64,000 bases of DNA from the NCBI RefSeq assembly GCF_003052165.1, contig NZ_CP024869.1, positions 1,212,001 to 1,276,000 on the forward strand, written 5' to 3'. Positions 1 to 64,000 of this stretch are shown in pieces (the first letter of the stretch is position 1; the number at the start of each line of letters is the position of its first letter). The notes beneath the pieces are model-generated. The model saw only the letters and a program-made list of their open reading frames with translations, searched no databases and was not told the origin of the DNA. This DNA comes from Dietzia sp. JS16-p6b. GTDB taxonomy: Bacteria; Actinomycetota; Actinomycetes; Mycobacteriales; Mycobacteriaceae. The translations under genes were made by a program, and so were the position numbers.

Positions 1-888
1 GAGTACTTCGCAGGCGGGCCGGTCCGCGTCTCGAGCCCACAGGGGCGGTTCGCCGACCACGTCGTCGTCGACGGGCGCTACTTCGACCGCGCCACGGCCG
101 TCGGCAAGCACCTCTTCCACCACTACGTCGGCGGCGTCGCCGTCCACATCCACCTCGGGCTCTACGGGTTCTTCGACACGCACCTGGTGCCGCAGGGGGA
201 AGAGCCCCCGGCACCGGTCGGGCAGGTGCGGATGCGGGTCGGCTCGGTCCGCGACGAGGCGGTCGGCGCGGGGTCGCAAGCAGAGGACGGGCCGGTGCAC
301 TGCGTGGACCTCCGCGGGCCCACAAGGTGCGAGGTCATCGACGAGGCGGGCGTGGCCGAGGTCCGAGGCCGTCTGGGCCCCGATCCGTTGGATCCCGACG
401 CCGATCCCGAGTCGGCCTGGATGCGCATCTCCCGCAGTGCGCGGCCGATAGGTGCGCTGCTCATGGACCAGAAGGTCCTGGCCGGAGTCGGGAACGTCTA
501 CCGCGCCGAGGTGCTGTTCCGGCACGGTATCGACCCGTTCCGCGCCGGCTCGCGGCTAACGGAGGGCGAGTTCCGCGCGATCTGGGACGACCTGGTGCAG
601 TTGATGGAGGTGGGGGTGGAGACCGGCGCCATCCACACGATCCGCCCGGAGCACGACCACGGGGACGTGCCCCGACGTGGTGCCGACCGACCGCGCAACT
701 ACGTCTATCAACGGGACGGCTGGCAGTGCCGGGTGTGCCGCGACGAGATCGCCCTGCAGACGTTGGAGGCGCGGACCCTCTTCTGGTGTCCGACCTGCCA
801 GCATTCTGGTGTCCGACCTGCCAGCCGGGACGGCCGCGCTGAACCCGCCGCCGAGTCGCAGCCGCGGGCGGGCGGGTCAGCCGGTTAG
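1..888 (+). CDS. nei: Fpg/Nei-family DNA glycosylase (endonuclease VIII-like), 5' end outside window
   Basis: Base-excision-repair DNA glycosylase/AP lyase. The reading frame is open from base 1, so the N-terminal catalytic residues lie upstream; 295 codons are visible. Family signatures seen: GKHLFHHY near the start, the helix-two-turn-helix segment LLMDQKVLAGVGNVYRAEVLF in the middle, and a C-terminal zinc finger C-x2-C...C-x2-C (CRVC ... CPTC). The position beside tig matches M. tuberculosis Rv2464c. A 23-bp direct tandem duplication (781-803 and 804-826) follows the last zinc-finger cysteines and shifts the frame. The protein therefore ends with about 28 unrelated residues instead of a short PGRPR tail that would stop at 842. 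The zinc finger itself is intact. Family confident; exact subtype (Nei1 or Nei2) less so. Confidence 0.9.
   Translation, partial: EYFAGGPVRVSSPQGRFADHVVVDGRYFDRATAVGKHLFHHYVGGVAVHIHLGLYGFFDTHLVPQGEEPPAPVGQVRMRVGSVRDEAVGAGSQAEDGPVHCVDLRGPTRCEVIDEAGVAEVRGRLGPDPLDPDADPESAWMRISRSARPIGALLMDQKVLAGVGNVYRAEVLFRHGIDPFRAGSRLTEGEFRAIWDDLVQLMEVGVETGAIHTIRPEHDHGDVPRRGADRPRNYVYQRDGWQCRVCRDEIALQTLEARTLFWCPTCQHSGVRPASRDGRAEPAAESQPRAGGSAG
781..826 (+). repeat. 23-bp tandem duplication inside the nei 3' end
   Basis: Two adjacent copies of a 23-bp unit beginning TTCTGGTGTCCGACC, identical except for the last base. Because 23 is not a multiple of three, the second copy is read in a different frame and changes the glycosylase C-terminus. 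Confidence 0.93.
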
Positions 889-920
889 CGGGCGACCATT
901 TCGCAGCCGCACGTCGCGAC

Positions 921-1060
921 GGCGTCTCGCGGGTACCGAAGTGCCTGCGAGACGCCATGCCGAGGGGCGGCTGGGATCTGATCGAACAGGCGCTACCGCG
1001 AGACGCCATTACGAGGAGCGGCTGGGATCTGATCGAGCAGGCGCTACCGCGAGACGCCAT
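921..1060. repeat. 51-bp tandem repeat with an inverted flanking arm
   Basis: Units start at 947, 998 and 1049 with the core GCGAGACGCCAT, a period of exactly 51 bp. The first two are full and nearly identical (core plus CTGGGATCTGATCGA) and the third is partial. The inverse complement GGCGTCTCGC lies at 921-930 and could pair with any of the three cores. The stretch 889-1097 holds no convincing gene; the minus-strand frame stays open because 51 is divisible by three. Confidence 0.85.
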
Positions 1061-1097
1061 CCTCGGGAGCGCCGGGAGGGCGTCGCGAGTCGTCGTG

Positions 1098-1171
1098 TGG
1101 AGCGGGCGACGGGAATCGAACCCGCGTAGCCTGCTTGGAAGGCAGGGGCTTTACCATTAAGCTACGCCCGC
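1098..1171 (-). tRNA. tRNA-Gly (anticodon UCC)
   Basis: Read on the minus strand, the acceptor arm GCGGGCG pairs with CGCCCGC. The anticodon loop is CTTCCAA with anticodon TCC, the T-loop carries GGTTCGAATCC, and a CCA end is encoded (1098-1100). About 74 nt. Confidence 0.97.
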
Positions 1172-1220
1172 GTCGGCGGCTGACCTAGAGTTTCCCCCGG
1201 GGCTCGCTCGCGCGGTGATC

Positions 1221-1249
1221 ACACTACCGGACCGGTGCGGCACCCCCAA
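1221..1249 (-). promoter_or_regulatory. putative promoter for tRNA-Gly
   Basis: On the minus strand TTGGGG (1244-1249) and TAGTGT (1221-1226) are 17 bp apart and lie about 50 bp upstream of the tRNA-Gly. Motif match only. Confidence 0.4.
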
Positions 1250-1294
1250 CTCCCGGCCCGCCAACGCGGAATCTGCCGTGATGCGGCACTGTCG

Positions 1295-1300
1295 TACACT
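1295..1300 (+). promoter_or_regulatory. putative -10 element for tRNA-Pro
   Basis: TACACT about 70 bp upstream of tRNA-Pro. The region 17-18 bp upstream (TCTGCC) is a poor -35. Tentative. Confidence 0.3.
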
Positions 1301-1368
1301 GGCCGAGTTGGTTTGGCGGCCCGGCAGGTTCTCCGCGTGCGGCGCGGGCGGTCGGTCGCGCGACTCAC

Positions 1369-1445
1369 CGGGATGTGGCGCAGCTTGGTAGCGCATCCGC
1401 TTTGGGAGCGGAGGGTCGCAGGTTCGAATCCTGTCATCCCGACCA
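1369..1445 (+). tRNA. tRNA-Pro (anticodon UGG)
   Basis: Acceptor stem CGGGATG/CATCCCG, anticodon loop CTTTGGGAG with anticodon TGG, T-loop GGTTCGAATCC, and encoded CCA at 1443-1445. 77 nt. It lies 50 bp before tig, in the same orientation. Confidence 0.97.
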
Positions 1446-1495
1446 GCGGAGCCCGAAATACGAATCCCACACGACTTTCCTAGGAGATCATCACC

Positions 1496-2905
1496 GTGAA
1501 GAGCACTGTCGAGCAGCTGAACCCGACCCGGGTCAAGGTCACGGTGGAGGTGCCGTTCGCGGAGCTCGAGCCGGACTTCGCCAAGGCCTACAAGTCGCTC
1601 GCCGGCCAGGTCAACATCGCCGGCTTCCGTCCGGGTAAGGCCCCCGCCAAGCTCCTCGAGGCGCGGATCGGCCGCCCGGCGGTGCTGGAGCAGGTCATCA
1701 ACGACATGATCCCGACCCGCTACGGCCAGGCCGTCGACGAACACGATCTCAAGGTCCTGGCCCAGCCGGAGATCGAGGTGACGAAGCTCGAGGACGGCGA
1801 CGTCGTGGAGTTCACCGCCGAGGTGGACGTGCGCCCGGAGATCACCCTGCCCGCCTACTCGGAGCTGGCGGTCACCGTCGAGGCCCCGGCCGCCGACGAC
1901 GCGGCGGTGGAGACGGAGCTCGACAACCTCCGCGCCCGCTTCGGCACCCTCAAGGGCGTCGAGCGTGGTGCCGAGAAGGGTGACTTCCTCTCGGTGGACC
2001 TCGCCGCCACCGTCGACGGTGAGCCGGTCGAGGACGCCTCGACCGAGGGTCTGTCCTACGAGCTCGGCTCCGGCACGCTTATCGAAGGACTCGACGACGC
2101 GGCCGAGGGCCTCAAGGCCGGCGAGTCCAAGGAGTTCACCTCGTCCCTCGTCGCGGGCGAGCACGCGGGCAAGGAGGCGGTCATCACCGTGACCGTCCAG
2201 TCCGTCAAGGAGCGCGAGCTGCCCGACGCCGACGACGAGTTCGCCCAGATGGCCAGCGAGTTCGACACCCTCGACGAGCTCAAGGCCGACCTCACGGAGA
2301 AGGTGGCGCAGCAGGCCAGGGCCGGCCTCGCGGGCGAGATCCGCGACAAGGTCCTGGACGCCTTGATCGAGGCCACCGACATCCCGACTCCCGAGTCCCT
2401 GGTCGAGTCCGAGGCGCACGCGCAGATGCACCAGCTCATCGACCAGTTCGGTGGGGACCCGGCGATCCTCGACCAGGCGCTGGCCGCCGAGGGCACGGAC
2501 CGCGAGACCTTCGAGGCGGAGACCCGCGAGGGCGCCGCGCGCGCCATCCGCAGCCAACTCCTGCTCGACGCCGTGGCCGAGGAGGCCTCGACCGAGGTCT
2601 CGCAGGAGGAGCTCACGCAGCACATCATGTTCCAGGCCCAGCGCTATGGCATGGACCCGAACCAGTTCGTGCAGCAGATCCAGCAGGCCGGCCAGCTCGG
2701 CTCGCTGTTCTCCGACGTGCGCCGTTCCAAGGCGCTGGCGGACGTCATCGTCCAGGCCAACGTCACGGACACCGAGGGCAACACGGTCGACACGACCGAG
2801 TTCTTCGGGTCTCGCGAGGAGGACTCCGCCGACTCCGCCGACTCGGACGAGGCCGCCGAGTCCACCGACGCCGCGGACACCGACGGCAAGGGCGACGACG
2901 CCTGA
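1496..2905 (+). CDS. tig: Trigger factor (ribosome-associated chaperone and prolyl isomerase)
   Basis: Binds nascent chains at the ribosome exit tunnel and assists folding. 469 residues, the usual size. The ribosome-binding loop GFRPGKAP is at residues 43-50. An FKBP-type peptidyl-prolyl isomerase domain follows at about 155-240, then the helical C-terminal chaperone arms. The tail is strongly acidic (repeats of DSAD and EAAESTD), a common actinobacterial extension. The GTG start is chosen because AGGAG lies 9 nt upstream and the N-terminus MKSTVEQLNPTRVK matches the family. It precedes clpP1-clpP2-clpX as in other Mycobacteriales, grouping a chaperone with the Clp protease. Confidence 0.98.
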   Translation: MKSTVEQLNPTRVKVTVEVPFAELEPDFAKAYKSLAGQVNIAGFRPGKAPAKLLEARIGRPAVLEQVINDMIPTRYGQAVDEHDLKVLAQPEIEVTKLEDGDVVEFTAEVDVRPEITLPAYSELAVTVEAPAADDAAVETELDNLRARFGTLKGVERGAEKGDFLSVDLAATVDGEPVEDASTEGLSYELGSGTLIEGLDDAAEGLKAGESKEFTSSLVAGEHAGKEAVITVTVQSVKERELPDADDEFAQMASEFDTLDELKADLTEKVAQQARAGLAGEIRDKVLDALIEATDIPTPESLVESEAHAQMHQLIDQFGGDPAILDQALAAEGTDRETFEAETREGAARAIRSQLLLDAVAEEASTEVSQEELTQHIMFQAQRYGMDPNQFVQQIQQAGQLGSLFSDVRRSKALADVIVQANVTDTEGNTVDTTEFFGSREEDSADSADSDEAAESTDAADTDGKGDDA

Positions 2906-2927
2906 CGGTCCTCACCTGCACCACCCC

Positions 2928-2965
2928 CGGAGCCGGGCATCACCTCACGGTGGTCCCCGGCTCCG
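2928..2965 (+). terminator. GC-rich hairpin after tig
   Basis: Perfect 10-bp stem CGGAGCCGGG / CCCGGCTCCG with an 18-nt loop, beginning 22 bp after the tig stop. No real T-tract follows, so it may be a weak terminator or an mRNA 3'-end hairpin. Confidence 0.55.
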
Positions 2966-3080
2966 TCGTTCGCGGTGGCAGTGCACCCGGTGCCCGCGGT
3001 GGCGGCCGCGGACGCCGACGCCGACGCCGACGCTGAGAGCGAACACCCGCCCCGTCGGGACGGTTCGGCCGTGGGCGTTG

Positions 3081-3098
3081 GTTACTGTTTGACGTAAC
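3081..3098. promoter_or_regulatory. dyad upstream of clpP1
   Basis: GTTAC-N8-GTAAC, a perfect 5-bp inverted repeat 69 bp before clpP1, enclosing a TTTGAC sequence. It could be an operator for the clpP operon. It does not match the ClgR motif as I know it, and no clear promoter pair was found. Confidence 0.3.
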
Positions 3099-3166
3099 GG
3101 ATACCCGGCCGCCGGTCGGTCGGGCACCGCGGGAGCGGTGAGACGATCAGCGAAGGTAGGTACCCC

Positions 3167-3808
3167 GTGGCCCAGAACGGTTCAGCGGCACAGCCCGGTT
3201 CGACGCAGCCCGCCCTCAGCTCGCCCGGATCCCATGGGCTGACCCTCGGCGACTCGGTGTACGAGCGTCTCCTGCAGGAGCGGATCATCTTCCTGGGTTC
3301 CCAGGTGGACGACGACATCTCCAACCGCCTCTGCGCGCAGATCCTGCTGCTCGCGGCGGAGGACCCCACCCGCGACATCGCCATGTACATCAACTCGCCC
3401 GGTGGTTCCGTGACGGCGGGGATGGCGATCTACGACACGATGCAGTTCGTCGAGTGTGACGTCGCGACCTACGGCATGGGTCTGGCCGCCTCGATGGGGC
3501 AGTTCCTGCTCACCGCGGGCACCAAGGGCAAGCGGTACGCCCTGCCGCACGCCAAGATCATGATGCACCAGCCCTCCGCCGGGGTCGGCGGCTCGGCCGC
3601 CGACATCGCGATCCAAGCCGAGCAGTTCGCCGCCACCAAGCGCGAGATGGCCGAGCTCATCGCCTTCCACACCGGCCAGTCCTTCGAGCAGGTCACCGAG
3701 GACTCGGACCGCGACCGGTGGTTCAGCGCGGAGGAGGCCAAGGAATACGGGTTCGTCGACCACGTGATCGCCCGTGCCTCCCAGACCGGAGGGACCTCGC
3801 CGTCGTGA
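3167..3808 (+). CDS. clpP1: ATP-dependent Clp protease proteolytic subunit ClpP1
   Basis: Serine peptidase subunit of the Clp protease. In Mycobacteriales ClpP1 and ClpP2 form a mixed double ring fed by ClpX or ClpC. 213 residues. Catalytic Ser109 sits in GLAASMGQ and His134 in MMHQP, with the catalytic-Asp region at DSDRDRWF. The NRLCAQILLLAAED and QAEQFA segments are typical of ClpP1 rather than ClpP2. GTG start with a GAAGGTAGG ribosome-binding region upstream. The stop overlaps the start of clpP2. Confidence 0.97.
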   Translation: MAQNGSAAQPGSTQPALSSPGSHGLTLGDSVYERLLQERIIFLGSQVDDDISNRLCAQILLLAAEDPTRDIAMYINSPGGSVTAGMAIYDTMQFVECDVATYGMGLAASMGQFLLTAGTKGKRYALPHAKIMMHQPSAGVGGSAADIAIQAEQFAATKREMAELIAFHTGQSFEQVTEDSDRDRWFSAEEAKEYGFVDHVIARASQTGGTSPS

Positions 3809-4503
3809 TCATCGACCCCGTCGCCCACGGGAGCGCTCCCGCAGCCCAGCCCGCCCCGCACACCACCACGGAGTCACCGATGACCTCACTGCCGACCTCG
3901 CGCTACATCCTTCCGTCCTTCGTCGAGCACTCGAGCTACGGCGTCAAGGAGTCCAACCCGTACAACAAGCTCTTCGAGGAGCGGATCATCTTCCTGGGCA
4001 CCCAGGTCGACGACGCCTCGGCGAACGACATCATGGCCCAGCTCCTCGTCCTCGAGGGCCAGGATCCGGACCGCGACATCACGATGTACATCAACTCGCC
4101 GGGCGGCTCGTTCACCTCGCTCATGGCGATCTACGACACGATGCAGTACGTGCGTCCCGACATCGTGACGGTGTGCCTGGGGCAGGCGGCTTCGGCCGCC
4201 GCGGTCCTGCTCGCGGCGGGCACCAAGGGCAAGCGGGCCGCGTTGCCCAACGCCCGCATCCTCATCCACCAGCCCGCCACCGGCGGGATCCAGGGGCAGG
4301 TCTCGGACCTGGAGATCCAGGCCGCGGAGATCGAGCGCATGCGACGCCTCATGGAGACGACCCTGGCCCGGCACACCGGTCGCGAGGCGGACCAGATCCG
4401 CAAGGACACCGACCGGGACAAGATCCTCACAGCCGCGGAGGCAAAGGACTACGGGATCATCGACACCGTGTTCGACTACCGCAAACTGTCGGCGACCAAC
4501 TGA
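3805..4503 (+). CDS. clpP2: ATP-dependent Clp protease proteolytic subunit ClpP2
   Basis: Second ClpP-type subunit, partner of ClpP1 in the hetero-oligomeric protease. Family core [19 protein letters not shown] is near-identical to mycobacterial ClpP2. With the GTG start at 3805, catalytic Ser130 is in GQAASAAAV and His155 in IHQP. That GTG overlaps the clpP1 stop as GTGA and has GGAGGG 11 nt upstream, which favours coupled translation and a 232-residue product. An ATG at 3880 would give 207 residues and remains possible. Both carry the whole mature enzyme. Confidence 0.96.
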
Positions 4504-4651
4504 CGCCCGGGCGGCGCGCCGTGGAGGGTTGCGGTGCGCCGTCAGGTCCAATGAACCTCATCGCGCGACGGGTCGGAATTGTCGTCCCTCCCGCGTACCG
4601 TCGACTACGGGGTGTGAATCCGGCCCCCTGGAATGCGAGGACGTAGAACTC

Positions 4652-5920
4652 ATGGCACGTGTGGGCGAGAGCGGCGACCTGTTGAAGTGTTCTTTCTGTG
4701 GAAAGAGCCAGAAGCAGGTCAAGAAGCTGATCGCCGGTCCGGGGGTCTACATCTGCGACGAGTGCATCGAGTTGTGCAACGAGATCATCGAGTCCGAGGT
4801 CGAGGACTCGCAGGAATCGGCGCTCGACGAGTTGCCCAAGCCGGCGGAGATCCACGCCTTCCTCGACGAGTATGTGGTGGGGCAGGACGCGGCCAAGCGC
4901 AACCTCGCGGTGGCCGTCTACAACCACTACAAGCGCATCCGCGTGGGGGCCTCGCTCGGCCGCGGTGACGCGGTGGAACTGGCCAAGTCCAACATCCTCA
5001 TGCTGGGGCCGACCGGGTGTGGCAAGACGTATCTCGCCCAGACGCTGGCCAAGATGCTCAACGTCCCGTTCGCGATCGCCGACGCCACCGCGCTGACCGA
5101 GGCGGGATACGTCGGCGAGGACGTGGAGAACATCCTCCTCAAACTCATCCAGGCCGCGGACTACGACACCAAGCGCGCCGAGATGGGCATCATCTACATC
5201 GACGAGGTCGACAAGATCGCCCGCAAGGCCGAGAATCCGTCGATCACCCGCGACGTGTCCGGCGAGGGTGTCCAGCAGGCGCTGCTGAAGATCCTCGAGG
5301 GCACGCAGGCGTCAGTGCCGCCGCAGGGTGGTCGCAAGCACCCGCACCAGGAGTTCATCCAGATCGACACGTCCAACGTGTTGTTCATCGTCGCCGGGGC
5401 CTTCCAGGGTCTGGAGAAGATCGTCGGTGACCGCGTGGGCCGGAAGGGGATGGGCTTCGGGGCCGAGGTCGCCAGCAAGACGAGCCTCGACACGACGGAG
5501 AACTTCAGCGAGGTCATGCCGGAGGACCTGGTGAAGTACGGGCTGATCCCCGAGTTCATCGGTCGCCTCCCGGTCGTGGCGACCGTGACGAGCCTGGACC
5601 GCGAGGCGCTGGTCAACATCCTCAGCGAGCCCAAGAACGCGCTCGTCAAGCAGTACGCCCGGCTGTTCGAGATGGACGGCGTCGAGCTGGAGTTCACCCA
5701 GGACGCCCTCGAGGCCGTGGCCGACCAGGCGATCCTGCGGGGCACCGGCGCCCGCGGGCTGCGTGCCATCATGGAGGAGGTTCTCCTCCCGGTCATGTAC
5801 GACATCCCCGGACGGGATGACGTGGCGCGCGTGGTGGTCACCGGCGAGACGGTGCGGCACAACGTGCTGCCGACGATCGTCCCCTTCTCCGAGTCCGAGC
5901 CCCGGGAGAAGTCGGCCTAG
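4652..5920 (+). CDS. clpX: ATP-dependent Clp protease ATP-binding subunit ClpX
   Basis: AAA+ unfoldase that feeds substrates to ClpP. 422 residues. The N-terminal zinc-binding domain has Cys13, Cys16, Cys35 and Cys38. Walker A GPTGCGKT is at 119-126 and Walker [10 protein letters not shown] at about 180-188. A GMGFG loop in the IGF-loop position should contact ClpP. The ATG was chosen because the mature ClpX N-terminus (zinc finger within the first 40 residues) begins there. It is 148 bp after clpP2, so it may have its own promoter. It converges on the thiolase gene with only 22 bp between stops. Confidence 0.97.
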
Positions 5921-5942
5921 GCTGCACCGGGTCGGGTCAGGC

Positions 5943-7154
5943 TCAGACGCGTTCGAAGACGGCGGCCAGCCCCTGACCGCCGCCGATGCACATCGTCTCC
6001 AGCCCCCACTGGGCATCGCGTCGCACCATCTCGCGGGAGAGTGTGGTGAGCATCCGGGCGCCGGTCGCTCCGACGGGGTGGCCGAGCGAGATCCCTGAGC
6101 CGTGGGGGTTGAGGTGCTCCGAGGCGGGATCGATGTCCCACTCCCGCATGACGGACAGCGCCTGGGCGGCGAAGGCCTCGTTGAGCTCGATCACGTCGAT
6201 GTCAGTCAGGGTGAGTCCGAGCGCGTGGAGGGCCTTGGCGGTGGCGGGAACGGGGCCGATGCCCATGGTCTCCGGCGCCACACCCGCAACGGCCCACGAG
6301 GCGAGACGGACGAGCGGTGTGAGCCCGAGGGCGGACGCCCTGTCGGCTGTGGTGACGATGCACATCGCGGCGCCGTCGTTCTGTCCTGAGGCGTTGCCGG
6401 CGGTGACGGTGGCCTCGGGGTCGGTCCGGCTCATGATCGCCCGGAGGCCCGAGAGGGCCTCGACCGAGGTGTCGGCGCGGGGGTGCTCGTCGGTGTCGAC
6501 GACGAGGTCGGCGCCCCTGCGCTGCGGGACGGTGACGGGAACGATCTCCTCGGCGAACACCCCCGACATCTGGGCGGCGACCGCGCGCTGATGGGACTGC
6601 ACGGCCAGCCGGTCCTGTTCCTCCCGGCTGATGCCGTACTCGCGGCGGAGGTTCTCGGCGGTCTCGATCATCCCCCCGTCGACGATGTGGGAGCGGCCAC
6701 CGACCGTGGTGCGGGCGCGACCGAGGCGATCGACCAGGGAGACGCCCTCGCCGGAGATGCCCCAGCGGGGCGAGGGCGTGGCGTAGAACTCCACCTGGCT
6801 CATTGATTCGACTCCGCCGGTGATGACGAGGTCCGCCCCGCCTGAGGCCACCTGCAGGGCGCCGGTGATCACCGCCTGCAGGCCCGAGCCGCAGCGCCGG
6901 TCCAGCTGCATCCCGGGCACCTCGACGCCGAGCGGGGAGTCGAGGGCCGCGATCCGACCTATGGCGGGGCCCTCGCCGCCCGGTGAACCCTGGCCCAGGA
7001 TCACGTCGTCGACGTCGGCCCCGGTCAGGCCGGTGCGCTCGACGAGCGTCGTGAGCAGCGAGGTCGCCAGGGCGTTCGCGTCCAGCTCACGGAAGACCCC
7101 GCCGAAACGTCCGACCGGGGTGCGGAGCGGGTGGCAGATGACGATGTCGCGCAT
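5943..7154 (-). CDS. Thiolase (acetyl-CoA C-acyltransferase)
   Basis: Thiolytic cleavage or condensation of 3-ketoacyl-CoA. 403 residues. The nucleophilic cysteine is Cys88 in LDRRCGSGLQAV. The conserved NEAFAAQ, GSGISLGHPVGATG and C-terminal CIGGGQG motifs are all present. The N-terminus RTPVGRFGG is classic. It lacks the NRLCGSG and DNRNVARM sequences expected of PcaF-type 3-oxoadipyl-CoA thiolases, so a general beta-oxidation or acetoacetyl-CoA role is more likely. It lies 51 bp downstream of the PcaD-like hydrolase on the same strand, probably one transcript. Confidence 0.93.
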   Translation of the reverse strand: MRDIVICHPLRTPVGRFGGVFRELDANALATSLLTTLVERTGLTGADVDDVILGQGSPGGEGPAIGRIAALDSPLGVEVPGMQLDRRCGSGLQAVITGALQVASGGADLVITGGVESMSQVEFYATPSPRWGISGEGVSLVDRLGRARTTVGGRSHIVDGGMIETAENLRREYGISREEQDRLAVQSHQRAVAAQMSGVFAEEIVPVTVPQRRGADLVVDTDEHPRADTSVEALSGLRAIMSRTDPEATVTAGNASGQNDGAAMCIVTTADRASALGLTPLVRLASWAVAGVAPETMGIGPVPATAKALHALGLTLTDIDVIELNEAFAAQALSVMREWDIDPASEHLNPHGSGISLGHPVGATGARMLTTLSREMVRRDAQWGLETMCIGGGQGLAAVFERV

Positions 7155-7205
7155 GGGTTCTCCTCATGGTGGCCGGCGGTGCCGAGAGCTCTCCGTCCTC
7201 CGCCG

Positions 7206-9276
<2,071 letters not shown>

Positions 9277-9328
9277 CCCCGGGGGGCGGGGTCCGGCCCG
9301 CGTGTGCGGGACCCCGGTGCGGACGGCC

Positions 9329-9334
9329 TACGAT
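9329..9334 (+). promoter_or_regulatory. -10-like hexamer placed for leaderless valS
   Basis: TACGAT followed by 6 nt and then the GTG start of valS, with no Shine-Dalgarno in between. Confidence 0.5.
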
Positions 9335-9340
9335 GGTCGG

Positions 9341-12049
9341 GTGACGACAGCAGCGACTCCCGGCCCCGAGAACAACCGCGCGGATCTGCTCCCCGCCTCC
9401 TGGAACCCCGGCGAGGTCGAGTCCGAGCTGTATCAGCGTTGGGTCGAGGCCGGTTATTTCGAGGCCGACCCCTCCAGCGACAAACCCGCGTACTCGGTGG
9501 TTCTCCCGCCGCCCAACGTCACCGGAAACCTGCACATGGGGCACGCACTCGACCACACGCTCATGGACGTGCTCACGCGCCGCAAGCGCATGCAGGGCTT
9601 CGAGGTGCTGTGGCTTCCGGGCATGGACCACGCCGGGATCGCCACCCAGACCCTCGTGGACCGCAAGCTCCGCGCCGAGGGGATCGACCGCCACGAGATC
9701 GGGCGAGAGGCGTTCATCGGACGAGTCTGGGAGTGGAAGCGTGAGTCCGGCGGGACCATCGGCGAGCAGATGCGGCGGCTCGGCGACGGCGTCGACTGGT
9801 CGCGTGAGCGGTTCACCCTGGACGAGGGACTGTCCCGCGCGGTGCAGACAATCTTCAAAGAGCTCTATGACCGGGGGCTCATCTACCGCGCCGAGCGGCT
9901 GGTCAACTGGTCGCCCACACTCCAGACCGCGATCTCGGACATCGAGGTCAAGTACGCGGATGTCGAGGGCGAGCTGGTGAGCTTCCGCTACGGCTCGATG
10001 AACGACTCGCAGCCGCACCTCGTGGTGGCCACGACCCGGCTCGAGACGATGCTGGGCGACACGGCGATCGCCGTGCACCCGGAGGACCCGCGGTACGCCC
10101 ACCTCGTGGGCACCGAGATCGAGCACCCGTTCCGCGACGGGTGGACCCTGCGCGTCGTGGCGGACGACCACGTCGATCCCGAGTTCGGGACGGGGGCCGT
10201 CAAGGTCACGCCCGCGCACGACCCCAACGACTTCGCGATCGGCCAGCGCCACGGGCTGGCGATGCCCACGATCATGGACGCGGCCGGCCGCATCGCCGAC
10301 ACGGGGACCCGCTACGACGGGATGGACCGGTTCGAGGCGCGCAGGGTGATCCGCGAGGACCTCGCCGCCGAGGGCCGGATCGTCAAGGAGGTGCGCCCGT
10401 ACCTGCATTCCGTCGGACACTCGGAGCGATCCGGTGAGCCGATCGAGCCCCGGCTGTCCCTGCAGTGGTGGGTCAGGGTCGAGGAACTGGCCCGGATGGC
10501 GGGAGACGCCGTGCGAGACGGTGACACGGTGATCCACCCGAAGAGTCAGGAACCGCGCTGGTTCGACTGGGTCGACGACATGCACGACTGGTGCATCTCC
10601 CGCCAGCTGTGGTGGGGCCACCGCATCCCCATCTGGTACGGGCCGGGCGGCGAGGTGGTCTGCGTGGGCGTGGGCGAGGAGCCGCCCGCCGGCTACACGC
10701 AGGACACGGACGTGCTCGACACGTGGTTCTCCTCCGGACTGTGGCCGTTCTCGACCATGGGCTGGCCCGACCGGACCGCGGACCTCGAGCGGTTCTACCC
10801 CACGTCCGTGCTGGTGACCGGGTACGACATCCTGTTCTTCTGGGTGGCCCGGATGATGATGTTCGGCACCTTCGTGGGTCGCACCCTGACCGGCGACAGG
10901 GCCGCCCCGGGCACGGTTCCGTTCACCGACGTGTTCCTCCACGGGCTCGTCCGCGACGAGCACGGCCAGAAGATGTCCAAGTCCAAGGGCAACGGCATCG
11001 ACCCGCTCGACTGGGTCGACCGTTTCGGCGCCGACGCCCTGCGCTTCACCCTGGCCCGGGGTGCGAACCCGGGTGGCGACCTGTCCGTGGGCGACGACTC
11101 CGCCCAGGCATCGCGCAACTTCGCCACCAAGCTCTTCAACGCCACGCGGTTCGCGCTGATGAACGGCGCGAGGGTGGGCGAGCTCCCGGCGGAGGTCGCG
11201 CTCACCGACGCTGATCGCTGGATCCTCCAGCGCCTCGGCGAGGTGCGGGTCTCCGTCGACGACGCGCTGGACCGCTACGAGTTCTCCAAGGCCTGCGAGG
11301 CCCTGTACCACTTCGCATGGGACGAGCTGTGCGACTGGTACCTGGAGCTGGCCAAGGTCCAGTTCGGCAGCGACGACGAGGCGCGCGGGTCCGAGCGGGC
11401 CGATCACACGCGGCTCGTGCTGGGACACGTTCTCGACGTGGTGCTGCGGATGCTGCATCCCGTCATCCCGTTCGTCACCGAGGTGCTGTGGACGGCCCTG
11501 ACCGGACGCGACTCGGTGGTGGTCGCGGACTGGCCCTCCGACGTGGCCCCGGCAGAGGGGGCCACGGAGTCCGTGCGCCGGGTGGCCGACGCCCAGACCC
11601 TCGTCACCGAGATCCGCCGCTTCCGCTCCGACCAGGGACTCAAGCCCGGCCAGCGGGTGCCCGCGCGCGTCACCGGGGTCGACCGGGCGGATCTGCCCGC
11701 CGACCTGCTCGACCAGGTGGCCTCGCTCGCGCGGATCACCCCGGCCGGGGACGACTTCACCGCCACCGCCTCGTTGGAGGTCCGGCTGGGGCTGTCCACT
11801 GTGGGGGTCGAGATCGACACTTCCGGCACCATCGACCTGGCCGCCGAGCGTCGACGCCTGGAGAAGGACCTCGCGGCCGCGCGCAAGGAGCTGGAGACCA
11901 CCGGCGCCAAGCTGGGCAACGAGGCGTTCCTCGGCAAGGCTCCCGACCACGTGGTGGACAAGATCCGCGCGCGCCGGGATCTCGCCGAGAACGAGGTCAG
12001 CCGGATCTCCGCCCGACTCGAGGGCCTCCCGGCCGGGAGCACCGCCTGA
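9341..12049 (+). CDS. valS: Valine--tRNA ligase
   Basis: Class Ia aminoacyl-tRNA synthetase charging tRNA-Val. 902 residues. The HIGH signature appears as HMGH in [15 protein letters not shown], and KMSKS in [10 protein letters not shown]. An editing (CP1) domain is inserted between them. The C-terminal coiled coil ([19 protein letters not shown]) is the ValS tRNA-binding arm. The GTG at 9341 is preferred over the upstream in-frame GTG at 9302, because a -10-like TACGAT lies 6 nt before it, suggesting leaderless initiation. The stop overlaps the folC start (TGATG). Confidence 0.97.
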
Positions 12050-13641
12050 TGGCGGGTCATCGGTGGCTCGAGCCCCACGACCCGGACGAGGGCTGGGACA
12101 CCCCCACCGAGGAGGACGTCGCCGAGTTGCTCGGCGAGGAGGGCCTGGTCTCCGGGGTCTCCCTCGGCGGACCGCTGCCCGGTGACGAGGACGGCGAGGA
12201 CCGCCAGGAGCCGCGCCCGATCCCGGAGGTCGGCAGCCCCGAGTGGCAGGCCGACACCGCCGAGCTCGCGGCGGTCGAGGAGGAACTGGCCACCCGGTGG
12301 CCGGAGACCCGCCTCGAACCGAGCCTGGACCGGATCGCGGAGCTCACCGGTGTCCTCGGGGATCCGCAGCACGCCTATCCGGTCGTCCACGTGGCGGGGA
12401 CCAACGGCAAGACCTCGGTCACCCGGATGATCGACGCCCTCCTGCGGGCACTGCACCAGCGCACCGGGCGCAACACCAGCCCGCACCTCCAGACCGTCAC
12501 CGAGCGCATCGCCCTGGACGGCGAGCCCGTCCCGGCGCGTCTGTTCGTGGACACCTACCGCGAGCTGCAGCCGTATCTGGAACTGGTGGACCAGCGGTCC
12601 GAGTCCGGCGGCGGTCCCCGGATGAGCTACTTCGAGGTGCTCACCGCGATGGCCTTCGCGGCCTTCGCCGACGCCCCGGTCGACGTGGCCGTGGTGGAGA
12701 CCGGCATGGGCGGGACCTGGGACGCCACCAACGTGGTGCGGCCGGCCGTCGCCGTCGTCACCCCGATCGGCCTGGACCACACCGACTACCTCGGCGACGA
12801 CCTGGCGACCATCGCGGGGGAGAAGGCGGGGATCATCCAGCCCGTGGCCGGGGACGATCTGCTCCCGAGGGACCCGGTGGCGGTGATCGGTCGGCAGGAG
12901 CCCGAGGCGATGGAGGTGCTGCTGCGTCGGGCGGTCGAGGTGGGCGCGGTGGTGGCGCGTCTCGGCTCGGAGTTCGACGTGGTCGAGCGTCGCCTGGCGG
13001 TGGGCGGACAGCAGCTCACCCTGCGCGGTCTCGGGGGCGAGTACCCGGAGGTGTTCCTCCCGCTGTTCGGCGAGCACCAGGCCGAGAACGCCGCCACCGC
13101 GCTGGCCGCCGTCGAGGCGTTTTTCGGAGCGGGCCCGGACAGGTCGCTTGACCCCGAGCTCATCCGCGCCGGATTCGCCGCCGTGGACAACCCCGGCCGG
13201 CTCGAGCGCCTCAGCTCGAGCCCGACGGTGCTGGTGGACGCCGCGCACAACGGACACGGCGGGCGCGCACTCGCCGAGGCGGTCACCTCCGAGTTCGACT
13301 TCCGACGTCTCGTCGCCGTGGTCGCGATGCTCGACGGCAAGGACGCCGACGCCTTCCTCGCGGCCATCGAGCCGGTGGTCGACGAGGTCGTCGTCACGAG
13401 GACCGGATCGCCGAGGGCGATGGCGCTCGAGGACCTCGCGCGCATCGCCGAGGACCGGTTCACCGCCCAGCGGGTCCACGTGGTGGACACCCTGCCCGAG
13501 GCGATCAGCGCCGCGCTGGACCTGGTGGGGGTTCCCGACCCGACCGCCGACGACGACGTCTCCGGAGTCGGCGTGCTCGTCACGGGGTCGGTGGTGACCG
13601 CGGGGGCCGCCCGCAGCTTGTTCGGAAAGGACGCACAGTGA
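12049..13641 (+). CDS. folC: Folylpolyglutamate synthase / dihydrofolate synthase
   Basis: Adds glutamate to dihydropteroate or folates; Mur-ligase superfamily. 530 residues. The P-loop GTNGKTS is at 117-123, followed by TSPHL (as NTSPHLQTVTERI) and the central motif GMGGTWDATN. The first 85 residues are an acidic, Asp/Glu-rich extension absent from the catalytic fold, longer than in most FolC proteins. The ATG overlaps the valS stop and the TGA overlaps the GTG of the next gene, so valS, folC and the DUF4233 gene are likely co-translated. Confidence 0.94.
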   Translation: MAGHRWLEPHDPDEGWDTPTEEDVAELLGEEGLVSGVSLGGPLPGDEDGEDRQEPRPIPEVGSPEWQADTAELAAVEEELATRWPETRLEPSLDRIAELTGVLGDPQHAYPVVHVAGTNGKTSVTRMIDALLRALHQRTGRNTSPHLQTVTERIALDGEPVPARLFVDTYRELQPYLELVDQRSESGGGPRMSYFEVLTAMAFAAFADAPVDVAVVETGMGGTWDATNVVRPAVAVVTPIGLDHTDYLGDDLATIAGEKAGIIQPVAGDDLLPRDPVAVIGRQEPEAMEVLLRRAVEVGAVVARLGSEFDVVERRLAVGGQQLTLRGLGGEYPEVFLPLFGEHQAENAATALAAVEAFFGAGPDRSLDPELIRAGFAAVDNPGRLERLSSSPTVLVDAAHNGHGGRALAEAVTSEFDFRRLVAVVAMLDGKDADAFLAAIEPVVDEVVVTRTGSPRAMALEDLARIAEDRFTAQRVHVVDTLPEAISAALDLVGVPDPTADDDVSGVGVLVTGSVVTAGAARSLFGKDAQ

Positions 13642-14054
13642 CCGACACCGGTTCCGTCGATCCGGGGGCCACGGCCCACGAACCCTCGGTGGATCCGTGG
13701 AAGGGCCTGCGGGGGATCATGGCCGGGACACTGATCCTCGAGGCCATCGTGATCGGACTGGTGCTCACGGTGATCGCCCGGGTGGACGACGGAGAGCACT
13801 TCCAACCCTGGAAGGTGTGGTTCGTCAGCCTCCTGGCGGTGGCGATGGTCGTGGCCAGTGGTCTGCAGCGGCGGCCCTGGGCGATCCCGATGAACCTCAC
13901 TCTCGCCGGACTGGCGGTGGCCGGGTGGGCCGTCCACTGGTCGATGGGGGTATGCGGTCTGATGTTCGCGGCGGTGTGGGCGTACATCCTCTATCTTCGG
14001 CGGGACCTGTCCCGGAGGATGGCTGCCGGTTACCTCCCCAGCCAACACGACTGA
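13638..14054 (+). CDS. DUF4233 family small membrane protein
   Basis: 138 residues with about four hydrophobic segments: GTLILEAIVIGLVLTVIA, VWFVSLLAVAMVVASGL, MNLTLAGLAVAGWAV and GLMFAAVWAYILYL. The cytoplasmic-type end is basic (RRDLSRRM). It matches the conserved actinobacterial protein between folC and ndk (Rv2446c position). No function is known. The start overlaps the folC stop as GTGA. Confidence 0.88.
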   Translation: MTDTGSVDPGATAHEPSVDPWKGLRGIMAGTLILEAIVIGLVLTVIARVDDGEHFQPWKVWFVSLLAVAMVVASGLQRRPWAIPMNLTLAGLAVAGWAVHWSMGVCGLMFAAVWAYILYLRRDLSRRMAAGYLPSQHD

Positions 14055-14072
14055 CGGGATCCGGGTACTTGT

Positions 14073-14078
14073 AGCATT
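14073..14078 (+). promoter_or_regulatory. -10-like hexamer placed for leaderless ndk
   Basis: TAGCAT followed by 6 nt and then the ndk GTG. No Shine-Dalgarno is present. Confidence 0.45.
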
Positions 14079-14084
14079 GCGGCC

Positions 14085-14495
14085 GTGACCGAGAGAACCT
14101 TCTTCCTCATCAAGCCCGACGGCGTCCAGCGAGGCCTGACCGGGACCATCCTCGCGCGAATCGAGGCCAAGGGCCTCAGGCTCGTGGCCATGGACATGCG
14201 CCACGTGCCCCAGGAGACCGCGGCCGAGCACTACGCCGAGCACTCCGAGCGTCCGTTCTACGGCGATCTGCTCGAGTTCATCACCTCCGGTCCGGTCGTG
14301 GCCGGTGTCGTCGAGGGCCCCCGCGCGATCGCCGCCTGGCGCCAGCTCGCCGGCGGGACCGACCCGGTGGACAAGGCCGCGCCCGGGTCCATCCGCGGCG
14401 ACTTCGGGTTGGAGACCCAGTTCAACCTCGTCCACGGATCCGATTCCGAGGAGTCCGCGGCCCGCGAGATCGGACTGTGGTTCCCCGACCTCTGA
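14085..14495 (+). CDS. ndk: Nucleoside diphosphate kinase
   Basis: Transfers gamma-phosphate between nucleoside triphosphates and diphosphates. 136 residues, the standard length. The phosphorylated histidine is His117 in NLVHGSDS. The nucleotide-binding start [12 protein letters not shown] is conserved. The GTG start lies 30 bp after the DUF4233 gene. Confidence 0.97.
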
Positions 14496-14524
14496 TCCGG
14501 GTTCCCCACCAGCGCCCGCGCTGA

Positions 14525-14558
14525 ATGCGCCCGTCGGCCCCGTGTCCGGCGGGCGCAT
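14525..14558 (+). terminator. hairpin after ndk
   Basis: ATGCGCCCGTCGG pairs with CCGGCGGGCGCAT (13 bp, one mismatch) around an 8-nt loop, 30 bp beyond the ndk stop, followed by CTGTCTTCCC. A likely transcription terminator. Confidence 0.65.
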
Positions 14559-14825
14559 CTGTCTTCCCACCGCTCCGCGCGGCAACGGATCGCCGGCGGG
14601 TGTGGGACAATGGCCGGAGCCCATATTCTCGGCGAGCGGACCACCAGTTCGCCCCGGATCGGGCGCCCGCCATCCGCGGGCCGGATCACACCGGAATCGC
14701 GGACCACAAGACACAGCCCCACCTGTGTGGGGCCCAGAGAGAAATGCCGACCCCGTGCGGCGGCGTGGGTCACCGGAGTTGTTCCGGTGACGTGATCGCG
14801 CCCGGAGTCCGGCCAGAGGAGACAC
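14559..14825 (+). other. structured leader region of rne (no gene)
   Basis: No coding potential was seen between the ndk terminator and rne. It holds perfect hairpins GCCCGC/GCGGGC (14665-14681), GCCCCAC/GTGGGGC (14716-14733) and GTCACCGGA/TCCGGTGAC (14769-14791). AGAGGAGA is the ribosome-binding site just before the GTG. The layout is that of a long structured 5' untranslated region. RNase E of Escherichia coli controls its own mRNA through such a leader; the same here is inference. Confidence 0.5.
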
Positions 14826-17800
14826 GTGTCGGATTCGACCCTGACCATCGACGATCTCAACGCGCTCCCGGAGAAGATGCGCGCGCACGCCGCGGCCAAG
14901 GCCGTGGGTATGACCAGCAAGGAGTTCCTGGCCGCGATGGCCGGGATCGGCGTGGAGATCAGGAGCGCCCAGTCCGGCGTGACCCGCGAGGTGTTGCTCA
15001 CCTGGTTCGCCGGCCGTGAGGACGGCGACGGGGCGGCACTCGCGGAGGCTCCCGCCGACCAGGGCGCCTCCGCTGAGACGGTCCCGGCCGACACAGCCCC
15101 CGCGAAGAAGGCGGGCGCCGGAAAGGCGCCGGCCAGAAAGTCCTCCGAGAAGAAGGCGCCGGCCAGAAAGTCGGCCGAGAAGAAGGCGCCGGCCGAGAAG
15201 TCTCCGGCGAGGAAGACTCGCACGCCCGCTGCGGGCGACGCGGCGACGGACCCGACAGTCGACAGTGACGCCGCGGGGCGGGCCACCAAGAAGACCGCCA
15301 CCAAGAAGACCGCCGCCGACCAGACCGCCGCCGACGAGACCGCCGCCGACGAGACGTCCGGGCCGCGGGCGACCGGCCGTCGGCCCCTGCCGGAGATGTC
15401 GATCGTGACCGGCGAGGTGGGCGCGGCGGAATCAGGCAACCGTCGCCGGTCCACCGCCACCCCCTCGTTCTCTCCTCTCTTCCTCTCGCCCGACGAGGCC
15501 GCCGCCAAGGCCGAGAAGGCCGGGAAGGCCCGGACCGAATCCGACGCCGCGGAGACCACCGAGAAGTCCGGCAAGACCGACCCGTCCGGCGCCTCCGATG
15601 ACCAGAACGACGCCGGCGAGGGCGGTCGCCGCCGCCGCCGGGGCCGTCGTGGCCGCGGGCGTGGCCGGGGCGAGAACGTGGACGAGCCGAACGTCGACAC
15701 GGACAGCACCGAGGGGGCTCCCGAGGCCGCGGTCGCCGACGAGCAGGAGAAGACCGCCGCCGGCGCGTCGGGTGGAGGCGCGTCGGGTGGAGGCGACGCC
15801 CGTCTCGAGTCCGACACGTCCGACGGCACCGACGAGCGGTCCGGGTCGAAAGACGACACCACGGATGAGGACTCCGACGACGCCGACGGGTCGCCGTCCG
15901 GCTCGCGTCGGCGCCGCCGTCGTCGTCGTCGCGGAGGGGGGTCGGGCAACGACGACACCCAGGCCGCCGGTGACGACTCCGCTGACTCCGACGCGCGGGA
16001 GCAGCGCGAACCGCGCCGTCGCTCGGCGCGCGGTGGCCAGAGCTCCGGCCCGGCCACCGACGAGGTGCAGGGCATCAGCGGCTCGACGCGCCTCGAGGCC
16101 AAGCGGCAACGACGCCGTGACGGGCGCGATGCCGGTCGCCGGCGCCAGCCCATCCTCTCCGAGTCCGAGTTCCTCGCCCGCCGTGAATCCGTCGACCGCG
16201 TGATGGTGGTGCGGGAGAAGAAGCGCGCCGACGGCAAGGGGGTCATGACCCAGGTCGGCGTGCTGGAGGACAAGGTCCTGGTGGAGCATTTCGTGACCAC
16301 CGAGTCCGCCCGCTCCATGGTGGGCAACGTGTACCTCGGCCGCGTACAGAACGTGCTCCCGAGCATGGAGGCCGCGTTCGTCGACATCGGCCGCGGCCGC
16401 AACGGCGTGCTGTACGCCGGCGAGGTCAACTGGGAGGCCGCCGGACTCGGTGGCAAGGCCCGGCGGATCGAGCAGGCGCTCAAGCCCGGCGACATGGTCC
16501 TGGTGCAGGTCACCAAGGACCCCATCGGCCAGAAGGGCGCCAGACTGACCACGCAGATCTCGCTGGCCGGCCGCTTCCTCGTGTACGTGCCCGACGGCAA
16601 CTCCACCGGAATCTCCCGCAAACTCCCCGACACCGAGCGGCGCCGGCTCAAGGCGATCCTCAAGGACGTGGTCCCCGAGGGTTCGGGTGTGATCATCCGG
16701 ACCGCCGCCGAGGGGGTCAGCGAGGAGGAGATCGGCCGCGACGTCGAACGGCTGGCGGCCCAGTGGACCGAGATCTCCGAGGCGGCGGCCAAGCGGACCT
16801 CCTCCGGCTCGGGCACTCCGATCGCCCTGTACGAGGAGCCGGACCTACTGGTCAAGGTGGTGCGCGACCTGTTCAACGAGGACTTCTCCTCGCTGGTGAT
16901 CCAGGGCCGGACCTCATGGGACACCGTCCACGACTACGTCTCGAGGGTCGCACCGGAGATGACCGGTCGACTCGAGCGCTACGACAACCCCGACGTCGAC
17001 GTGTTCGCCACCCACCGCGTGGACGAACAGCTGGCCAAGGCCCTCGATCGCAAGGTGTGGCTGCCCTCCGGCGGCTCACTCGTGATCGACCGCACCGAGG
17101 CCATGACGGTCATCGACGTCAACACCGGCAAGTACACGGGCTCGGGCGGCAACCTCGAGGAGACCGTCACGAAGAACAACCTCGAGGCGGCCGAGGAGAT
17201 CGTCCGCCAACTGCGCCTGCGCGACGTGGGCGGAATGGTGATCATCGACTTCATCGACATGGTGCTCGAGGCCAACCGCGATCTCGTCCTGCGGCGGCTC
17301 ACCGAGGCGCTGGGCCGCGACCGCACCCGGCACCAGGTCTCCGAGGTCACCTCGTTGGGGCTCGTCCAGCTCACCCGCAAGAAGCTCGGCACCGGTCTCA
17401 TCGAGGCCTTCTCCACGCCGTGTGAGCACTGCCAGGGCCGTGGACTGATCGTGCACGCCGACCCGGTGCACACCGAGTCCCACAACGCCGACGAGCCCGG
17501 CTCGCGACGGGGCCGCAAGCGCGGTGGCAAGGGAGCGGACCCGGATCAGTCGGAGTCCCAGGCCACGTCGTCGACCACTCCCAGGCAGGCGCCCAAGAAG
17601 GACGGGCCCGCGCCGGCCGCCCACCCGGCCGCGCTCGCGATCGCACGTCACGAGGCCGAGCAGGCGATCGCGGAGAAGCCCGACCCGGATCAGGCCGTCG
17701 CAGGGTCGTCGGACACGGATCAGGCGGTCACGGACACATCTGGCCAGGCGGAGGTCGTCACCGCCGAGCCGACGTCGCCGGTCACGACCGGTGACGCCGA

Positions 17801-18239
17801 CTCCTCCGACGCCGCCGGGTCGCGGCCGGGTCGCCGTCGTCGTCGCGCCACTCGTCGCCCCGCCGGCGGGACCATCGCCCCGGCCGTCGCGGCGGAGGAC
17901 GGTGCTGCCGTCGAGGCCGTCGAGACGCCCGAGGACGAGGAGGCGGTCATGGCGGAGGCCACGGAGGTCGTGCAGACGGTCACGGCCGTCGGATCGGATC
18001 CCGACCCCGCCGGTTCCGGCACGCCCGGCCGCCGACCGCGCAGGCGGTCGACCCGTCGCGAGGCCGGTGCCGCCGCGTCCACGGCCCCCTCGGGGGAGTC
18101 GGCACCGGTGGCGGCGGTGCCCGTCGCGGCCGCCCCGCTCGCGGAGGCGCCCCCGGTCGCGGTCGCCGAGCCGCGCCGGCGTCCGGCACGTCGACGCGCG
18201 ACGCGGACCACGACCGCTCCCGACGGGGGCGATCGATAG
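14826..18239 (+). CDS. rne: Ribonuclease E/G family protein (RNase E)
   Basis: Endoribonuclease for rRNA maturation and mRNA decay. 1137 residues. The first ~430 residues are low-complexity: a Lys/Ala/Pro block with three copies of KKAPA[RE]KS near residues 95-130, then Arg-rich stretches such as RRRRGRRGRGRGR. The S1 RNA-binding segment (YLGRVQNVLPSMEAAFVDIG) is at about 499-520. The catalytic DNase I-like core has the metal-binding Asp of VIDVNTGKYTG near residue 762 and IIDFIDM. The zinc-link motif CEHCQGRG ends the core. The last ~250 residues are again disordered, with basic RRRRRATRR patches. This arrangement, with the core between two disordered arms, is typical of actinobacterial RNase E. 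Confidence 0.95.
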   Translation: MSDSTLTIDDLNALPEKMRAHAAAKAVGMTSKEFLAAMAGIGVEIRSAQSGVTREVLLTWFAGREDGDGAALAEAPADQGASAETVPADTAPAKKAGAGKAPARKSSEKKAPARKSAEKKAPAEKSPARKTRTPAAGDAATDPTVDSDAAGRATKKTATKKTAADQTAADETAADETSGPRATGRRPLPEMSIVTGEVGAAESGNRRRSTATPSFSPLFLSPDEAAAKAEKAGKARTESDAAETTEKSGKTDPSGASDDQNDAGEGGRRRRRGRRGRGRGRGENVDEPNVDTDSTEGAPEAAVADEQEKTAAGASGGGASGGGDARLESDTSDGTDERSGSKDDTTDEDSDDADGSPSGSRRRRRRRRRGGGSGNDDTQAAGDDSADSDAREQREPRRRSARGGQSSGPATDEVQGISGSTRLEAKRQRRRDGRDAGRRRQPILSESEFLARRESVDRVMVVREKKRADGKGVMTQVGVLEDKVLVEHFVTTESARSMVGNVYLGRVQNVLPSMEAAFVDIGRGRNGVLYAGEVNWEAAGLGGKARRIEQALKPGDMVLVQVTKDPIGQKGARLTTQISLAGRFLVYVPDGNSTGISRKLPDTERRRLKAILKDVVPEGSGVIIRTAAEGVSEEEIGRDVERLAAQWTEISEAAAKRTSSGSGTPIALYEEPDLLVKVVRDLFNEDFSSLVIQGRTSWDTVHDYVSRVAPEMTGRLERYDNPDVDVFATHRVDEQLAKALDRKVWLPSGGSLVIDRTEAMTVIDVNTGKYTGSGGNLEETVTKNNLEAAEEIVRQLRLRDVGGMVIIDFIDMVLEANRDLVLRRLTEALGRDRTRHQVSEVTSLGLVQLTRKKLGTGLIEAFSTPCEHCQGRGLIVHADPVHTESHNADEPGSRRGRKRGGKGADPDQSESQATSSTTPRQAPKKDGPAPAAHPAALAIARHEAEQAIAEKPDPDQAVAGSSDTDQAVTDTSGQAEVVTAEPTSPVTTGDADSSDAAGSRPGRRRRRATRRPAGGTIAPAVAAEDGAAVEAVETPEDEEAVMAEATEVVQTVTAVGSDPDPAGSGTPGRRPRRRSTRREAGAAASTAPSGESAPVAAVPVAAAPLAEAPPVAVAEPRRRPARRRATRTTTAPDGGDR

Positions 18240-18247
18240 AGGTCTCG

Positions 18248-18290
18248 GGCCCGGAGGCGCTGCCGGTTTGACCTGCTGCGCCGCCGGGCC
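18248..18290 (+). terminator. hairpin after rne
   Basis: A 13-bp stem with one mismatch (GCCCGGAGGCGC with GCGCCGCCGGGC) starts 9 bp after the rne stop and ends just before the rplU promoter. Confidence 0.5.
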
Positions 18291-18296
18291 GTAACC

Positions 18297-18326
18297 TTGA
18301 CAAGTCGCTCGTGGCGGCGCTATGTC
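18297..18326 (+). promoter_or_regulatory. strong sigma-A-type promoter of rplU-rpmA
   Basis: TTGACA (18297-18302), 18-bp spacer, TATGTC (18321-18326). A perfect -35 and a good -10. Transcription would start near 18333, giving a leader of about 145 nt before rplU, which could hold a ribosomal-protein autoregulatory site. Confidence 0.72.
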
Positions 18327-18477
18327 GTCGCGCGAGAAGTCGCGGGCCGGGCCTTCCGAGGCCCCGGGGCCGGCGATCCCGGCCGACGAGAGTCGGTCGG
18401 TCAGAGAGAACACCGCACAGTAGTCGTGGTCGTCCCCAGCGGCGGTCACACACCCGAGAAGCAAGGGGAAGCCCTCG

Positions 18478-18783
18478 ATGTACGCGATCGTCAAGACCGG
18501 CGGCAAGCAGTACAAGGTCGCCGAAGGGGACCATGTCAAGGTCGAGAAGATCGAGGGTGAGGCCGGCACCTCCGTGTCCCTGTCCCCGATCCTCGTGGTC
18601 GACGGATCGACCGTCACCTCCGCTGCCGACGCCCTGGCCAAGGTCTCCGTCTCCGGTGAGATCGTGGAGCAGACCAAGGGTCCGAAGATCCGGATCCACA
18701 AGTTCAAGAACAAGACCGGATACCACAAGCGTCAGGGTCACCGTCAGAAGCTGACGGTGCTCAAGATCACCGGTATCAAGTAA
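18478..18783 (+). CDS. rplU: Large ribosomal subunit protein bL21
   Basis: Binds 23S rRNA in the 50S subunit. 101 residues, the standard length. It has the characteristic start [14 protein letters not shown] and the C-terminal basic segment [13 protein letters not shown]. The ATG follows AAGGGGAAG. It is the first gene of the rplU-rpmA operon, 67 bp before rpmA. Confidence 0.98.
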
Positions 18784-18850
18784 TCCATCACGGCCGCCAA
18801 GGCCACCAGCTCAGCGCCCTCGGGCGTCTTCCCTGAAGGAGGGTTCGGAC

Positions 18851-19114
18851 ATGGCAAGTAAGAAGGGCGCATCCAGCACCCGTAACGGTCGTGACTCCAA
18901 CGCGCAGCGCCTCGGCGTCAAGCGCTTCGGTGGCCAGGAGGTCAACGCCGGCGAGATCCTGATCCGCCAGCGCGGCACCAAGTTCCACCCGGGCGTGGGC
19001 GTCGGCCGTGGCGGCGACGACACGCTGTTCGCTCTGGCCGCCGGCGCGGTGGAGTTCGGGACCAAGCGTGGTCGCAAGACCGTCAACATCGTCCCGGTCG
19101 GCGTCGAGGGCTGA
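18851..19114 (+). CDS. rpmA: Large ribosomal subunit protein bL27
   Basis: 50S protein whose N-terminus reaches the peptidyl-transferase centre. 87 residues. The N-terminus [16 protein letters not shown] needs no processing, and the core [12 protein letters not shown]-type sequence (as [12 protein letters not shown]) and [10 protein letters not shown] are diagnostic. A strong GAAGGAGG ribosome-binding site precedes it. Confidence 0.98.
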
Positions 19115-19140
19115 CCCGGCAACGCTGACGAGAAGTCGCC

Positions 19141-19186
19141 CTCGGGGGCCGGGCGGGGTCAGACGACCCCACGCCCGGCCCCCGAG
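19141..19186 (+). terminator. very stable hairpin between rpmA and obg
   Basis: A stem of about 20 bp with a 2-nt bulge: CTCGGGGGCCGGGC pairs with GCCCGGCCCCCGAG, extended by GGGTC/GACCC around a 4-nt loop. It lies 26 bp after the rpmA stop and 70 bp before obg. It may terminate or attenuate rplU-rpmA transcripts before obg. Confidence 0.65.
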
Positions 19187-19255
19187 CGCATTTCCACCCC
19201 GGTCGTCGAGTCCCACCACCACCCATCACCCACCAGCAGCAGGAGGAGTCCGCCC

Positions 19256-20716
19256 ATGTCGAGATTCGTCGACCGCGTAGTGCTCCACCTCGCGGCGGGG
19301 GACGGCGGCCGCGGCTGCACGTCCGTGCACCGGGAGAAGTTCAAACCGCTCGGTGGGCCTGACGGGGGCAACGGCGGTAGCGGCGGCGACGTCGTGCTGG
19401 TGGTGGACCCGCAGGTCCACACCCTGCTCGACTTCCACTTCCGCCCCCACGCCCGGGCGGGTAAGGGGCAGCCCGGCATGGGGGCCAACCGCAACGGCGC
19501 CCGCGGTGAGGACCTCGTCCTGGCGGTACCGCCCGGGACCGTCGTCCTCGACGAGGACGGGCAGGTGCTGGCCGATCTGGTCGGCGCCGGGACCCGCTTC
19601 GTGGCGGCCGAGGGCGGCAAGGGCGGGCTCGGCAACGCCGCGCTCGCCTCGAGGGCCCGCAAGGCCCCCGGGTTCGCCCTGCTCGGTGAACCCGGCGAGG
19701 TCCGCGACCTGACCCTCGAACTCAAGTCCATGGCGGACGTCGGACTGGTCGGGTTCCCCTCGGCGGGCAAGTCGTCGCTCGTGTCGGTGCTGTCCGCGGC
19801 CAAACCCAAGATCGCCGACTACCCGTTCACCACCCTGGCGCCCAACCTCGGCGTGGTCTCGGTGGGCGACGACACGTTCACCATCGCGGACGTGCCCGGG
19901 CTCATCCCCGGAGCCAGCGAGGGACGCGGTCTGGGCCTGGACTTCCTGCGCCACATCGAACGCACGGCCGTCCTCGCGCACGTGGTGGACTGCGCGAACC
20001 TCGAGTCCGACCGCGACCCCGTCTCGGATGTCGACGCACTCGAGGCCGAGCTCGCCGCCTACCAACCGGAGCTCGCCAGCGCCGGGCTGGGCGACCTGGC
20101 CGACCGGCCCCGGGTCGTGGTGCTCAACAAGATCGACGTTCCGGACGCCGCCGACATGGCCGAGATGGTCACCGCCCACTTCGAGGCCAAGGGCTGGCCG
20201 GTGTACGCGATCTCCGCGGTCGCGCACCGGGGCCTGGACGAGTTGCGGTACGGGCTGTACGAGCTCATCAAGGCCCATCGCAAAGCGAACCCGCCTGCGG
20301 CGCCCGAGCGGATCGTCCTCCGGCCCAGGGCCGTGGACGGGGTCGAGTTCACGGTCCGGAAGGATCCGGACGAGGCCGGTGCCTTCGTGGTGTCGGGATC
20401 CAAACCCGAACGTTGGATCCGCCAGACCGACTTCGCCAACGACGAGGCCGTGGGCTTCCTCGCCGACCGCCTGGCCCGGCTGGGTGTCGAGGACGCGCTC
20501 ATCAAGGCCGGGGCGCAGGCGGGTTGCGCGGTCACCATCGGCGACGTCTCGTTCGACTGGGAGCCCCAGACCCCGGCGGGCGTGGACCTCATGCGCACCG
20601 GGCGTGGCACGGACATCCGGTTGGAGTCCGACGAGCGCGTGGGCGCCCAGGAGCGCAAGTACCGCAAGCGGGTGCGCCGCGGCCTGATCGATCCCGACGA
20701 GGAGATCCTGGAGTGA
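19256..20716 (+). CDS. obg: GTPase ObgE/CgtA
   Basis: Essential ribosome-associated GTPase linked to 50S assembly and stress control. 486 residues. The glycine-rich Obg domain is at 1-160 ([15 protein letters not shown]). The G domain carries P-loop GFPSAGKSS, switch [13 protein letters not shown] and NKID. The C-terminal OCT domain is at about 345-430, followed by a short basic tail. The stop overlaps the proB start (GTGA), as in other Mycobacteriales. Confidence 0.97.
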
Positions 20717-21828
20717 CCGGTGAACCGGAGCTGCGGCGCCGGATAGGCACGGCCCGCCGAGTGGTCGTCAAGATCGGGTCCTCGGCCATCACGAGCGTCG
20801 GTGGTGGGATCCGCCGGCCGCAGCTCGACGCCCTGGCCGATGTCTGTCAGGCGCGCATGGCCGCGGGGTCGGACGTCTTCGTGGTCTCGTCCGGGGCGAT
20901 CGGAGCGGGGATGTCCCCACTGGGAATGACCACCCGCCCCGCGACCCTGTCCGCCAAGCAGGCCGCCGCGAGCGTGGGCCAGCTGGAGCTGGCCCGGGCC
21001 TGGGGGGACTCCTTCTCCCGATACGACCGCGTGGTGGGGCAGGTCCTGCTGACGGCCGGCGACATCGGGCGCCGGGAGAGCGCCGCCAACGCGCAACGCA
21101 CCCTGGATCGTCTCCGCACACTCGGCGCGGTCCCGGTGGTCAACGAGAACGACACGGTGGCCACCAACGAGATCCGTTTCGGGGACAACGACCGCCTGGC
21201 CGCGTTGGTGGCCCACCTCATCAGCGCCGATGCGCTGGTCCTGCTCTCGGACGTGGACGCCCTGTACGACTCGGACCCGCGGAAGGGCGACGCCACCGCG
21301 GTGACGATGGTGTCGGGTGCGGCCGACCTCGACGGGGTGGTGGCCGGGGCCGGCGGGGCCCTGGGGACCGGCGGGATGGCCTCCAAGCTCGCGGCCGCAC
21401 GGCTCGCCGCCGACGCCGGCATCCCGGTGCTGCTCACCGCGGCCGAGCTGGCCTCGGAGGCACTGGCCGACGAGCCGCGGGTGGGCACGGTGTTCGCACC
21501 CCGGCCCGAGCGGATGACCGCGCGTCGGTTCTGGGTCCGCCACGCAGCCGACGCGCGGGGCGCGGTGATCCTGGACGACGGCGCGGTGCGTGCCGTCACC
21601 GGGTCGCGGCGCTCGCTGCTGCTGGCGGGTGTGACCGGCGTCGACGGGCTGTTCCACTTCGGCGACGTGATCGAGATGCGCGATCCCGCCGGTCAGACCG
21701 TCGCGAGGGGGATCGCCCAGTACGACTCGATCGAGGTGCGCTCGCGACTGGCCGACCGCGCCGCGGGCAGAGGTACGGCGGGCCAGGGACGTCCGCTCGT
21801 GCACGCCGACGACCTGGTGGCGCTCTAG
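20713..21828 (+). CDS. proB: Glutamate 5-kinase
   Basis: First step of proline synthesis, phosphorylating glutamate. 371 residues. An amino-acid-kinase domain ([37 protein letters not shown]) is followed by a C-terminal PUA domain ([14 protein letters not shown] onward). GTG start overlapping the obg stop. Its pathway partner proA lies 20.5 kb downstream in this window, as the two are separated in mycobacteria too. Confidence 0.97.
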
Positions 21829-21866
21829 ACCTCGCCGGAGTGCCTGGTCGCTACAGGGCCTTGTCT

Positions 21867-22745
21867 CTACAGGGCCTGGTCGACGAGGGCGAGCACGTCC
21901 ACGCAGTCGCCGTCGATCGTCAGGGTGGCCTCTGAGTGCGCCCGGGTGTGGCCGCGGTTGATCACGACCACGGGCGTGCCGGTGGTCACCGCACGCCGCA
22001 CGAACCGGTACCCGGACCGGACGGTGAGAGAGGACCCGACGACGATGACGAGGTCGGACTCGTCGACCAGGTCGTTGGCCGCGGCCACGCGGTGCGCCGG
22101 AACGTTCTCCCCGAAGTAGACGATGTCGGGTTTGAGCACTCCCGAACACCGGCGGCAGTCCACCATGCGGAAGTCCGCGGTGTCGGCGAGAACGGCGTCC
22201 GCGTCCGGGGCGACCTCGATGGCGCCGCGTGTGGCCACCCGCTCCGCGAACCCGGGGTTGAGGCGGTCGAGCTCCTCGTGCAGTGCCCACCTGCTCTGGC
22301 GCAGCCCGCAGTCGAGGCACGTCACCACGGCGTAGGTGCCGTGGAGGTCCACGAGCCGGCGGCTGCCCGCCTTGAGGTGGAGCAGGTCGACGTTCTGGGT
22401 GATGACGCCGTGGACCAGCCCCCGGCGCTCCCAGTCGACCAGCAGCGCGTGGGCCGCGTTGGGCCGGGCGGCCTCCATGTGTCGCCAACCCAGGTGGTTG
22501 CGGGCCCAGTAGTGGCGCCGGAACCCGGGGTCACCGACGAACTGCTGGAAGGTCATGGGAGTCCGGGCGGGGGAGTCGGGGCCGCGGTAGTCCGGGATCC
22601 CGGAGGGGGTGGAGATCCCCGCGCCGGTGAGAATCGTGGTGCGCCGGCCCCGCATGAGGTCGGCGACCGCGGCCGCCCGCGCCGACAGGTCCCGGTCCGG
22701 ATCGGTGCGCGCGGCGGGAGTCCAGGCCGTGTCCCGGATCCTCAC
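21867..22745 (-). CDS. Sir2-family NAD-dependent protein deacylase
   Basis: Removes acyl groups from lysine using NAD. 292 residues, all canonical sirtuin. NAD-binding motifs are TGAGISTPSGIPDYRG, TQNVDLLH, the catalytic His in DLHGT, and VVGSSLTV. A structural zinc site is formed by CLDC and CRRC. The GTG start overlaps the stop of the metallo-hydrolase gene (GTGA), so the two are probably co-translated. The 3' end contains a short imperfect duplication of CTACAGGGCCT around the stop codon (21851-21879). Confidence 0.94.
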   Translation of the reverse strand: MRIRDTAWTPAARTDPDRDLSARAAAVADLMRGRRTTILTGAGISTPSGIPDYRGPDSPARTPMTFQQFVGDPGFRRHYWARNHLGWRHMEAARPNAAHALLVDWERRGLVHGVITQNVDLLHLKAGSRRLVDLHGTYAVVTCLDCGLRQSRWALHEELDRLNPGFAERVATRGAIEVAPDADAVLADTADFRMVDCRRCSGVLKPDIVYFGENVPAHRVAAANDLVDESDLVIVVGSSLTVRSGYRFVRRAVTTGTPVVVINRGHTRAHSEATLTIDGDCVDVLALVDQAL

Positions 22746-23524
22746 CCCGGCACGCCTCCCGGCCCCGCCGGGTCGTGGGCGCACACCACCCGCAGATCCG
22801 TGCCGCGACGCCCGGCCAGCGCCGCGAGGCGCGCGTGGGTCAGCTCCACGGCCGAGGGGACCAGCGACAGGGTGCGTTCCGCGACCGCGATCGCCCTGGG
22901 GTATCCGACCGAGGGATCGATCTGCCCCCTGAGGTAGAACGCATCCCCGGCGTGCAGGACGTCGAGCTCGCCCGGGTCCCCGGGATCCCCCGGGACAAGG
23001 ACCCCGGCATGCCCGACGGTGTGACCCGGCAGATCCACGAGGATCATCCCCTCGAGGACGTGATCCAGGGGATGCACCCGGAAGCCCTCCCACCGGTCGG
23101 TCCCGTAGGTGTACTCGACGAAGTCCGGCCCGTGCGCCCACTGGGCACGCCGGTACCGACGCCGCTCGATCCAGCGTGGGGTGCGCACCGCCCACGTCAG
23201 GGCCTCGGAGGCCACGTGCACCTTCGCCCCCGGGAAGTCGGCGAGACCGCCGATGTGGTCGAAGTCCATGTGGGTGAGCACGATGTGGCGCACCTCGCGG
23301 GGGTCCATTCCCATGTTCTCGATGCGGCGACGCGCTGTTTCGGCCGCGTCCAGCCGCGGGCGCATCGCGTGCCTCATCGGGCCCAGCCGGGCGGCGGGGT
23401 CCGCGACGTCGCGGAGCCCGACACCGGTGTCCACCAGCACCAGACCCCCCCGGGCCTCCACCAGCAGCACGCGGGTCGGCACCCGTCCGGCGAACGTCCC
23501 GCAGTTCATCTGGTGGATCCGCAT
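22742..23524 (-). CDS. Metallo-beta-lactamase-fold hydrolase (lactonase-like)
   Basis: 260 residues. The metal-binding motif HMDFDHIGG, a second histidine in GHTVGHAG, the bridging Asp in HAGDAFY and a final CAHD follow the order of N-acyl-homoserine-lactonase/glyoxalase-II-like enzymes. The substrate is unknown. The ATG at 23524 is preferred over a GTG at 23533, because a -10-like TACCGT on the minus strand (23537-23532) lies 7 nt upstream, whereas the GTG would fall inside the promoter palindrome. It forms an overlapping pair with the sirtuin and diverges from the ATPase gene. Confidence 0.85.
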   Translation of the reverse strand: MRIHQMNCGTFAGRVPTRVLLVEARGGLVLVDTGVGLRDVADPAARLGPMRHAMRPRLDAAETARRRIENMGMDPREVRHIVLTHMDFDHIGGLADFPGAKVHVASEALTWAVRTPRWIERRRYRRAQWAHGPDFVEYTYGTDRWEGFRVHPLDHVLEGMILVDLPGHTVGHAGVLVPGDPGDPGELDVLHAGDAFYLRGQIDPSVGYPRAIAVAERTLSLVPSAVELTHARLAALAGRRGTDLRVVCAHDPAGPGGVPG

Positions 23525-23526
23525 GT

Positions 23527-23546
23527 CGGCCACGGTACCGTGGCCG
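23527..23546. promoter_or_regulatory. 20-bp palindrome acting as a putative bidirectional leaderless promoter
   Basis: Perfect palindrome CGGCCACGGT/ACCGTGGCCG. Each strand reads TACCGT at the centre, a -10-like hexamer. The ATPase GTG is 6 nt after it on the plus strand and the metallo-hydrolase ATG is 7 nt after it on the minus strand. Only 23 bp separate the two start codons. Confidence 0.5.
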
Positions 23547-23547
23547 C

Positions 23548-24276
23548 GTGAGTCGAGACGGCGTGCTGGACCCGCGGCCGCTGGTCCGCGTCACGGTGGA
23601 CCCCCAGCTCGTGCCGCGCGCCGGGTCGTGGCCGTACTCGGTCCCCGCGGTATCGGCTCTGGTGCGCGAAGGGTTGGAGCTGGACGCCCTCACCGTCCTG
23701 GTGGGGGAGAACGGGTCCGGTAAGTCCACGATCGTCGAGGCGGTGGCCATGGCGTTCGGCCTCAACGCCGAGGGCGGGTCCACCGGCGCCCGGAACTCGA
23801 CGTGGGCGTCGGAGTCCCCGTTGCACGACGCGCTGCGACTGGTGCGCGGGGGCGGGGCGCCCCGGTGGGGCTACTTCGTGAGGGCCGAGACCCTCCACGG
23901 CCTGTTCACCTACCTCCAGGCGACGGGGCCGGGGCAGGACTTCCACGCGCGCAGCCACGGCGAGGCGTTCTGGGACCTGCTGGACTCACGGTTCACCGGC
24001 GGCGGGCTGTTCGTGTTGGACGAGCCCGAGGCGGGGTTGTCCTTCGACGCCCAACTCCGGCTGGTCGCGCTGCTGCTCGACCTGGCCGGCCGTCGGAGCA
24101 CCCAGGTGCTCATGGCCACCCACTCGCCGATCCTGGCCTCCGTGCCGGGGGCGGCGGTATACGAGTTGTCGGAGGAGGGGATGAGCCGTCGCCGCTGGGA
24201 GGACCTGGCGATGGTGGACCACTACCGCCGGTATCTCGCGGCGCCCGAGCGGTATCTGCGTCATCTCCTGGAGTGA
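23548..24276 (+). CDS. AAA/ABC-type ATPase, stand-alone
   Basis: 242 residues. Walker A GENGSGKST, Walker B LFVLDEPEAGLS and an H-loop MATHSPIL show an ABC/SMC-like ATPase. A recognisable but modified ABC signature region (STGARNSTWASES) lies between. There are no membrane segments or coiled-coil insertion, so it is neither a transporter subunit alone nor an SMC protein. Similar single-domain proteins are common in actinobacteria and of unknown role. The GTG start is fixed by the promoter palindrome 6 nt upstream. Confidence 0.85.
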   Translation: MSRDGVLDPRPLVRVTVDPQLVPRAGSWPYSVPAVSALVREGLELDALTVLVGENGSGKSTIVEAVAMAFGLNAEGGSTGARNSTWASESPLHDALRLVRGGGAPRWGYFVRAETLHGLFTYLQATGPGQDFHARSHGEAFWDLLDSRFTGGGLFVLDEPEAGLSFDAQLRLVALLLDLAGRRSTQVLMATHSPILASVPGAAVYELSEEGMSRRRWEDLAMVDHYRRYLAAPERYLRHLLE

Positions 24277-24281
24277 CCCGG

Positions 24282-24287
24282 CACACT
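24282..24287 (+). promoter_or_regulatory. -10-like hexamer before the FAD dehydrogenase
   Basis: CACACT followed by 6 nt and the ATG. No Shine-Dalgarno. Confidence 0.35.
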
Positions 24288-24293
24288 GGACTC

Positions 24294-26114
24294 ATGACCA
24301 ACTTCTCGTCGCGCCCCGGCCGCACAGCCGGGGAGGCCCGTCCCGTCCGCCCCGTCTACCCCTCGTACGCCCCGCCGTCCGCCTCGACCGCGGCCAACGC
24401 CGGGCCGCTCCCGGCTCCCGAACCCGGGTTCGAGCCCGACATCATCGTGGTGGGTCACGGGCTGGCGGGGCTGGTGGCCACCTACGAGGCGAGCCGGGCG
24501 GGCAAGAAGATTCTCGTGGTGGATCAGGAGAACGAGAAGAACCTGGGCGGGCAGGCGTACTGGTCACTCGGCGGCCTGTTCCTGGTGGACACCCCCGAGC
24601 AGCGGCGTATCGGCATTCACGACTCACTGGACCTGGCGTGGCGCGACTGGCTCGGGTCGGCCGCCTTCGACCGGCCGGAGGATCACTGGCCCCGTCGGTG
24701 GGCGCGGGCGTACGTGGAGTTCGCGGCGGGGGAGAAGCGGACGTACCTCAACGCGCTGGGGCTCAAGATCATCCCCACCGTCGGCTGGGCGGAACGTGGT
24801 GGCGGGGACGTGGGGGGCCACGGCAACTCCGTGCCGCGCTTCCACGTGACCTGGGGCACGGGGCCCGAGGTGGTGCGGATCTTCGAGGAACCGGTTCGCG
24901 CGGCCGCCGCCGAGGGGCTGGTGCGGTTCGCGGTGCGGCACCGGGTCGACGAGATCGTGGTCGAGGACGGTCGGGCGGTCGGCGTCCGCGGGGCCACCCT
25001 GGTCCCGTGCGATCTGGACCGCGGGGTGTCCTCGCCCCGCGAGGAGACCGGGACCTTCGAGTTCCGCGGCGGCGCCGTGCTCGTGTCCTCGGGCGGGATC
25101 GGCGGCAACCCGGACCTGGTGCGCCGGTACTGGCCGACGGACCGGATGGGGGACGCGCCGCGGGACCTCATCCTGGGGGTCCCGGAGCACGTCGACGGCC
25201 GCATGCTCGAGATCTCGGGCTCGGCGGGAGCGAATCTCATCAACCGCGACCGGATGTGGCACTACACCGAGGGGGTCGCCAACTTCGCGCCCATCTGGCC
25301 CTCTCACGCCATCCGCATCATCCCGGGCCCGTCGACGCTGTGGCTGGACGCCACGGGCGCGCGGATGCCCGTGCCGCTGTTCCCGGGGTTCCACACCACC
25401 GCCTCCGTCGAGGCCATCCGCCGGACCGGGTTCGACTACTCGTGGTTCGTCCTGGACTCGGCCATCGCGGAGAAGGAGTTCGTGCTCTCCGGTTCCGAGC
25501 AGAATCCGGAGATGACCGACAAGGTGGTCACGAAGTTCCTGTCCCGCGCCAAGAAGGGGCTGCCGGCGTCGGTCGGCGCATTCGCCGAGAAGGGCGTGGA
25601 CTGGGTGGTGGCCGACTCCCTGGAGGAGCTGGTCGCCGGGATGAACGAGCTGGTCGGTGGGGACGAGCCCGAGCTCGACGTGGAGAGTGTGCGTGAGTTC
25701 GTCCTGTCGATGGACGGCCAGATGGACAACCCCTTTGCCAAGGACGCGCAGGTGCAGGCCATCCACAACTCTCGCCGGGTGCTCACCGACAAGCTCACCC
25801 GCATCGCCAAGCCGCACAAGCTGCTCGCGGACTCGGGCGCCGGCAAGGGATCCGCTGCTGGCTCGGGTGGCCCGCTGATCGCGATCAAGGTGCACCTCAT
25901 GACCCGCAAGACCCTGGGCGGGATCGAGACCACGCTGGACTCCCAGTGTCTGCGACCGGACGGGGAGCCCTTCCCCGGTCTGTACGCGGCGGGGGAGGTC
26001 GCCGGTTTCGGTGGCGGCGGGGTCCACGGCTACAACTCGCTCGAGGGCACCTTCCTCGGCGGCTGCATCTTCTCCGGGATGAAGGCCGGGCGGGCGATGG
26101 CGCGGGAGGTCTGA
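24294..26114 (+). CDS. FAD-binding dehydrogenase (fumarate reductase/ketosteroid dehydrogenase fold)
   Basis: 606 residues. The N-terminal FAD dinucleotide-binding motif VVGHGLAGLVATYEASRAGKK is at about residues 50-70, after a Pro/Ala-rich leader without signal features. LGGQAYWSLGG and the C-terminal FAD motif (GLYAAGEVAGFGGGGVHGYN, then LEGTFLGGCIFSG) match the succinate dehydrogenase/fumarate reductase flavoprotein superfamily, specifically the Rv0785-type actinobacterial FAD-binding dehydrogenases. The substrate is not established; 3-ketosteroid-like dehydrogenation is possible. It lies 17 bp after the ATPase gene but probably has its own leaderless promoter. Confidence 0.88.
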   Translation: MTNFSSRPGRTAGEARPVRPVYPSYAPPSASTAANAGPLPAPEPGFEPDIIVVGHGLAGLVATYEASRAGKKILVVDQENEKNLGGQAYWSLGGLFLVDTPEQRRIGIHDSLDLAWRDWLGSAAFDRPEDHWPRRWARAYVEFAAGEKRTYLNALGLKIIPTVGWAERGGGDVGGHGNSVPRFHVTWGTGPEVVRIFEEPVRAAAAEGLVRFAVRHRVDEIVVEDGRAVGVRGATLVPCDLDRGVSSPREETGTFEFRGGAVLVSSGGIGGNPDLVRRYWPTDRMGDAPRDLILGVPEHVDGRMLEISGSAGANLINRDRMWHYTEGVANFAPIWPSHAIRIIPGPSTLWLDATGARMPVPLFPGFHTTASVEAIRRTGFDYSWFVLDSAIAEKEFVLSGSEQNPEMTDKVVTKFLSRAKKGLPASVGAFAEKGVDWVVADSLEELVAGMNELVGGDEPELDVESVREFVLSMDGQMDNPFAKDAQVQAIHNSRRVLTDKLTRIAKPHKLLADSGAGKGSAAGSGGPLIAIKVHLMTRKTLGGIETTLDSQCLRPDGEPFPGLYAAGEVAGFGGGGVHGYNSLEGTFLGGCIFSGMKAGRAMAREV

Positions 26115-26172
26115 CCGCCGGGGCGGAGGCGCCGGCCCGGGGCGCCACCGCCGTTCACCGGGAACACGGACC

Positions 26173-27306
26173 TCACCGGGGCGAATTCCTCCACCGCGAC
26201 AGAACCGCGTCCATGTCCGACCGCGCTCGAGGCGGTGCCGCTCCGCGGGAGGTGCTCATCCGAGGGGCCGCGGCGGGCATCGGGTAGCCCCCCGCGTCGA
26301 CGAAGGACTCCCGCCGGACCGCGTGGTCGTGGAGCGTGGCCTCCCGGAGTGTGAGCACCGGTGTGACGCACGCGTCGAGCTCGTCGAAGACCTCGGCCCA
26401 GGCGTCGCGGTCACGCGAGGCGAACGACCGACCGAAGAGCGCGGTCAGCGCGTCCCAGTTGGTGGTGTCCCAGCGATTCGGCAGGTCGGCGTGATCCAGC
26501 CCGAGACCGCGCACGACGCGGTCATAGAACACGTCCTCGAGCGCTCCCACCGCGACGAACCCGCCGTCGGCGCACTCGTAGGCCCGGTAGAACGGTGCCG
26601 AGCCGTCGAGGAGATTGGTGCCCCGGCGGGACGACCATCGCCCGGAGTGTTGCCACGATCGGACCAGACCCGTCAGGGAACCGGCGCCGTCGACCATCGC
26701 CGCGTCCACGACCTGGCCCCGGCCCGTCCGCTGCCGCTCGTGGAGGGCGGCGAGGATCCCCACCAGCAGGAACATCGACCCTCCGCCGAAGTTGCCGACG
26801 AGGTTCAGCGGTGGTGTGGGCGGCCCGGAGGCCGGGCCGAGTTGCCCCAGGGCGCCTGACAGTGCGAGGTAGTTGATGTCGTGTCCGGCCACGCGGGCCA
26901 GCGGTCCCTCCTGTCCCCAGCCGCTCATGCGGCCGTAGATCAACCCCGGGTTCTCCTGCTGCCACACGTCGGGGCCGAGACCGAGTTTCTCCATCGTTCC
27001 CGGGCGGGACCCCTCCATCAGGACGTCGGCGCGGCCCACCAGGTCGCGCACCCGGCGCAGCCCGTCCGGTTCGGTCAGGTCGACCGCGAGCTCGGTCCTG
27101 CCCCGGAGCATTCCCGCGTTCGCGTCGTCGTTGCCGTCGTCGGCCCCCACGGGGACGGGTCGCACCACCCGGATCACCTCGGCGCCGAGGTCCGCCAGCA
27201 TGAGACCCGCGTGCAGGAGCGGCCCGATGGCCTCCATCTCCACCACCCGGAGTCCTGCCAGGGGTCCGCCGTGCGGCGCCGCGGCGGCCTCGTCCCGCAC
27301 GGTCAC
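26173..27306 (-). CDS. CaiB/BaiF-family enzyme, alpha-methylacyl-CoA racemase-like
   Basis: 377 residues. The N-terminus GPLAGLRVVE..IGP, the LADLGAEVIRV loop, the catalytic His in AGHDINYLALSGALGQ and GRGQVVDAAMVDGAGSL are characteristic of alpha-methylacyl-CoA racemases, which interconvert (2R)- and (2S)-methyl-branched acyl-CoAs in isoprenoid or sterol side-chain degradation. Formyl/acetyl-CoA-type CoA transfer is the alternative. GTG start overlapping the stop of the upstream monooxygenase gene (GTGA), so it belongs to the TetR-controlled unit. Confidence 0.88.
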   Translation of the reverse strand: MTVRDEAAAAPHGGPLAGLRVVEMEAIGPLLHAGLMLADLGAEVIRVVRPVPVGADDGNDDANAGMLRGRTELAVDLTEPDGLRRVRDLVGRADVLMEGSRPGTMEKLGLGPDVWQQENPGLIYGRMSGWGQEGPLARVAGHDINYLALSGALGQLGPASGPPTPPLNLVGNFGGGSMFLLVGILAALHERQRTGRGQVVDAAMVDGAGSLTGLVRSWQHSGRWSSRRGTNLLDGSAPFYRAYECADGGFVAVGALEDVFYDRVVRGLGLDHADLPNRWDTTNWDALTALFGRSFASRDRDAWAEVFDELDACVTPVLTLREATLHDHAVRRESFVDAGGYPMPAAAPRMSTSRGAAPPRARSDMDAVLSRWRNSPR

Positions 27307-29252
27307 CGCCCGGTGGCGGCGGCCCGGGCCGGCGTGGCGCGGACCGGTTCGGTGTGGAAGTCCGATGGGTCGACCTTGTTGGTCATGGCCCAGTAGTCGT
27401 TGATGCGCCAGGGCAGCACCGACACGACGCGACCGTCCGGGTTGCGGTACCAGTTCTCCATCGCCGGATGGGTCCACACCATCTGCGCGTGCTGCCGGTC
27501 GACGGACTCGTTGTAGCGTTCGTTGACCTCGCTGCGGCACTCCAGCGTGCCGAGGTCCTGCGTGCGCATCAGCCGTAGCGCATCCATGATGTACCTGACC
27601 TGGCATTCCAGGATGGTGATGAAGCTGCCGCCGTGGCCCAGGCCCGTGTTGGGCCCGGTCATGATGAAGAAGTTGGGGAAATCGGGAACCGTGATGCCGA
27701 GATACGCGCGCGCGTCGTGGTCCCCCCAGATCTCCCTGGTGGAGCGCCCCGATCTGCCCACGATGTCCATCGGGTAGAGGATCCGCACGCTGTGGAAGCC
27801 GGTCGCCATGACGATGATGTCCAGCTCGTGCTCGACGCCGTCTGAGTCGACCAGTCCGGAGGGCGTCACCTCCTCGACCCCGCGGGGGACCAGCGTGACC
27901 TGGGGCTTGCGCAACATCGCGAACCAGCCGTTGTCCAGCAACATCCGCTTGCCGAAGGGGGGATAGTCCGGCAGTGACGCCTCGATGAGGTCGTCGCGGT
28001 CGCCCAGTTGATCGCGGAGGTAGCGTTCGTAGAATCTGCGGTGCCCGTGGTTGGTCGCGTTGATCGAGGCGCTCGGCTCCGGCCACTCGGGGTCCACCTG
28101 GAGGGTGGGGTAGACCTTGTCGTTGAAGATCCACGACAGTCTGGCGCGGTACCACTCCCGGTACCCGGGGACGTGGTCCATCAGCCAGTGCACGTCCTCG
28201 TCGATGGTCGCGAAGTAGTCGTCGTTGGGGGCGATCCACTGCGGTGAGCGTTGGAAGACCGTCAGGGAACCGACCCGGTCCGCGATGGCCGGGCCGATCT
28301 GCATCGCGCTGGCGCCCGCCCCCACGATGCCCACCCTCTTGCCCCGCAGGGCGTCCGGCTCGTCGAGGTCGCTCGGCCACTCGGCGGAATGGAAGAGACG
28401 ACCCCGGAAACCCTCCATTCCCGGGAGGTTCGGGACCTTGGGGCGGTTGAGAAGGCCGACCGCACTGATGAGGATCGGTGCCTCCAGGACCTCCGATCCA
28501 CCGTCAGGCCGACGGACCGTCACGCGCCATGACTGCCCTGACTCGTCGAACTGCGCGCGCGTGACCTCGTGGCGGAACCGGACGTGCTGACGGATGTCGT
28601 TCGCCTCCGCGAAGGCCTCGAGGTAACCCTGGACCTCGTCGCGCTTGCCGAAGTGCGTGGACCAGTTGTGGGGGAAGGAGGAGATCGAATAAAGGTGGCT
28701 GGGGGTGTCCACCCCGGCTCCGGGATAGCGGTTCTCCCACCAGGAACCGCCCACGTCGTCGTTCTTCTCCAGGATCACGTGGGGGATGCCGGCACGGGTG
28801 AGCTCCACCGAGGCCATCATCCCCGCGATGCCGGCGCCGATCACGATCGCGTGGAGGCGCTCGTCGGGTGCGGCGGCAGCCGGCGCGATCCGCGGCCCGT
28901 TGACGATCTCCGCCATCATCGGGGCGAAGTCCGGCGGCACGGTCTCGCCGCAGGTGAAGTTGAGCAGCCGTTCGACGTCCGAGTGCCCGACCTCCGGCCG
29001 GGGAGGCCTCCCCGACTCCCACCAGCGCTCGACAGCGTCGATCACCGCGTCCTGGATCTCGGCCTGGATCCCGTCCGGAAGGCCCCCGGTCGCGTTGTCG
29101 TCCATGCCCCGACTGCGGGTGGGCTGATAGCGGGGTGCCATCCACCGCTCGTCGGCCGTCAGCTCCAGTAGGACGGCGAGCAGGGTGGGGACGTTGCCCG
29201 CGCGGACCGCCGAATGGAGGCGGCGACGGTCCGATTCAGTGACTGTGGTCAT
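27303..29252 (-). CDS. Baeyer-Villiger-type flavin monooxygenase
   Basis: NADPH/FAD-dependent insertion of oxygen next to a ketone carbonyl, giving an ester or lactone. 649 residues. FAD-binding GAGIAGMMAS, the Baeyer-Villiger fingerprint FxGxxxHxxxWP (FRGRLFHSAEWP), the NADP-binding GAGASAMQIGPAI and the ATGFH motif are all present. An N-terminal extension of about 120 residues before the FAD motif recalls 4-hydroxyacetophenone monooxygenase-type enzymes. The ATG was chosen because a promoter -10 (TAGCCT) ends 7 nt upstream; no Shine-Dalgarno exists. The next gene, an acyl-CoA racemase, overlaps its stop. Confidence 0.92.
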   Translation of the reverse strand: MTTVTESDRRRLHSAVRAGNVPTLLAVLLELTADERWMAPRYQPTRSRGMDDNATGGLPDGIQAEIQDAVIDAVERWWESGRPPRPEVGHSDVERLLNFTCGETVPPDFAPMMAEIVNGPRIAPAAAAPDERLHAIVIGAGIAGMMASVELTRAGIPHVILEKNDDVGGSWWENRYPGAGVDTPSHLYSISSFPHNWSTHFGKRDEVQGYLEAFAEANDIRQHVRFRHEVTRAQFDESGQSWRVTVRRPDGGSEVLEAPILISAVGLLNRPKVPNLPGMEGFRGRLFHSAEWPSDLDEPDALRGKRVGIVGAGASAMQIGPAIADRVGSLTVFQRSPQWIAPNDDYFATIDEDVHWLMDHVPGYREWYRARLSWIFNDKVYPTLQVDPEWPEPSASINATNHGHRRFYERYLRDQLGDRDDLIEASLPDYPPFGKRMLLDNGWFAMLRKPQVTLVPRGVEEVTPSGLVDSDGVEHELDIIVMATGFHSVRILYPMDIVGRSGRSTREIWGDHDARAYLGITVPDFPNFFIMTGPNTGLGHGGSFITILECQVRYIMDALRLMRTQDLGTLECRSEVNERYNESVDRQHAQMVWTHPAMENWYRNPDGRVVSVLPWRINDYWAMTNKVDPSDFHTEPVRATPARAAATGR

Positions 29253-29259
29253 ACGTCGC

Positions 29260-29288
29260 AGGCTAACAGCAGTTAGTCCCAGGGCCAA
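29260..29288 (-). promoter_or_regulatory. putative leaderless promoter of the monooxygenase operon
   Basis: On the minus strand TTGGCC (29283-29288), 17-bp spacer, TAGCCT (29260-29265). The predicted start of transcription falls on or next to the ATG at 29252. A TetR-type operator lies across the spacer and the -10. Confidence 0.6.
29263..29276. promoter_or_regulatory. TetR-type operator 1 (monooxygenase side)
   Basis: CTAACAGCAGTTAG, a perfect 5-bp inverted repeat around 4 bp. It overlaps the -10 of the monooxygenase promoter, a position that would block RNA polymerase. It shares the TAAC-N4-GTTA core with operators at 29381 and 33157. Confidence 0.65.
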
Positions 29289-29380
29289 GAGATTGACATC
29301 AGTCGGCGAAGAGATGCGAAGTCTGCCCGCGAGGGCGGGTTGACCACATCCGCTGGCGATGCAAGTATGAGCCAGATCAT

Positions 29381-29396
29381 ACTAACGGCGGTCAGT
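29381..29396. promoter_or_regulatory. TetR-type operator 2 (acyl-CoA synthetase side)
   Basis: ACTAACGGCGGTCAGT, an inverted repeat with one mismatch. It overlaps a -10-like CATACT (29378-29383), upstream of the acyl-CoA synthetase ATG at 29418. Confidence 0.55.
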
Positions 29397-29417
29397 GCCG
29401 CGGGAGAGTGAGAAATC

Positions 29418-31133
29418 ATGGAACAGCCGGTTCGAGTCCCCTCGAGTGCCCCCGAGTCCCGCCAGAACCCGGGGGACGGTCGCACCACGGACCGGCGCCT
29501 GACCTCCACGCAGTCCGCCCTCCTGGGACGGGCGACCCTCGGTGATCAGCTCCGGCGTCACGCGCAGAGCCGGGCCGGCAAAGCCGCGATCGTCTCCTAC
29601 GCCCCCGGTGGCGGGCGGACCGTCACCACCTACGGTGAGCTCGACCGTGGCGCCAACCGGGCTGCTCACATGCTCCTCGGACTCGGCGTGTCCCGCGGCG
29701 ACCGGGTCGCTGTGATGGCACGAAACCGTGTCGAGTCGGTCATCGCCTACTACGGAGCTCTCAAGATCGGGGCCGCCTACTCCGGGATCAACGTGCTGCT
29801 GGGGGTGGGAGAGGTGGCTCATCAGCTCGACCACCTCGAGCCCGCGGCCGTCGTCGTCGCCGCGGAGTTCCTCCCGGTCGTCCGGGCGGCGCTCGGCGAT
29901 TCCGGACACCGGCCCGAGATCATCGTGCTCGACGCCACGGCGCCTGACGGAACGGGGACCGACGGCATGGGACCCGACGGTCCGGACTCCGGCTCCACCG
30001 ATGACCCGGGGTGTCACGACTTCGACCGTCTCCTCGACTCGTCCTCGGACACGGAGCCCGAATGCGACGTCGACGAGCTCGACCTCGCGATGATCGTCTA
30101 CACGAGCGGGACCGAAGCGGCCCCCAAAGGGGTCATGCTGCCGCATCGCAACTACCTCATCTCCACCTCGCCCGCCTACACGTGGGGGTTGCGCTGCCTG
30201 GACGACGACGTCTGGCTCTTCGTCATGCCGTTCCACACGATCGCCGGCATCGGCTCGCTGACCTCGCTCATCCTGCTGGGCGCGACTCTCGTCCTCCCGG
30301 CCAGCCTCGCGCCCGCCGACGTGTTGGCGATGATCAAGACGGAGCAGATCTCGGTCCTGGCTCAGACGCCCACGTTCTTCATCTCGCTGGCGGACCATCC
30401 GGACTTCGGGCCCGACGCGGTGGGGACCATCCAGCGGTGTCTGACCTACGGGGGACAGGTCTCCCCGCGAACGGTGGACGCCTGGCACCGCGCCGCGCCG
30501 CGGTCGATCTGGGGAACCTACTGGGGCCAGTCGGAGCTGACCCAGCTGGGGTCGGTCGGCTGGTTCAGGCAACTCGAGGACGTTCCCGGGCAGGACCCCA
30601 CCTGGATCGGCAAGCCCGTCGGCCATCTGGAGGTCAAGGTGGTCGACGCCGACGGGAACGAGTCCGAGAGCGGGGAGCTCCTGTGCCGCACCCCGTCGGT
30701 GATGGCGGGGTACTTCAGGGATCCCGAGAAGACCGCCGCGGTCCTCGACGGCGGGTGGCTCCACACCGGTGACATCGTCCGACGCGATGCCGAGGGCAAC
30801 ATGTTCTTCCTCGACCGCAACAAGGACATGATCAAGACAGGGGGATACAACGTGTCCTCCCAGGAGGTCGAGCGCGTCCTCCAGGCGCACCCCGGGGTGG
30901 CGCGTGCCGCCGTCGTCGGACTCCCGGACGAGTACTGGTCCGAGGCCGTCACCGGGTTCGTCATCGCCGTCGACGGCAGCGACGTGTCGGGCCCGGAGTT
31001 GCGAGAGCACTGCAAGACGGCGCTCGCAGGATATAAGGTCCCCAAGGTGATCACGATCGTGGACGGGCTCCCGACGGACCCCCAGGGCAAGCTACTCAAG
31101 AGAGAGCTGCGCCGCCTGCACGCAAAGGACTGA
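29418..31133 (+). CDS. Acyl-CoA synthetase (class I adenylate-forming, AMP-binding)
   Basis: Activates a carboxylic acid to its CoA ester through an acyl-adenylate. 571 residues. The P-loop-like motif VYTSGTEAAPKGVMLPH, GTYWGQSE in the A5 position, the A7 Asp in LHTGDIVRRD, hinge A8, and the C-terminal catalytic Lys in GKLLKRELR are present. The substrate cannot be read from the sequence; its shared control with a monooxygenase and a methylacyl-CoA racemase suggests a branched or ketone-derived acid. ATG with GGGAGAG 10 nt upstream. The TetR gene follows after only 4 bp. Confidence 0.93.
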   Translation: MEQPVRVPSSAPESRQNPGDGRTTDRRLTSTQSALLGRATLGDQLRRHAQSRAGKAAIVSYAPGGGRTVTTYGELDRGANRAAHMLLGLGVSRGDRVAVMARNRVESVIAYYGALKIGAAYSGINVLLGVGEVAHQLDHLEPAAVVVAAEFLPVVRAALGDSGHRPEIIVLDATAPDGTGTDGMGPDGPDSGSTDDPGCHDFDRLLDSSSDTEPECDVDELDLAMIVYTSGTEAAPKGVMLPHRNYLISTSPAYTWGLRCLDDDVWLFVMPFHTIAGIGSLTSLILLGATLVLPASLAPADVLAMIKTEQISVLAQTPTFFISLADHPDFGPDAVGTIQRCLTYGGQVSPRTVDAWHRAAPRSIWGTYWGQSELTQLGSVGWFRQLEDVPGQDPTWIGKPVGHLEVKVVDADGNESESGELLCRTPSVMAGYFRDPEKTAAVLDGGWLHTGDIVRRDAEGNMFFLDRNKDMIKTGGYNVSSQEVERVLQAHPGVARAAVVGLPDEYWSEAVTGFVIAVDGSDVSGPELREHCKTALAGYKVPKVITIVDGLPTDPQGKLLKRELRRLHAKD

Positions 31134-31137
31134 GACG

Positions 31138-31713
31138 CTGAACACCGAGCCCAGCAGACGCGACTCGATACTGGCCGCGGCGGCCGAGTACTTCGCCGAG
31201 CAGGGCTACCACTCGGCGGGGATGCGCGGCATCGCCGATTCGGTGGGGATCAAGGGCGCCAGCCTGTACAACCACTTCGGTTCCAAAGAGGAGATCCTCT
31301 ACGCGATCGCACTGAAGATGACCCGTGTGCCCGTGGAGGAGAACCTGCTCGTCCTCGACGAGACCGGGACACCGACCGAGCGGCTCACCGCCCTGATCGA
31401 CGTCCACCTCCGCCACCTCGCGGTGAACCGTGTGGAGCATCTGGTGAGCCTACGGGAGCTCTCCGCGCTCACGGAGGAACACCGTGACCGCGTGGTCGGG
31501 TACCGCAAGTACTACCAGCGACGGGTGCGCGACGTGATCGCCGCGGGCATCCGCGCCGGGGAGTTCGGCGTCGACGACCCGATGCGTGCGGCCGTCGCGA
31601 TCCTGGACCTCATGAACGGCGTGAGCTGGTGGCTGCGGGACGACTACGACATCGACTCCCTGGTCTCCACCTACGTGGACTACATCGTCGACGGGATCCT
31701 CCGGCGCAGGTGA
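31138..31713 (+). CDS. TetR/AcrR-family transcriptional regulator with apparent CTG start
   Basis: 191 residues if begun at CTG 31138. The first ATG in frame (31222) would delete the start of the DNA-binding domain. The complete TetR helix-turn-helix needs SRRDSILAAAAEYFAEQGY, encoded upstream of that ATG. CTG is the only near-cognate start before an in-frame stop at 31048, and AAAGGA ends 8 nt before it. Helix-turn-helix: MRGIADSVGIKGASLYNHFGSKEEIL. The C-terminal ligand domain resembles KstR2-type regulators in layout. It follows the acyl-CoA synthetase by 4 bp and is the obvious candidate to bind the three TAAC-N4-GTTA dyads. Confidence 0.88.
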   Translation: MNTEPSRRDSILAAAAEYFAEQGYHSAGMRGIADSVGIKGASLYNHFGSKEEILYAIALKMTRVPVEENLLVLDETGTPTERLTALIDVHLRHLAVNRVEHLVSLRELSALTEEHRDRVVGYRKYYQRRVRDVIAAGIRAGEFGVDDPMRAAVAILDLMNGVSWWLRDDYDIDSLVSTYVDYIVDGILRRR

Positions 31714-31847
31714 GGGGTCCGCGGTGGCGCGGATGAGGTGGCCCCGGTGGCGCCGTCGCCCCCGCGCACCCTACGAGAACCGGCCCCCTTGTCGCCGCTG
31801 GCGAGAAGGGGGCCGGATCACGTGGCGTTGCGGGTCTGTGTCTTCTC

Positions 31848-33017
31848 TCAGAGCGCGCGACGCAGCAGGGGGACCAGCGCGTCGGCGTCCGCGATCGGGT
31901 TCGGGTTGGTCCCGCACCAGATGTCCTTGAAGGTGTACGCGGCTAGGCTGGACAGGTCGTCCTCGGACAGTCCGACCTCGGTGAGCGACCGCGGCATGCC
32001 CAGCCGCCTGATGAGCGCGTCGGCGAGCTCGTGCGCAGGTGTCTGCGGCTCGCCGAACGCCACGCTGATCAGCGCCTGGCGATGTTCGTTGACCTCCCGG
32101 TTGTACTCCAGGGCGAACGGCGCCATCACGCAGGAGGTGTGTCCGTGCGGGACCTTGAACGACCCTCCGAGCGCATGCCCGACCGCGTGGCTGATACCCA
32201 TGTCCAGGCCGGCGACGATCGCGACCATCGACGACCAGGCTCCGACCTGGCACATCCGCCTGGCCTCCAGGTCATCGCCGTCCTCCTTCACCCGGACGAG
32301 GCCCTCGGAGAGCAGGCGGATGGCGTTCATCGCCATCCCGTCGTAGTACCCGTTCGACTCGAGTGACCCCAGGGTCTCGAAGGCGTGATCGAGAGCGCGC
32401 ACCCCGGTCGAGAGCCAGAGCCATTCCGGGGTGTGCCGGGTGAGCGCGGGATCGAGGATGACGGCCCGCGGGGTCATCGCCGGATGGACGTACCCCTCCT
32501 TGACATTGCTCTCCTCGTCCGTTGATCCCGCCAGCGCGTTGAACTCGCCTCCGGCCAGCGTCGTGGGGGCCACCACCACGGGGATGCTCGGGGCCGAGAA
32601 ACTCGGGGCGGTCACCGAGGTGTCGGGGTTGACCTGCAGGTGGTAGGCGTCCACCTCGGAGGTTGTGCGGATCCCGTGCTCCAGGGTCACCGCGAGGATC
32701 TTCGTCAGGTCCGTCGCCGAGCCGCCGCCGACACACAGCAGCATGTCCGGATCCGCCTCGGCCGCGACCAGGGTCGCCGCGATGACGTCCTGGCGGGGCA
32801 CGTGGGGCCGGACCGCGTCGAACAGGCCGACGAACCGATCACCCAGGGCCTCGATCACCCGTCGGATCTCGTCGGTCTGGGAGTTCAGGGTCCCACTGCA
32901 GACCACGAAGACCCGGCTCGCGCCGAGGAGCTCCGCTTCCTGCGCCGCGGCCTCCGCGACCGGGGTCCCGATATGGACTCTCTCCATGGGGGTCAGAGAG
33001 ATGAGTGATGACTGCAC
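31848..33017 (-). CDS. Iron-containing alcohol dehydrogenase (maleylacetate reductase-like)
   Basis: Group III NAD(P)-dependent alcohol dehydrogenase. 389 residues. The nucleotide-binding GGGSATDLTK, substrate-domain PTTLAGGEF, and metal-ligand histidines in ALDHAFE and SHAVGHALGGSFKVPHGH are as expected. Whether it oxidises a secondary alcohol or reduces maleylacetate-type substrates is open; the TAAGxE segment is closest to maleylacetate reductases. The GTG at 33017 has GAAGGA about 10 nt upstream; the frame remains open to 33068. It is convergent to the TetR gene and shares the operator motif of the cluster. Confidence 0.88.
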   Translation of the reverse strand: MQSSLISLTPMERVHIGTPVAEAAAQEAELLGASRVFVVCSGTLNSQTDEIRRVIEALGDRFVGLFDAVRPHVPRQDVIAATLVAAEADPDMLLCVGGGSATDLTKILAVTLEHGIRTTSEVDAYHLQVNPDTSVTAPSFSAPSIPVVVAPTTLAGGEFNALAGSTDEESNVKEGYVHPAMTPRAVILDPALTRHTPEWLWLSTGVRALDHAFETLGSLESNGYYDGMAMNAIRLLSEGLVRVKEDGDDLEARRMCQVGAWSSMVAIVAGLDMGISHAVGHALGGSFKVPHGHTSCVMAPFALEYNREVNEHRQALISVAFGEPQTPAHELADALIRRLGMPRSLTEVGLSEDDLSSLAAYTFKDIWCGTNPNPIADADALVPLLRRAL

Positions 33018-33153
33018 GGCGGCACCGTCCTTCGTTGTTGTCCTCGACCCCCGTGTCCGCCAGAACACTGTGTCCGAGGGAGCACGGTGTCACTCCGACG
33101 ATGACGCGGGGGCCGAGCTGGGGTCGGGCGTAGCGCGTTTTTCGTGCCGCCCA

Positions 33154-33182
33154 AGGCTAACAGTCGTTACCCTACAGGAGAA
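33154..33182 (-). promoter_or_regulatory. putative promoter of the iron-alcohol dehydrogenase gene
   Basis: On the minus strand TTCTCC (33177-33182), 17-bp spacer, TAGCCT (33154-33159). The -10 and spacing are identical to those of the monooxygenase promoter. Confidence 0.5.
33157..33170. promoter_or_regulatory. TetR-type operator 3 (iron-alcohol dehydrogenase)
   Basis: CTAACAGTCGTTAC with the core TAAC-AGTC-GTTA. It overlaps the -10 in exactly the same register as operator 1. Confidence 0.62.
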
Positions 33183-33183
33183 T

Positions 33184-33199
33184 TGTGGCCCAGGCCACA
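33184..33199. promoter_or_regulatory. CRP/GlxR-like palindrome
   Basis: TGTGGCCCAGGCCACA, a 16-bp inverted repeat of the TGTG-N8-CACA type. It sits just upstream of the -35 of the dehydrogenase promoter, centred about 45 bp before the predicted start, close to a class II activator position. A T-run follows on the plus strand, so a hairpin terminator is an alternative reading. Confidence 0.45.
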
Positions 33200-33373
33200 G
33201 TCTTTTTGCGGTGGCGATGCGCAGCGCTTCGGGAGGGGCTGGGGATTCCCACAAGGTGTTCTGTGCAGGAACTTAAGGTCGCCGTCAGTATTGGTCCGGA
33301 CCGGATTGCGTCTCGGCTCGCGTCCGCACACCCACCTGCCCGGTGACGGCGCTCACATCTGGAGGGGCTAACG

Positions 33374-34843
33374 GTGGATCGCTTCGATGGGGGTCGATGC
33401 CGGGACATGAGTCCGCGGTGCCGGCACGTGGGTCTACAGTCTCACTTCGTGACTGATGGTGACAGACGGGTCTGGCCGTCCGGGCTTCGGCGGTGGTCCG
33501 GCTGGGTGGTGCTGAGCCCGGTCCGGGTCGTGGCGATGAGCTTCGCCGCTGCGATCGTGGTGGGCACGGCGCTGTTGCTCCTGCCCGGAGCCGTCGAGCC
33601 CGGGAGCAGTACCGGGTTCACCGAGGCGCTGTTCACCTCGACGTCGGCGATGTGTCTGACGGGGCTGATCGTCGTGGACACCCCGGTGCACTGGTCGGGG
33701 TTCGGTCAGGTGGTCATCCTCGCCCTGATCCAGGTCGGCGGCCTGGGGATCATGACCATGGCCTCGATGGTCGGGCTGGTGCTGGCCGATCAGATCGGGC
33801 TCAAGGCCCGGATGAACACCGCGGCAGAGGCCCGTGCCTCCGAACTCGGCGACGTCCGCGACGTCGTCATCGGCGTGATCCGGCTGAGCATCGGGATCGA
33901 ACTCGTCACCGCCGCCGCGCTGGCACTCCGCTTCGCCCTGGGCTACGACGAGCCCGTGCTGCGGGCCCTCTGGCTCGGGGTGTTCCACTCCATCTCGTCG
34001 TTCAACAACGCCGGGTTCGCGCTCTACAGCGACAACATGATCGGGTTCGCCACCGACCCGTGGATCTGTGTCCCCCTGATGGTCGCGGTGATCCTGGGTG
34101 GCCTGGGGTTCCCGGTCCTGTTCGAGATCGGCCGGCGGCTCCGGCGCAGGCCTCCCCGCAGCCGGTCGCGGGCGGGGTGGACGCTGCACACGCGCCTGAC
34201 CGTCTCGGTGACGGCGGTGCTGCTGGCCCTCGGGTTCGGAGCTGTCCTGGCGTTGGAGTGGGCCCGCACCCTCCAGGGGTACAACGCGGCGGAGAAGGTC
34301 CTGGTGGCGGCGTTCCAGGGCGTGATGCCCCGGACCGCCGGGTTCAACAGTGTCGACTACGCCGACCTGGACGACGCGACGTTGCTCGTCACCGATGTGC
34401 TGATGTTCATCGGCGGGGGCAGCGGCGGCACCGCCGGCGGGATCAAGGTGACCACCTTCGCCCTGCTGCTGTTCATCATCATCGCCGAGGTCCGCGGCGA
34501 GCGGTCGGTGACCATTCTCGACCGTCGCGTCGACACCCGGGTGCAGCGACAGGCACTCGCGGTGGCGCTGATCGGGATCGGGCTCGTCACGACCTCGACG
34601 ATCGTGCTGCTCGCCGGCACGCCGTTCGGCCTCAACGAGTTGCTCTTCGAGGTGACCTCCGCGTTCGCCACGGTGGGATTGTCCACGGGGATCACCGCCG
34701 AACTGCCCCACTGGGGGCAGTGGATACTGATACTGCTCATGTACCTCGGCCGCATCGGCCCGATCACCATGGTCAGTGCACTGGCCGCGCGACAGCGTGG
34801 CCGACGGTACGACCTTCCCGCAGAAAGGCCCCTCATTGGCTAG
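33374..34843 (+). CDS. TrkH/KtrB-family potassium uptake membrane subunit
   Basis: Ion-conducting subunit of a K+ (or Na+/K+) transporter. 489 residues. The four pore-loop signatures are visible: TSTSAMCLTGLIV, SSFNNAGFALYS, MPRTAGFNS and AFATVGLSTGIT, separated by paired membrane helices as in TrkH/KtrB. The GTG at 33374 has GGAGGGG 7 nt upstream; the first 25 residues look non-conserved, so a GTG at 33449 is possible. The regulatory subunit follows immediately with overlapping ends. Confidence 0.93.
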   Translation: MDRFDGGRCRDMSPRCRHVGLQSHFVTDGDRRVWPSGLRRWSGWVVLSPVRVVAMSFAAAIVVGTALLLLPGAVEPGSSTGFTEALFTSTSAMCLTGLIVVDTPVHWSGFGQVVILALIQVGGLGIMTMASMVGLVLADQIGLKARMNTAAEARASELGDVRDVVIGVIRLSIGIELVTAAALALRFALGYDEPVLRALWLGVFHSISSFNNAGFALYSDNMIGFATDPWICVPLMVAVILGGLGFPVLFEIGRRLRRRPPRSRSRAGWTLHTRLTVSVTAVLLALGFGAVLALEWARTLQGYNAAEKVLVAAFQGVMPRTAGFNSVDYADLDDATLLVTDVLMFIGGGSGGTAGGIKVTTFALLLFIIIAEVRGERSVTILDRRVDTRVQRQALAVALIGIGLVTTSTIVLLAGTPFGLNELLFEVTSAFATVGLSTGITAELPHWGQWILILLMYLGRIGPITMVSALAARQRGRRYDLPAERPLIG

Positions 34844-35501
34844 ACGACGAGCTCCCGACGCTGTGGTGGTTCTGGGACTGGGCCGGTTCGGCAAGTCCCT
34901 GGCCCTGGAGTTGATGGCGCAGGGCGCCGAGGTCCTGGGCGTGGACTCCAGCGATGCCGTGGTGCAGAAGGTCGCACACCGTCTGACCCACGCGGTGGTG
35001 GCCGATACCACCGACGAGGAGTCACTGCGCCAGCTGTCGGTCCACCAGTTCGACCGCGCTGTCGTGGGGATGGGGTCCGATCTCGAGGCGAGCCTGCTCA
35101 CCGCGTCGGTGCTCATCAACCTGGAGGTACCCAACATCTGGGCCAAAGCCACCAGCAACTCCCACGCCAAGATCCTCACCCAGATCGGCGTCCACCACGT
35201 CGTACGACCCGAGCACGACATGGGCAAACGTGTCGCCCACCTGGTGCGGGGAAGGATGATCGACTACATCGAGTTCGACGACGGCTTCGCCATGGTCAAG
35301 ACGTCCGCGCCGACCTTCGCACTCGGCCAGCCGCTCGGGCAGAGCAGCATCCGCACCGACTTCGGGGTCACCGTGGTGGCCATCAAGCGTCCGGGGGAGG
35401 GGTTCACCTACGCCACGGCCGAGACGGTCCTGACCGAGGGCGACACCATCATCGTCTCGGGTCGGGTCCGAGACACCGAACGCTTTGCCGAGCTCTCATG
35501 A
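34836..35501 (+). CDS. TrkA/KtrA-family potassium uptake regulatory subunit (RCK protein)
   Basis: Cytosolic nucleotide-binding gate for the adjacent TrkH-type channel. 221 residues. RCK-N domain: VVVLGLGRFGKSLALELMAQGAEVLGVD with the terminal Asp that binds NAD(H) or ATP. The C-terminal RCK-C half ends in GDTIIVSGRVRD. The start is TTG at 34836, overlapping the trkH stop and preceded by AGAAAGG at 7 nt. Upstream ATG 34776 would overlap trkH by 68 bp and adds non-conserved residues. Confidence 0.93.
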   Translation: MARRRAPDAVVVLGLGRFGKSLALELMAQGAEVLGVDSSDAVVQKVAHRLTHAVVADTTDEESLRQLSVHQFDRAVVGMGSDLEASLLTASVLINLEVPNIWAKATSNSHAKILTQIGVHHVVRPEHDMGKRVAHLVRGRMIDYIEFDDGFAMVKTSAPTFALGQPLGQSSIRTDFGVTVVAIKRPGEGFTYATAETVLTEGDTIIVSGRVRDTERFAELS

Positions 35502-35574
35502 ACCGATCATGACCCTGGACCGCACCGGGTTGTCGCGTGGCTCCTGACAGAGCGGTTCCTCCGACGGCACCGCG

Positions 35575-36744
35575 CTACTCCCGCGCGGCGAGCTGTCGTC
35601 GTGCCAGCTTCCGCCCCCGGATCACGCCGAGTTCGTAGGTGGCCAGCACGACCAGCCACACCGCGGTGAAGGGGATCACGAACCAGAGCATGGCAGTGCT
35701 GAACGGCTCCAAGGCGTCGTGCCCCGAAGCCTGGAGCACCACGTACGCGATGTAGGCCGCGTAGAAACCGGCGAAGAGGAACCCCTCCCAGCGCTTGATC
35801 GCCATACCGGTGAACGCGATGGGCAACAGGGCCAGTGCGACGGCCACCATGATCGGGAGGTCGAATCGGATCGCCCCCGCTGCGACCTCGATCGGAGTGA
35901 TCAGGGACGTGACGCCCAGAACCGCGCCGATGTTGAACATGTTGCTGCCGACGATGTTCCCCACCGCCATGTCGCGCTCACCCCGGAACGCGGCCACCAG
36001 GCTGGTCGCGAGCTCGGGGAGTGAGGTGCCTATCGCCACCACGGTGAGGCCGATGACCAGATCGCTCATACCCCAGGCCGCCGCGAGATCGCTCGCCGCG
36101 GTGACCAGCAGTCGAGCGCCGACGACCAGCAGGAGTACGCCCAGGGCGACCATCGCGCAGCTCATGAGGATCGAGTGCGCCCCCTTGTGTGCCCCCCCGT
36201 CCTCGTCCGCTTCAGCGTCCGCGTCTGACTCCGCGCCGGCCGTGCTCTCGGCCGTCGACCCGTCGTGCGTCGTCTCCACCGTGTCGGCGGTGCGCTTGCG
36301 GGAGATGACCACCGTCACCACCACGTACGCCACCAACCCGGCGAGCAGCAGCATGCCGTTCAGCGCACTGATCACCCCGTCCAGAGCCACCACCAACAGC
36401 ACGATGGAGAACCCCACCATGATGGGAATGTCGACACGGACGATGCGGGACTTCGCGAGTAGTGGGGCGACCAACGCGGTGAGCCCCAGGATGAGCAGGA
36501 TGTTCGCGATGTTGCTGCCCACCACGTTGCCGACCGCCAGCCCGGGGTGACCACTCAGGGCGGCGTCGACGCTCACCGCGAGCTCCGGGGTGGAGGTGGC
36601 GAACGCGACGACGGTCAACCCCACCACCAGCGGCGACATCCCAATGGTGACGGCCAATCTGCTCGCTCCCCGCACGAGGGACTCCCCGCCCGCGACGAGC
36701 AGGACGAAGCCGACAGCGAGCGCGCCCAGAGTCAGGGCACTCAC
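35575..36744 (-). CDS. Calcium/sodium antiporter (CaCA family, YrbG-like)
   Basis: Cation:proton or Na/Ca exchanger. 389 residues with about ten membrane helices in two inverted halves. The two alpha-repeats carry VVGLTVVAFATSTPELAVS and VIGLTVVAIGTSLPELATS, the ion-binding Glu in each. A strongly acidic cytoplasmic loop (TAGAESDADAEADEDGG) joins the halves. GTG start. It converges on trkA, so two ion transporters lie side by side. Confidence 0.94.
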   Translation of the reverse strand: MSALTLGALAVGFVLLVAGGESLVRGASRLAVTIGMSPLVVGLTVVAFATSTPELAVSVDAALSGHPGLAVGNVVGSNIANILLILGLTALVAPLLAKSRIVRVDIPIMVGFSIVLLVVALDGVISALNGMLLLAGLVAYVVVTVVISRKRTADTVETTHDGSTAESTAGAESDADAEADEDGGAHKGAHSILMSCAMVALGVLLLVVGARLLVTAASDLAAAWGMSDLVIGLTVVAIGTSLPELATSLVAAFRGERDMAVGNIVGSNMFNIGAVLGVTSLITPIEVAAGAIRFDLPIMVAVALALLPIAFTGMAIKRWEGFLFAGFYAAYIAYVVLQASGHDALEPFSTAMLWFVIPFTAVWLVVLATYELGVIRGRKLARRQLAARE

Positions 36745-36867
36745 GACAGATCACGCTGCACGGGGGTGGCGGACCCGGGCCCGGGACGCGGTGGTCGAGA
36801 CGCTGAGAAGTCCATGGTCGTGATTATTCCGTGCTCGCGCTCCGACCGCTGCAGGGCTCGTCCAGGA

Positions 36868-39048
36868 TCACCCGGCGGCGGCCACCGCTAGGGGCAGGAC
36901 GGCCCGGGCTCCGGCAACTCGCAGGTGCCGAGCGGCCTCCGTTGCCGTCCATCCCGTTTCGTGCAGATCGGTGACCAGAAGGGCCGGCCCGGTGGGGGTG
37001 GATTCCGGTCCGGACAGCGTGCCCCAGAGCTGGGCGACCCGGTAGGCGGAGTTCTGGGCGGTGACCGGGGGCAGGTCGGGATCTCTGGTGAGCTCCCCGA
37101 GGTGGTCCATCCGGCCCATCTGCGCGAGCGCGCGGGCCAGGCTCCCCACGAGTACCGGCCGCTCGCCGGTGAGCAGGGCCACCACCCCGGTGGGCCGTTC
37201 CTCCCACCCCCAGTCGCGCAGAACCGGGACGCACGCACGGACCACCCAGTCGGGAGCCTCCTGGTCGGCCCCGGAGAGTAGTCCGCGGAGCTTCTGGCCC
37301 AGCCCCAGGTCGGTGAGGCGGGCAAGGGCGCGTCCCTCGGCGGGCCCGTCGGCGATCTTTCCCTTCAACGGGACGTCGAGCCGCGCGAGACCGGTGGGCC
37401 ACTGTCGGCGCGGGGGCAGGACCACCCCCGGGCGCTCCAGCGCCTCGCGTGCCCGGGTCAGGGCACCCTCGTCGACGGACGCCGCCCTCCGGTCACCCGT
37501 GCAGTTGTCGCATCGACCGCACCCGCCGGAGGCCGGGTCGAGCGTGGGGTCGTCGAGCTGCCGACGCAGGAACTCCATCCGACACGAGCCGGTCTGCTCG
37601 TAGGCGATCATCGCCTCCTGCTCCGACCGCCTGGCCCGGGCCAGCCCGGCGTAACGCTCGGCGTCGTAGTGCCACTGTCGCCCGGTGGCGATCCACCCTC
37701 CTCGCACCCGCTGGACCGCACCGTCCACGTCGAGGACCTTGAGCACCATCTCCAGCCGGGTCCTGCCCAGATCGACCGCGGGCTCGAGGGCCTGGGTCGA
37801 CTGCGGCCGGTCCGGTTCCAGGGCGTCGAGGACCCGGCGGACCACGTCCTCGGGGGGGAAGGCCAGGGAGGCGAAGTGGTTCCAGATGGCCCGGTCCTCG
37901 GGCCCGGGCAGGAGCACCACCTCGGCGCGCTCGGCCGCGCGACCCGCGCGACCGATCTGCTGGTAGTAGGAGATGGGCGACGGAGGGGCCCCCAGGTGGA
38001 CCACGAAGCCCAGGTCGGGTTTGTCGAATCCCATGCCCAGCGCGGACGTGGCGACCAGCGCCTTGACCTCGTTGTCCAGCAACGAGCGCTCCAGTTCCTC
38101 GCGCTCGCCGGCGTCGGTGCGGCCGGTGTAGGCGCCCACACGGTGCCCGGCGGAGGTGAGCAATCCGGCCATGTCCTCGGCCGCCGCCACGGTGAGGCTG
38201 TAGATGATCCCGCTGCCCGGCAGGGATTCCAGGTTCTCCGCCAGCCACGCCGCGCGGCGCTCCGAGTCGTCGATCGCCACGACCGACAAGCGCAGCGATT
38301 CCCGGTCCAACCCTCCGCGCAGAACGAGGGTGTCGGACGCCGCGTCGCCCGCGTCCCCGTCAGGGCCCCCGGACCCACCCGGTCGTTCGCCCACACCGAG
38401 CTGCTGTGCCACGTCGCGCACCACCCGGTCGTTGGCCGTGGCGGTGGTGGCCAGGACCGGCACGCCCTCGGGCAGGTCCGCCAGAAGCGTGCGTATCCGG
38501 CGGTAATCGGGCCGGAAGTCGTGCCCCCAGTCCGAGACGCAGTGGGCCTCGTCGACCACCACCAGGCCGGCGTCCGCGGCCAGGGCGGGCAGCACGGTGT
38601 CGCGGAAGTCGGGGTTGTTGAGCCGTTCCGGGCTGACCAGGAGCACGTCCACCTCGCCGGCGCGGACCGAGGCGCGCACGTCGTCCCATTCCGTCATGTT
38701 GGCCGAGTTGATCGTGGCCGCGCGTACGCCCGCCCGCGCGGCGGCCTCGACCTGGTTGCGCATGAGGGCCAACAGCGGCGAGACGATCACCGTGGGCCCC
38801 GAGCCCAGCTCGCGGAGCAGTCGGGCGGCGATGAAGTACACCGCCGACTTGCCCCAGCCGGTGCGCTGCACCACGAGTGCGCGCCGCCGGTCGGCCACGA
38901 GCGAGTCGATCGCGGTCCACTGGTCCTCCCGGAGGCTCGCGTGCGGACCGGCGAGGGCGCGCAGCAGTTCGTCGGCCCGCGAGCGGAGCGCCTGACGGTC
39001 GGGTCCTGTGGTGGAGACGGCGCCGGGAGCTGAGGTCATGTCGCCCAT
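36868..39048 (-). CDS. recQ: RecQ-family DNA helicase with phosphoribosyltransferase-like C-terminus
   Basis: ATP-dependent 3'-5' DNA helicase. 726 residues. Helicase motifs: RTGWGKSAVYF (Walker A variant with Trp), DEAHCVSDWGHDFRPDY (II/aromatic loop), TATAND (III), SALGMGFDKPDLGFVVH and YYQQIGRAGR (V-VI). The zinc-binding cysteines are in C..CGRCDNC. The last ~60 residues (LLVTDLHETGWTATEAARHLRVAGA) resemble the PRPP loop of phosphoribosyltransferases, but with HETGWT where DDxxTTG is usual, so catalysis is unlikely. ATG at 39048; another ATG lies at 39039. Confidence 0.92.
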   Translation of the reverse strand: MGDMTSAPGAVSTTGPDRQALRSRADELLRALAGPHASLREDQWTAIDSLVADRRRALVVQRTGWGKSAVYFIAARLLRELGSGPTVIVSPLLALMRNQVEAAARAGVRAATINSANMTEWDDVRASVRAGEVDVLLVSPERLNNPDFRDTVLPALAADAGLVVVDEAHCVSDWGHDFRPDYRRIRTLLADLPEGVPVLATTATANDRVVRDVAQQLGVGERPGGSGGPDGDAGDAASDTLVLRGGLDRESLRLSVVAIDDSERRAAWLAENLESLPGSGIIYSLTVAAAEDMAGLLTSAGHRVGAYTGRTDAGEREELERSLLDNEVKALVATSALGMGFDKPDLGFVVHLGAPPSPISYYQQIGRAGRAAERAEVVLLPGPEDRAIWNHFASLAFPPEDVVRRVLDALEPDRPQSTQALEPAVDLGRTRLEMVLKVLDVDGAVQRVRGGWIATGRQWHYDAERYAGLARARRSEQEAMIAYEQTGSCRMEFLRRQLDDPTLDPASGGCGRCDNCTGDRRAASVDEGALTRAREALERPGVVLPPRRQWPTGLARLDVPLKGKIADGPAEGRALARLTDLGLGQKLRGLLSGADQEAPDWVVRACVPVLRDWGWEERPTGVVALLTGERPVLVGSLARALAQMGRMDHLGELTRDPDLPPVTAQNSAYRVAQLWGTLSGPESTPTGPALLVTDLHETGWTATEAARHLRVAGARAVLPLAVAAAG

Positions 39049-39116
39049 CGTGCACCACCGGTCCGACACCCGGACGGCGTGGCCGACGTCGGGAGCGGGC
39101 GCGGGCCGGGCGCGGC

Positions 39117-39122
39117 CATACT
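39117..39122 (+). promoter_or_regulatory. -10-like hexamer before the methyltransferase
   Basis: CATACT followed by 7 nt and the ATG at 39130; no Shine-Dalgarno. Confidence 0.4.
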
Positions 39123-39129
39123 GGGTGCC

Positions 39130-39741
39130 ATGACGCAGACGTGGAAGAAGATCGTGGACGCCGATCCCGGGCACTCGCATCGCTATGCCAAGCGGTGGGA
39201 CGACATGGTGGCCGAGGGCGTGGACATCGACGGCGAGGCACGGCTGATCGACGCCATGGCCCCGCGCGGTGCGCGGATCCTCGACGCGGGGTGCGGACAG
39301 GGGCGGACCGGCGCCTACCTTCACGAGCGCGGTCATCGGGTCACCGGGGTGGACCTCGATCCGCACCTGGTCGGACGGGCGCGGGAGCTGTGCCCCGGCG
39401 CCACCTGGGAGGTCGCGGACCTGGCAGGGGATGACTGGGCGACCGGCCCGTTCGACCTGGCGGTCTCCGCAGGCAACGTCCTGGCGTTCGTCGACCCCGC
39501 CGACCGTGGAGCGGTCCTGGCCAACCTCGCGGCGCGACTGGTGACACCGTCAGACGACGTCGGGGGTCGACCCGGGCGGCTGGTGGTGGGGTTCGGGCTC
39601 GACCGCGGGTGGACGCGCGAGGAGTTCGACGACGACGCACGCAGGGCGGGACTCGAGCTGGAGCAGCGCTGGTCCACCTGGGACCTCCGGCCGTTCACGG
39701 AGGGCAGTGGGTTCATGGTCGCCGTGCTCGTGCGCCGATAG
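39130..39741 (+). CDS. Class I SAM-dependent methyltransferase
   Basis: 203 residues. SAM-binding motif I is ILDAGCGQGRTGAYL, followed by VTGVDLDPHLVGRAR with the ribose-binding Asp, and motif II FDLAVSAGNVLAF. The substrate cannot be read from the sequence. The ATG at 39130 is chosen by the -10-like hexamer 7 nt upstream; the frame extends to 39079. It is divergent from recQ, with 81 bp between the start codons. Confidence 0.88.
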   Translation: MTQTWKKIVDADPGHSHRYAKRWDDMVAEGVDIDGEARLIDAMAPRGARILDAGCGQGRTGAYLHERGHRVTGVDLDPHLVGRARELCPGATWEVADLAGDDWATGPFDLAVSAGNVLAFVDPADRGAVLANLAARLVTPSDDVGGRPGRLVVGFGLDRGWTREEFDDDARRAGLELEQRWSTWDLRPFTEGSGFMVAVLVRR

Positions 39742-39791
39742 CCCCCGGGGGGCGCCTCCGCACCTTCGCCCCGGCCCGTCTCACCGGCCCT

Positions 39792-41249
39792 TCAGTGGTG
39801 GAAGTGCGACCCGGGGCCCTTGCGCGGCATCGGTGAGTCGAGCTGGTCGAGGAACATCACCTCGCCGGCGAGGTCCTTGATCAGCGCGGCGGCCAGGTCG
39901 CGTCCCAGGCCGACCCGGACCACGATGCGCAGCACGGTCAGGTGCGCCAGATCGTCGGCCAGCGGATAGGCGGGCACGAGCCAGCCCTTCATCCTGAGTC
40001 GATCCGACAGGTCGTACAGGGTCCACGTCTCCGTGTACCCCTCCTTGAGCCGCCAGGCGATCACCGGAATCGTGTCGCCACGGCTCACCAACTCGAAGGG
40101 GGCGAGCGCTCCGATCTCCGAGGCCAGGAACTGGGCGACGTCCAGAGACGCCTGCTGGACACGGCGGTAACCTTCCCGCCCGAGCCGGAGGAACATGTAG
40201 TACTGCAGGAGGACCTGCGCCCCGGGTCGCGAGAAGTTCAGCGCCAGGGTGGGCATGTCGCCACCGAGGTAGCTGCAGTGGAAGATCATGCTCTCCGGGA
40301 GTGACTCCCTGTCGCGCCACACGATCCAGCCCACGCCCGGGTAGACGAGCCCGTACTTGTGGCCGGAGGTGTTGATGGACGCGACGCGCCCGACACGGAA
40401 ATCCCACTCGAGATCGGGTTGGCAGAACGGCGCGACCATGCCGCCTGACGCGCCGTCGACGTGGATGCGGACGTCGAGACCGGTGGTCTCCTGGATCTGG
40501 TCGAGCTTCCGGGCGATCTCCGCGACCGGCTCGTAGGCACCGGTGTAGGTGACGCCCATGATGGCCACCACCCCGATGGTGTTCTCGTCGACGTACTCCT
40601 CCAGATCGTGTCCGTCGAGCATCGGGTGCTCCGCCGAGATGGGCACCCAGCGGGGCTCGACCTCGAAGTAGTTGCAGAACTTCTCCCAGCAGACCTGCAC
40701 GGCGGTCGACAGGACGATGTTGGGGCTCTCGGTGGACCGACCGGCCGCCCGCCGCGCGGACTGCCAGCGTCGCTTGAGCGCGAGCCCACCCAGCATGCAG
40801 GCCTCGGACGAGCCGATCGTGGAGGTGCCGATGGACTCCCGGACGTCGGGCACGTTCCAGAGATCGGCGATCATCCTCCAGCAGCGCTCCTCGATCGCGG
40901 CGGTCTGGGGGTACTCGTCCTTGTCGATCATGTTCTTGTCGACGGTCTCGGCGTACAGGCGCCGGGCCTCGTCGTCCATCCACGTGGAGACGAACGTCGC
41001 GAGGTTGAGTCTCGCGTTGCCGTCGAGCATCGCCTCGTCGTGGACGATCTGATAGGCCGTCTCGGGAAGCGAGGGGTCCCCCGGCAGCGTGAAGCGGGGC
41101 AGCTCCGTGGCCTCGCCGGGACGCACGAAGACCGAATCGAGGGTCAGTGACTCGCCGCCCTCGTCGGTGGTGTGACGCGCCGGTGTGTGACGTGCGGCAG
41201 CGTGGCGTGCAGTCGTGTGACGGGCTGTGACGTGCGAATTCTCGGCCAC
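39792..41249 (-). CDS. gad: Glutamate decarboxylase (PLP-dependent)
   Basis: Converts glutamate to GABA and consumes a proton, often for acid tolerance. 485 residues. The pyridoxal-phosphate lysine is in [18 protein letters not shown], with HVDGASGG for cofactor contact. [13 protein letters not shown] and [13 protein letters not shown] are typical of group II Gad. The C-terminus KGPGSHFHH matches the pH-sensing tail of GadB. The first ~30 residues are an unusual repeat of xARHT units. GTG start with GAGGAGAG upstream. No glutamate/GABA antiporter gene is in the window. Confidence 0.95.
41170..41240 (-). repeat. 15-bp repeats encoding a His/Arg-rich gad N-terminus
   Basis: Approximate tandem 15-bp units on the minus strand encode [24 protein letters not shown] (residues 7-30 of Gad). 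Copies vary in their third codon positions. Confidence 0.75.
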
Positions 41250-41353
41250 TGTCTCTCCTCGGATCGGGACTCGTCCCGTGGCGTCCCCTCGGGTGTCAGA
41301 GTGTGCCACCGATCGAGGGCGACCGTCGTCGACTTCTCGAGGCTCGCCCCTGA

Positions 41354-41375
41354 CCACCCGTGGCACCACGGGTGG
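41354..41375. promoter_or_regulatory. 22-bp palindrome between gad and the divergent SDR
   Basis: CCACCCGTGG-CA-CCACGGGTGG: perfect 10-bp inverted arms, each itself a CCAC-N2-GTGG near-palindrome. Located 47 bp before the SDR start and 105 bp before the gad start. A candidate operator. Confidence 0.5.
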
Positions 41376-41409
41376 ACCCAGAGCGACACCGCTGGGCCCG
41401 CCGTCCCAG

Positions 41410-41415
41410 CACACT
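41410..41415 (+). promoter_or_regulatory. -10-like hexamer before the SDR
   Basis: CACACT followed by 6 nt and ATG; no Shine-Dalgarno. Confidence 0.35.
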
Positions 41416-41421
41416 GTGTCC

Positions 41422-42327
41422 ATGAGCATTCAGAAGAGGTCGGCCAGCACCCGGAAATGGACCGTGGGCCGCCTTCCCGACCTGACCGGAAAGATCATCA
41501 TGGTGACCGGCGCCACGAGCGGGATCGGCAAGGAGGCAGCGCGCGAGGTCGCGCGTCGCGGCGCTCACGTGGTGCTCCCCTCCATCACCCGCGCCGAGGG
41601 GGAATCGGCAGCGGCGGAGATCGGCGGGTCGACGGAGGTCCACGAGCTCGACCTGAGCCGCCTCGACGCCGTGCGCGCATTCGCGGCGGACTACACGGGC
41701 CCGATCGACGTCCTGCTGGACAACGCCGGACTCATGAGCCGGACCCGCGAAGAGACCACCGACGGCTTCGAGCTCCATCTGGGGGTCAACGTCCTCGGGC
41801 CGTTCCTGCTCACCGAACTGCTGTTGCCTCAGATCAGGGAGCGGGTCGTGATCACGTCCTCGATGGCCCACGCCGCCGGTCGCATCGACTTCACCGACCC
41901 CCACTTCCGTCGGCGCCGATACTCCATGGCGGCGGCGTACGCCCAGTCCAAACTCGGATGCATGCTCTGGGGCCTCGACCTGCAGAACCGGCTCCGCGCC
42001 GCCGGGTCGCCGGTGGACGTTCAACTCGCGCACCCCGGTTTCGCCGCCACCTCGATCCTCGATCCGACGCCGTTCCCGCCGGTCAACAGAGTTCTCAACC
42101 GCATCGGTCGAGGGATCATCCCCACCGCGGCCGACGGGGCGCGACCGCTGCTGTACGCCGCCACGGAGTCGCTCCCACCGGCGTCGTACATCGGACCGTC
42201 GGGATGCCGTCAGATCGCCGGGTCGCCGGGTCCGTGCGAGCGCTCCGCCGCCGCCGGGGATCCGGACCTCGCCCGCCGCTTCCGGGAGTTCGCCGTGCGC
42301 GAGACCGGAGTCGATCCGGTCGTCTGA
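41422..42327 (+). CDS. Short-chain dehydrogenase/reductase
   Basis: NAD(P)-dependent oxidoreductase. 301 residues. The Rossmann motif [20 protein letters not shown], the catalytic Ser in TSSMAHAAG and YAQSK (Tyr/Lys pair) are all present. The N-terminal ~25 residues (basic, SASTRKW) resemble those of retinol dehydrogenase-like actinobacterial SDRs. The substrate is unknown. It diverges from gad and is followed 44 bp later by proA. Confidence 0.9.
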
Positions 42328-42358
42328 CTGGTCGCGTCGTCCTCCCCGGACGCATCGG

Positions 42359-42364
42359 TAAGCT
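42359..42364 (+). promoter_or_regulatory. -10-like hexamer placed for leaderless proA
   Basis: TAAGCT followed by 7 nt and the proA ATG; no Shine-Dalgarno. Confidence 0.4.
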
Positions 42365-42371
42365 GGTGGAC

Positions 42372-43700
42372 ATGACCACCAGCCACCTCGACGCCCCCGA
42401 CCTCACCGACCAGTCCGGCGCCGATCGGCCCGCTCACGACCCGACGAGCGAGATCGTCCATGACTCGACGCGTGAAGCCGTCCACGATGCGGCCCTCCGC
42501 GCCCGGGGCGCGTCGCGGGAACTGGCCCTGCTCACCGCGGAACGCAAGAACGCGCTTCTGTTCGGCGCGGCCGACGCCCTGGTGGCGGCACAGGCTCAGG
42601 TCCTCGAGGCCAACGCCCGCGACATCGAGGAGCAGTCGGCGGAGGGCACCGGGGAGGCCATGCTGGATCGCCTCCGTCTGACCGCCGAGCGGATCGAGGG
42701 GATCGCCGGCGGGCTCCGCCAGGTAGCGGGACTGGCCGATCCGATCGGCACCGTCACCCGTGGATCGACCCGCCCCAACGGTCTGCAGCTGCGTCAGGTC
42801 CGGGTGCCGTTGGGCGTGATCGGCATGATCTATGAGGGCCGGCCCAACGTCACCGTCGACGCCTTCGGCCTGGCGTTCAAGTCGGGCAACGCGGCGTTGC
42901 TCCGCGGGTCGCGCTCGGCCCGGCACTCGAACGAGGCGCTCGTGACGGTCCTCCGTGACGTGCTGGCGCGCCACGAACTACCGGTGGAGGCGGTCCAGTT
43001 GCTGCCGTCGGCCGACCGGTCGTCGGTCACCCACCTCATCCAGGCACGCGGACTGGTCGACGTGGTGATCCCCCGCGGTGGTGCCGGACTCATCCAGGCG
43101 GTGGTGGAGAACGCGAAGGTACCGGCCATCGAGACCGGTACCGGGAACTGTCACCTCTACATCCACGGAGACGCCGACCTGGACGAGGCGATCCGGCTGC
43201 TCCTCAACGGCAAGACCCGCCGGTGCAGCGTGTGCAACGCCACCGAGACGGTGCTCCTCGACGAGGCCCTCGGCGACGCTGCGGTGGACCGCGTGGTGGG
43301 GGCGTTGCAGTCCGCCGGGGTGACCGTGCACGGGGACCGCGAGGGCCTCGTCCCCGCCGACGACGTGGACTGGGGCGAGGAGTACCTGAGTATGGACATC
43401 GCCCTCAAGGTGGTCGACGGAGTGGACGCCGCCATCGAGCACATCGCACGCTGGTCCTCGGGACACACCGAGGCGGTGGCCACCCGGAGCATCGAGGTGG
43501 CCGACACGTTCTGCGCCCGGGTCGACGCCGCCGCTGTGATGGTCAACGCCTCCACCGCGTGGACGGACGGCGAGATGTTCGGCTTCGGTGCCGAGATCGG
43601 CATCTCCACCCAGAAGTTGCACGCCCGCGGACCCATGGGCCTCGAGGAGCTCACCAGTACCAAGTGGATCGCGCACGGCAAGGGGCACGTGCGTCCCTGA
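42372..43700 (+). CDS. proA: Glutamate-5-semialdehyde dehydrogenase (gamma-glutamyl phosphate reductase)
   Basis: Second step of proline synthesis. 442 residues. The catalytic cysteine is in [38 protein letters not shown] and the SRSARHSN region are ProA signatures. The first ~40 residues are a non-conserved polar extension. The ATG is preceded by a -10-like hexamer. It starts the conserved proA-MoxR-VWA-nadD block. Confidence 0.96.
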
Positions 43701-43757
43701 CGCGCGCGACCCGGGTCGACGCCCCATCACCCGCGATTCCCACCGAAAGGATCCCCC

Positions 43758-44639
<882 letters not shown>

Positions 44640-44666
44640 CGTGCGAGGACAAGGAGGCGAGGCACG

Positions 44667-46097
44667 GTGACCACGCGTTCTCCCGGCGGGTTGTCCGGCC
44701 ACCTGGTCGACTTCGTCGACGCCCTGCGCCGCAAAGGGATCCCCGTGGGACCTAGTGAGGCGGTCGACGCCGCGGCGGCGATGGTCCACATCGACCTGCT
44801 CGACCGTGCAGCGCTCAGGGAGGCGCTCGCGGCGACGATCCTGCACAAGCCCACCCACCGCGGTGTGTTCGACCAGATCTTCGACCTGTGGTTCCCCGCC
44901 GCGATCGGCGCGCACTCCCCGGCGGACGGCGTGGCGGTCGAGGTGGAGATCCCGACGGACGACGACGGCACGGTGGACCCCGACGCTCTGAACGAGCTCA
45001 TTGCCTCGCTGCTGCTCGAGAACACCGAGGAGTCGCGCGCCAAGGCCCGCGCGTTGGCCGAACTCCTGGTGGAGCAGCTCGGCTCCTACGATTCGGTCAA
45101 TGGTCCGCGCTACTCCGCCTACCAGGCTCTCAGTCCCCTCGACACCGGCGCGATCATGCAGAAGATCCTCGACGGTCTGATGGGGGCGGACCCGTTCGAC
45201 CCGGACGGTTCCAAGCGGCACGCCGAGAAGTCCGCGGCCGCCAGTTCGGCGGCGGACATGGTGCGGGGTTTCCTCCGCGAGGTCGCCGACGAGACCCGGC
45301 GCCGCACCGCGGAGACGGTGGGGCGCGACCGGGTGGCCGACTACGCGGTGGGCCCCGCGGCGGAACAGGTGGACTTCCTGCGGGCCAACGACCAGGACCT
45401 GCAGGTCCTGCGGCGACGCGTGGGACCTCTCGCCCGGCAGCTCGGCAGTCGCCTGGCCGCCCGTCGTCGTCGTCACCGCCAGGGTGCGATCGACATGCGC
45501 AAGACGATGCGCCGGTCCATGTCCACCGGCGGGGTGCCGGTGGAACTGGTCCTGCGCAAGCCCCGGCCGGCGAGGCCGGAGCTGGTGGTGTTGTGCGACG
45601 TGTCCGGTTCGGTGGCCGGGTTCAGTCATTTCACGCTCCAACTGGTGCACTCGCTGCGCGAGCAGTTCTCCCGCGTGCGGGTCTTCGCCTTCGTCGACAC
45701 CACCGACGAGGTCACCTCGTTCTTCGAGACCGGATCGGACCTGGGATCGGCGATGAGCCGCATGGTGCGCGAGGCCCGGATCATCACCTACGACGGGCAC
45801 TCCGACTACGGTCACGCGCTCGAGGGGTTCGCCGACCGCTACGCCCACACCCTGACCCGTACGGGTTCGCTGCTCATCCTGGGCGACGGGCGCAACAACT
45901 ACCGCGACCCCTCCGTGGACGCTCTCGAGTTCGTCAGCGAGCGGGTCGGACACACCCACTGGCTCAACCCCGAGCCCAGGAAGCAGTGGGGCACGGGCGA
46001 CTCGGCCGCCCGCCTGTACTCCCAGTACGTGCCCATGCACGAGTGTCGCAACGTCGAGCAACTCACGGCGGTCGTCGCGGGTCTGCTGCCCGTGTGA
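44667..46097 (+). CDS. VWA-domain protein (CoxE-like), MoxR partner
   Basis: 476 residues. The von Willebrand-factor-A domain is in the C-terminal half with MIDAS motif [11 protein letters not shown] and a second metal residue near [11 protein letters not shown]. The N-terminal half is helical and charged. The preceding basic cluster [10 protein letters not shown] and [12 protein letters not shown] lead into the VWA domain, as in CoxE/DUF58-like proteins. GTG start with AAGGAGG upstream. It is likely a substrate adaptor of the MoxR ATPase; the client is unknown (Rv2425c position). Confidence 0.9.
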
Positions 46098-46139
46098 CCG
46101 CGCGGGCACGCGAGGGAGCGGAACGTGGTGCCGGACCGA

Positions 46140-46145
46140 TAGACT
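46140..46145 (+). promoter_or_regulatory. -10-like hexamer before nadD
   Basis: TAGACT followed by 8 nt and the nadD ATG. Confidence 0.35.
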
Positions 46146-46153
46146 CGGCGACC

Positions 46154-46870
46154 ATGACCACGACGGGGGCCGCCGCGGGCGTCGGACGCCGCATCGGAGT
46201 GATGGGCGGGACCTTCGATCCGATCCATCACGGTCACCTGGTGGCGGCCAGCGAGGTCGCCCACCGCTTCGGCCTCGACGACGTGGTCTTCGTCCCCACC
46301 GGAGAGCCGTGGCAGAAGCGGGGGCGTTCCGTCTCACCCGCCGAGGACCGGTATCTCATGACCGTCATCGCCACGGCCTCCAATCCCCGGTTCTCCGTGA
46401 GTCGCGTGGACATCGACCGCCGGGGTCCCACGTTCACCGTCGACACCCTCAGGGACCTCCTGCGGCAGAACCCCGGGGTCGAGATCTTCTTCATCACCGG
46501 TGCGGACGCACTGGAGAAGATCCTGACCTGGCGCGGCTGGGAGGAGATGTTCGAGCTGGCCACGTTCGTCGGGGTCTCACGCCCCGGTTTCGAGTTGTCC
46601 GACACCCATCTGACGGAGATCGGTGACGGGCGCGTGCACCTGCTCGAGATCCCCGCGCTGGCCATCTCCTCGACCGAGTGCCGCAGGCGCGCGGCCGAGG
46701 ACGCACCGGTCTGGTACCTCGTGCCGGACGGTGTCGTCCAGTACATCGCCAAACGCAACCTGTACCGTCCCGAGGGCTCCACCAGGCTCGACGGGACCCC
46801 CGCCGCGACGGCTCCGGCGCACCGCGAGCTCGTCCGCACCGACAACCACACCGAGGAGAACCACCAGTGA
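46154..46870 (+). CDS. nadD: Nicotinate-nucleotide adenylyltransferase
   Basis: Forms deamido-NAD from nicotinate mononucleotide and ATP. 238 residues. The nucleotidyltransferase motif [16 protein letters not shown] is near residue 17, with SxTxxR as ISSTECRRR. The last ~35 residues are a non-conserved extension ([17 protein letters not shown]). The stop overlaps the rsfS start as GTGA. Confidence 0.96.
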
Positions 46871-47310
46871 CCGCTAGCCCCGAGGCCCTGGAGATGGCGG
46901 GCATCGCCGCCCGCGCCGCAGACGAGAAGCTGGCCACGGACGTCGTCGTGCTCGACGTCTCCGGTCAGCTCATCATCACCGACTGCTTCGTCCTGGCCTC
47001 GGCCGACACCGAACGCCAGGTCAACGCGGTGGTCGACGAGATCGAGGACAAGCTCCGAGAGGCGGGGCACAAGCCGCTGCGTCGGGAGGGCACGCGGGAG
47101 GGGCGCTGGGCGCTGCTCGACTACAACGAAGTGGTCGTGCACGTCCAGCACGTCGACGAACGCGACTACTACTCGCTCGACCGGCTCTGGAAGGACTGCC
47201 CGGTCGTGGAGATCGAGGGAGTGGAGACCTCCGGCCGGCCCGAGTCCGCCACCAGTGGCGCCGACGACTCGCTCGCGCCGGAGGAGCCGCAGCGGGATCA
47301 GGGGCTCTGA
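46867..47310 (+). CDS. rsfS: Ribosomal silencing factor RsfS
   Basis: Binds bL14 and prevents subunit joining under starvation. 147 residues. The conserved core [24 protein letters not shown] and [17 protein letters not shown] are diagnostic, with [11 protein letters not shown] at the end of the domain. The C-terminal ~30 residues are disordered. GTG start overlapping nadD. Confidence 0.96.
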
Positions 47311-47317
47311 CACCCTC

Positions 47318-48019
47318 GTGACCCGTCGTCTCATCCTGCTGCGTCACGGTCAGACGCACTACAACGCCTCGTTGCGCATGCAGGGCCAGTTGGACACCGA
47401 ACTCAGTGAACTCGGAGTCCAACAGGCCCACGCAGTGGGCCGCGCGTTGGCGCACCGTCGGCCGTGGACGATCCTGTCCTCGGATCTGCAGCGGGCGCAC
47501 GAGACGGCGCTGGCACTGGCATCGGAGGTCGGACTCGAGGTCCGGACCGACCCGCGCCTGCGGGAGACCCATCTGGGCACGTGGCAGGGGATGAGCCATT
47601 CGGAGGTCGACGAGCAGTGGCCCGAGGCCCGGATGCGGTGGCGCAGCACACCGCGGTGGTCCCCGCCCGAGGGGGAGAGCCGCCTCGACGTGGCCCGCCG
47701 CACCCGAGAGGTGGTCGACGAGCTCGTGGACGCCTCGCCCGGGTGGAACGAGCACCCGGCGGTGCTCGTGGCCCACGGGGGCGCGATCGCCGCCCTCACC
47801 GCCGCCCTCATCGAGTTGCCGGTCGAGCAGTACCCGATCTTCAACGGTCTCGGGAACACCTGCTGGGTGCAGCTCTCGGCGCATCCGCGCCCCGGGCCCT
47901 CCTGGAGTGGACAGACCGCGGAGCCGGAGATCGGGCCCACGACCGACGGCGCGCGCGAGGTGCTCTGGCGCCTCGACCAGTGGAACGCCGGTCTCACGCC
48001 CCCGGTGGCGACGACATGA
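47318..48019 (+). CDS. Histidine phosphatase / phosphoglycerate mutase family protein
   Basis: 233 residues. The catalytic LRHGQTHYN motif is at residues 8-16, the acid residue in LRETHLGTWQG, and the second histidine in VAHGGAIAAL. In M. tuberculosis the gene after rsfS encodes glucosyl-3-phosphoglycerate phosphatase (GpgP), so a role in methylglucose lipopolysaccharide synthesis is plausible from position, though not proved here. GTG start 8 bp after rsfS; the stop overlaps degV (ATGA). Confidence 0.92.
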   Translation: MTRRLILLRHGQTHYNASLRMQGQLDTELSELGVQQAHAVGRALAHRRPWTILSSDLQRAHETALALASEVGLEVRTDPRLRETHLGTWQGMSHSEVDEQWPEARMRWRSTPRWSPPEGESRLDVARRTREVVDELVDASPGWNEHPAVLVAHGGAIAALTAALIELPVEQYPIFNGLGNTCWVQLSAHPRPGPSWSGQTAEPEIGPTTDGAREVLWRLDQWNAGLTPPVATT

Positions 48020-48846
48020 GCGTCCGGCTGGTCACCGACTCGAGCGCGGACATCCCCGAGGAGTGGGTCCGCGAGTTCGGCATCACCGTCGTGGGCCTTC
48101 ACGTGGTCGAGGAGGGCGACAGGGCGGTCTCGACGGCCGCGGTCACCCCGGACGAGCTGACCGCGATCTACCAGGAACTCTTGGACGAGCCGGACTGCAC
48201 GGGCATCGTCTCCGTCCATCTGTCGCGTGAACTCTCTCGCACGTGGGAGTCCGCCGCCGATGCCGCCACGAGGTTCGGTGGCCGGGTCCTGGTCTCGGAC
48301 TCCCGGTGTGCGGGGATGGCGTTCGGTGCCGCGGTCGCCCAGTGTGCCTGGGCGGCGAACAACGGTCTGGGACTGTCCGGAACCTATGAGCTCGCCGAAC
48401 GTCTCTGCCGGGGAGCGTCCACCTTCGCCGCCCTGGAATCTTTGGAGAGCCTGCGCCGGGGTGGCCGCATCAGTGCCCTCGCGGCGATCTTCGGCAGCGC
48501 GCTGGCGATGCGCCCGATCATCGTGTTGCGTGGTGGTTCTGTCGACCTCGCCGCCAAGGCCAGGACCACGACCAAGGCCCACGAGAAGTTGCGCGCGCTG
48601 CTTCGCGACGAGATCAGTCGAGGCGACGTCGTGGTGGTGGTCCACCATCACGAGGCGCCGGATCGGGCCCGGGAGATGGCCACCGAGATCCGCAAGGAGA
48701 CCCCGTTCCCCGAGCGGGTCCTCGTCGTCGAGTTCGATGAGGTCCTGGCCTGGCACCTGGGGCCCGGGACCGTGGGCGTCTCGGTGACGGACCTCGTCGA
48801 CACCGCATTCCCCATCCCCGCAGTCGCTCCACAGGACGGCACCTGA
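48016..48846 (+). CDS. DegV family fatty-acid-binding protein
   Basis: 276 residues. The DegV start VRLVTDSSADIP, the VSVHLSRELSRTW loop around the bound lipid head group, and SLESLRRGGRISA are typical. DegV proteins bind fatty acids and in Gram-positives can support fatty-acid phosphorylation; no kinase partner is nearby. ATG overlapping the phosphatase stop. Confidence 0.93.
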   Translation: MSVRLVTDSSADIPEEWVREFGITVVGLHVVEEGDRAVSTAAVTPDELTAIYQELLDEPDCTGIVSVHLSRELSRTWESAADAATRFGGRVLVSDSRCAGMAFGAAVAQCAWAANNGLGLSGTYELAERLCRGASTFAALESLESLRRGGRISALAAIFGSALAMRPIIVLRGGSVDLAAKARTTTKAHEKLRALLRDEISRGDVVVVVHHHEAPDRAREMATEIRKETPFPERVLVVEFDEVLAWHLGPGTVGVSVTDLVDTAFPIPAVAPQDGT

Positions 48847-48884
48847 GGGACCTCTCCGGGGCCCGGCCGGGGAGCGCGCCGGTC

Positions 48885-48890
48885 TAGTTT
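48885..48890 (+). promoter_or_regulatory. -10-like hexamer placed for leaderless comEA
   Basis: TAGTTT followed by 6 nt and the comEA ATG; no Shine-Dalgarno. Confidence 0.4.
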
Positions 48891-48896
48891 CGGCCC

Positions 48897-49847
48897 ATGT
48901 TCCCCGACACCCGGACTCGTCCCGCGGACTCCGACGACCCCGCCCGCGAGGCCGCGCTGCGCAGGCTCGCGAGTGTGACGGCCCTGGCGGAGCGGGCGTC
49001 CGTGCCCTGGGCGGACGCGGAGGCGGACGGGAGGCGGCCTGAACGGGTGCCACCCGAGCGTCCGGACCCGGCGGACTGGGCCGACCCCCCGTGGTGGAGC
49101 CGGGTCCGGTGGGCCCCGGACAGGATCGCGGGCGTTGCTCTGGTCGTGGTGGTGTTGGGCCTCGGTGGATTCTCCGTTCACCGTCTCCTGTCCGCGGTGC
49201 CCGAGGGCGCGCCGGTGCCGGAACTCCCGTTGGCCACCCCGGGGGTGACCGTCCCGGCGGACGGCGCGTCGGCACCGGGTTCGCCCCTGGCGCCAGCCGA
49301 GGCCGAGGCGGACTCGGCCGGGGCGGCCGGGCCGGTGGACGACGGGTCCGCGGGGCCCGTCGTCGTCTCCGTCGTGGGTCTGGTCGGGCGCAGCGGGTTG
49401 GTCACACTTGCCCCGGGCGCCCGGGTGGCGGACGCCCTCGACAGCGCCGGAGGGATTCTGGACGGCGGCGACCGCGACGGCCTCAACCTGGCACGGAAGG
49501 TGGCCGACGGCGAGCAGATCCTGGTGGGACTGGCGCCGGGCCCCGACGGCCCCCGCGGGCCGCGGAGCGGGATCGTCGGGGCCGGCGACCCGCCCGTGGA
49601 CGGCGGGCCGGCGCCGGCGGCGGGGCCCTCGCCCGGCGCGCCACCGTCGGGTGGGGGACTGGTCGACCTCAACACGGCGGATGCCACGACCCTCGAGACC
49701 CTGCCCGGGGTGGGGCCGGTGACCGCCTCCTCGATCCTGGCCTGGCGGGCGGCCAACGGGTCGTTCGCGAGCATCGATCAGCTGGCCGAGGTCGACGGCA
49801 TCGGCCCGGTGACGCTCGCCCGGCTCCGGCCGCTGGTCTCGGTGTGA
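48897..49847 (+). CDS. comEA: ComEA-family helix-hairpin-helix DNA-binding protein
   Basis: Membrane-anchored DNA receptor of the uptake machinery. 316 residues. A membrane anchor (IAGVALVVVVLGLGGF) is near residues 78-93, then a Pro/Ala linker, an SLBB-type domain (VVVSVVGLVGRSGLVTL) and a C-terminal double helix-hairpin-helix (VDLNTADATTLETLPGVGP ... EVDGIGPVTLARLRPL). The stop overlaps comEC (GTGA). Natural transformation is not generally established in this order. Confidence 0.93.
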   Translation: MFPDTRTRPADSDDPAREAALRRLASVTALAERASVPWADAEADGRRPERVPPERPDPADWADPPWWSRVRWAPDRIAGVALVVVVLGLGGFSVHRLLSAVPEGAPVPELPLATPGVTVPADGASAPGSPLAPAEAEADSAGAAGPVDDGSAGPVVVSVVGLVGRSGLVTLAPGARVADALDSAGGILDGGDRDGLNLARKVADGEQILVGLAPGPDGPRGPRSGIVGAGDPPVDGGPAPAAGPSPGAPPSGGGLVDLNTADATTLETLPGVGPVTASSILAWRAANGSFASIDQLAEVDGIGPVTLARLRPLVSV

Positions 49848-51316
49848 GCACCGGAGCGCCGCCACCCGAGCCTCCCGCCGTGCCGCCGCCCCCGCGGGCA
49901 TCCGCCGTGCCGCCGGCCCCGGCACCCGCCGCGCGTGACCTCCGATTGGTCGTCCCGACGCTCGCGCTGTTCGTCACCACCGCGGTCACCCTGGGGATGC
50001 GGCCGGCGGCGGCCTGCGCACTCGCGGTGGTACTGCTCGCCGCGGCGGTGATCGCTGTGGCCTGGTCGGTGTCCGTGGGAGCGGGGGAGCGCCCGGACCA
50101 CACGGCACTGTGGGTACTCGCGGTCGCATGTGCACTGGGGGCGATCGGCGCCGGCGTCCAGGCGGCGCGGTCGCACGCGCTCGCCGCGCATCCGTTGGTC
50201 TCGCTCGTCGACACCCGCACGGGTGTCGAGGGCGTGGTGACGGGGTTCGATCGCCCGCTGCGTCGAGGCGGGGTGATGGTCCCGCTGCGAGTGGAGGTCA
50301 CCGGATCAGGACAGTCGGCGCGAGTGGCCCGCCTCGACGTGGCGGTCCTGGCCAGGGAGGGGTGGCGGGATCTGGCACCGGGGACGCGGGTGCGGGCCTC
50401 GGTCATGGTGCTGGAGCCACGCTCTCCCGGGAACCCACCGGGCCTGCGCGCCCTGGCACCTCCGCGGGTGACCGGGGAGCCGGGGCCGACCGGCCGGGCA
50501 CCGGCGGCGGTGCGCGAACGGTTGAGAGTGGTCTCCGGGCGCGCACTCGAGGGCGAGGCGGCGGGGTTGCTCCCGTCCTTCGTGCTCGGTGACGAGGGCG
50601 GGGTGTCCGCGGAGACCCGCGACGGGTTCCGGGCCTCGGGGCTGGCTCATCTCGCGGCGGTGTCCGGGGCCAACACCACCTATGTGGTGGGGTCGGTGCT
50701 CCTGGCCGCCGCCGCGCTGGGGGCCGGACGGCGCGTCCGCGTTCTCGCCGCGGGGGTGGCGCTCGCGGGCTTCGTCGCGGTGGTGGGCCCGGAACCCGCG
50801 GTGTTGCGGGCGGCCGGGACCGGGGCGATCGGCCTGGCCGCGCTCAGTTCCCACCGGACAGGCCGCCCGTTGGCGGCGCTGGCCGGCGTGGTGTTGCTGG
50901 TGGCGATGCTCGATCCCGCCACGGCCACCGGCGCCGGGTTCGTCCTGTCCGTCACGGCGACCGCCGCGCTCGTGGTGGCGGCGCGGCCCGTGGCGATGCG
51001 TCTGCACCGTCCGTGGATGCCGGCTACGGTCGCGGACCTGCTGGCGGTCTGCGTGGTGGCCCATCTGGCGACCCTCCCGGTGCTGGTGGCCACGGGCCTG
51101 GAGACCGGTCCGTGGGCGCTGCCGGCCAACATCGCGGTGGCTCCGGTGGTGCCGCTGGTCACCGTGCTCGGGACCGCCGCCGCGGCACTGGGACCCGTAT
51201 GGCAGGACGGGGCGGTGTTGCTCGCGGCGGCGTGCGCTCCGGCACTGTGGTGGCTCGAGACGGTCGCCCGGATCGCCGTGGCCCTGCCCGGGTCGCCGGA
51301 TCTGACAACCGGGTGA
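49844..51316 (+). CDS. comEC: ComEC/Rec2-family channel protein, without metallo-beta-lactamase domain
   Basis: Putative DNA-translocation channel. 490 residues with about 10 hydrophobic segments. The competence motif reads HLAAVSGANTTYVVG. An N-terminal Pro-rich stretch precedes three membrane segments and an OB-like domain (GVEGVVTGFDRPLRRGG). The protein ends after the membrane domain; the C-terminal nuclease-like metallo-beta-lactamase domain of Bacillus ComEC is absent, as in mycobacteria. GTG start overlapping comEA. Confidence 0.92.
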   Translation: MSTGAPPPEPPAVPPPPRASAVPPAPAPAARDLRLVVPTLALFVTTAVTLGMRPAAACALAVVLLAAAVIAVAWSVSVGAGERPDHTALWVLAVACALGAIGAGVQAARSHALAAHPLVSLVDTRTGVEGVVTGFDRPLRRGGVMVPLRVEVTGSGQSARVARLDVAVLAREGWRDLAPGTRVRASVMVLEPRSPGNPPGLRALAPPRVTGEPGPTGRAPAAVRERLRVVSGRALEGEAAGLLPSFVLGDEGGVSAETRDGFRASGLAHLAAVSGANTTYVVGSVLLAAAALGAGRRVRVLAAGVALAGFVAVVGPEPAVLRAAGTGAIGLAALSSHRTGRPLAALAGVVLLVAMLDPATATGAGFVLSVTATAALVVAARPVAMRLHRPWMPATVADLLAVCVVAHLATLPVLVATGLETGPWALPANIAVAPVVPLVTVLGTAAAALGPVWQDGAVLLAAACAPALWWLETVARIAVALPGSPDLTTG

Positions 51317-51441
51317 CCCCGGGCACGGATCCGGAGTCGCTCGCGGAGTGGTCCTCGTGCTACCGGATGCGTCCGGTGTCCCCGCCGCGCATCATGGCCC
51401 GCACAGCACAGCTCCGAGACCATGACGAGGAGACGGGACGA

Positions 51442-52380
51442 GTGGGACTGATGAGAAGGAATGACGACCTGAACGGAAAGACCATCGTCGTCACGGGAGC
51501 CTCCAGCGGCTTCGGGCGTGGCGCCGCGATCGCCCTGGGCGCACGCGGGGCTCACGTCGTCCTGGCCGCCCGGCGCGGTGAGGTGCTCGAGGAGGTGGCC
51601 GCCCAGATCGCCGCGTCCGGTGGTTCTGCCGTGGCGGTGCCCACGGACGTCAGCGATTCCGAGGCCGTCGAGAACCTGGCAGCGGCCGCGGAGGAACACT
51701 TCGGCCCCATCGACGTGTGGATCAACAACGCCGCGGTCGGTGTGATGGGCCTGTTCTGGGAGGTGCCGCTTGCAGATCACGCCCGACTCGTCGACGTGGA
51801 TCTCAAGGGAATGATCTTCGGTGCCCACGTGGCACTGCGGCGTTTCACGGCCCGTGGCGAGGGGGTGCTGGTCAACGTGGGATCGGTCGCCGGAGAGGTT
51901 CCGCTGGCCTATCAGTCCACCTACTCCGCGGTCAAGGCGGGCATCACGAGCCTCGGTCGTTCCCTCACCGAGGAACTGCGACTGGCCGGGTTGGACGAGA
52001 CGGTGAAGGTCGGCACGATCCTGCCCTGGGCGGCCGACACCCCGTGGTGGGATCACGTCGGCAACTACACCGGCCACGCGCCGCGGCTGACGGCGATGGA
52101 CGACCCCGACCTGATCGTGGACGCGATCGTCGACGCCTGTACGAACCCGGACCAGGAACGCCCCGTCGGGCCGAAGGGGCGTGCCGCCCACACTTCGCAC
52201 CGGGTGTTCCGCGAGCTGACCGAGCGGTTCTCGGGAACGCTCTCCCGGGCCGAGATCGGTAACGGTGCGCGCGTACCGGACACCGCCGGCGCCATCCACG
52301 AACCGGTGTCCGTCGGCACCGCTGTTCACGGAGACACCCGGGCGCGGATGGTCGAGGAGGATGCCGACCCCGGTTCGTGA
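51442..52380 (+). CDS. Short-chain dehydrogenase/reductase
   Basis: 312 residues. The Rossmann motif TGASSGFGRGAAIAL, NNAAVGVMG, catalytic Ser in VNVGSVAGE and YSAVK provide a full SDR catalytic set. The C-terminal 80 residues are longer than the basic fold and of unknown role. GTG at 51442 with GAGGAG 8-9 nt upstream; ATG 51451 is the alternative. It lies between comEC and holA, where M. tuberculosis has none, so it is a likely insertion relative to that order. Confidence 0.87.
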   Translation: MGLMRRNDDLNGKTIVVTGASSGFGRGAAIALGARGAHVVLAARRGEVLEEVAAQIAASGGSAVAVPTDVSDSEAVENLAAAAEEHFGPIDVWINNAAVGVMGLFWEVPLADHARLVDVDLKGMIFGAHVALRRFTARGEGVLVNVGSVAGEVPLAYQSTYSAVKAGITSLGRSLTEELRLAGLDETVKVGTILPWAADTPWWDHVGNYTGHAPRLTAMDDPDLIVDAIVDACTNPDQERPVGPKGRAAHTSHRVFRELTERFSGTLSRAEIGNGARVPDTAGAIHEPVSVGTAVHGDTRARMVEEDADPGS

Positions 52381-52446
52381 GGGCGGTGGTGCGGGACTGA
52401 CGGACGTGCGTGGCACCATGTCATCTGTCGACGACGAGGAGCACAC

Positions 52447-53424
52447 ATGTCACCAGACTCTGCACCCGCCGCTCTGCATCTTGTCCTGGGTGAGGACGAG
52501 TTCCTCACCGAGCGCGCCACGGCCGGTGTCGTGGCGACCGCTCGGGCGGCGGCACCCGCGGGGGAGGACCCCCCCGTCGTCTCTCGGCTGGGCGGGCCGG
52601 AGGTCGGTGCGTCGCAGTTGTTCGAACTGCTCTCGCCGTCGTTGTTCGGCGAAGCCCGCATCGTGGTGATCACCGGGGCCGCGGAGCTGGGCAAGGACGC
52701 CCAGGCGGCGGTGATGGGCGCGGCCGTCGACCTTCCGGACCGGACCGTCATGGTGGTCCAGCACACCGGTGGCGGACGGGCGAAGTCGCTCGTGCCGGAC
52801 CTGCGGAAGGCCGGCGCTCAGGAGCACGCGGCCGGAAAAATCTCACGTCACACGGACGTGGTGGGATTCGTGCGCTCGGAGTTTCGTGGCCTCGACGTCC
52901 GGGTGGCCCCGGAGGCGTGTGAGGCCCTCGTCGAGGCGGTGGGCACCGACCTGAGGCAGCTGGCGTCGGCATGCGGCCAGCTGGTGGCCGACACCGGGGG
53001 GAAGGTCGATGTCGAGGCGGTGCGCCGCTATCACTCCGGTGTCGTGGGCGTCAGTGGTTTCACCGTGGCCGAGCGGGCGGTCACGGGGGACGTGGCCGGG
53101 GCGATCGAGGCGCTGGAATGGGCCATGCACACCGGGGTCCCGCACGTCGTGCTGGCAGACGCCCTCGCGGACGCCGTGAACTCCATCGCCATGGTGGGCA
53201 CGCAACGGGGCACCCCGCCCGCAGAGCTGGCGCGACAGGGGTTGCCCCCGTGGAAGGTCAAGAAGGTCACCGCGCAGACCCGGTACTGGTCCATCGATAC
53301 CCTCGGCCGGGCCCTCCAGGTGGTCGCCCGCCTCAACGGGGAGGTCAAGGGTCAGGCGGAGGACACCTCTTACGCACTGGAACGAGCGGTCCGTGCGGTG
53401 GGGTCGCTGGCGGGTGCGGCGTAG
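52447..53424 (+). CDS. holA: DNA polymerase III subunit delta
   Basis: Clamp-loader wrench that opens the sliding clamp. 325 residues, typical. It has the HolA N-terminus LHLVLGEDEFLTERA, GxARIVVITGA, the LACQL-type segment DLRQLASACGQLV and the C-terminal YALERAVRAVGSL. ATG with GAGGAG about 8 nt upstream. It is convergent with rpsT, as in other Mycobacteriales. Confidence 0.94.
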   Translation: MSPDSAPAALHLVLGEDEFLTERATAGVVATARAAAPAGEDPPVVSRLGGPEVGASQLFELLSPSLFGEARIVVITGAAELGKDAQAAVMGAAVDLPDRTVMVVQHTGGGRAKSLVPDLRKAGAQEHAAGKISRHTDVVGFVRSEFRGLDVRVAPEACEALVEAVGTDLRQLASACGQLVADTGGKVDVEAVRRYHSGVVGVSGFTVAERAVTGDVAGAIEALEWAMHTGVPHVVLADALADAVNSIAMVGTQRGTPPAELARQGLPPWKVKKVTAQTRYWSIDTLGRALQVVARLNGEVKGQAEDTSYALERAVRAVGSLAGAA

Positions 53425-53446
53425 AACACGACCGGTTGGACCGCGA

Positions 53447-53491
53447 CGAGGGCCCACCACGCGACCTCGATCGGTGCGGGGTGGGCCCTCG
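53447..53491. terminator. bidirectional hairpin between holA and rpsT
   Basis: Perfect 12-bp stem CGAGGGCCCACC / GGTGGGCCCTCG with a 21-nt loop, 22 bp after the holA stop. Confidence 0.65.
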
Positions 53492-53511
53492 GAGCCTCGA
53501 CGCGGCATTCT

Positions 53512-53534
53512 CCGCGGGGCTGTGCTCCCCGCGG
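53512..53534 (-). terminator. hairpin after rpsT
   Basis: CCGCGGGG / CCCCGCGG, 8 bp with a 7-nt loop, located 19 bp beyond the rpsT stop on the minus strand. Confidence 0.5.
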
Positions 53535-53553
53535 TGGGGGGGAGCGGGTCGCC

Positions 53554-53814
53554 TCAGAGTGAGTTGACGGCCTTGGCGAGCGACGACTTCTTGTTGGCGG
53601 CCTGGTTCTTGTGGATGACACCCTTGGTGGCGGCCTTGTCGAGCTGACGCGAGGTCGCGACGAGGAGGGCGCCGGCCTTGGCCTTGTCGCCGGCCTCGGT
53701 GGCCTCACGCAGGTTGCGGATGGCCGAACGCAGCGCCGACTTGATCGACTGGTTGCGCAGGCGGTTGCGCTCGTTGGTGAGGTTCCGCTTCTTCTGGGAC
53801 TTGATGTTGGCCAC
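53554..53814 (-). CDS. rpsT: Small ribosomal subunit protein bS20
   Basis: 30S protein binding 16S rRNA. 86 residues. The all-helical basic sequence [18 protein letters not shown] and [19 protein letters not shown] is diagnostic. GTG start with GAAGG 8 nt upstream. It has its own promoter 114 bp upstream. Confidence 0.98.
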
Positions 53815-53927
53815 TGGTCACACCTTCGGTCGTGTCTCGACGGCCCCGCGGGGATCCGGTCGATCGGATGTCATGTCTCTCGTCCGCTCGAACGCGCGCT
53901 ACGCGATCCGGTGGACACCGACGACCG

Positions 53928-53956
53928 ACTTTACCAGCGGCGGCCTCACCGGCCAA
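53928..53956 (-). promoter_or_regulatory. promoter of rpsT
   Basis: On the minus strand TTGGCC (53951-53956), 17-bp spacer, TAAAGT (53928-53933). The predicted leader is about 105 nt. Confidence 0.65.
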
Positions 53957-53981
53957 AACGCGGCGGCCGGCCCTCGCCGCG

Positions 53982-54530
53982 TCAGCGCCACCCGTAATCC
54001 GAGCGCAGCCGGTCCGCGACCCGCTCGAACGTGCGGCGGGGGCAGACCGCGCCCTCTCGCCGGATGCCCTGCTCGGGGACGTCCAGCACCCGATCCAGGC
54101 GGACCCAGCTCGGTCGGTCCTCCACGTCCCACGGCCCGGTGCCGAGGGACTGCCAACTCTTGTCGTCGTCCCGCCTGGCCTGCGAGGAGAGCATCAGTCC
54201 GAGCAGACGATCGCCGTCGCGGCCCACCACCAGCACCGGGCGGTCCTTCCCGCGTCCGTCGGCCTCCTCGAACTCCACCCAGGTCCACACGATCTCCCCG
54301 GGGTCCGCCCGACCGTCGAGGTCCGGTGCGTAGGACAGCGTTCGCGCGCGACTCGCGGTGGGCACGGCCCCGGTCGTGGCGGGCCGTCCCGCCCCGACGG
54401 CCCCGGCCGTCGCGGGAGCGGTGATCCCGCGATCCTCGAGACGCCGTCGCACCTCGAGGGCCACCGTCGGTCCGTACTTTCGGCCCATCCGAGCCGCGGT
54501 GCGACCCATCCGGGCCCAGTCGATCGCCAT
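53982..54530 (-). CDS. PemK/MazF-like family protein
   Basis: 182 residues. The C-terminal half has the MazF/PemK fold signature GEIVWTWVEFEEADGRGKDRPVLVVGR and SSQARRDD, followed by SWVRLDRVLDV. The N-terminal ~75 residues are basic and Ala/Thr-rich. MazF-like proteins are mRNA interferases, but no antitoxin gene precedes it; the conserved solitary location next to rpsT suggests a housekeeping or modified function. Activity is not shown by the sequence. Confidence 0.82.
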   Translation of the reverse strand: MAIDWARMGRTAARMGRKYGPTVALEVRRRLEDRGITAPATAGAVGAGRPATTGAVPTASRARTLSYAPDLDGRADPGEIVWTWVEFEEADGRGKDRPVLVVGRDGDRLLGLMLSSQARRDDDKSWQSLGTGPWDVEDRPSWVRLDRVLDVPEQGIRREGAVCPRRTFERVADRLRSDYGWR

Positions 54531-54551
54531 GTCCGCCAGGGTAACCGCATC

Positions 54552-54557
54552 TAGGAT
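54552..54557 (+). promoter_or_regulatory. -10-like hexamer before the EthD-domain gene
   Basis: TAGGAT followed by 8 nt and ATG. Confidence 0.35.
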
Positions 54558-54565
54558 CCCGTTTC

Positions 54566-55306
54566 ATGGACGTGATCTTCGCGGTGGTGTGGTCGGACGA
54601 CACGGTGTGGTCGGACGACACGGTCGGGCCCGTTCCCGACGGCTCGGGCCTGCGGACGGAGATCGCCCGGGAGGTGGACGGCCCGCTCGCCGAGCTCGGG
54701 GTGGGCGAGTACGTGGTGAACGTCCGGGACGAGGCGGTCGCCGGCGCGATGATCGACGTGCAGGTGACCCCGCGACCGGTGCTGGCGGCGGTCCGCGCGC
54801 GGGTTCCGGTGGCCTCGGCCTCCGCGTGTGCCGACCTCCTCGACGCACTGCGTGGGCTGGGCCCGGTCTCCGCGTGGTCGGTCACCGCGTCGGAGCCGCT
54901 CCCCGTACCCGGGCCCGGAGGGGACGGGAGGTGCCCCGGGATGGCGAACCTGGCCTTCCTGCGGCGGCCGGAGCGTCTGCACCGCGACGAGTGGCTGCGC
55001 ATCTGGCTCGACGAACACACTCCGGTGGCGATCGAGACGCAGTCCACCACCGGCTACACCCAGCACGTGGTGGTCCGCGCACTGACCGAGGGGGCGCCGG
55101 AGATCGCCGGGATCGTCGAGGAGGTCTTCCCGATCGAGGCGGCCCGTGACCTCGGGGTGTTCTTCGATTCGCAGGGCAGTGACGAGCGGATGAGCGCCCA
55201 CATCCAGGCCATGACCGCCTCGACGGCCCGTTTCCTCGACGACGGAGCGGTCGACGCGATCCCCACGGGGCGGTACGTGATGGGTGTCCGGAGTCCGCGC
55301 GTGTGA
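54566..55306 (+). CDS. EthD-domain protein
   Basis: 246 residues with the dimeric alpha/beta-barrel layout of EthD proteins duplicated: an N-terminal half ending near VSAWSVTASEPL and a C-terminal half RPERLHRDEWLRIWLDEHTPVAIETQSTTGYTQ, in which the HRDEW...H pattern is EthD-like. EthD is needed for ethyl tert-butyl ether degradation in Rhodococcus, but most homologues have no known role. An 18-bp in-frame tandem duplication gives VWSDDT-VWSDDT at residues 8-19. Confidence 0.75.
   Translation: MDVIFAVVWSDDTVWSDDTVGPVPDGSGLRTEIAREVDGPLAELGVGEYVVNVRDEAVAGAMIDVQVTPRPVLAAVRARVPVASASACADLLDALRGLGPVSAWSVTASEPLPVPGPGGDGRCPGMANLAFLRRPERLHRDEWLRIWLDEHTPVAIETQSTTGYTQHVVVRALTEGAPEIAGIVEEVFPIEAARDLGVFFDSQGSDERMSAHIQAMTASTARFLDDGAVDAIPTGRYVMGVRSPRV
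54587..54622 (+). repeat. 18-bp in-frame tandem duplication in the EthD-domain gene
   Basis: Two perfect copies of GTGTGGTCGGACGACACG side by side, adding six residues near the N-terminus. Confidence 0.95.
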
Positions 55307-55363
55307 CAATGGGGTGATCGCCCGGTCGGACCGCACCCCGCCACGCCCGGGCCCGCCCGAGGA

Positions 55364-57223
55364 GTGATCGAGATTCCCAACTTCGCAGAGACGACGTTCA
55401 CCGATCCCGCCAGGATCAGGAACTTCTGCATCATCGCGCACATCGACCACGGCAAGTCGACGCTGGCCGACCGCATGCTGCAGATCACCGGTGTCGTCGA
55501 GGAGCGGCTCATGCGGGCCCAGTACCTCGACCGCATGGACATCGAACGCGAACGCGGCATCACCATCAAGGCGCAGAACGTCCGCCTGCCGTGGGTGCCG
55601 CGTTCCGGTGACCACGCGGGCGAGGAGATCGTGCTGCACATGATCGACACCCCGGGCCACGTGGACTTCACCTACGAGGTCTCCCGCGCTCTCGAGGCGT
55701 GCGAGGGGGCGATCCTGCTGGTGGACGCCGCGCAGGGGATCGAGGCGCAGACGCTGGCCAACCTGTACCTGGCGATGGAGAACGACCTCGAGATCATCCC
55801 GGTCCTCAACAAGATCGACCTCCCGGCGGCGGACCCCGAGCGGTTCGCCGAGGAGATCTCCCACATCGTCGGGTGCGAGCCGGACGACGTCCTCCGTGTC
55901 TCCGGCAAGACGGGCGCGGGGGTCGAGGAACTGCTGGACAGGGTGTGTGACGTGATCCCGGCGCCCGAGGGCGACCCCGACGCCCCCGCCCGCGCCATGA
56001 TCTTCGACTCGGTCTACGACACCTACCGGGGCGTCGTCACCTACGTGCGCGTGGTCGACGGATCGCTCCGACCCCGCGAGAAGGTCCGGATGATGTCGAC
56101 CGGCACCACGTACGAGGCCCTCGAGGTGGGGATCATCTCGCCCGAGCCCAAGGCCTCCACGGGCCTCGGGCCGGGAGAGGTCGGCTACCTCATCACCGGC
56201 GTCAAGGACGTGCGTCAGTCCAAGGTCGGTGACACGGTGACCAGTGCCCGGGGCGGCGCGGAGGAGCCACTGGCGGGATACGCCGAACCCAACCCCATGG
56301 TCTTCTCGGGTCTCTACCCGATCGACGGGTCCGACTACCCGGTCCTGCGCGACGCGTTGGACAAGCTGCGACTCAACGACGCCTCGCTGGACTACGAGCC
56401 GGAGACGTCGGTGGCGTTGGGTTTCGGCTTCCGCTGCGGGTTCCTCGGTCTGCTGCACATGGAGATCACCCGGGACCGGTTGGAGCGCGAGTTCAACCTC
56501 GATCTCATCTCCACCGCACCGAACGTGGTCTACCGGGTCGTCGCCGAGGACGGCAGCGAGCACCAGGTCACCAACCCGTCGTACTGGCCGGAGGGCAAGA
56601 ACCGCGAGGTCTACGAGCCGATCGTCAAGTGCACGATCATCGTGCCGAGCGAGTTCGTGGGGACCACCATGGAGCTGTGCCAGTCCAAGCGTGGCGAGAT
56701 GAAGGGCATGGACTACCTGTCCGAGACCCGGGTCGAGCTGCGCTACGTCATGCCGATGGGCGAGATCATCTTCGACTTCTTCGACTCCCTCAAGTCTCGT
56801 ACCAAGGGGTACGCGTCGATGGACTACGAGGAGGCCGGGGAGCAGGTCGCGGATCTGGTCAAGGTCGACATCCTGCTGCAGGGCGAGGCCGTGGACGCGT
56901 TCTCCGCGATCGTGCACCGTGACTACGCGCAGGCCTACGGCAACAAGATGACCGTCAAGCTCAAGGAGCTCATCCCGCGGCAGCAGTACGAGGTCCCGGT
57001 CCAGGCCGCGATCGGGTCCAAGATCATCGCCCGCGAGAACATCCGCGCGATCCGCAAGGACGTGCTGTCCAAGTGCTACGGCGGCGACATCAGCCGCAAG
57101 CGCAAGCTCCTGGAGAAACAGAAGGAGGGCAAGAAGCGCATGAAGTCGATCGGACGCGTGGACGTGCCCCAGGAGGCCTTCGTGGCGGCCCTGTCCGCGG
57201 AGTCGAGCTCCGACAAGAAGTAG
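55364..57223 (+). CDS. lepA: Elongation factor 4 (LepA)
   Basis: Ribosome-dependent GTPase that back-translocates or assists initiation and assembly. 619 residues. P-loop AHIDHGKST at 25-33, switch [25 protein letters not shown]; domain IV-specific ending with [17 protein letters not shown] and the [16 protein letters not shown] basic tail. GTG start with GAGGAG directly upstream. Confidence 0.98.
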
Positions 57224-57293
57224 GGGCCGCCCGACCCACGTCCGCTCCGACCCTGGTCTGACCCGACCCGCATCCGCCCCGGCCCCTGTCCAC

Positions 57294-57806
57294 TCAGTGT
57301 CGCGCTCGGTGGCGCCGTACGGCGGACCGGTTGGTGCAGCGTGTCGAGCAGTACTGTTTGCGGCCGTTGCGGGTGGTGTCGGCGAAGACGTCCTCGCAGT
57401 CCTCGGCCGCACACCTGGCCAGTCTGTCGATGCCGCGCGAGGTCAGGTGCAGTGCGGTGCCCACCGAGAACATCGCGGTGAGGAGTCGGGCGAACGAGAC
57501 GTCATCCGCCCGGTAGTGGACGTGCCAGTGGCCGTCGTGGTCGGTGAGCCTCGGCGGTGCGGAGTGGTCGGCGAGCAGGGCGTTGAGAGCGTCGGCCCGA
57601 CCGCGGGGCTCGGTGGTGTCGACGACGACGAGCCAGTCGTCGAGGAACGCCAGCGTCTCCGTGAGGTCCGTGTCGGAGGCTCCGCGGTCGATGGTCACCC
57701 CCGATTCGCGGCAGCGGTCCACCAGTTCGCGGGTGGTGCGGGGGCGGCGGTTCGCCAGGTCGGCGGCGAGGGTCACCGGATCCGCCCCGTAAGGGTTGAT
57801 GTACAC
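57294..57806 (-). CDS. CGNR zinc-finger transcriptional regulator
   Basis: 170 residues. The N-terminal ABATE-type ligand domain starts YINPYGADPVTLAADLAN. The C-terminal CGNR zinc finger has C..C and YCSTRCTNRSAVRRHRAR, a DNA-binding motif of stress-response regulators. GTG at 57806 is chosen because family proteins begin here and TGTAAT (57813-57818, minus strand) lies 6 nt upstream; the frame is open to 57845 but would overlap the divergent gene. It probably regulates the adjacent exporter. Confidence 0.85.
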   Translation of the reverse strand: MYINPYGADPVTLAADLANRRPRTTRELVDRCRESGVTIDRGASDTDLTETLAFLDDWLVVVDTTEPRGRADALNALLADHSAPPRLTDHDGHWHVHYRADDVSFARLLTAMFSVGTALHLTSRGIDRLARCAAEDCEDVFADTTRNGRKQYCSTRCTNRSAVRRHRARH

Positions 57807-57832
57807 AGACCAATTACAGCACAGTACCCCGT

Positions 57833-58654
57833 ATGCCTCAGTCATTCGCGGGTCTGGCCGCGTCCCCGGCCGCGGGGGTCTCCGCGTGGGTCCTGGCCGC
57901 GCTGGTGCTGGCCGCCTTCGTCGCCGGTTGGGTCGACTCGGTCGTCGGCGGGGGAGGGCTCATCCAGCTCCCGGCGTTGGTCGTCGGCCTCCCCGCGGAC
58001 GCCTCGACCCCGGAGATCCTCGGCACCAACAAGCTCTCCTCGGTCGCCGGGACACTGGTCGCCTCCGCCACCTATCTGCGTCGGATCCGTGTGCCGATCG
58101 GGATGGTCCTCCCACTGGTGGTCGCCGCGTTCGCCGGCTCGGCCGCGGGGTCCTCGGTCGCCCGGTTCATCCCGAGGGACCTGCTCACCCCCGTGGTGCT
58201 GGCGGCCGTGATCGTGGTGGGTGCCTACACGTGGTTCCGGCCCACCATGGGTCGTACCCACGAGAACCGGTACACCGGGTGGGCGCGCATCTGGCGTTCC
58301 GCGCTGATCGGGCTGGTGATCGGGTTCTATGACGGGGTCCTGGGGCCGGGGACCGGCTCGTTCTTCGTGATCGCGATCGTCGCGTTCCTGGGTTTCGGGT
58401 TCCTGCAGGGGACGGTGGCGGCAAAACTCGCCAACCTCACCACCAACATCGCCTCGATCCTGGTCTTCGGTGTCCACGGCGAGGTGTTGTGGGTCATCGG
58501 TGGCTGCATGGCGGTGGCCAACCTCACCGGCGGGTTCATCGGTGCCAGGATGGCGATGCGTCACGGCAACGAGTTCATCCGGGTGGTGTTCCTGGTGGTC
58601 ATCGGCATCCTGGCGGTCAAGCTGGCGTGGGACACGGTGGCCCTGTGGACATGA
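57833..58654 (+). CDS. TauE/SafE-family sulfite exporter-like membrane protein
   Basis: 273 residues with about eight membrane helices. Typical features: GWVDSVVGGGGLIQLPALV at the first repeat and GFYDGVLGPGTGSFF at the second, the two halves of TauE/SafE transporters. These export sulfite, sulfoacetate or other organic anions; substrate not determined. The start lies only 26 bp from the divergent CGNR regulator gene. Confidence 0.92.
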   Translation: MPQSFAGLAASPAAGVSAWVLAALVLAAFVAGWVDSVVGGGGLIQLPALVVGLPADASTPEILGTNKLSSVAGTLVASATYLRRIRVPIGMVLPLVVAAFAGSAAGSSVARFIPRDLLTPVVLAAVIVVGAYTWFRPTMGRTHENRYTGWARIWRSALIGLVIGFYDGVLGPGTGSFFVIAIVAFLGFGFLQGTVAAKLANLTTNIASILVFGVHGEVLWVIGGCMAVANLTGGFIGARMAMRHGNEFIRVVFLVVIGILAVKLAWDTVALWT

Positions 58655-58675
58655 GGCGCCCCCGGGGAGCCGACG

Positions 58676-58681
58676 TAGACT
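58676..58681 (+). promoter_or_regulatory. -10-like hexamer before the M3 peptidase
   Basis: TAGACT followed by 7 nt and ATG; no Shine-Dalgarno. Confidence 0.4.
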
Positions 58682-58688
58682 CGCGCCC

Positions 58689-60797
58689 ATGAGCCTCCCG
58701 AATCCCGAGCCCGGCCGCCACCCGCTCCTCGACGAGTCCCCGCTGCCGTACGGCCTCCCGGACTTCGCGGCCGTCGACGAGGCGGAACTTGAGCCGGCCA
58801 TCCGGACGGCGATCGACGACCACGCCGCCGAGATCGCGGCGATCGTGGCCAACCCGGACCCCCCGAGCGTGGAGAACACGGTCATCGCACTCGAGCGGTC
58901 GGGTCAGGCGCTCCAGCGGGTCCTGTCGGTGTTCTACGGACTCCTCGGCCCTGATGCGACACCCGCCCGCCTCGACGTCGACAGGGTCGTCTCTCCGCTG
59001 TTGGCCGCGCACTGGTCGGCCGTCATGACCGACCCGGGCCTCCTCGCGCGGGTCGACGCGATCCACTCGGCGTCGGAGGCGGGGGAACTGGAGGTCGACG
59101 ACGAGACCGGCCGGCTGATCCGGCGGCACCACCGTGACCTCCTGCGGGCCGGTGCGGGGCTCGACGAGGCGGGCCGCGCCCGACTGACCGCGATCGACAC
59201 CCGGCTCGCGGAACTCACCACGGCGTTCGGGGAGAACCTGCTCGCCTCGACCGCCGAGCTCGCCGTCCCGGTGACCGACGAGGCCGAGCTCGAGGGGCTG
59301 CCCCCGTCCATGCGCGCGTCGCTCGCCGCCGCGGCCCGGGAGGCGGGCCGGGAGGGCTGGCTCATCCCGCTGGGGCTGCCGACCGTGCAGCCGATCTCGG
59401 CGTGGCTGGACCACCAGGGGCTGCGGCGGCGCGTCATGGAGGCCTCGCTGCGGCGGGGGTCCACGCCCGGTCACGACAACTCCCCGGTCGTCCTGGAGAT
59501 CGTCCGGCTCCGCGCCGAGCGGGCGCAGCTGCTGGGCCTGGGCAGCCACGCCGAGCACGTCCTGGCCGTGGAGACCGCCGGCTCGCCGGACGCGGCACGG
59601 GGCCTGCTGCTCGACGTGGTCGACGCCGCCGTCACCAACGCCCGCAACGAGGCCAAGGACCTGCTCGGGGGCGAGGACCGCGAGCTGCACCCGGCCGACT
59701 GGGCCTGGGAGTCCGAGCGACTGCGCGCCGAGCGATTCCAGGTGGACGACGCCCGCGTCCGGCCCTACTTCGAGCTCGAGAGGGTGCTCCGCGACGCGGT
59801 CATGCACTCGGCGTCCGAGCTCTACGGCCTGCGCTTCGCCGAGCGGACGGACCTTCGCGGGTACCTTCCGGACGTCCGGGTGATCGAGGTGTTCGACGAC
59901 GAGCGCACCGAGCCCGACGCCGGAGTGGGGCTCTTGCTGCTCGACTACTACGCGCGTCCGACCAAGCGGGGCGGTGCCTGGATGAGCTCCTTCCGCGATC
60001 AGTCCCGGCTCCTGGACTCGCGGCCCGTCGTCGTCAACGTCATGAATCTGGCCCGCCCCGCGGCGGGCGAGCCGACGCTGCTCACGATGGACGAGGTCAC
60101 CACCATGTTCCACGAGTTCGGCCACGCGCTGCACGGCCTGCTGTCGGACGTGGAGTACCCCGTGTTCTCCGGGACCTCGGTGCCGCGCGACTTCGTCGAG
60201 TTCCCCTCCCAGGTCAACGAGATGTGGGCCCGCCGCCCGGAGCTGCTCGCACGGTACGCGCGCCACGTGGAGACGGGGGAGCCGATCGACCCGGATCTGG
60301 TCGACCGGATGCGGGAGGCCGAGCGCTTCGGGGAAGGCCAGGCCACCGTCGAGTACCTCGCCGCCGCCCTGCTCGACCTGGCCTGGCATTCGCTCACCCC
60401 CGCCGAGGCCGAGGCGGTCACGGACGTGGACGAGTTCGAGGCGCGGGTGCTGGCCGACGCGGGCCTGGACGTCCCCGGCGTGGAACCCCGGTACCGGTCG
60501 CGGTACTTCCAACACATCTTCGCCGGCGGGTACTCGGCCGCCTACTACTCGTACTTCTGGGCGGAGGTCCTCGACGCGGACGCCGCCGAGTGGTTCTCCG
60601 ACCGCGGGGGACTGCAGAGGGCGACGGGCGAGGCGATGCGCCGCGAGGTGCTGTCCCGGGGCGGGGCGATCGACTTCCTCGACGCCTATCGGGCGATGCG
60701 CGGAGCGGACCCGAGCCCCTCGGCGCTGCTGCGTCGCCGCGGCCTGGACTCGTCGGTGGTGGGTGGCCGCGAGGCCGCCGCCGTCGGTCGGCCGTAG
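58689..60797 (+). CDS. M3-family metallopeptidase (Dcp/oligopeptidase A-like)
   Basis: Cytoplasmic zinc peptidase that cuts short peptides. 702 residues. The zinc site H475EFGH479 (MFHEFGHALHGLLSD) is followed by a downstream glutamate in FVEFPSQVNEMW. RGGAWMSSF and the C-terminal GYSAAYYSYFWAEVLDADAAEWF segment are Dcp/OpdA signatures. ATG with a -10-like hexamer 7 nt before it. Confidence 0.95.
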   Translation: MSLPNPEPGRHPLLDESPLPYGLPDFAAVDEAELEPAIRTAIDDHAAEIAAIVANPDPPSVENTVIALERSGQALQRVLSVFYGLLGPDATPARLDVDRVVSPLLAAHWSAVMTDPGLLARVDAIHSASEAGELEVDDETGRLIRRHHRDLLRAGAGLDEAGRARLTAIDTRLAELTTAFGENLLASTAELAVPVTDEAELEGLPPSMRASLAAAAREAGREGWLIPLGLPTVQPISAWLDHQGLRRRVMEASLRRGSTPGHDNSPVVLEIVRLRAERAQLLGLGSHAEHVLAVETAGSPDAARGLLLDVVDAAVTNARNEAKDLLGGEDRELHPADWAWESERLRAERFQVDDARVRPYFELERVLRDAVMHSASELYGLRFAERTDLRGYLPDVRVIEVFDDERTEPDAGVGLLLLDYYARPTKRGGAWMSSFRDQSRLLDSRPVVVNVMNLARPAAGEPTLLTMDEVTTMFHEFGHALHGLLSDVEYPVFSGTSVPRDFVEFPSQVNEMWARRPELLARYARHVETGEPIDPDLVDRMREAERFGEGQATVEYLAAALLDLAWHSLTPAEAEAVTDVDEFEARVLADAGLDVPGVEPRYRSRYFQHIFAGGYSAAYYSYFWAEVLDADAAEWFSDRGGLQRATGEAMRREVLSRGGAIDFLDAYRAMRGADPSPSALLRRRGLDSSVVGGREAAAVGRP

Positions 60798-60806
60798 GAT
60801 CGCGTC

Positions 60807-61016
60807 GTGACGGCTTTCCTCGAGTTCTGGGACACGGTCGAACTCTGGCTCGCCACGCTGCCCTTCCCACTTCAGGTCTTCATCATGCTCGCGGTGGGCG
60901 TCCCGCTGTTCTACCTGGCCGCGGTGGTCGTCGAACGGGTGGCGGATGTGCTCGTGCACCGGTTCCGGGGGCTCGTCGCCTCCGGCGACGCCGAGACCGG
61001 GAAGGAGGTCATCTGA
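60807..61016 (+). CDS. Small single-span membrane protein
   Basis: 69 residues. One strong membrane helix (QVFIMLAVGVPLFYLAAVVV) follows a short amphipathic start; the C-terminus is charged (ERVADVLVHRFRG, then GDAETGKEVI). GTG start; TAGGAT, which also contains the stop of the previous gene, lies 6 nt upstream. No family recognised. It ends in an overlap with the 27-residue microprotein. Confidence 0.75.
   Translation: MTAFLEFWDTVELWLATLPFPLQVFIMLAVGVPLFYLAAVVVERVADVLVHRFRGLVASGDAETGKEVI
61002..61009 (+). promoter_or_regulatory. perfect Shine-Dalgarno before a 27-residue ORF
   Basis: AAGGAGGT, 6 nt before ATG 61016. It lies inside the end of the upstream 69-residue gene. Confidence 0.8.
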
Positions 61017-61099
61017 TGCCCCGGTCGCGTGTGACTCTCGCCCTGATCCTGCTGATCGCGCTCGTCGTGATGGCGTGGCTCATCCTCGACGTTTACTGA
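61016..61099 (+). CDS. 27-residue membrane microprotein
   Basis: Coded peptide MPRSRVTLALILLIALVVMAWLILDVY: two arginines, then one hydrophobic helix of about 20 residues. The ATG overlaps the stop of the 69-residue protein (TGATG) and has a perfect AAGGAGGT site 6 nt upstream, so translation is likely although the ORF is very short. No function is known; a partner for the preceding small membrane protein is a reasonable guess. Confidence 0.7.
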   Translation: MPRSRVTLALILLIALVVMAWLILDVY

Positions 61100-61145
61100 G
61101 GACAGGCCGTCGGTCGAACGGGCGCTGTGAGACTGACTGCGGACG

Positions 61146-61151
61146 TACACT
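61146..61151 (+). promoter_or_regulatory. -10-like hexamer placed for leaderless WS/DGAT
   Basis: TACACT followed by 6 nt and the ATG at 61158; weak -35, no Shine-Dalgarno. Confidence 0.45.
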
Positions 61152-61157
61152 TCGTGC

Positions 61158-63298
61158 ATGCAGCGCCTGAGTGGACTTGACGCCAGCTTTCTCTACTTCG
61201 AGACCAGGGCCCAACTCCTGCACGTGTGCGGGTTGATCGTCCTCGACGGATCAGAGATGAACGGTGGCTACTCGTTCGACGCGCTGCGGGCCGAGCTCGC
61301 CCGCCGGGTCACGGCCATGCCCGGCTTTCGCCGCAAGCTGCACGACTCGTTGCTCAACATCGATCACCCGGTCTGGGTCGAGGCCGAGGACTTCAACATC
61401 GACCATCACCTCCACCGGGTGGGTCTGCCGGAGCCGGGTGGGGACGAGGTGCTCGCCGAACTGTGTGGGCACCTGGCCAGCCAGCCGATAGACCGCTCGA
61501 TGCCCCTGTGGCAGATGTATGTCATAGAGGGGCTTCCCGACAACCGGTTCGCGGTCTTCGCCAAGATGCATCACTCGACCGTCGATGGCGTCACGGGTGC
61601 CAACATGATGTCCCAGCTGTGTTCGCTCACCCCGGACGACCCGACTCTCGACCAGGAACTGGTGGAGGAGACCGCCGGCGGGTCCGGGGCTCTCGAACTG
61701 GCCGTCGGTGGGGCGTTGTCCCGGCTGGCCACCCCGTGGCGCCTGGCCTCGTTGCTCCCGGGGACGCTGGGGGTCGTGCCGTCGTGGATCAACAGGGCGC
61801 GCAAGGGACTGGCCATGCCGGCGCCGTTCACCGCGCCCCGCACCCCGTTCAACCGCACGATCACCGGGCACCGGTCCATCTCGTACGCCAGTGTGGGCCT
61901 CGACCAGATCAAGCGCATCAAGAACGTCTTCAACACCACCGTCAACGACGTCGTGTTGGCGATCTGCTCCACGGCGCTCCGGACCTACCTCGACGACCTG
62001 GACACGTTGCCGTCGAAGCCCCTCATCGCGATGGTCCCGATGTCGGTGCACGCCGCGGAGTCGCGCCCCGGCACCAACCGGGTGTCAGGCATGTTCATGT
62101 CGTTGGCCACGGACATCGACGACCCGGTCGAGCGGCTGGAGTCCATCCGGGACGCCAACACCGTCGCCAAGGACCACACCGACGCGCTCGACGCCAATCT
62201 CCTCACCGACTGGGCGCAGTTCGCGGCTCCGTCGGTGTTCGGGGTCCGCGGTCCGGATGTACTCGCGACTGAGGCTCTCGGAGCGGCACCCGGTGGTGCA
62301 CAACCTCATCATCTCCAACGTGCCCGGCCCCAACATCCGCTCTACTTCCTCGGGGCCAGGGTGACCAAGATGCTGCCGATGGGGCCGGTGTTCCACGGAG
62401 CCGGTCTCAACTGCACGGTGATGTCGCTCGATGGTGAACTGCACTTCGGGTTCATCGCGTGCAAGGACCTCGTTCCCGATCCGTGGCCCATGGCCCGCGC
62501 GGTGGATGCGGCCGTGGCCGAACTGGTCGCCGCCGCCGACGAGCGGGAGGCGAACGGCACCCCCACCGCGGAGCGGAAGTCGGCCGCCGAGTTGGCGCAG
62601 GTGCGCAAGCAGTCGAAGAAGGCCGGGCGTCAGTCACCGGCCAAGGATCAGGCCGGCTCGAGCGCCTCCGGCTCGAGCGCCTCCGGGAGGAAGAACCCGA
62701 CGTCCACGGCGACGACCCGGAAGCCCTCATCGAAGAAGCCGACCGCAGCGACGGCGGCAGCCAGCACATCGGCGGAGCCGGAGAAGGCGCCGGCGAAGAA
62801 GCACCGACGAAGAAGACACCGACGAAGAAGGCACCGGCGAAGAAGGCACCGGCGAAGAAGGCACCGGCAAGAAGGCACCGGCGAAAGGCACCGGACCAGA
62901 AGGCTCCGGCGAAGAAGGCTCGGCGACGAAGTCGGGTGCGGCGAAGCCGACCGCCAAGAAGACCGCCTCCCGGAAGAAGGCCACGTCCACCGAGGACTCC
63001 GCCACCACACCCACGGACACCGCGCGCGCCACGAAGAAGGCCCCGACCCGGAACTCGGCCGGCAAGCCCACGGGATCCAAGCCCGCCACCCCCGCGCGCG
63101 GCCCCGCGGGATCGGCATCCGGCACTGTGGGCTCCGTGCCCAGACCAGACGACACCCCAGCGGCCGACCCCGGCCCCGGGCTCCTCGACCCCCACGACCT
63201 CGACCGCCCCGGCCGCCACCGTCAAGGCCGGCGGCCCGGCTGCGTCCTCCTCAGGGGGCGGTGAGACCGGGGACGACAGAGCGACCGGTCGGGCGTGA
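61158..63298 (+). CDS. Wax ester synthase/diacylglycerol acyltransferase with several frame changes
   Basis: Makes storage triacylglycerol or wax esters from acyl-CoA. Start MQRLSGLDASFLYFE is canonical, and the catalytic HHxxxDG is H138-H139-STV-D143-G. At about 62253 one extra base moves the conserved block MYSRLRLSERHPVVHNLII...NVPGPN into the next frame. A missing base near 62337 restores the frame before PLYFLGARV. The C-terminal tail is a Lys/Ala/Pro-rich repeat with further 1-2-base changes. The best C-terminus (TTSTAPAATVKAGG) ends at a TGA (63296-63298) that overlaps the hemW GTG. Gene identity is certain; whether it is a pseudogene or an assembly error cannot be settled here. Confidence 0.85.
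62781..62883 (+). repeat. 15-bp tandem repeats in the WS/DGAT tail
   Basis: Seven consecutive units of the type AAGAAGGCACCGGCG (encoding KKAPA). Units at 62796-62809 and 62855-62868 have 14 bp instead of 15, each causing a frame change; a further 13-bp copy follows. Confidence 0.85.
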
Positions 63299-64000
63299 CG
63301 ACCGGGGTCACCGATCCCGCGGGTCTCGCGCTCTCACCGCCGCCGCGCGACGCGCGGGCACCCTTCGGGATCTATCTCCACGTCCCGTTCTGCGCGTCCC
63401 GGTGCGGCTACTGCGATTTCAACACCTACACCGCCGGGGAACTCGGGTCGGCCACGTCGCCCGCCGACTGGGAGCGCGCCGCCGCGCTGGAGATCGAGCG
63501 GGCGGCGACCGTCCTGGCCGGGTCCGGCACCCCGCCGCTGGTGGACACCGTCTTCGTCGGCGGGGGGACGCCGTCGCTGGTGGGTGCGGACGTCCTGGTG
63601 GGGATGCTGGGGCGCATCCGGTCCACGTTCGGACTGGCACCCGGCGCAGAGGTGACCACCGAGAGCAACCCCGAGTCCACCTCCCCCGAGTTCTTCGGGC
63701 GCCTGCGCGAGGGCGGGTTCACCCGGATCTCGCTCGGTATGCAGTCCACGGCGGCGCACGTCCTGAGGGTCCTGGACAGGGCGCACACCCCGGGGCGCCC
63801 GCAGGAGGCCGTCGCCGAGGCGGGTCGCGCCGGGTTCGACCACATCAACCTGGACGTGATCTACGGGACCCCCGGGGAGACCGACGACGACCTCGCCCGC
63901 ACCCTCGACGCCGTCGTGGAGTCCGGCGTGGACCACGTGTCCGCCTATTCGCTCATCGTCGAGGACGGCACCGCGTTGGCGCGGAGGATCCGGCGGGGAG
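63295..64000 (+). CDS. hemW: Radical SAM protein HemW (coproporphyrinogen III oxidase-like), 3' end outside window
   Basis: HemW binds heme and an iron-sulfur cluster and is probably a heme chaperone; it is often annotated hemN. 235 codons are visible. The radical-SAM motif is C-x3-C-x2-C in FCASRCGYCDFNTYT. It also has VFVGGGTPSLV, TTESNPEST, RISLGMQST and NLDVIYGTPGE. The GTG start overlaps the likely stop of the WS/DGAT gene as GTGA. The gene runs off the right edge. Confidence 0.93.
   Translation, partial: MTTGVTDPAGLALSPPPRDARAPFGIYLHVPFCASRCGYCDFNTYTAGELGSATSPADWERAAALEIERAATVLAGSGTPPLVDTVFVGGGTPSLVGADVLVGMLGRIRSTFGLAPGAEVTTESNPESTSPEFFGRLREGGFTRISLGMQSTAAHVLRVLDRAHTPGRPQEAVAEAGRAGFDHINLDVIYGTPGETDDDLARTLDAVVESGVDHVSAYSLIVEDGTALARRIRRG

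Follow-up and report, generated by a model that had tools for sequence, protein, structure and literature searches.

Putative operators of a local TetR-family repressor in a Baeyer-Villiger monooxygenase gene cluster of Dietzia

Introduction

The natural substrates of most Baeyer-Villiger monooxygenases (BVMOs) are unknown, according to two papers (PMC4498894, PMC12724338). Where a conserved operator is tied to one regulator and one gene set, the compound that releases the repressor points to the substrate of the pathway. This question is raised by a locus in a stretch of 64,000 nucleotides from Dietzia sp. JS16-p6b, the window analysed here, in which copies of the dyad CTAAC-N4-GTTAG stand before a BVMO gene, an acyl-CoA synthetase gene and an alcohol dehydrogenase gene: are they the operators of a single TetR-family repressor, encoded among these genes, that also controls itself? 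The computation shows where the sites lie, how rare they are in the genome, how well they are conserved and how they stand to promoter-like elements that are themselves conserved. The best reading of the sequence, to which we give a probability of about 0.86, is that a local TetR repressor of a ketone/acid-catabolism cluster would bind CTAAC-N4-GTTAG and would control its own operon as well.

Gene content of the cluster

The genes of the cluster are arranged as follows:
26173..27306, minus strand: CoA-transferase family III protein, alpha-methylacyl-CoA racemase-like; its GTG start (placed by eye) overlaps the BVMO stop
27303..29252, minus strand: type I Baeyer-Villiger monooxygenase (BVMO), 649 aa; about 130 residues precede the FAD motif
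29418..31133, plus strand: AMP-forming acyl-CoA synthetase, 571 aa
31138..31713, plus strand: TetR-family repressor, 191 aa, starting four bases past the synthetase stop; Pfam TetR_N and TetR_C_24
31848..33017, minus strand: iron-containing alcohol dehydrogenase, probably beginning with the GTG at 33017 (placed by eye), although the longest ORF extends to 33068

These neighbours are the ones that an earlier note on this DNA had read, namely a BVMO/racemase pair, an acyl-CoA synthetase with TetR, and an iron-alcohol dehydrogenase; their content suggests a role in ketone or branched-acid catabolism. The BVMO carries the fingerprint FxGxxxHxxxW(P/D), present in the window as FRGRLFHSAEWP (FxGxxxHxxxWP), and the pattern is retained in all 62 loci listed, duplicates included. 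No solved structural relatives of the synthetase were found at E 1e-60 or better.

The catalytic residues of MCR, the racemase of M. tuberculosis, are His, Asp and Glu. The CoA-transferase family III protein is related to MCR over its full length (E ~1e-108 to 1x74 and others). In the window protein the His and the Glu are retained, while Asn stands where MCR has its Asp, so that racemase activity is not to be assumed and the protein is classed as MCR-like. The label ‘racemase’ in the earlier note thus holds as a resemblance to MCR, but not for the catalytic set. Wherever a listed dehydrogenase-type cluster has the gene, the same Asn is present, as it is in L163/L164; no MCR-like gene was found in the dehydrogenase-type cluster L161. 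Where an MCR-like gene follows TetR, the Asp is present and the Glu is mostly lost.

Of 401 family genomes, 9 carry the dehydrogenase gene (E ≤1e-130); among 47 loci compared, 40 have a nitroreductase-like gene and 7 the dehydrogenase, the nitroreductase class resting on Pfam for one member. Baeyer-Villiger pathways need a hydrolase-type step once the ester or lactone has formed. A serine hydrolase gene, a candidate esterase for the BVMO product, was observed 0–39 bases past TetR in 21 loci of another cluster type, 17 of them distinct (L186-L197, L042, L043, L050, L051, L054-L058; PF00144 on the one member tested). Directly left of the cluster in the window lies a gene for an FAD-binding dehydrogenase (24285-26114; NF009472), related to ketosteroid dehydrogenases, with no operator-like site near it among the matches listed.

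Rarity and clustering of the dyad

The following sites were located:
29263..29276: site 1 (O1), CTAACAGCAGTTAG, a perfect dyad, in the putative BVMO promoter
29382..29395: site 2 (O2), CTAACGGCGGTCAG, left half intact and right half degenerate, 3' of the putative synthetase-TetR promoter
33157..33170: site 3 (O3), CTAACAGTCGTTAC, covering the putative iron-dehydrogenase promoter
33368..33381: site 4 (O4), CTAACGGTGGATCG, weak, 211 bp from site 3

All three sequences singled out in the earlier note were found in place (29263-29276; 29382-29395, with the note's 16-mer starting at 29381; 33157-33170), but that set was incomplete, lacking the weaker fourth site at 33368-33381. The 3.72 Mb single-contig genome has seven places that match CTAAC-N4-GTTAG with no more than one mismatch; three of these are sites 1–3, and site 1 is the only perfect copy. 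Taking the other four as background, the Poisson probability of at least three one-mismatch sites within 3.9 kb is ~1e-8. This clustering is real and far above chance. The earlier note had proposed a motif search of the whole genome; what emerged was the concentration of three of the seven places here, but no genome-wide enrichment, as a reversed control pattern is commoner (15 places versus 7 at up to one mismatch), so that it is the clustering that stands out. Within the window alone and with up to two mismatches, 5 matches were observed against 3.4 expected, which is not significant.

Extent of the putative regulon

Within the genus, 5 of 23 genomes carry a TetR orthologue, and among the genomes sampled from the family, 55 of 401 do (E ≤1e-45). 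One-mismatch sites outside the cluster average 3.0 in the 5 carriers of the genus and 3.06 in the 18 non-carriers, and this equality is the main reason why the regulon looks local. Of the four such sites in the present genome, three lie inside ORFs of a mechanical list (L004, L006, L007) and one (L005) does not. Their sequences were compared among the matches listed, with G005 and G011 represented by counts and G009 in part. Among these matches, the site at 2155653 recurs identically in the non-carrier G016, which argues against a TetR role for it, and the site at 2496968 (L006, 1501-1514) has a copy in the carrier G013 with one central base changed. The latter, by eye, lies upstream of an acyl-CoA carboxylase-like gene and resembles a DtxR/IdeR box; it is a possible further member of the regulon.

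Elsewhere, an extra operator-like pair precedes genes for a metallo-beta-lactamase-fold hydrolase and a cytochrome P450 in the more distant cluster L185 (oriented 3160 and 3300), and may extend the regulon in that genome. Perfect CTAAC-N4-GTTAG dyads were also observed on contigs of more distant TetR genes (L059 at 335, L061 at 6974, L111 at 6610, L115 at 1335 and 1360), three of these from other phyla; in L059, the gene next to the perfect site looks acyl-CoA dehydrogenase-like by eye.

Conservation of the sites

Loci were taken from 45 of the 55 family genomes with a TetR orthologue, the window among them, and from G054, which belongs to another family of the same order. A further 16 were drawn from a set of 80 loci of named genomes; L059 was dropped (no monooxygenase) and seven others were copies. 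After removal of copies, 55 distinct orthologous clusters were compared, from the same genus, Rhodococcus, Williamsia, Pseudonocardia, Nocardioides and others. Between the BVMO and its divergent partner operon, where the promoters lie, there is at least one site in all 55 and there are at least two in 54; in L047, the lone cluster without a second site, the sequence at the site 2 position is more degenerate. The clusters were gathered through TetR (sites 3 and 4 through the dehydrogenase) and include no TetR-less control, so that the association of TetR with the sites follows in part from the sampling; the evidence independent of this collection consists of the rarity of the motif in the genome, the like number of background sites in non-carriers, and sites 3 and 4.

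Strict matches are confined almost entirely to the expected places: 91 were counted in 40 loci (642,626 bases), 80 at sites 1/2, 8 at sites 3/4 and 3 elsewhere (two in L185, one in L191). Site 3 is present in all 9 clusters with the iron-dependent dehydrogenase. Genome G207 has two TetR copies in two clusters (L161, L162), one of dehydrogenase type and one of nitroreductase type, each with its own pair of sites. On this comparison, the putative operator sites are unusually well conserved across actinobacteria, and the type of control is itself ordinary.

Position of the sites relative to promoters

The promoter-like elements next to sites 1–3 are:
29260..29288, minus strand: putative BVMO promoter, TTGGCC-N17-TAGCCT
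29340..29368, plus strand: putative synthetase-TetR promoter, TTGACC-N17-AAGTAT, upstream of site 2
33154..33182, minus strand: putative dehydrogenase promoter, TTCTCC-N17-TAGCCT

The shared TTnnCC-N17-TAGCCT register reported for sites 1 and 3 was confirmed without deviation at 29288-29260 and 33182-33154 on the minus strand. The accompanying statement that each site overlaps a putative -10 applies to these two but not to site 2, which lies just downstream of a conserved promoter with TTGAC 41-45 bp upstream. On the BVMO strand, site 1 is situated between the -35 and the -10, with TAGCCT partly made up of its right half. Across the 55 clusters, TANNNT is in place in 38, and TTG lies 11-14 bp 5' of the site in 45. 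The BVMO ATG begins seven bases past the TAGCCT -10, a distance so short that the transcript is probably leaderless; an ATG or GTG, counted irrespective of frame, occurs 4-9 nt past the hexamer in 37/55 clusters.

Among the 51 clusters listed for site 2, the element 41-45 bp upstream is TTGAC in 50 and TTGAT in one, followed 16-18 bp later by an nAnnnT hexamer in all 51 (in L190 via a second TTGAC). With just two fixed letters in the hexamer, the -10 of this promoter is weakly tested; the conserved positions of both elements would place site 2 at roughly +6 to +20. CATACT was rejected as the -10 at site 2, being not conserved, whereas TTGAC and the hexamer are. At site 3, the operator overlaps both -10 candidates, TAGCCT and TAGGGT (33174-33169).

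A possible distal site of the dehydrogenase promoter

Site 4 was found in 9/9 dehydrogenase-type clusters, 193-221 bp from site 3, with CTAAC-N4-GnnnG in all nine. The intervening stretch is not conserved, except for a second dyad beside site 3, and the genes beyond site 4 differ among these clusters. Upstream of trkH, the next gene in the window, CTAAC-N4-G is absent in six relatives without the cluster and in a weak homologue (searched in one orientation; 254 bases for L202). The variable stretch, the differing flanking genes and the lack of the half-site at trkH of the relatives together make site 4 seem to be the cluster's own. Its assignment to the trkH promoter was rejected on the six cluster-less relatives.

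Could site 4 instead be no operator, but a half-site that arose by chance or was left behind where the transferred segment ends? We consider this doubtful, while giving it real weight: its right half is degenerate, its spacing from site 3 ranges over 28 bp, and neither a promoter nor a gene was seen to be conserved next to it. Set against these points is its recurrence in every dehydrogenase-type cluster, in about five lineages by our own grouping, across unconserved sequence, and the rate of 0.003-0.006 per 45-bp window at which a composition model yields a comparable match, the window having been picked after inspection of the data. If site 4 does act with site 3, an auxiliary operator is proposed and a rigid loop is not, since arithmetic on the spacings gave no constant helical phase and the distances are not kept to whole helical turns.

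33184..33199: second dyad, TGTGGCCCAGGCCACA, TGTGG-N6-CCACA, beside site 3

This dyad possibly serves another regulator. It is present in 9/9 dehydrogenase-type clusters and has one exact match in the genome. TGTGG-N6-CCACA was also observed upstream of site 2, inside the partner promoter, in another cluster type, at 16 loci of which 12 are distinct (L050, L051, L057, L188-L195, L197 and others).

On the other side of the interval, GGTGACGGCGCTCACA at 33342-33357 lies 10 bp from site 4, an arrangement similar to that in L038, and is a CRP/GlxR-like site; sites of this type with up to one mismatch occur at 59 places in the genome versus 15 for a reversed control. The trkH promoter region (33382-33449, GGTCTAC then GTGAC) is conserved in most cluster-less relatives, so the cluster may be inserted upstream of trkH. 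The trkH gene also looks leaderless.

The predicted repressor and a proposed mechanism

The predicted repressor belongs to the TetR family by its domains (TetR_N, E 1.1e-15; TetR_C_24, E 3.7e-25). Its predicted model has nine helices (pLDDT 90.7), and close solved folds include PfmR, AibR and KstR2. A family trait is also visible at the sequence level, in palindromic sites at or near promoters, that of its own operon included. No in-frame ATG, GTG or TTG was found upstream of 31138 in the window, L038 or L039, and the CTG at that position is for this reason likely the start; in L040 and L041, such codons occur far 5' only, inside the synthetase gene. At the TetR start, AAGGA and the context GACGCTGAACACCGA are common to all five carriers of the genus.

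The mechanism that we infer comprises TetR binding, induction by a CoA-thioester, an order of the pathway and a role for site 4. A dimer of the 191-residue protein would bind CTAAC-N4-GTTAG. At site 1, it would cover the -10 and spacer of the BVMO-CoA-transferase transcript; at site 2, it would sit just past the start of the synthetase-TetR transcript and would in this way also repress itself; at site 3, it would cover the promoter of the iron-dependent alcohol dehydrogenase, for which site 4, ~200 bp upstream, is probably an auxiliary operator. With substrate present, the synthetase would make an acyl-CoA, which most likely enters the C-terminal pocket of the repressor and causes release from DNA. 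The pathway would run from alcohol to ketone, ester, acid and acyl-CoA. The earlier note had taken a single local, self-regulating repressor as the simplest reading, and the presence of sites in the same promoter region in 55/55 TetR clusters, together with outside counts of 3.0 versus 3.06, supports it.

By analogy, the repressor probably senses a CoA-thioester of the pathway: several close relatives were solved with such ligands (AibR with isovaleryl-CoA, FadR with stearoyl- or lauroyl-CoA), and the synthetase gene directly precedes the repressor gene in nearly all clusters, with L049 and L053 as exceptions. That the repressor is real but responds to the ketone, the alcohol, or the ester or acid before activation is unlikely against this evidence, even though the TetR protein EthR was solved with synthetic non-CoA compounds (by structure titles) and DarR with c-di-AMP. 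It is highly improbable that the sites are real operators of another TetR-family protein while the neighbouring one regulates something else: the genome has 20 matches to this TetR at E ≤0.001, itself included, and distant TetR genes share contigs with perfect sites, so that such specificity is not peculiar to a single protein, but the next-best match in the genome is only 31% identical, the sites accompany this TetR in all its clusters (not a strict test, the clusters having been collected via TetR), and a global regulator common to both would not be expected to leave carriers and non-carriers with the same number of sites elsewhere.

Returning to a local repressor released by an acyl-CoA, a broader reading can be put forward tentatively, at somewhat less than even odds. 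This TetR would define a widespread, unrecognised actinobacterial ketone-assimilation module, made of the monooxygenase, the acyl-CoA synthetase, an MCR-like protein or serine hydrolase, and a nitroreductase-like enzyme or iron dehydrogenase. Its own acyl-CoA product would switch it through a divergent promoter with two operators; clusters of the dehydrogenase type would in addition use a pair of operators, one at the promoter and one distal, next to TGTGG-N6-CCACA as the dyad of another regulator. If this is true, the identity of the inducer could reveal the natural substrate of the BVMO group. The sites could also be used as an inducible promoter or biosensor.

Relation to known systems

In M. 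tuberculosis, EthR is a TetR repressor of a divergent Baeyer-Villiger monooxygenase gene (EthA), and the present cluster shares with it a predicted TetR repressor of a divergent BVMO gene. AibR, KstR2, FadR and PfmR are 22-31% identical in sequence to the TetR described here and have different target genes; their operators also differ from CTAAC-N4-GTTAG. In the open-access literature searched, no paper on this regulator or its sites was found. Two known enzymes look different from the 649-aa BVMO: R. erythropolis XP has BVMO_4041, of 524 aa, and Dietzia D5 has BVMO4, whose primer misfits the start of the BVMO gene. A Dietzia CN-3 transcriptome is reported to include a pair of monooxygenase genes, with upregulation of one on hexadecane and pristane; neither could be linked to the cluster.

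AlkX of Dietzia is likewise described as a self-regulating TetR repressor of a hydrocarbon-breakdown monooxygenase in an actinomycete (PMC12472514); the AlkX target, alkW1, is another enzyme. A parallel in the operator is offered by PaaR (TTHA0973) of Thermus thermophilus, a TetR-family repressor with the 14-bp operator CNAACGNNCGTTNG. It represses two operons, its own and one that includes a CoA ligase, and its reported effector is phenylacetyl-CoA (PMC6651687). Compared with CNAACGNNCGTTNG, sites 1 and 3 have the AAC-N4-GTT core, and the right half of site 2 reads GTC. PaaR differs in controlling phenylacetate degradation and not a monooxygenase cluster, and its selected consensus is AACnAACGTTnGTT (PMC6651687), whereas the four central bases are variable here; the likeness is one of operators.
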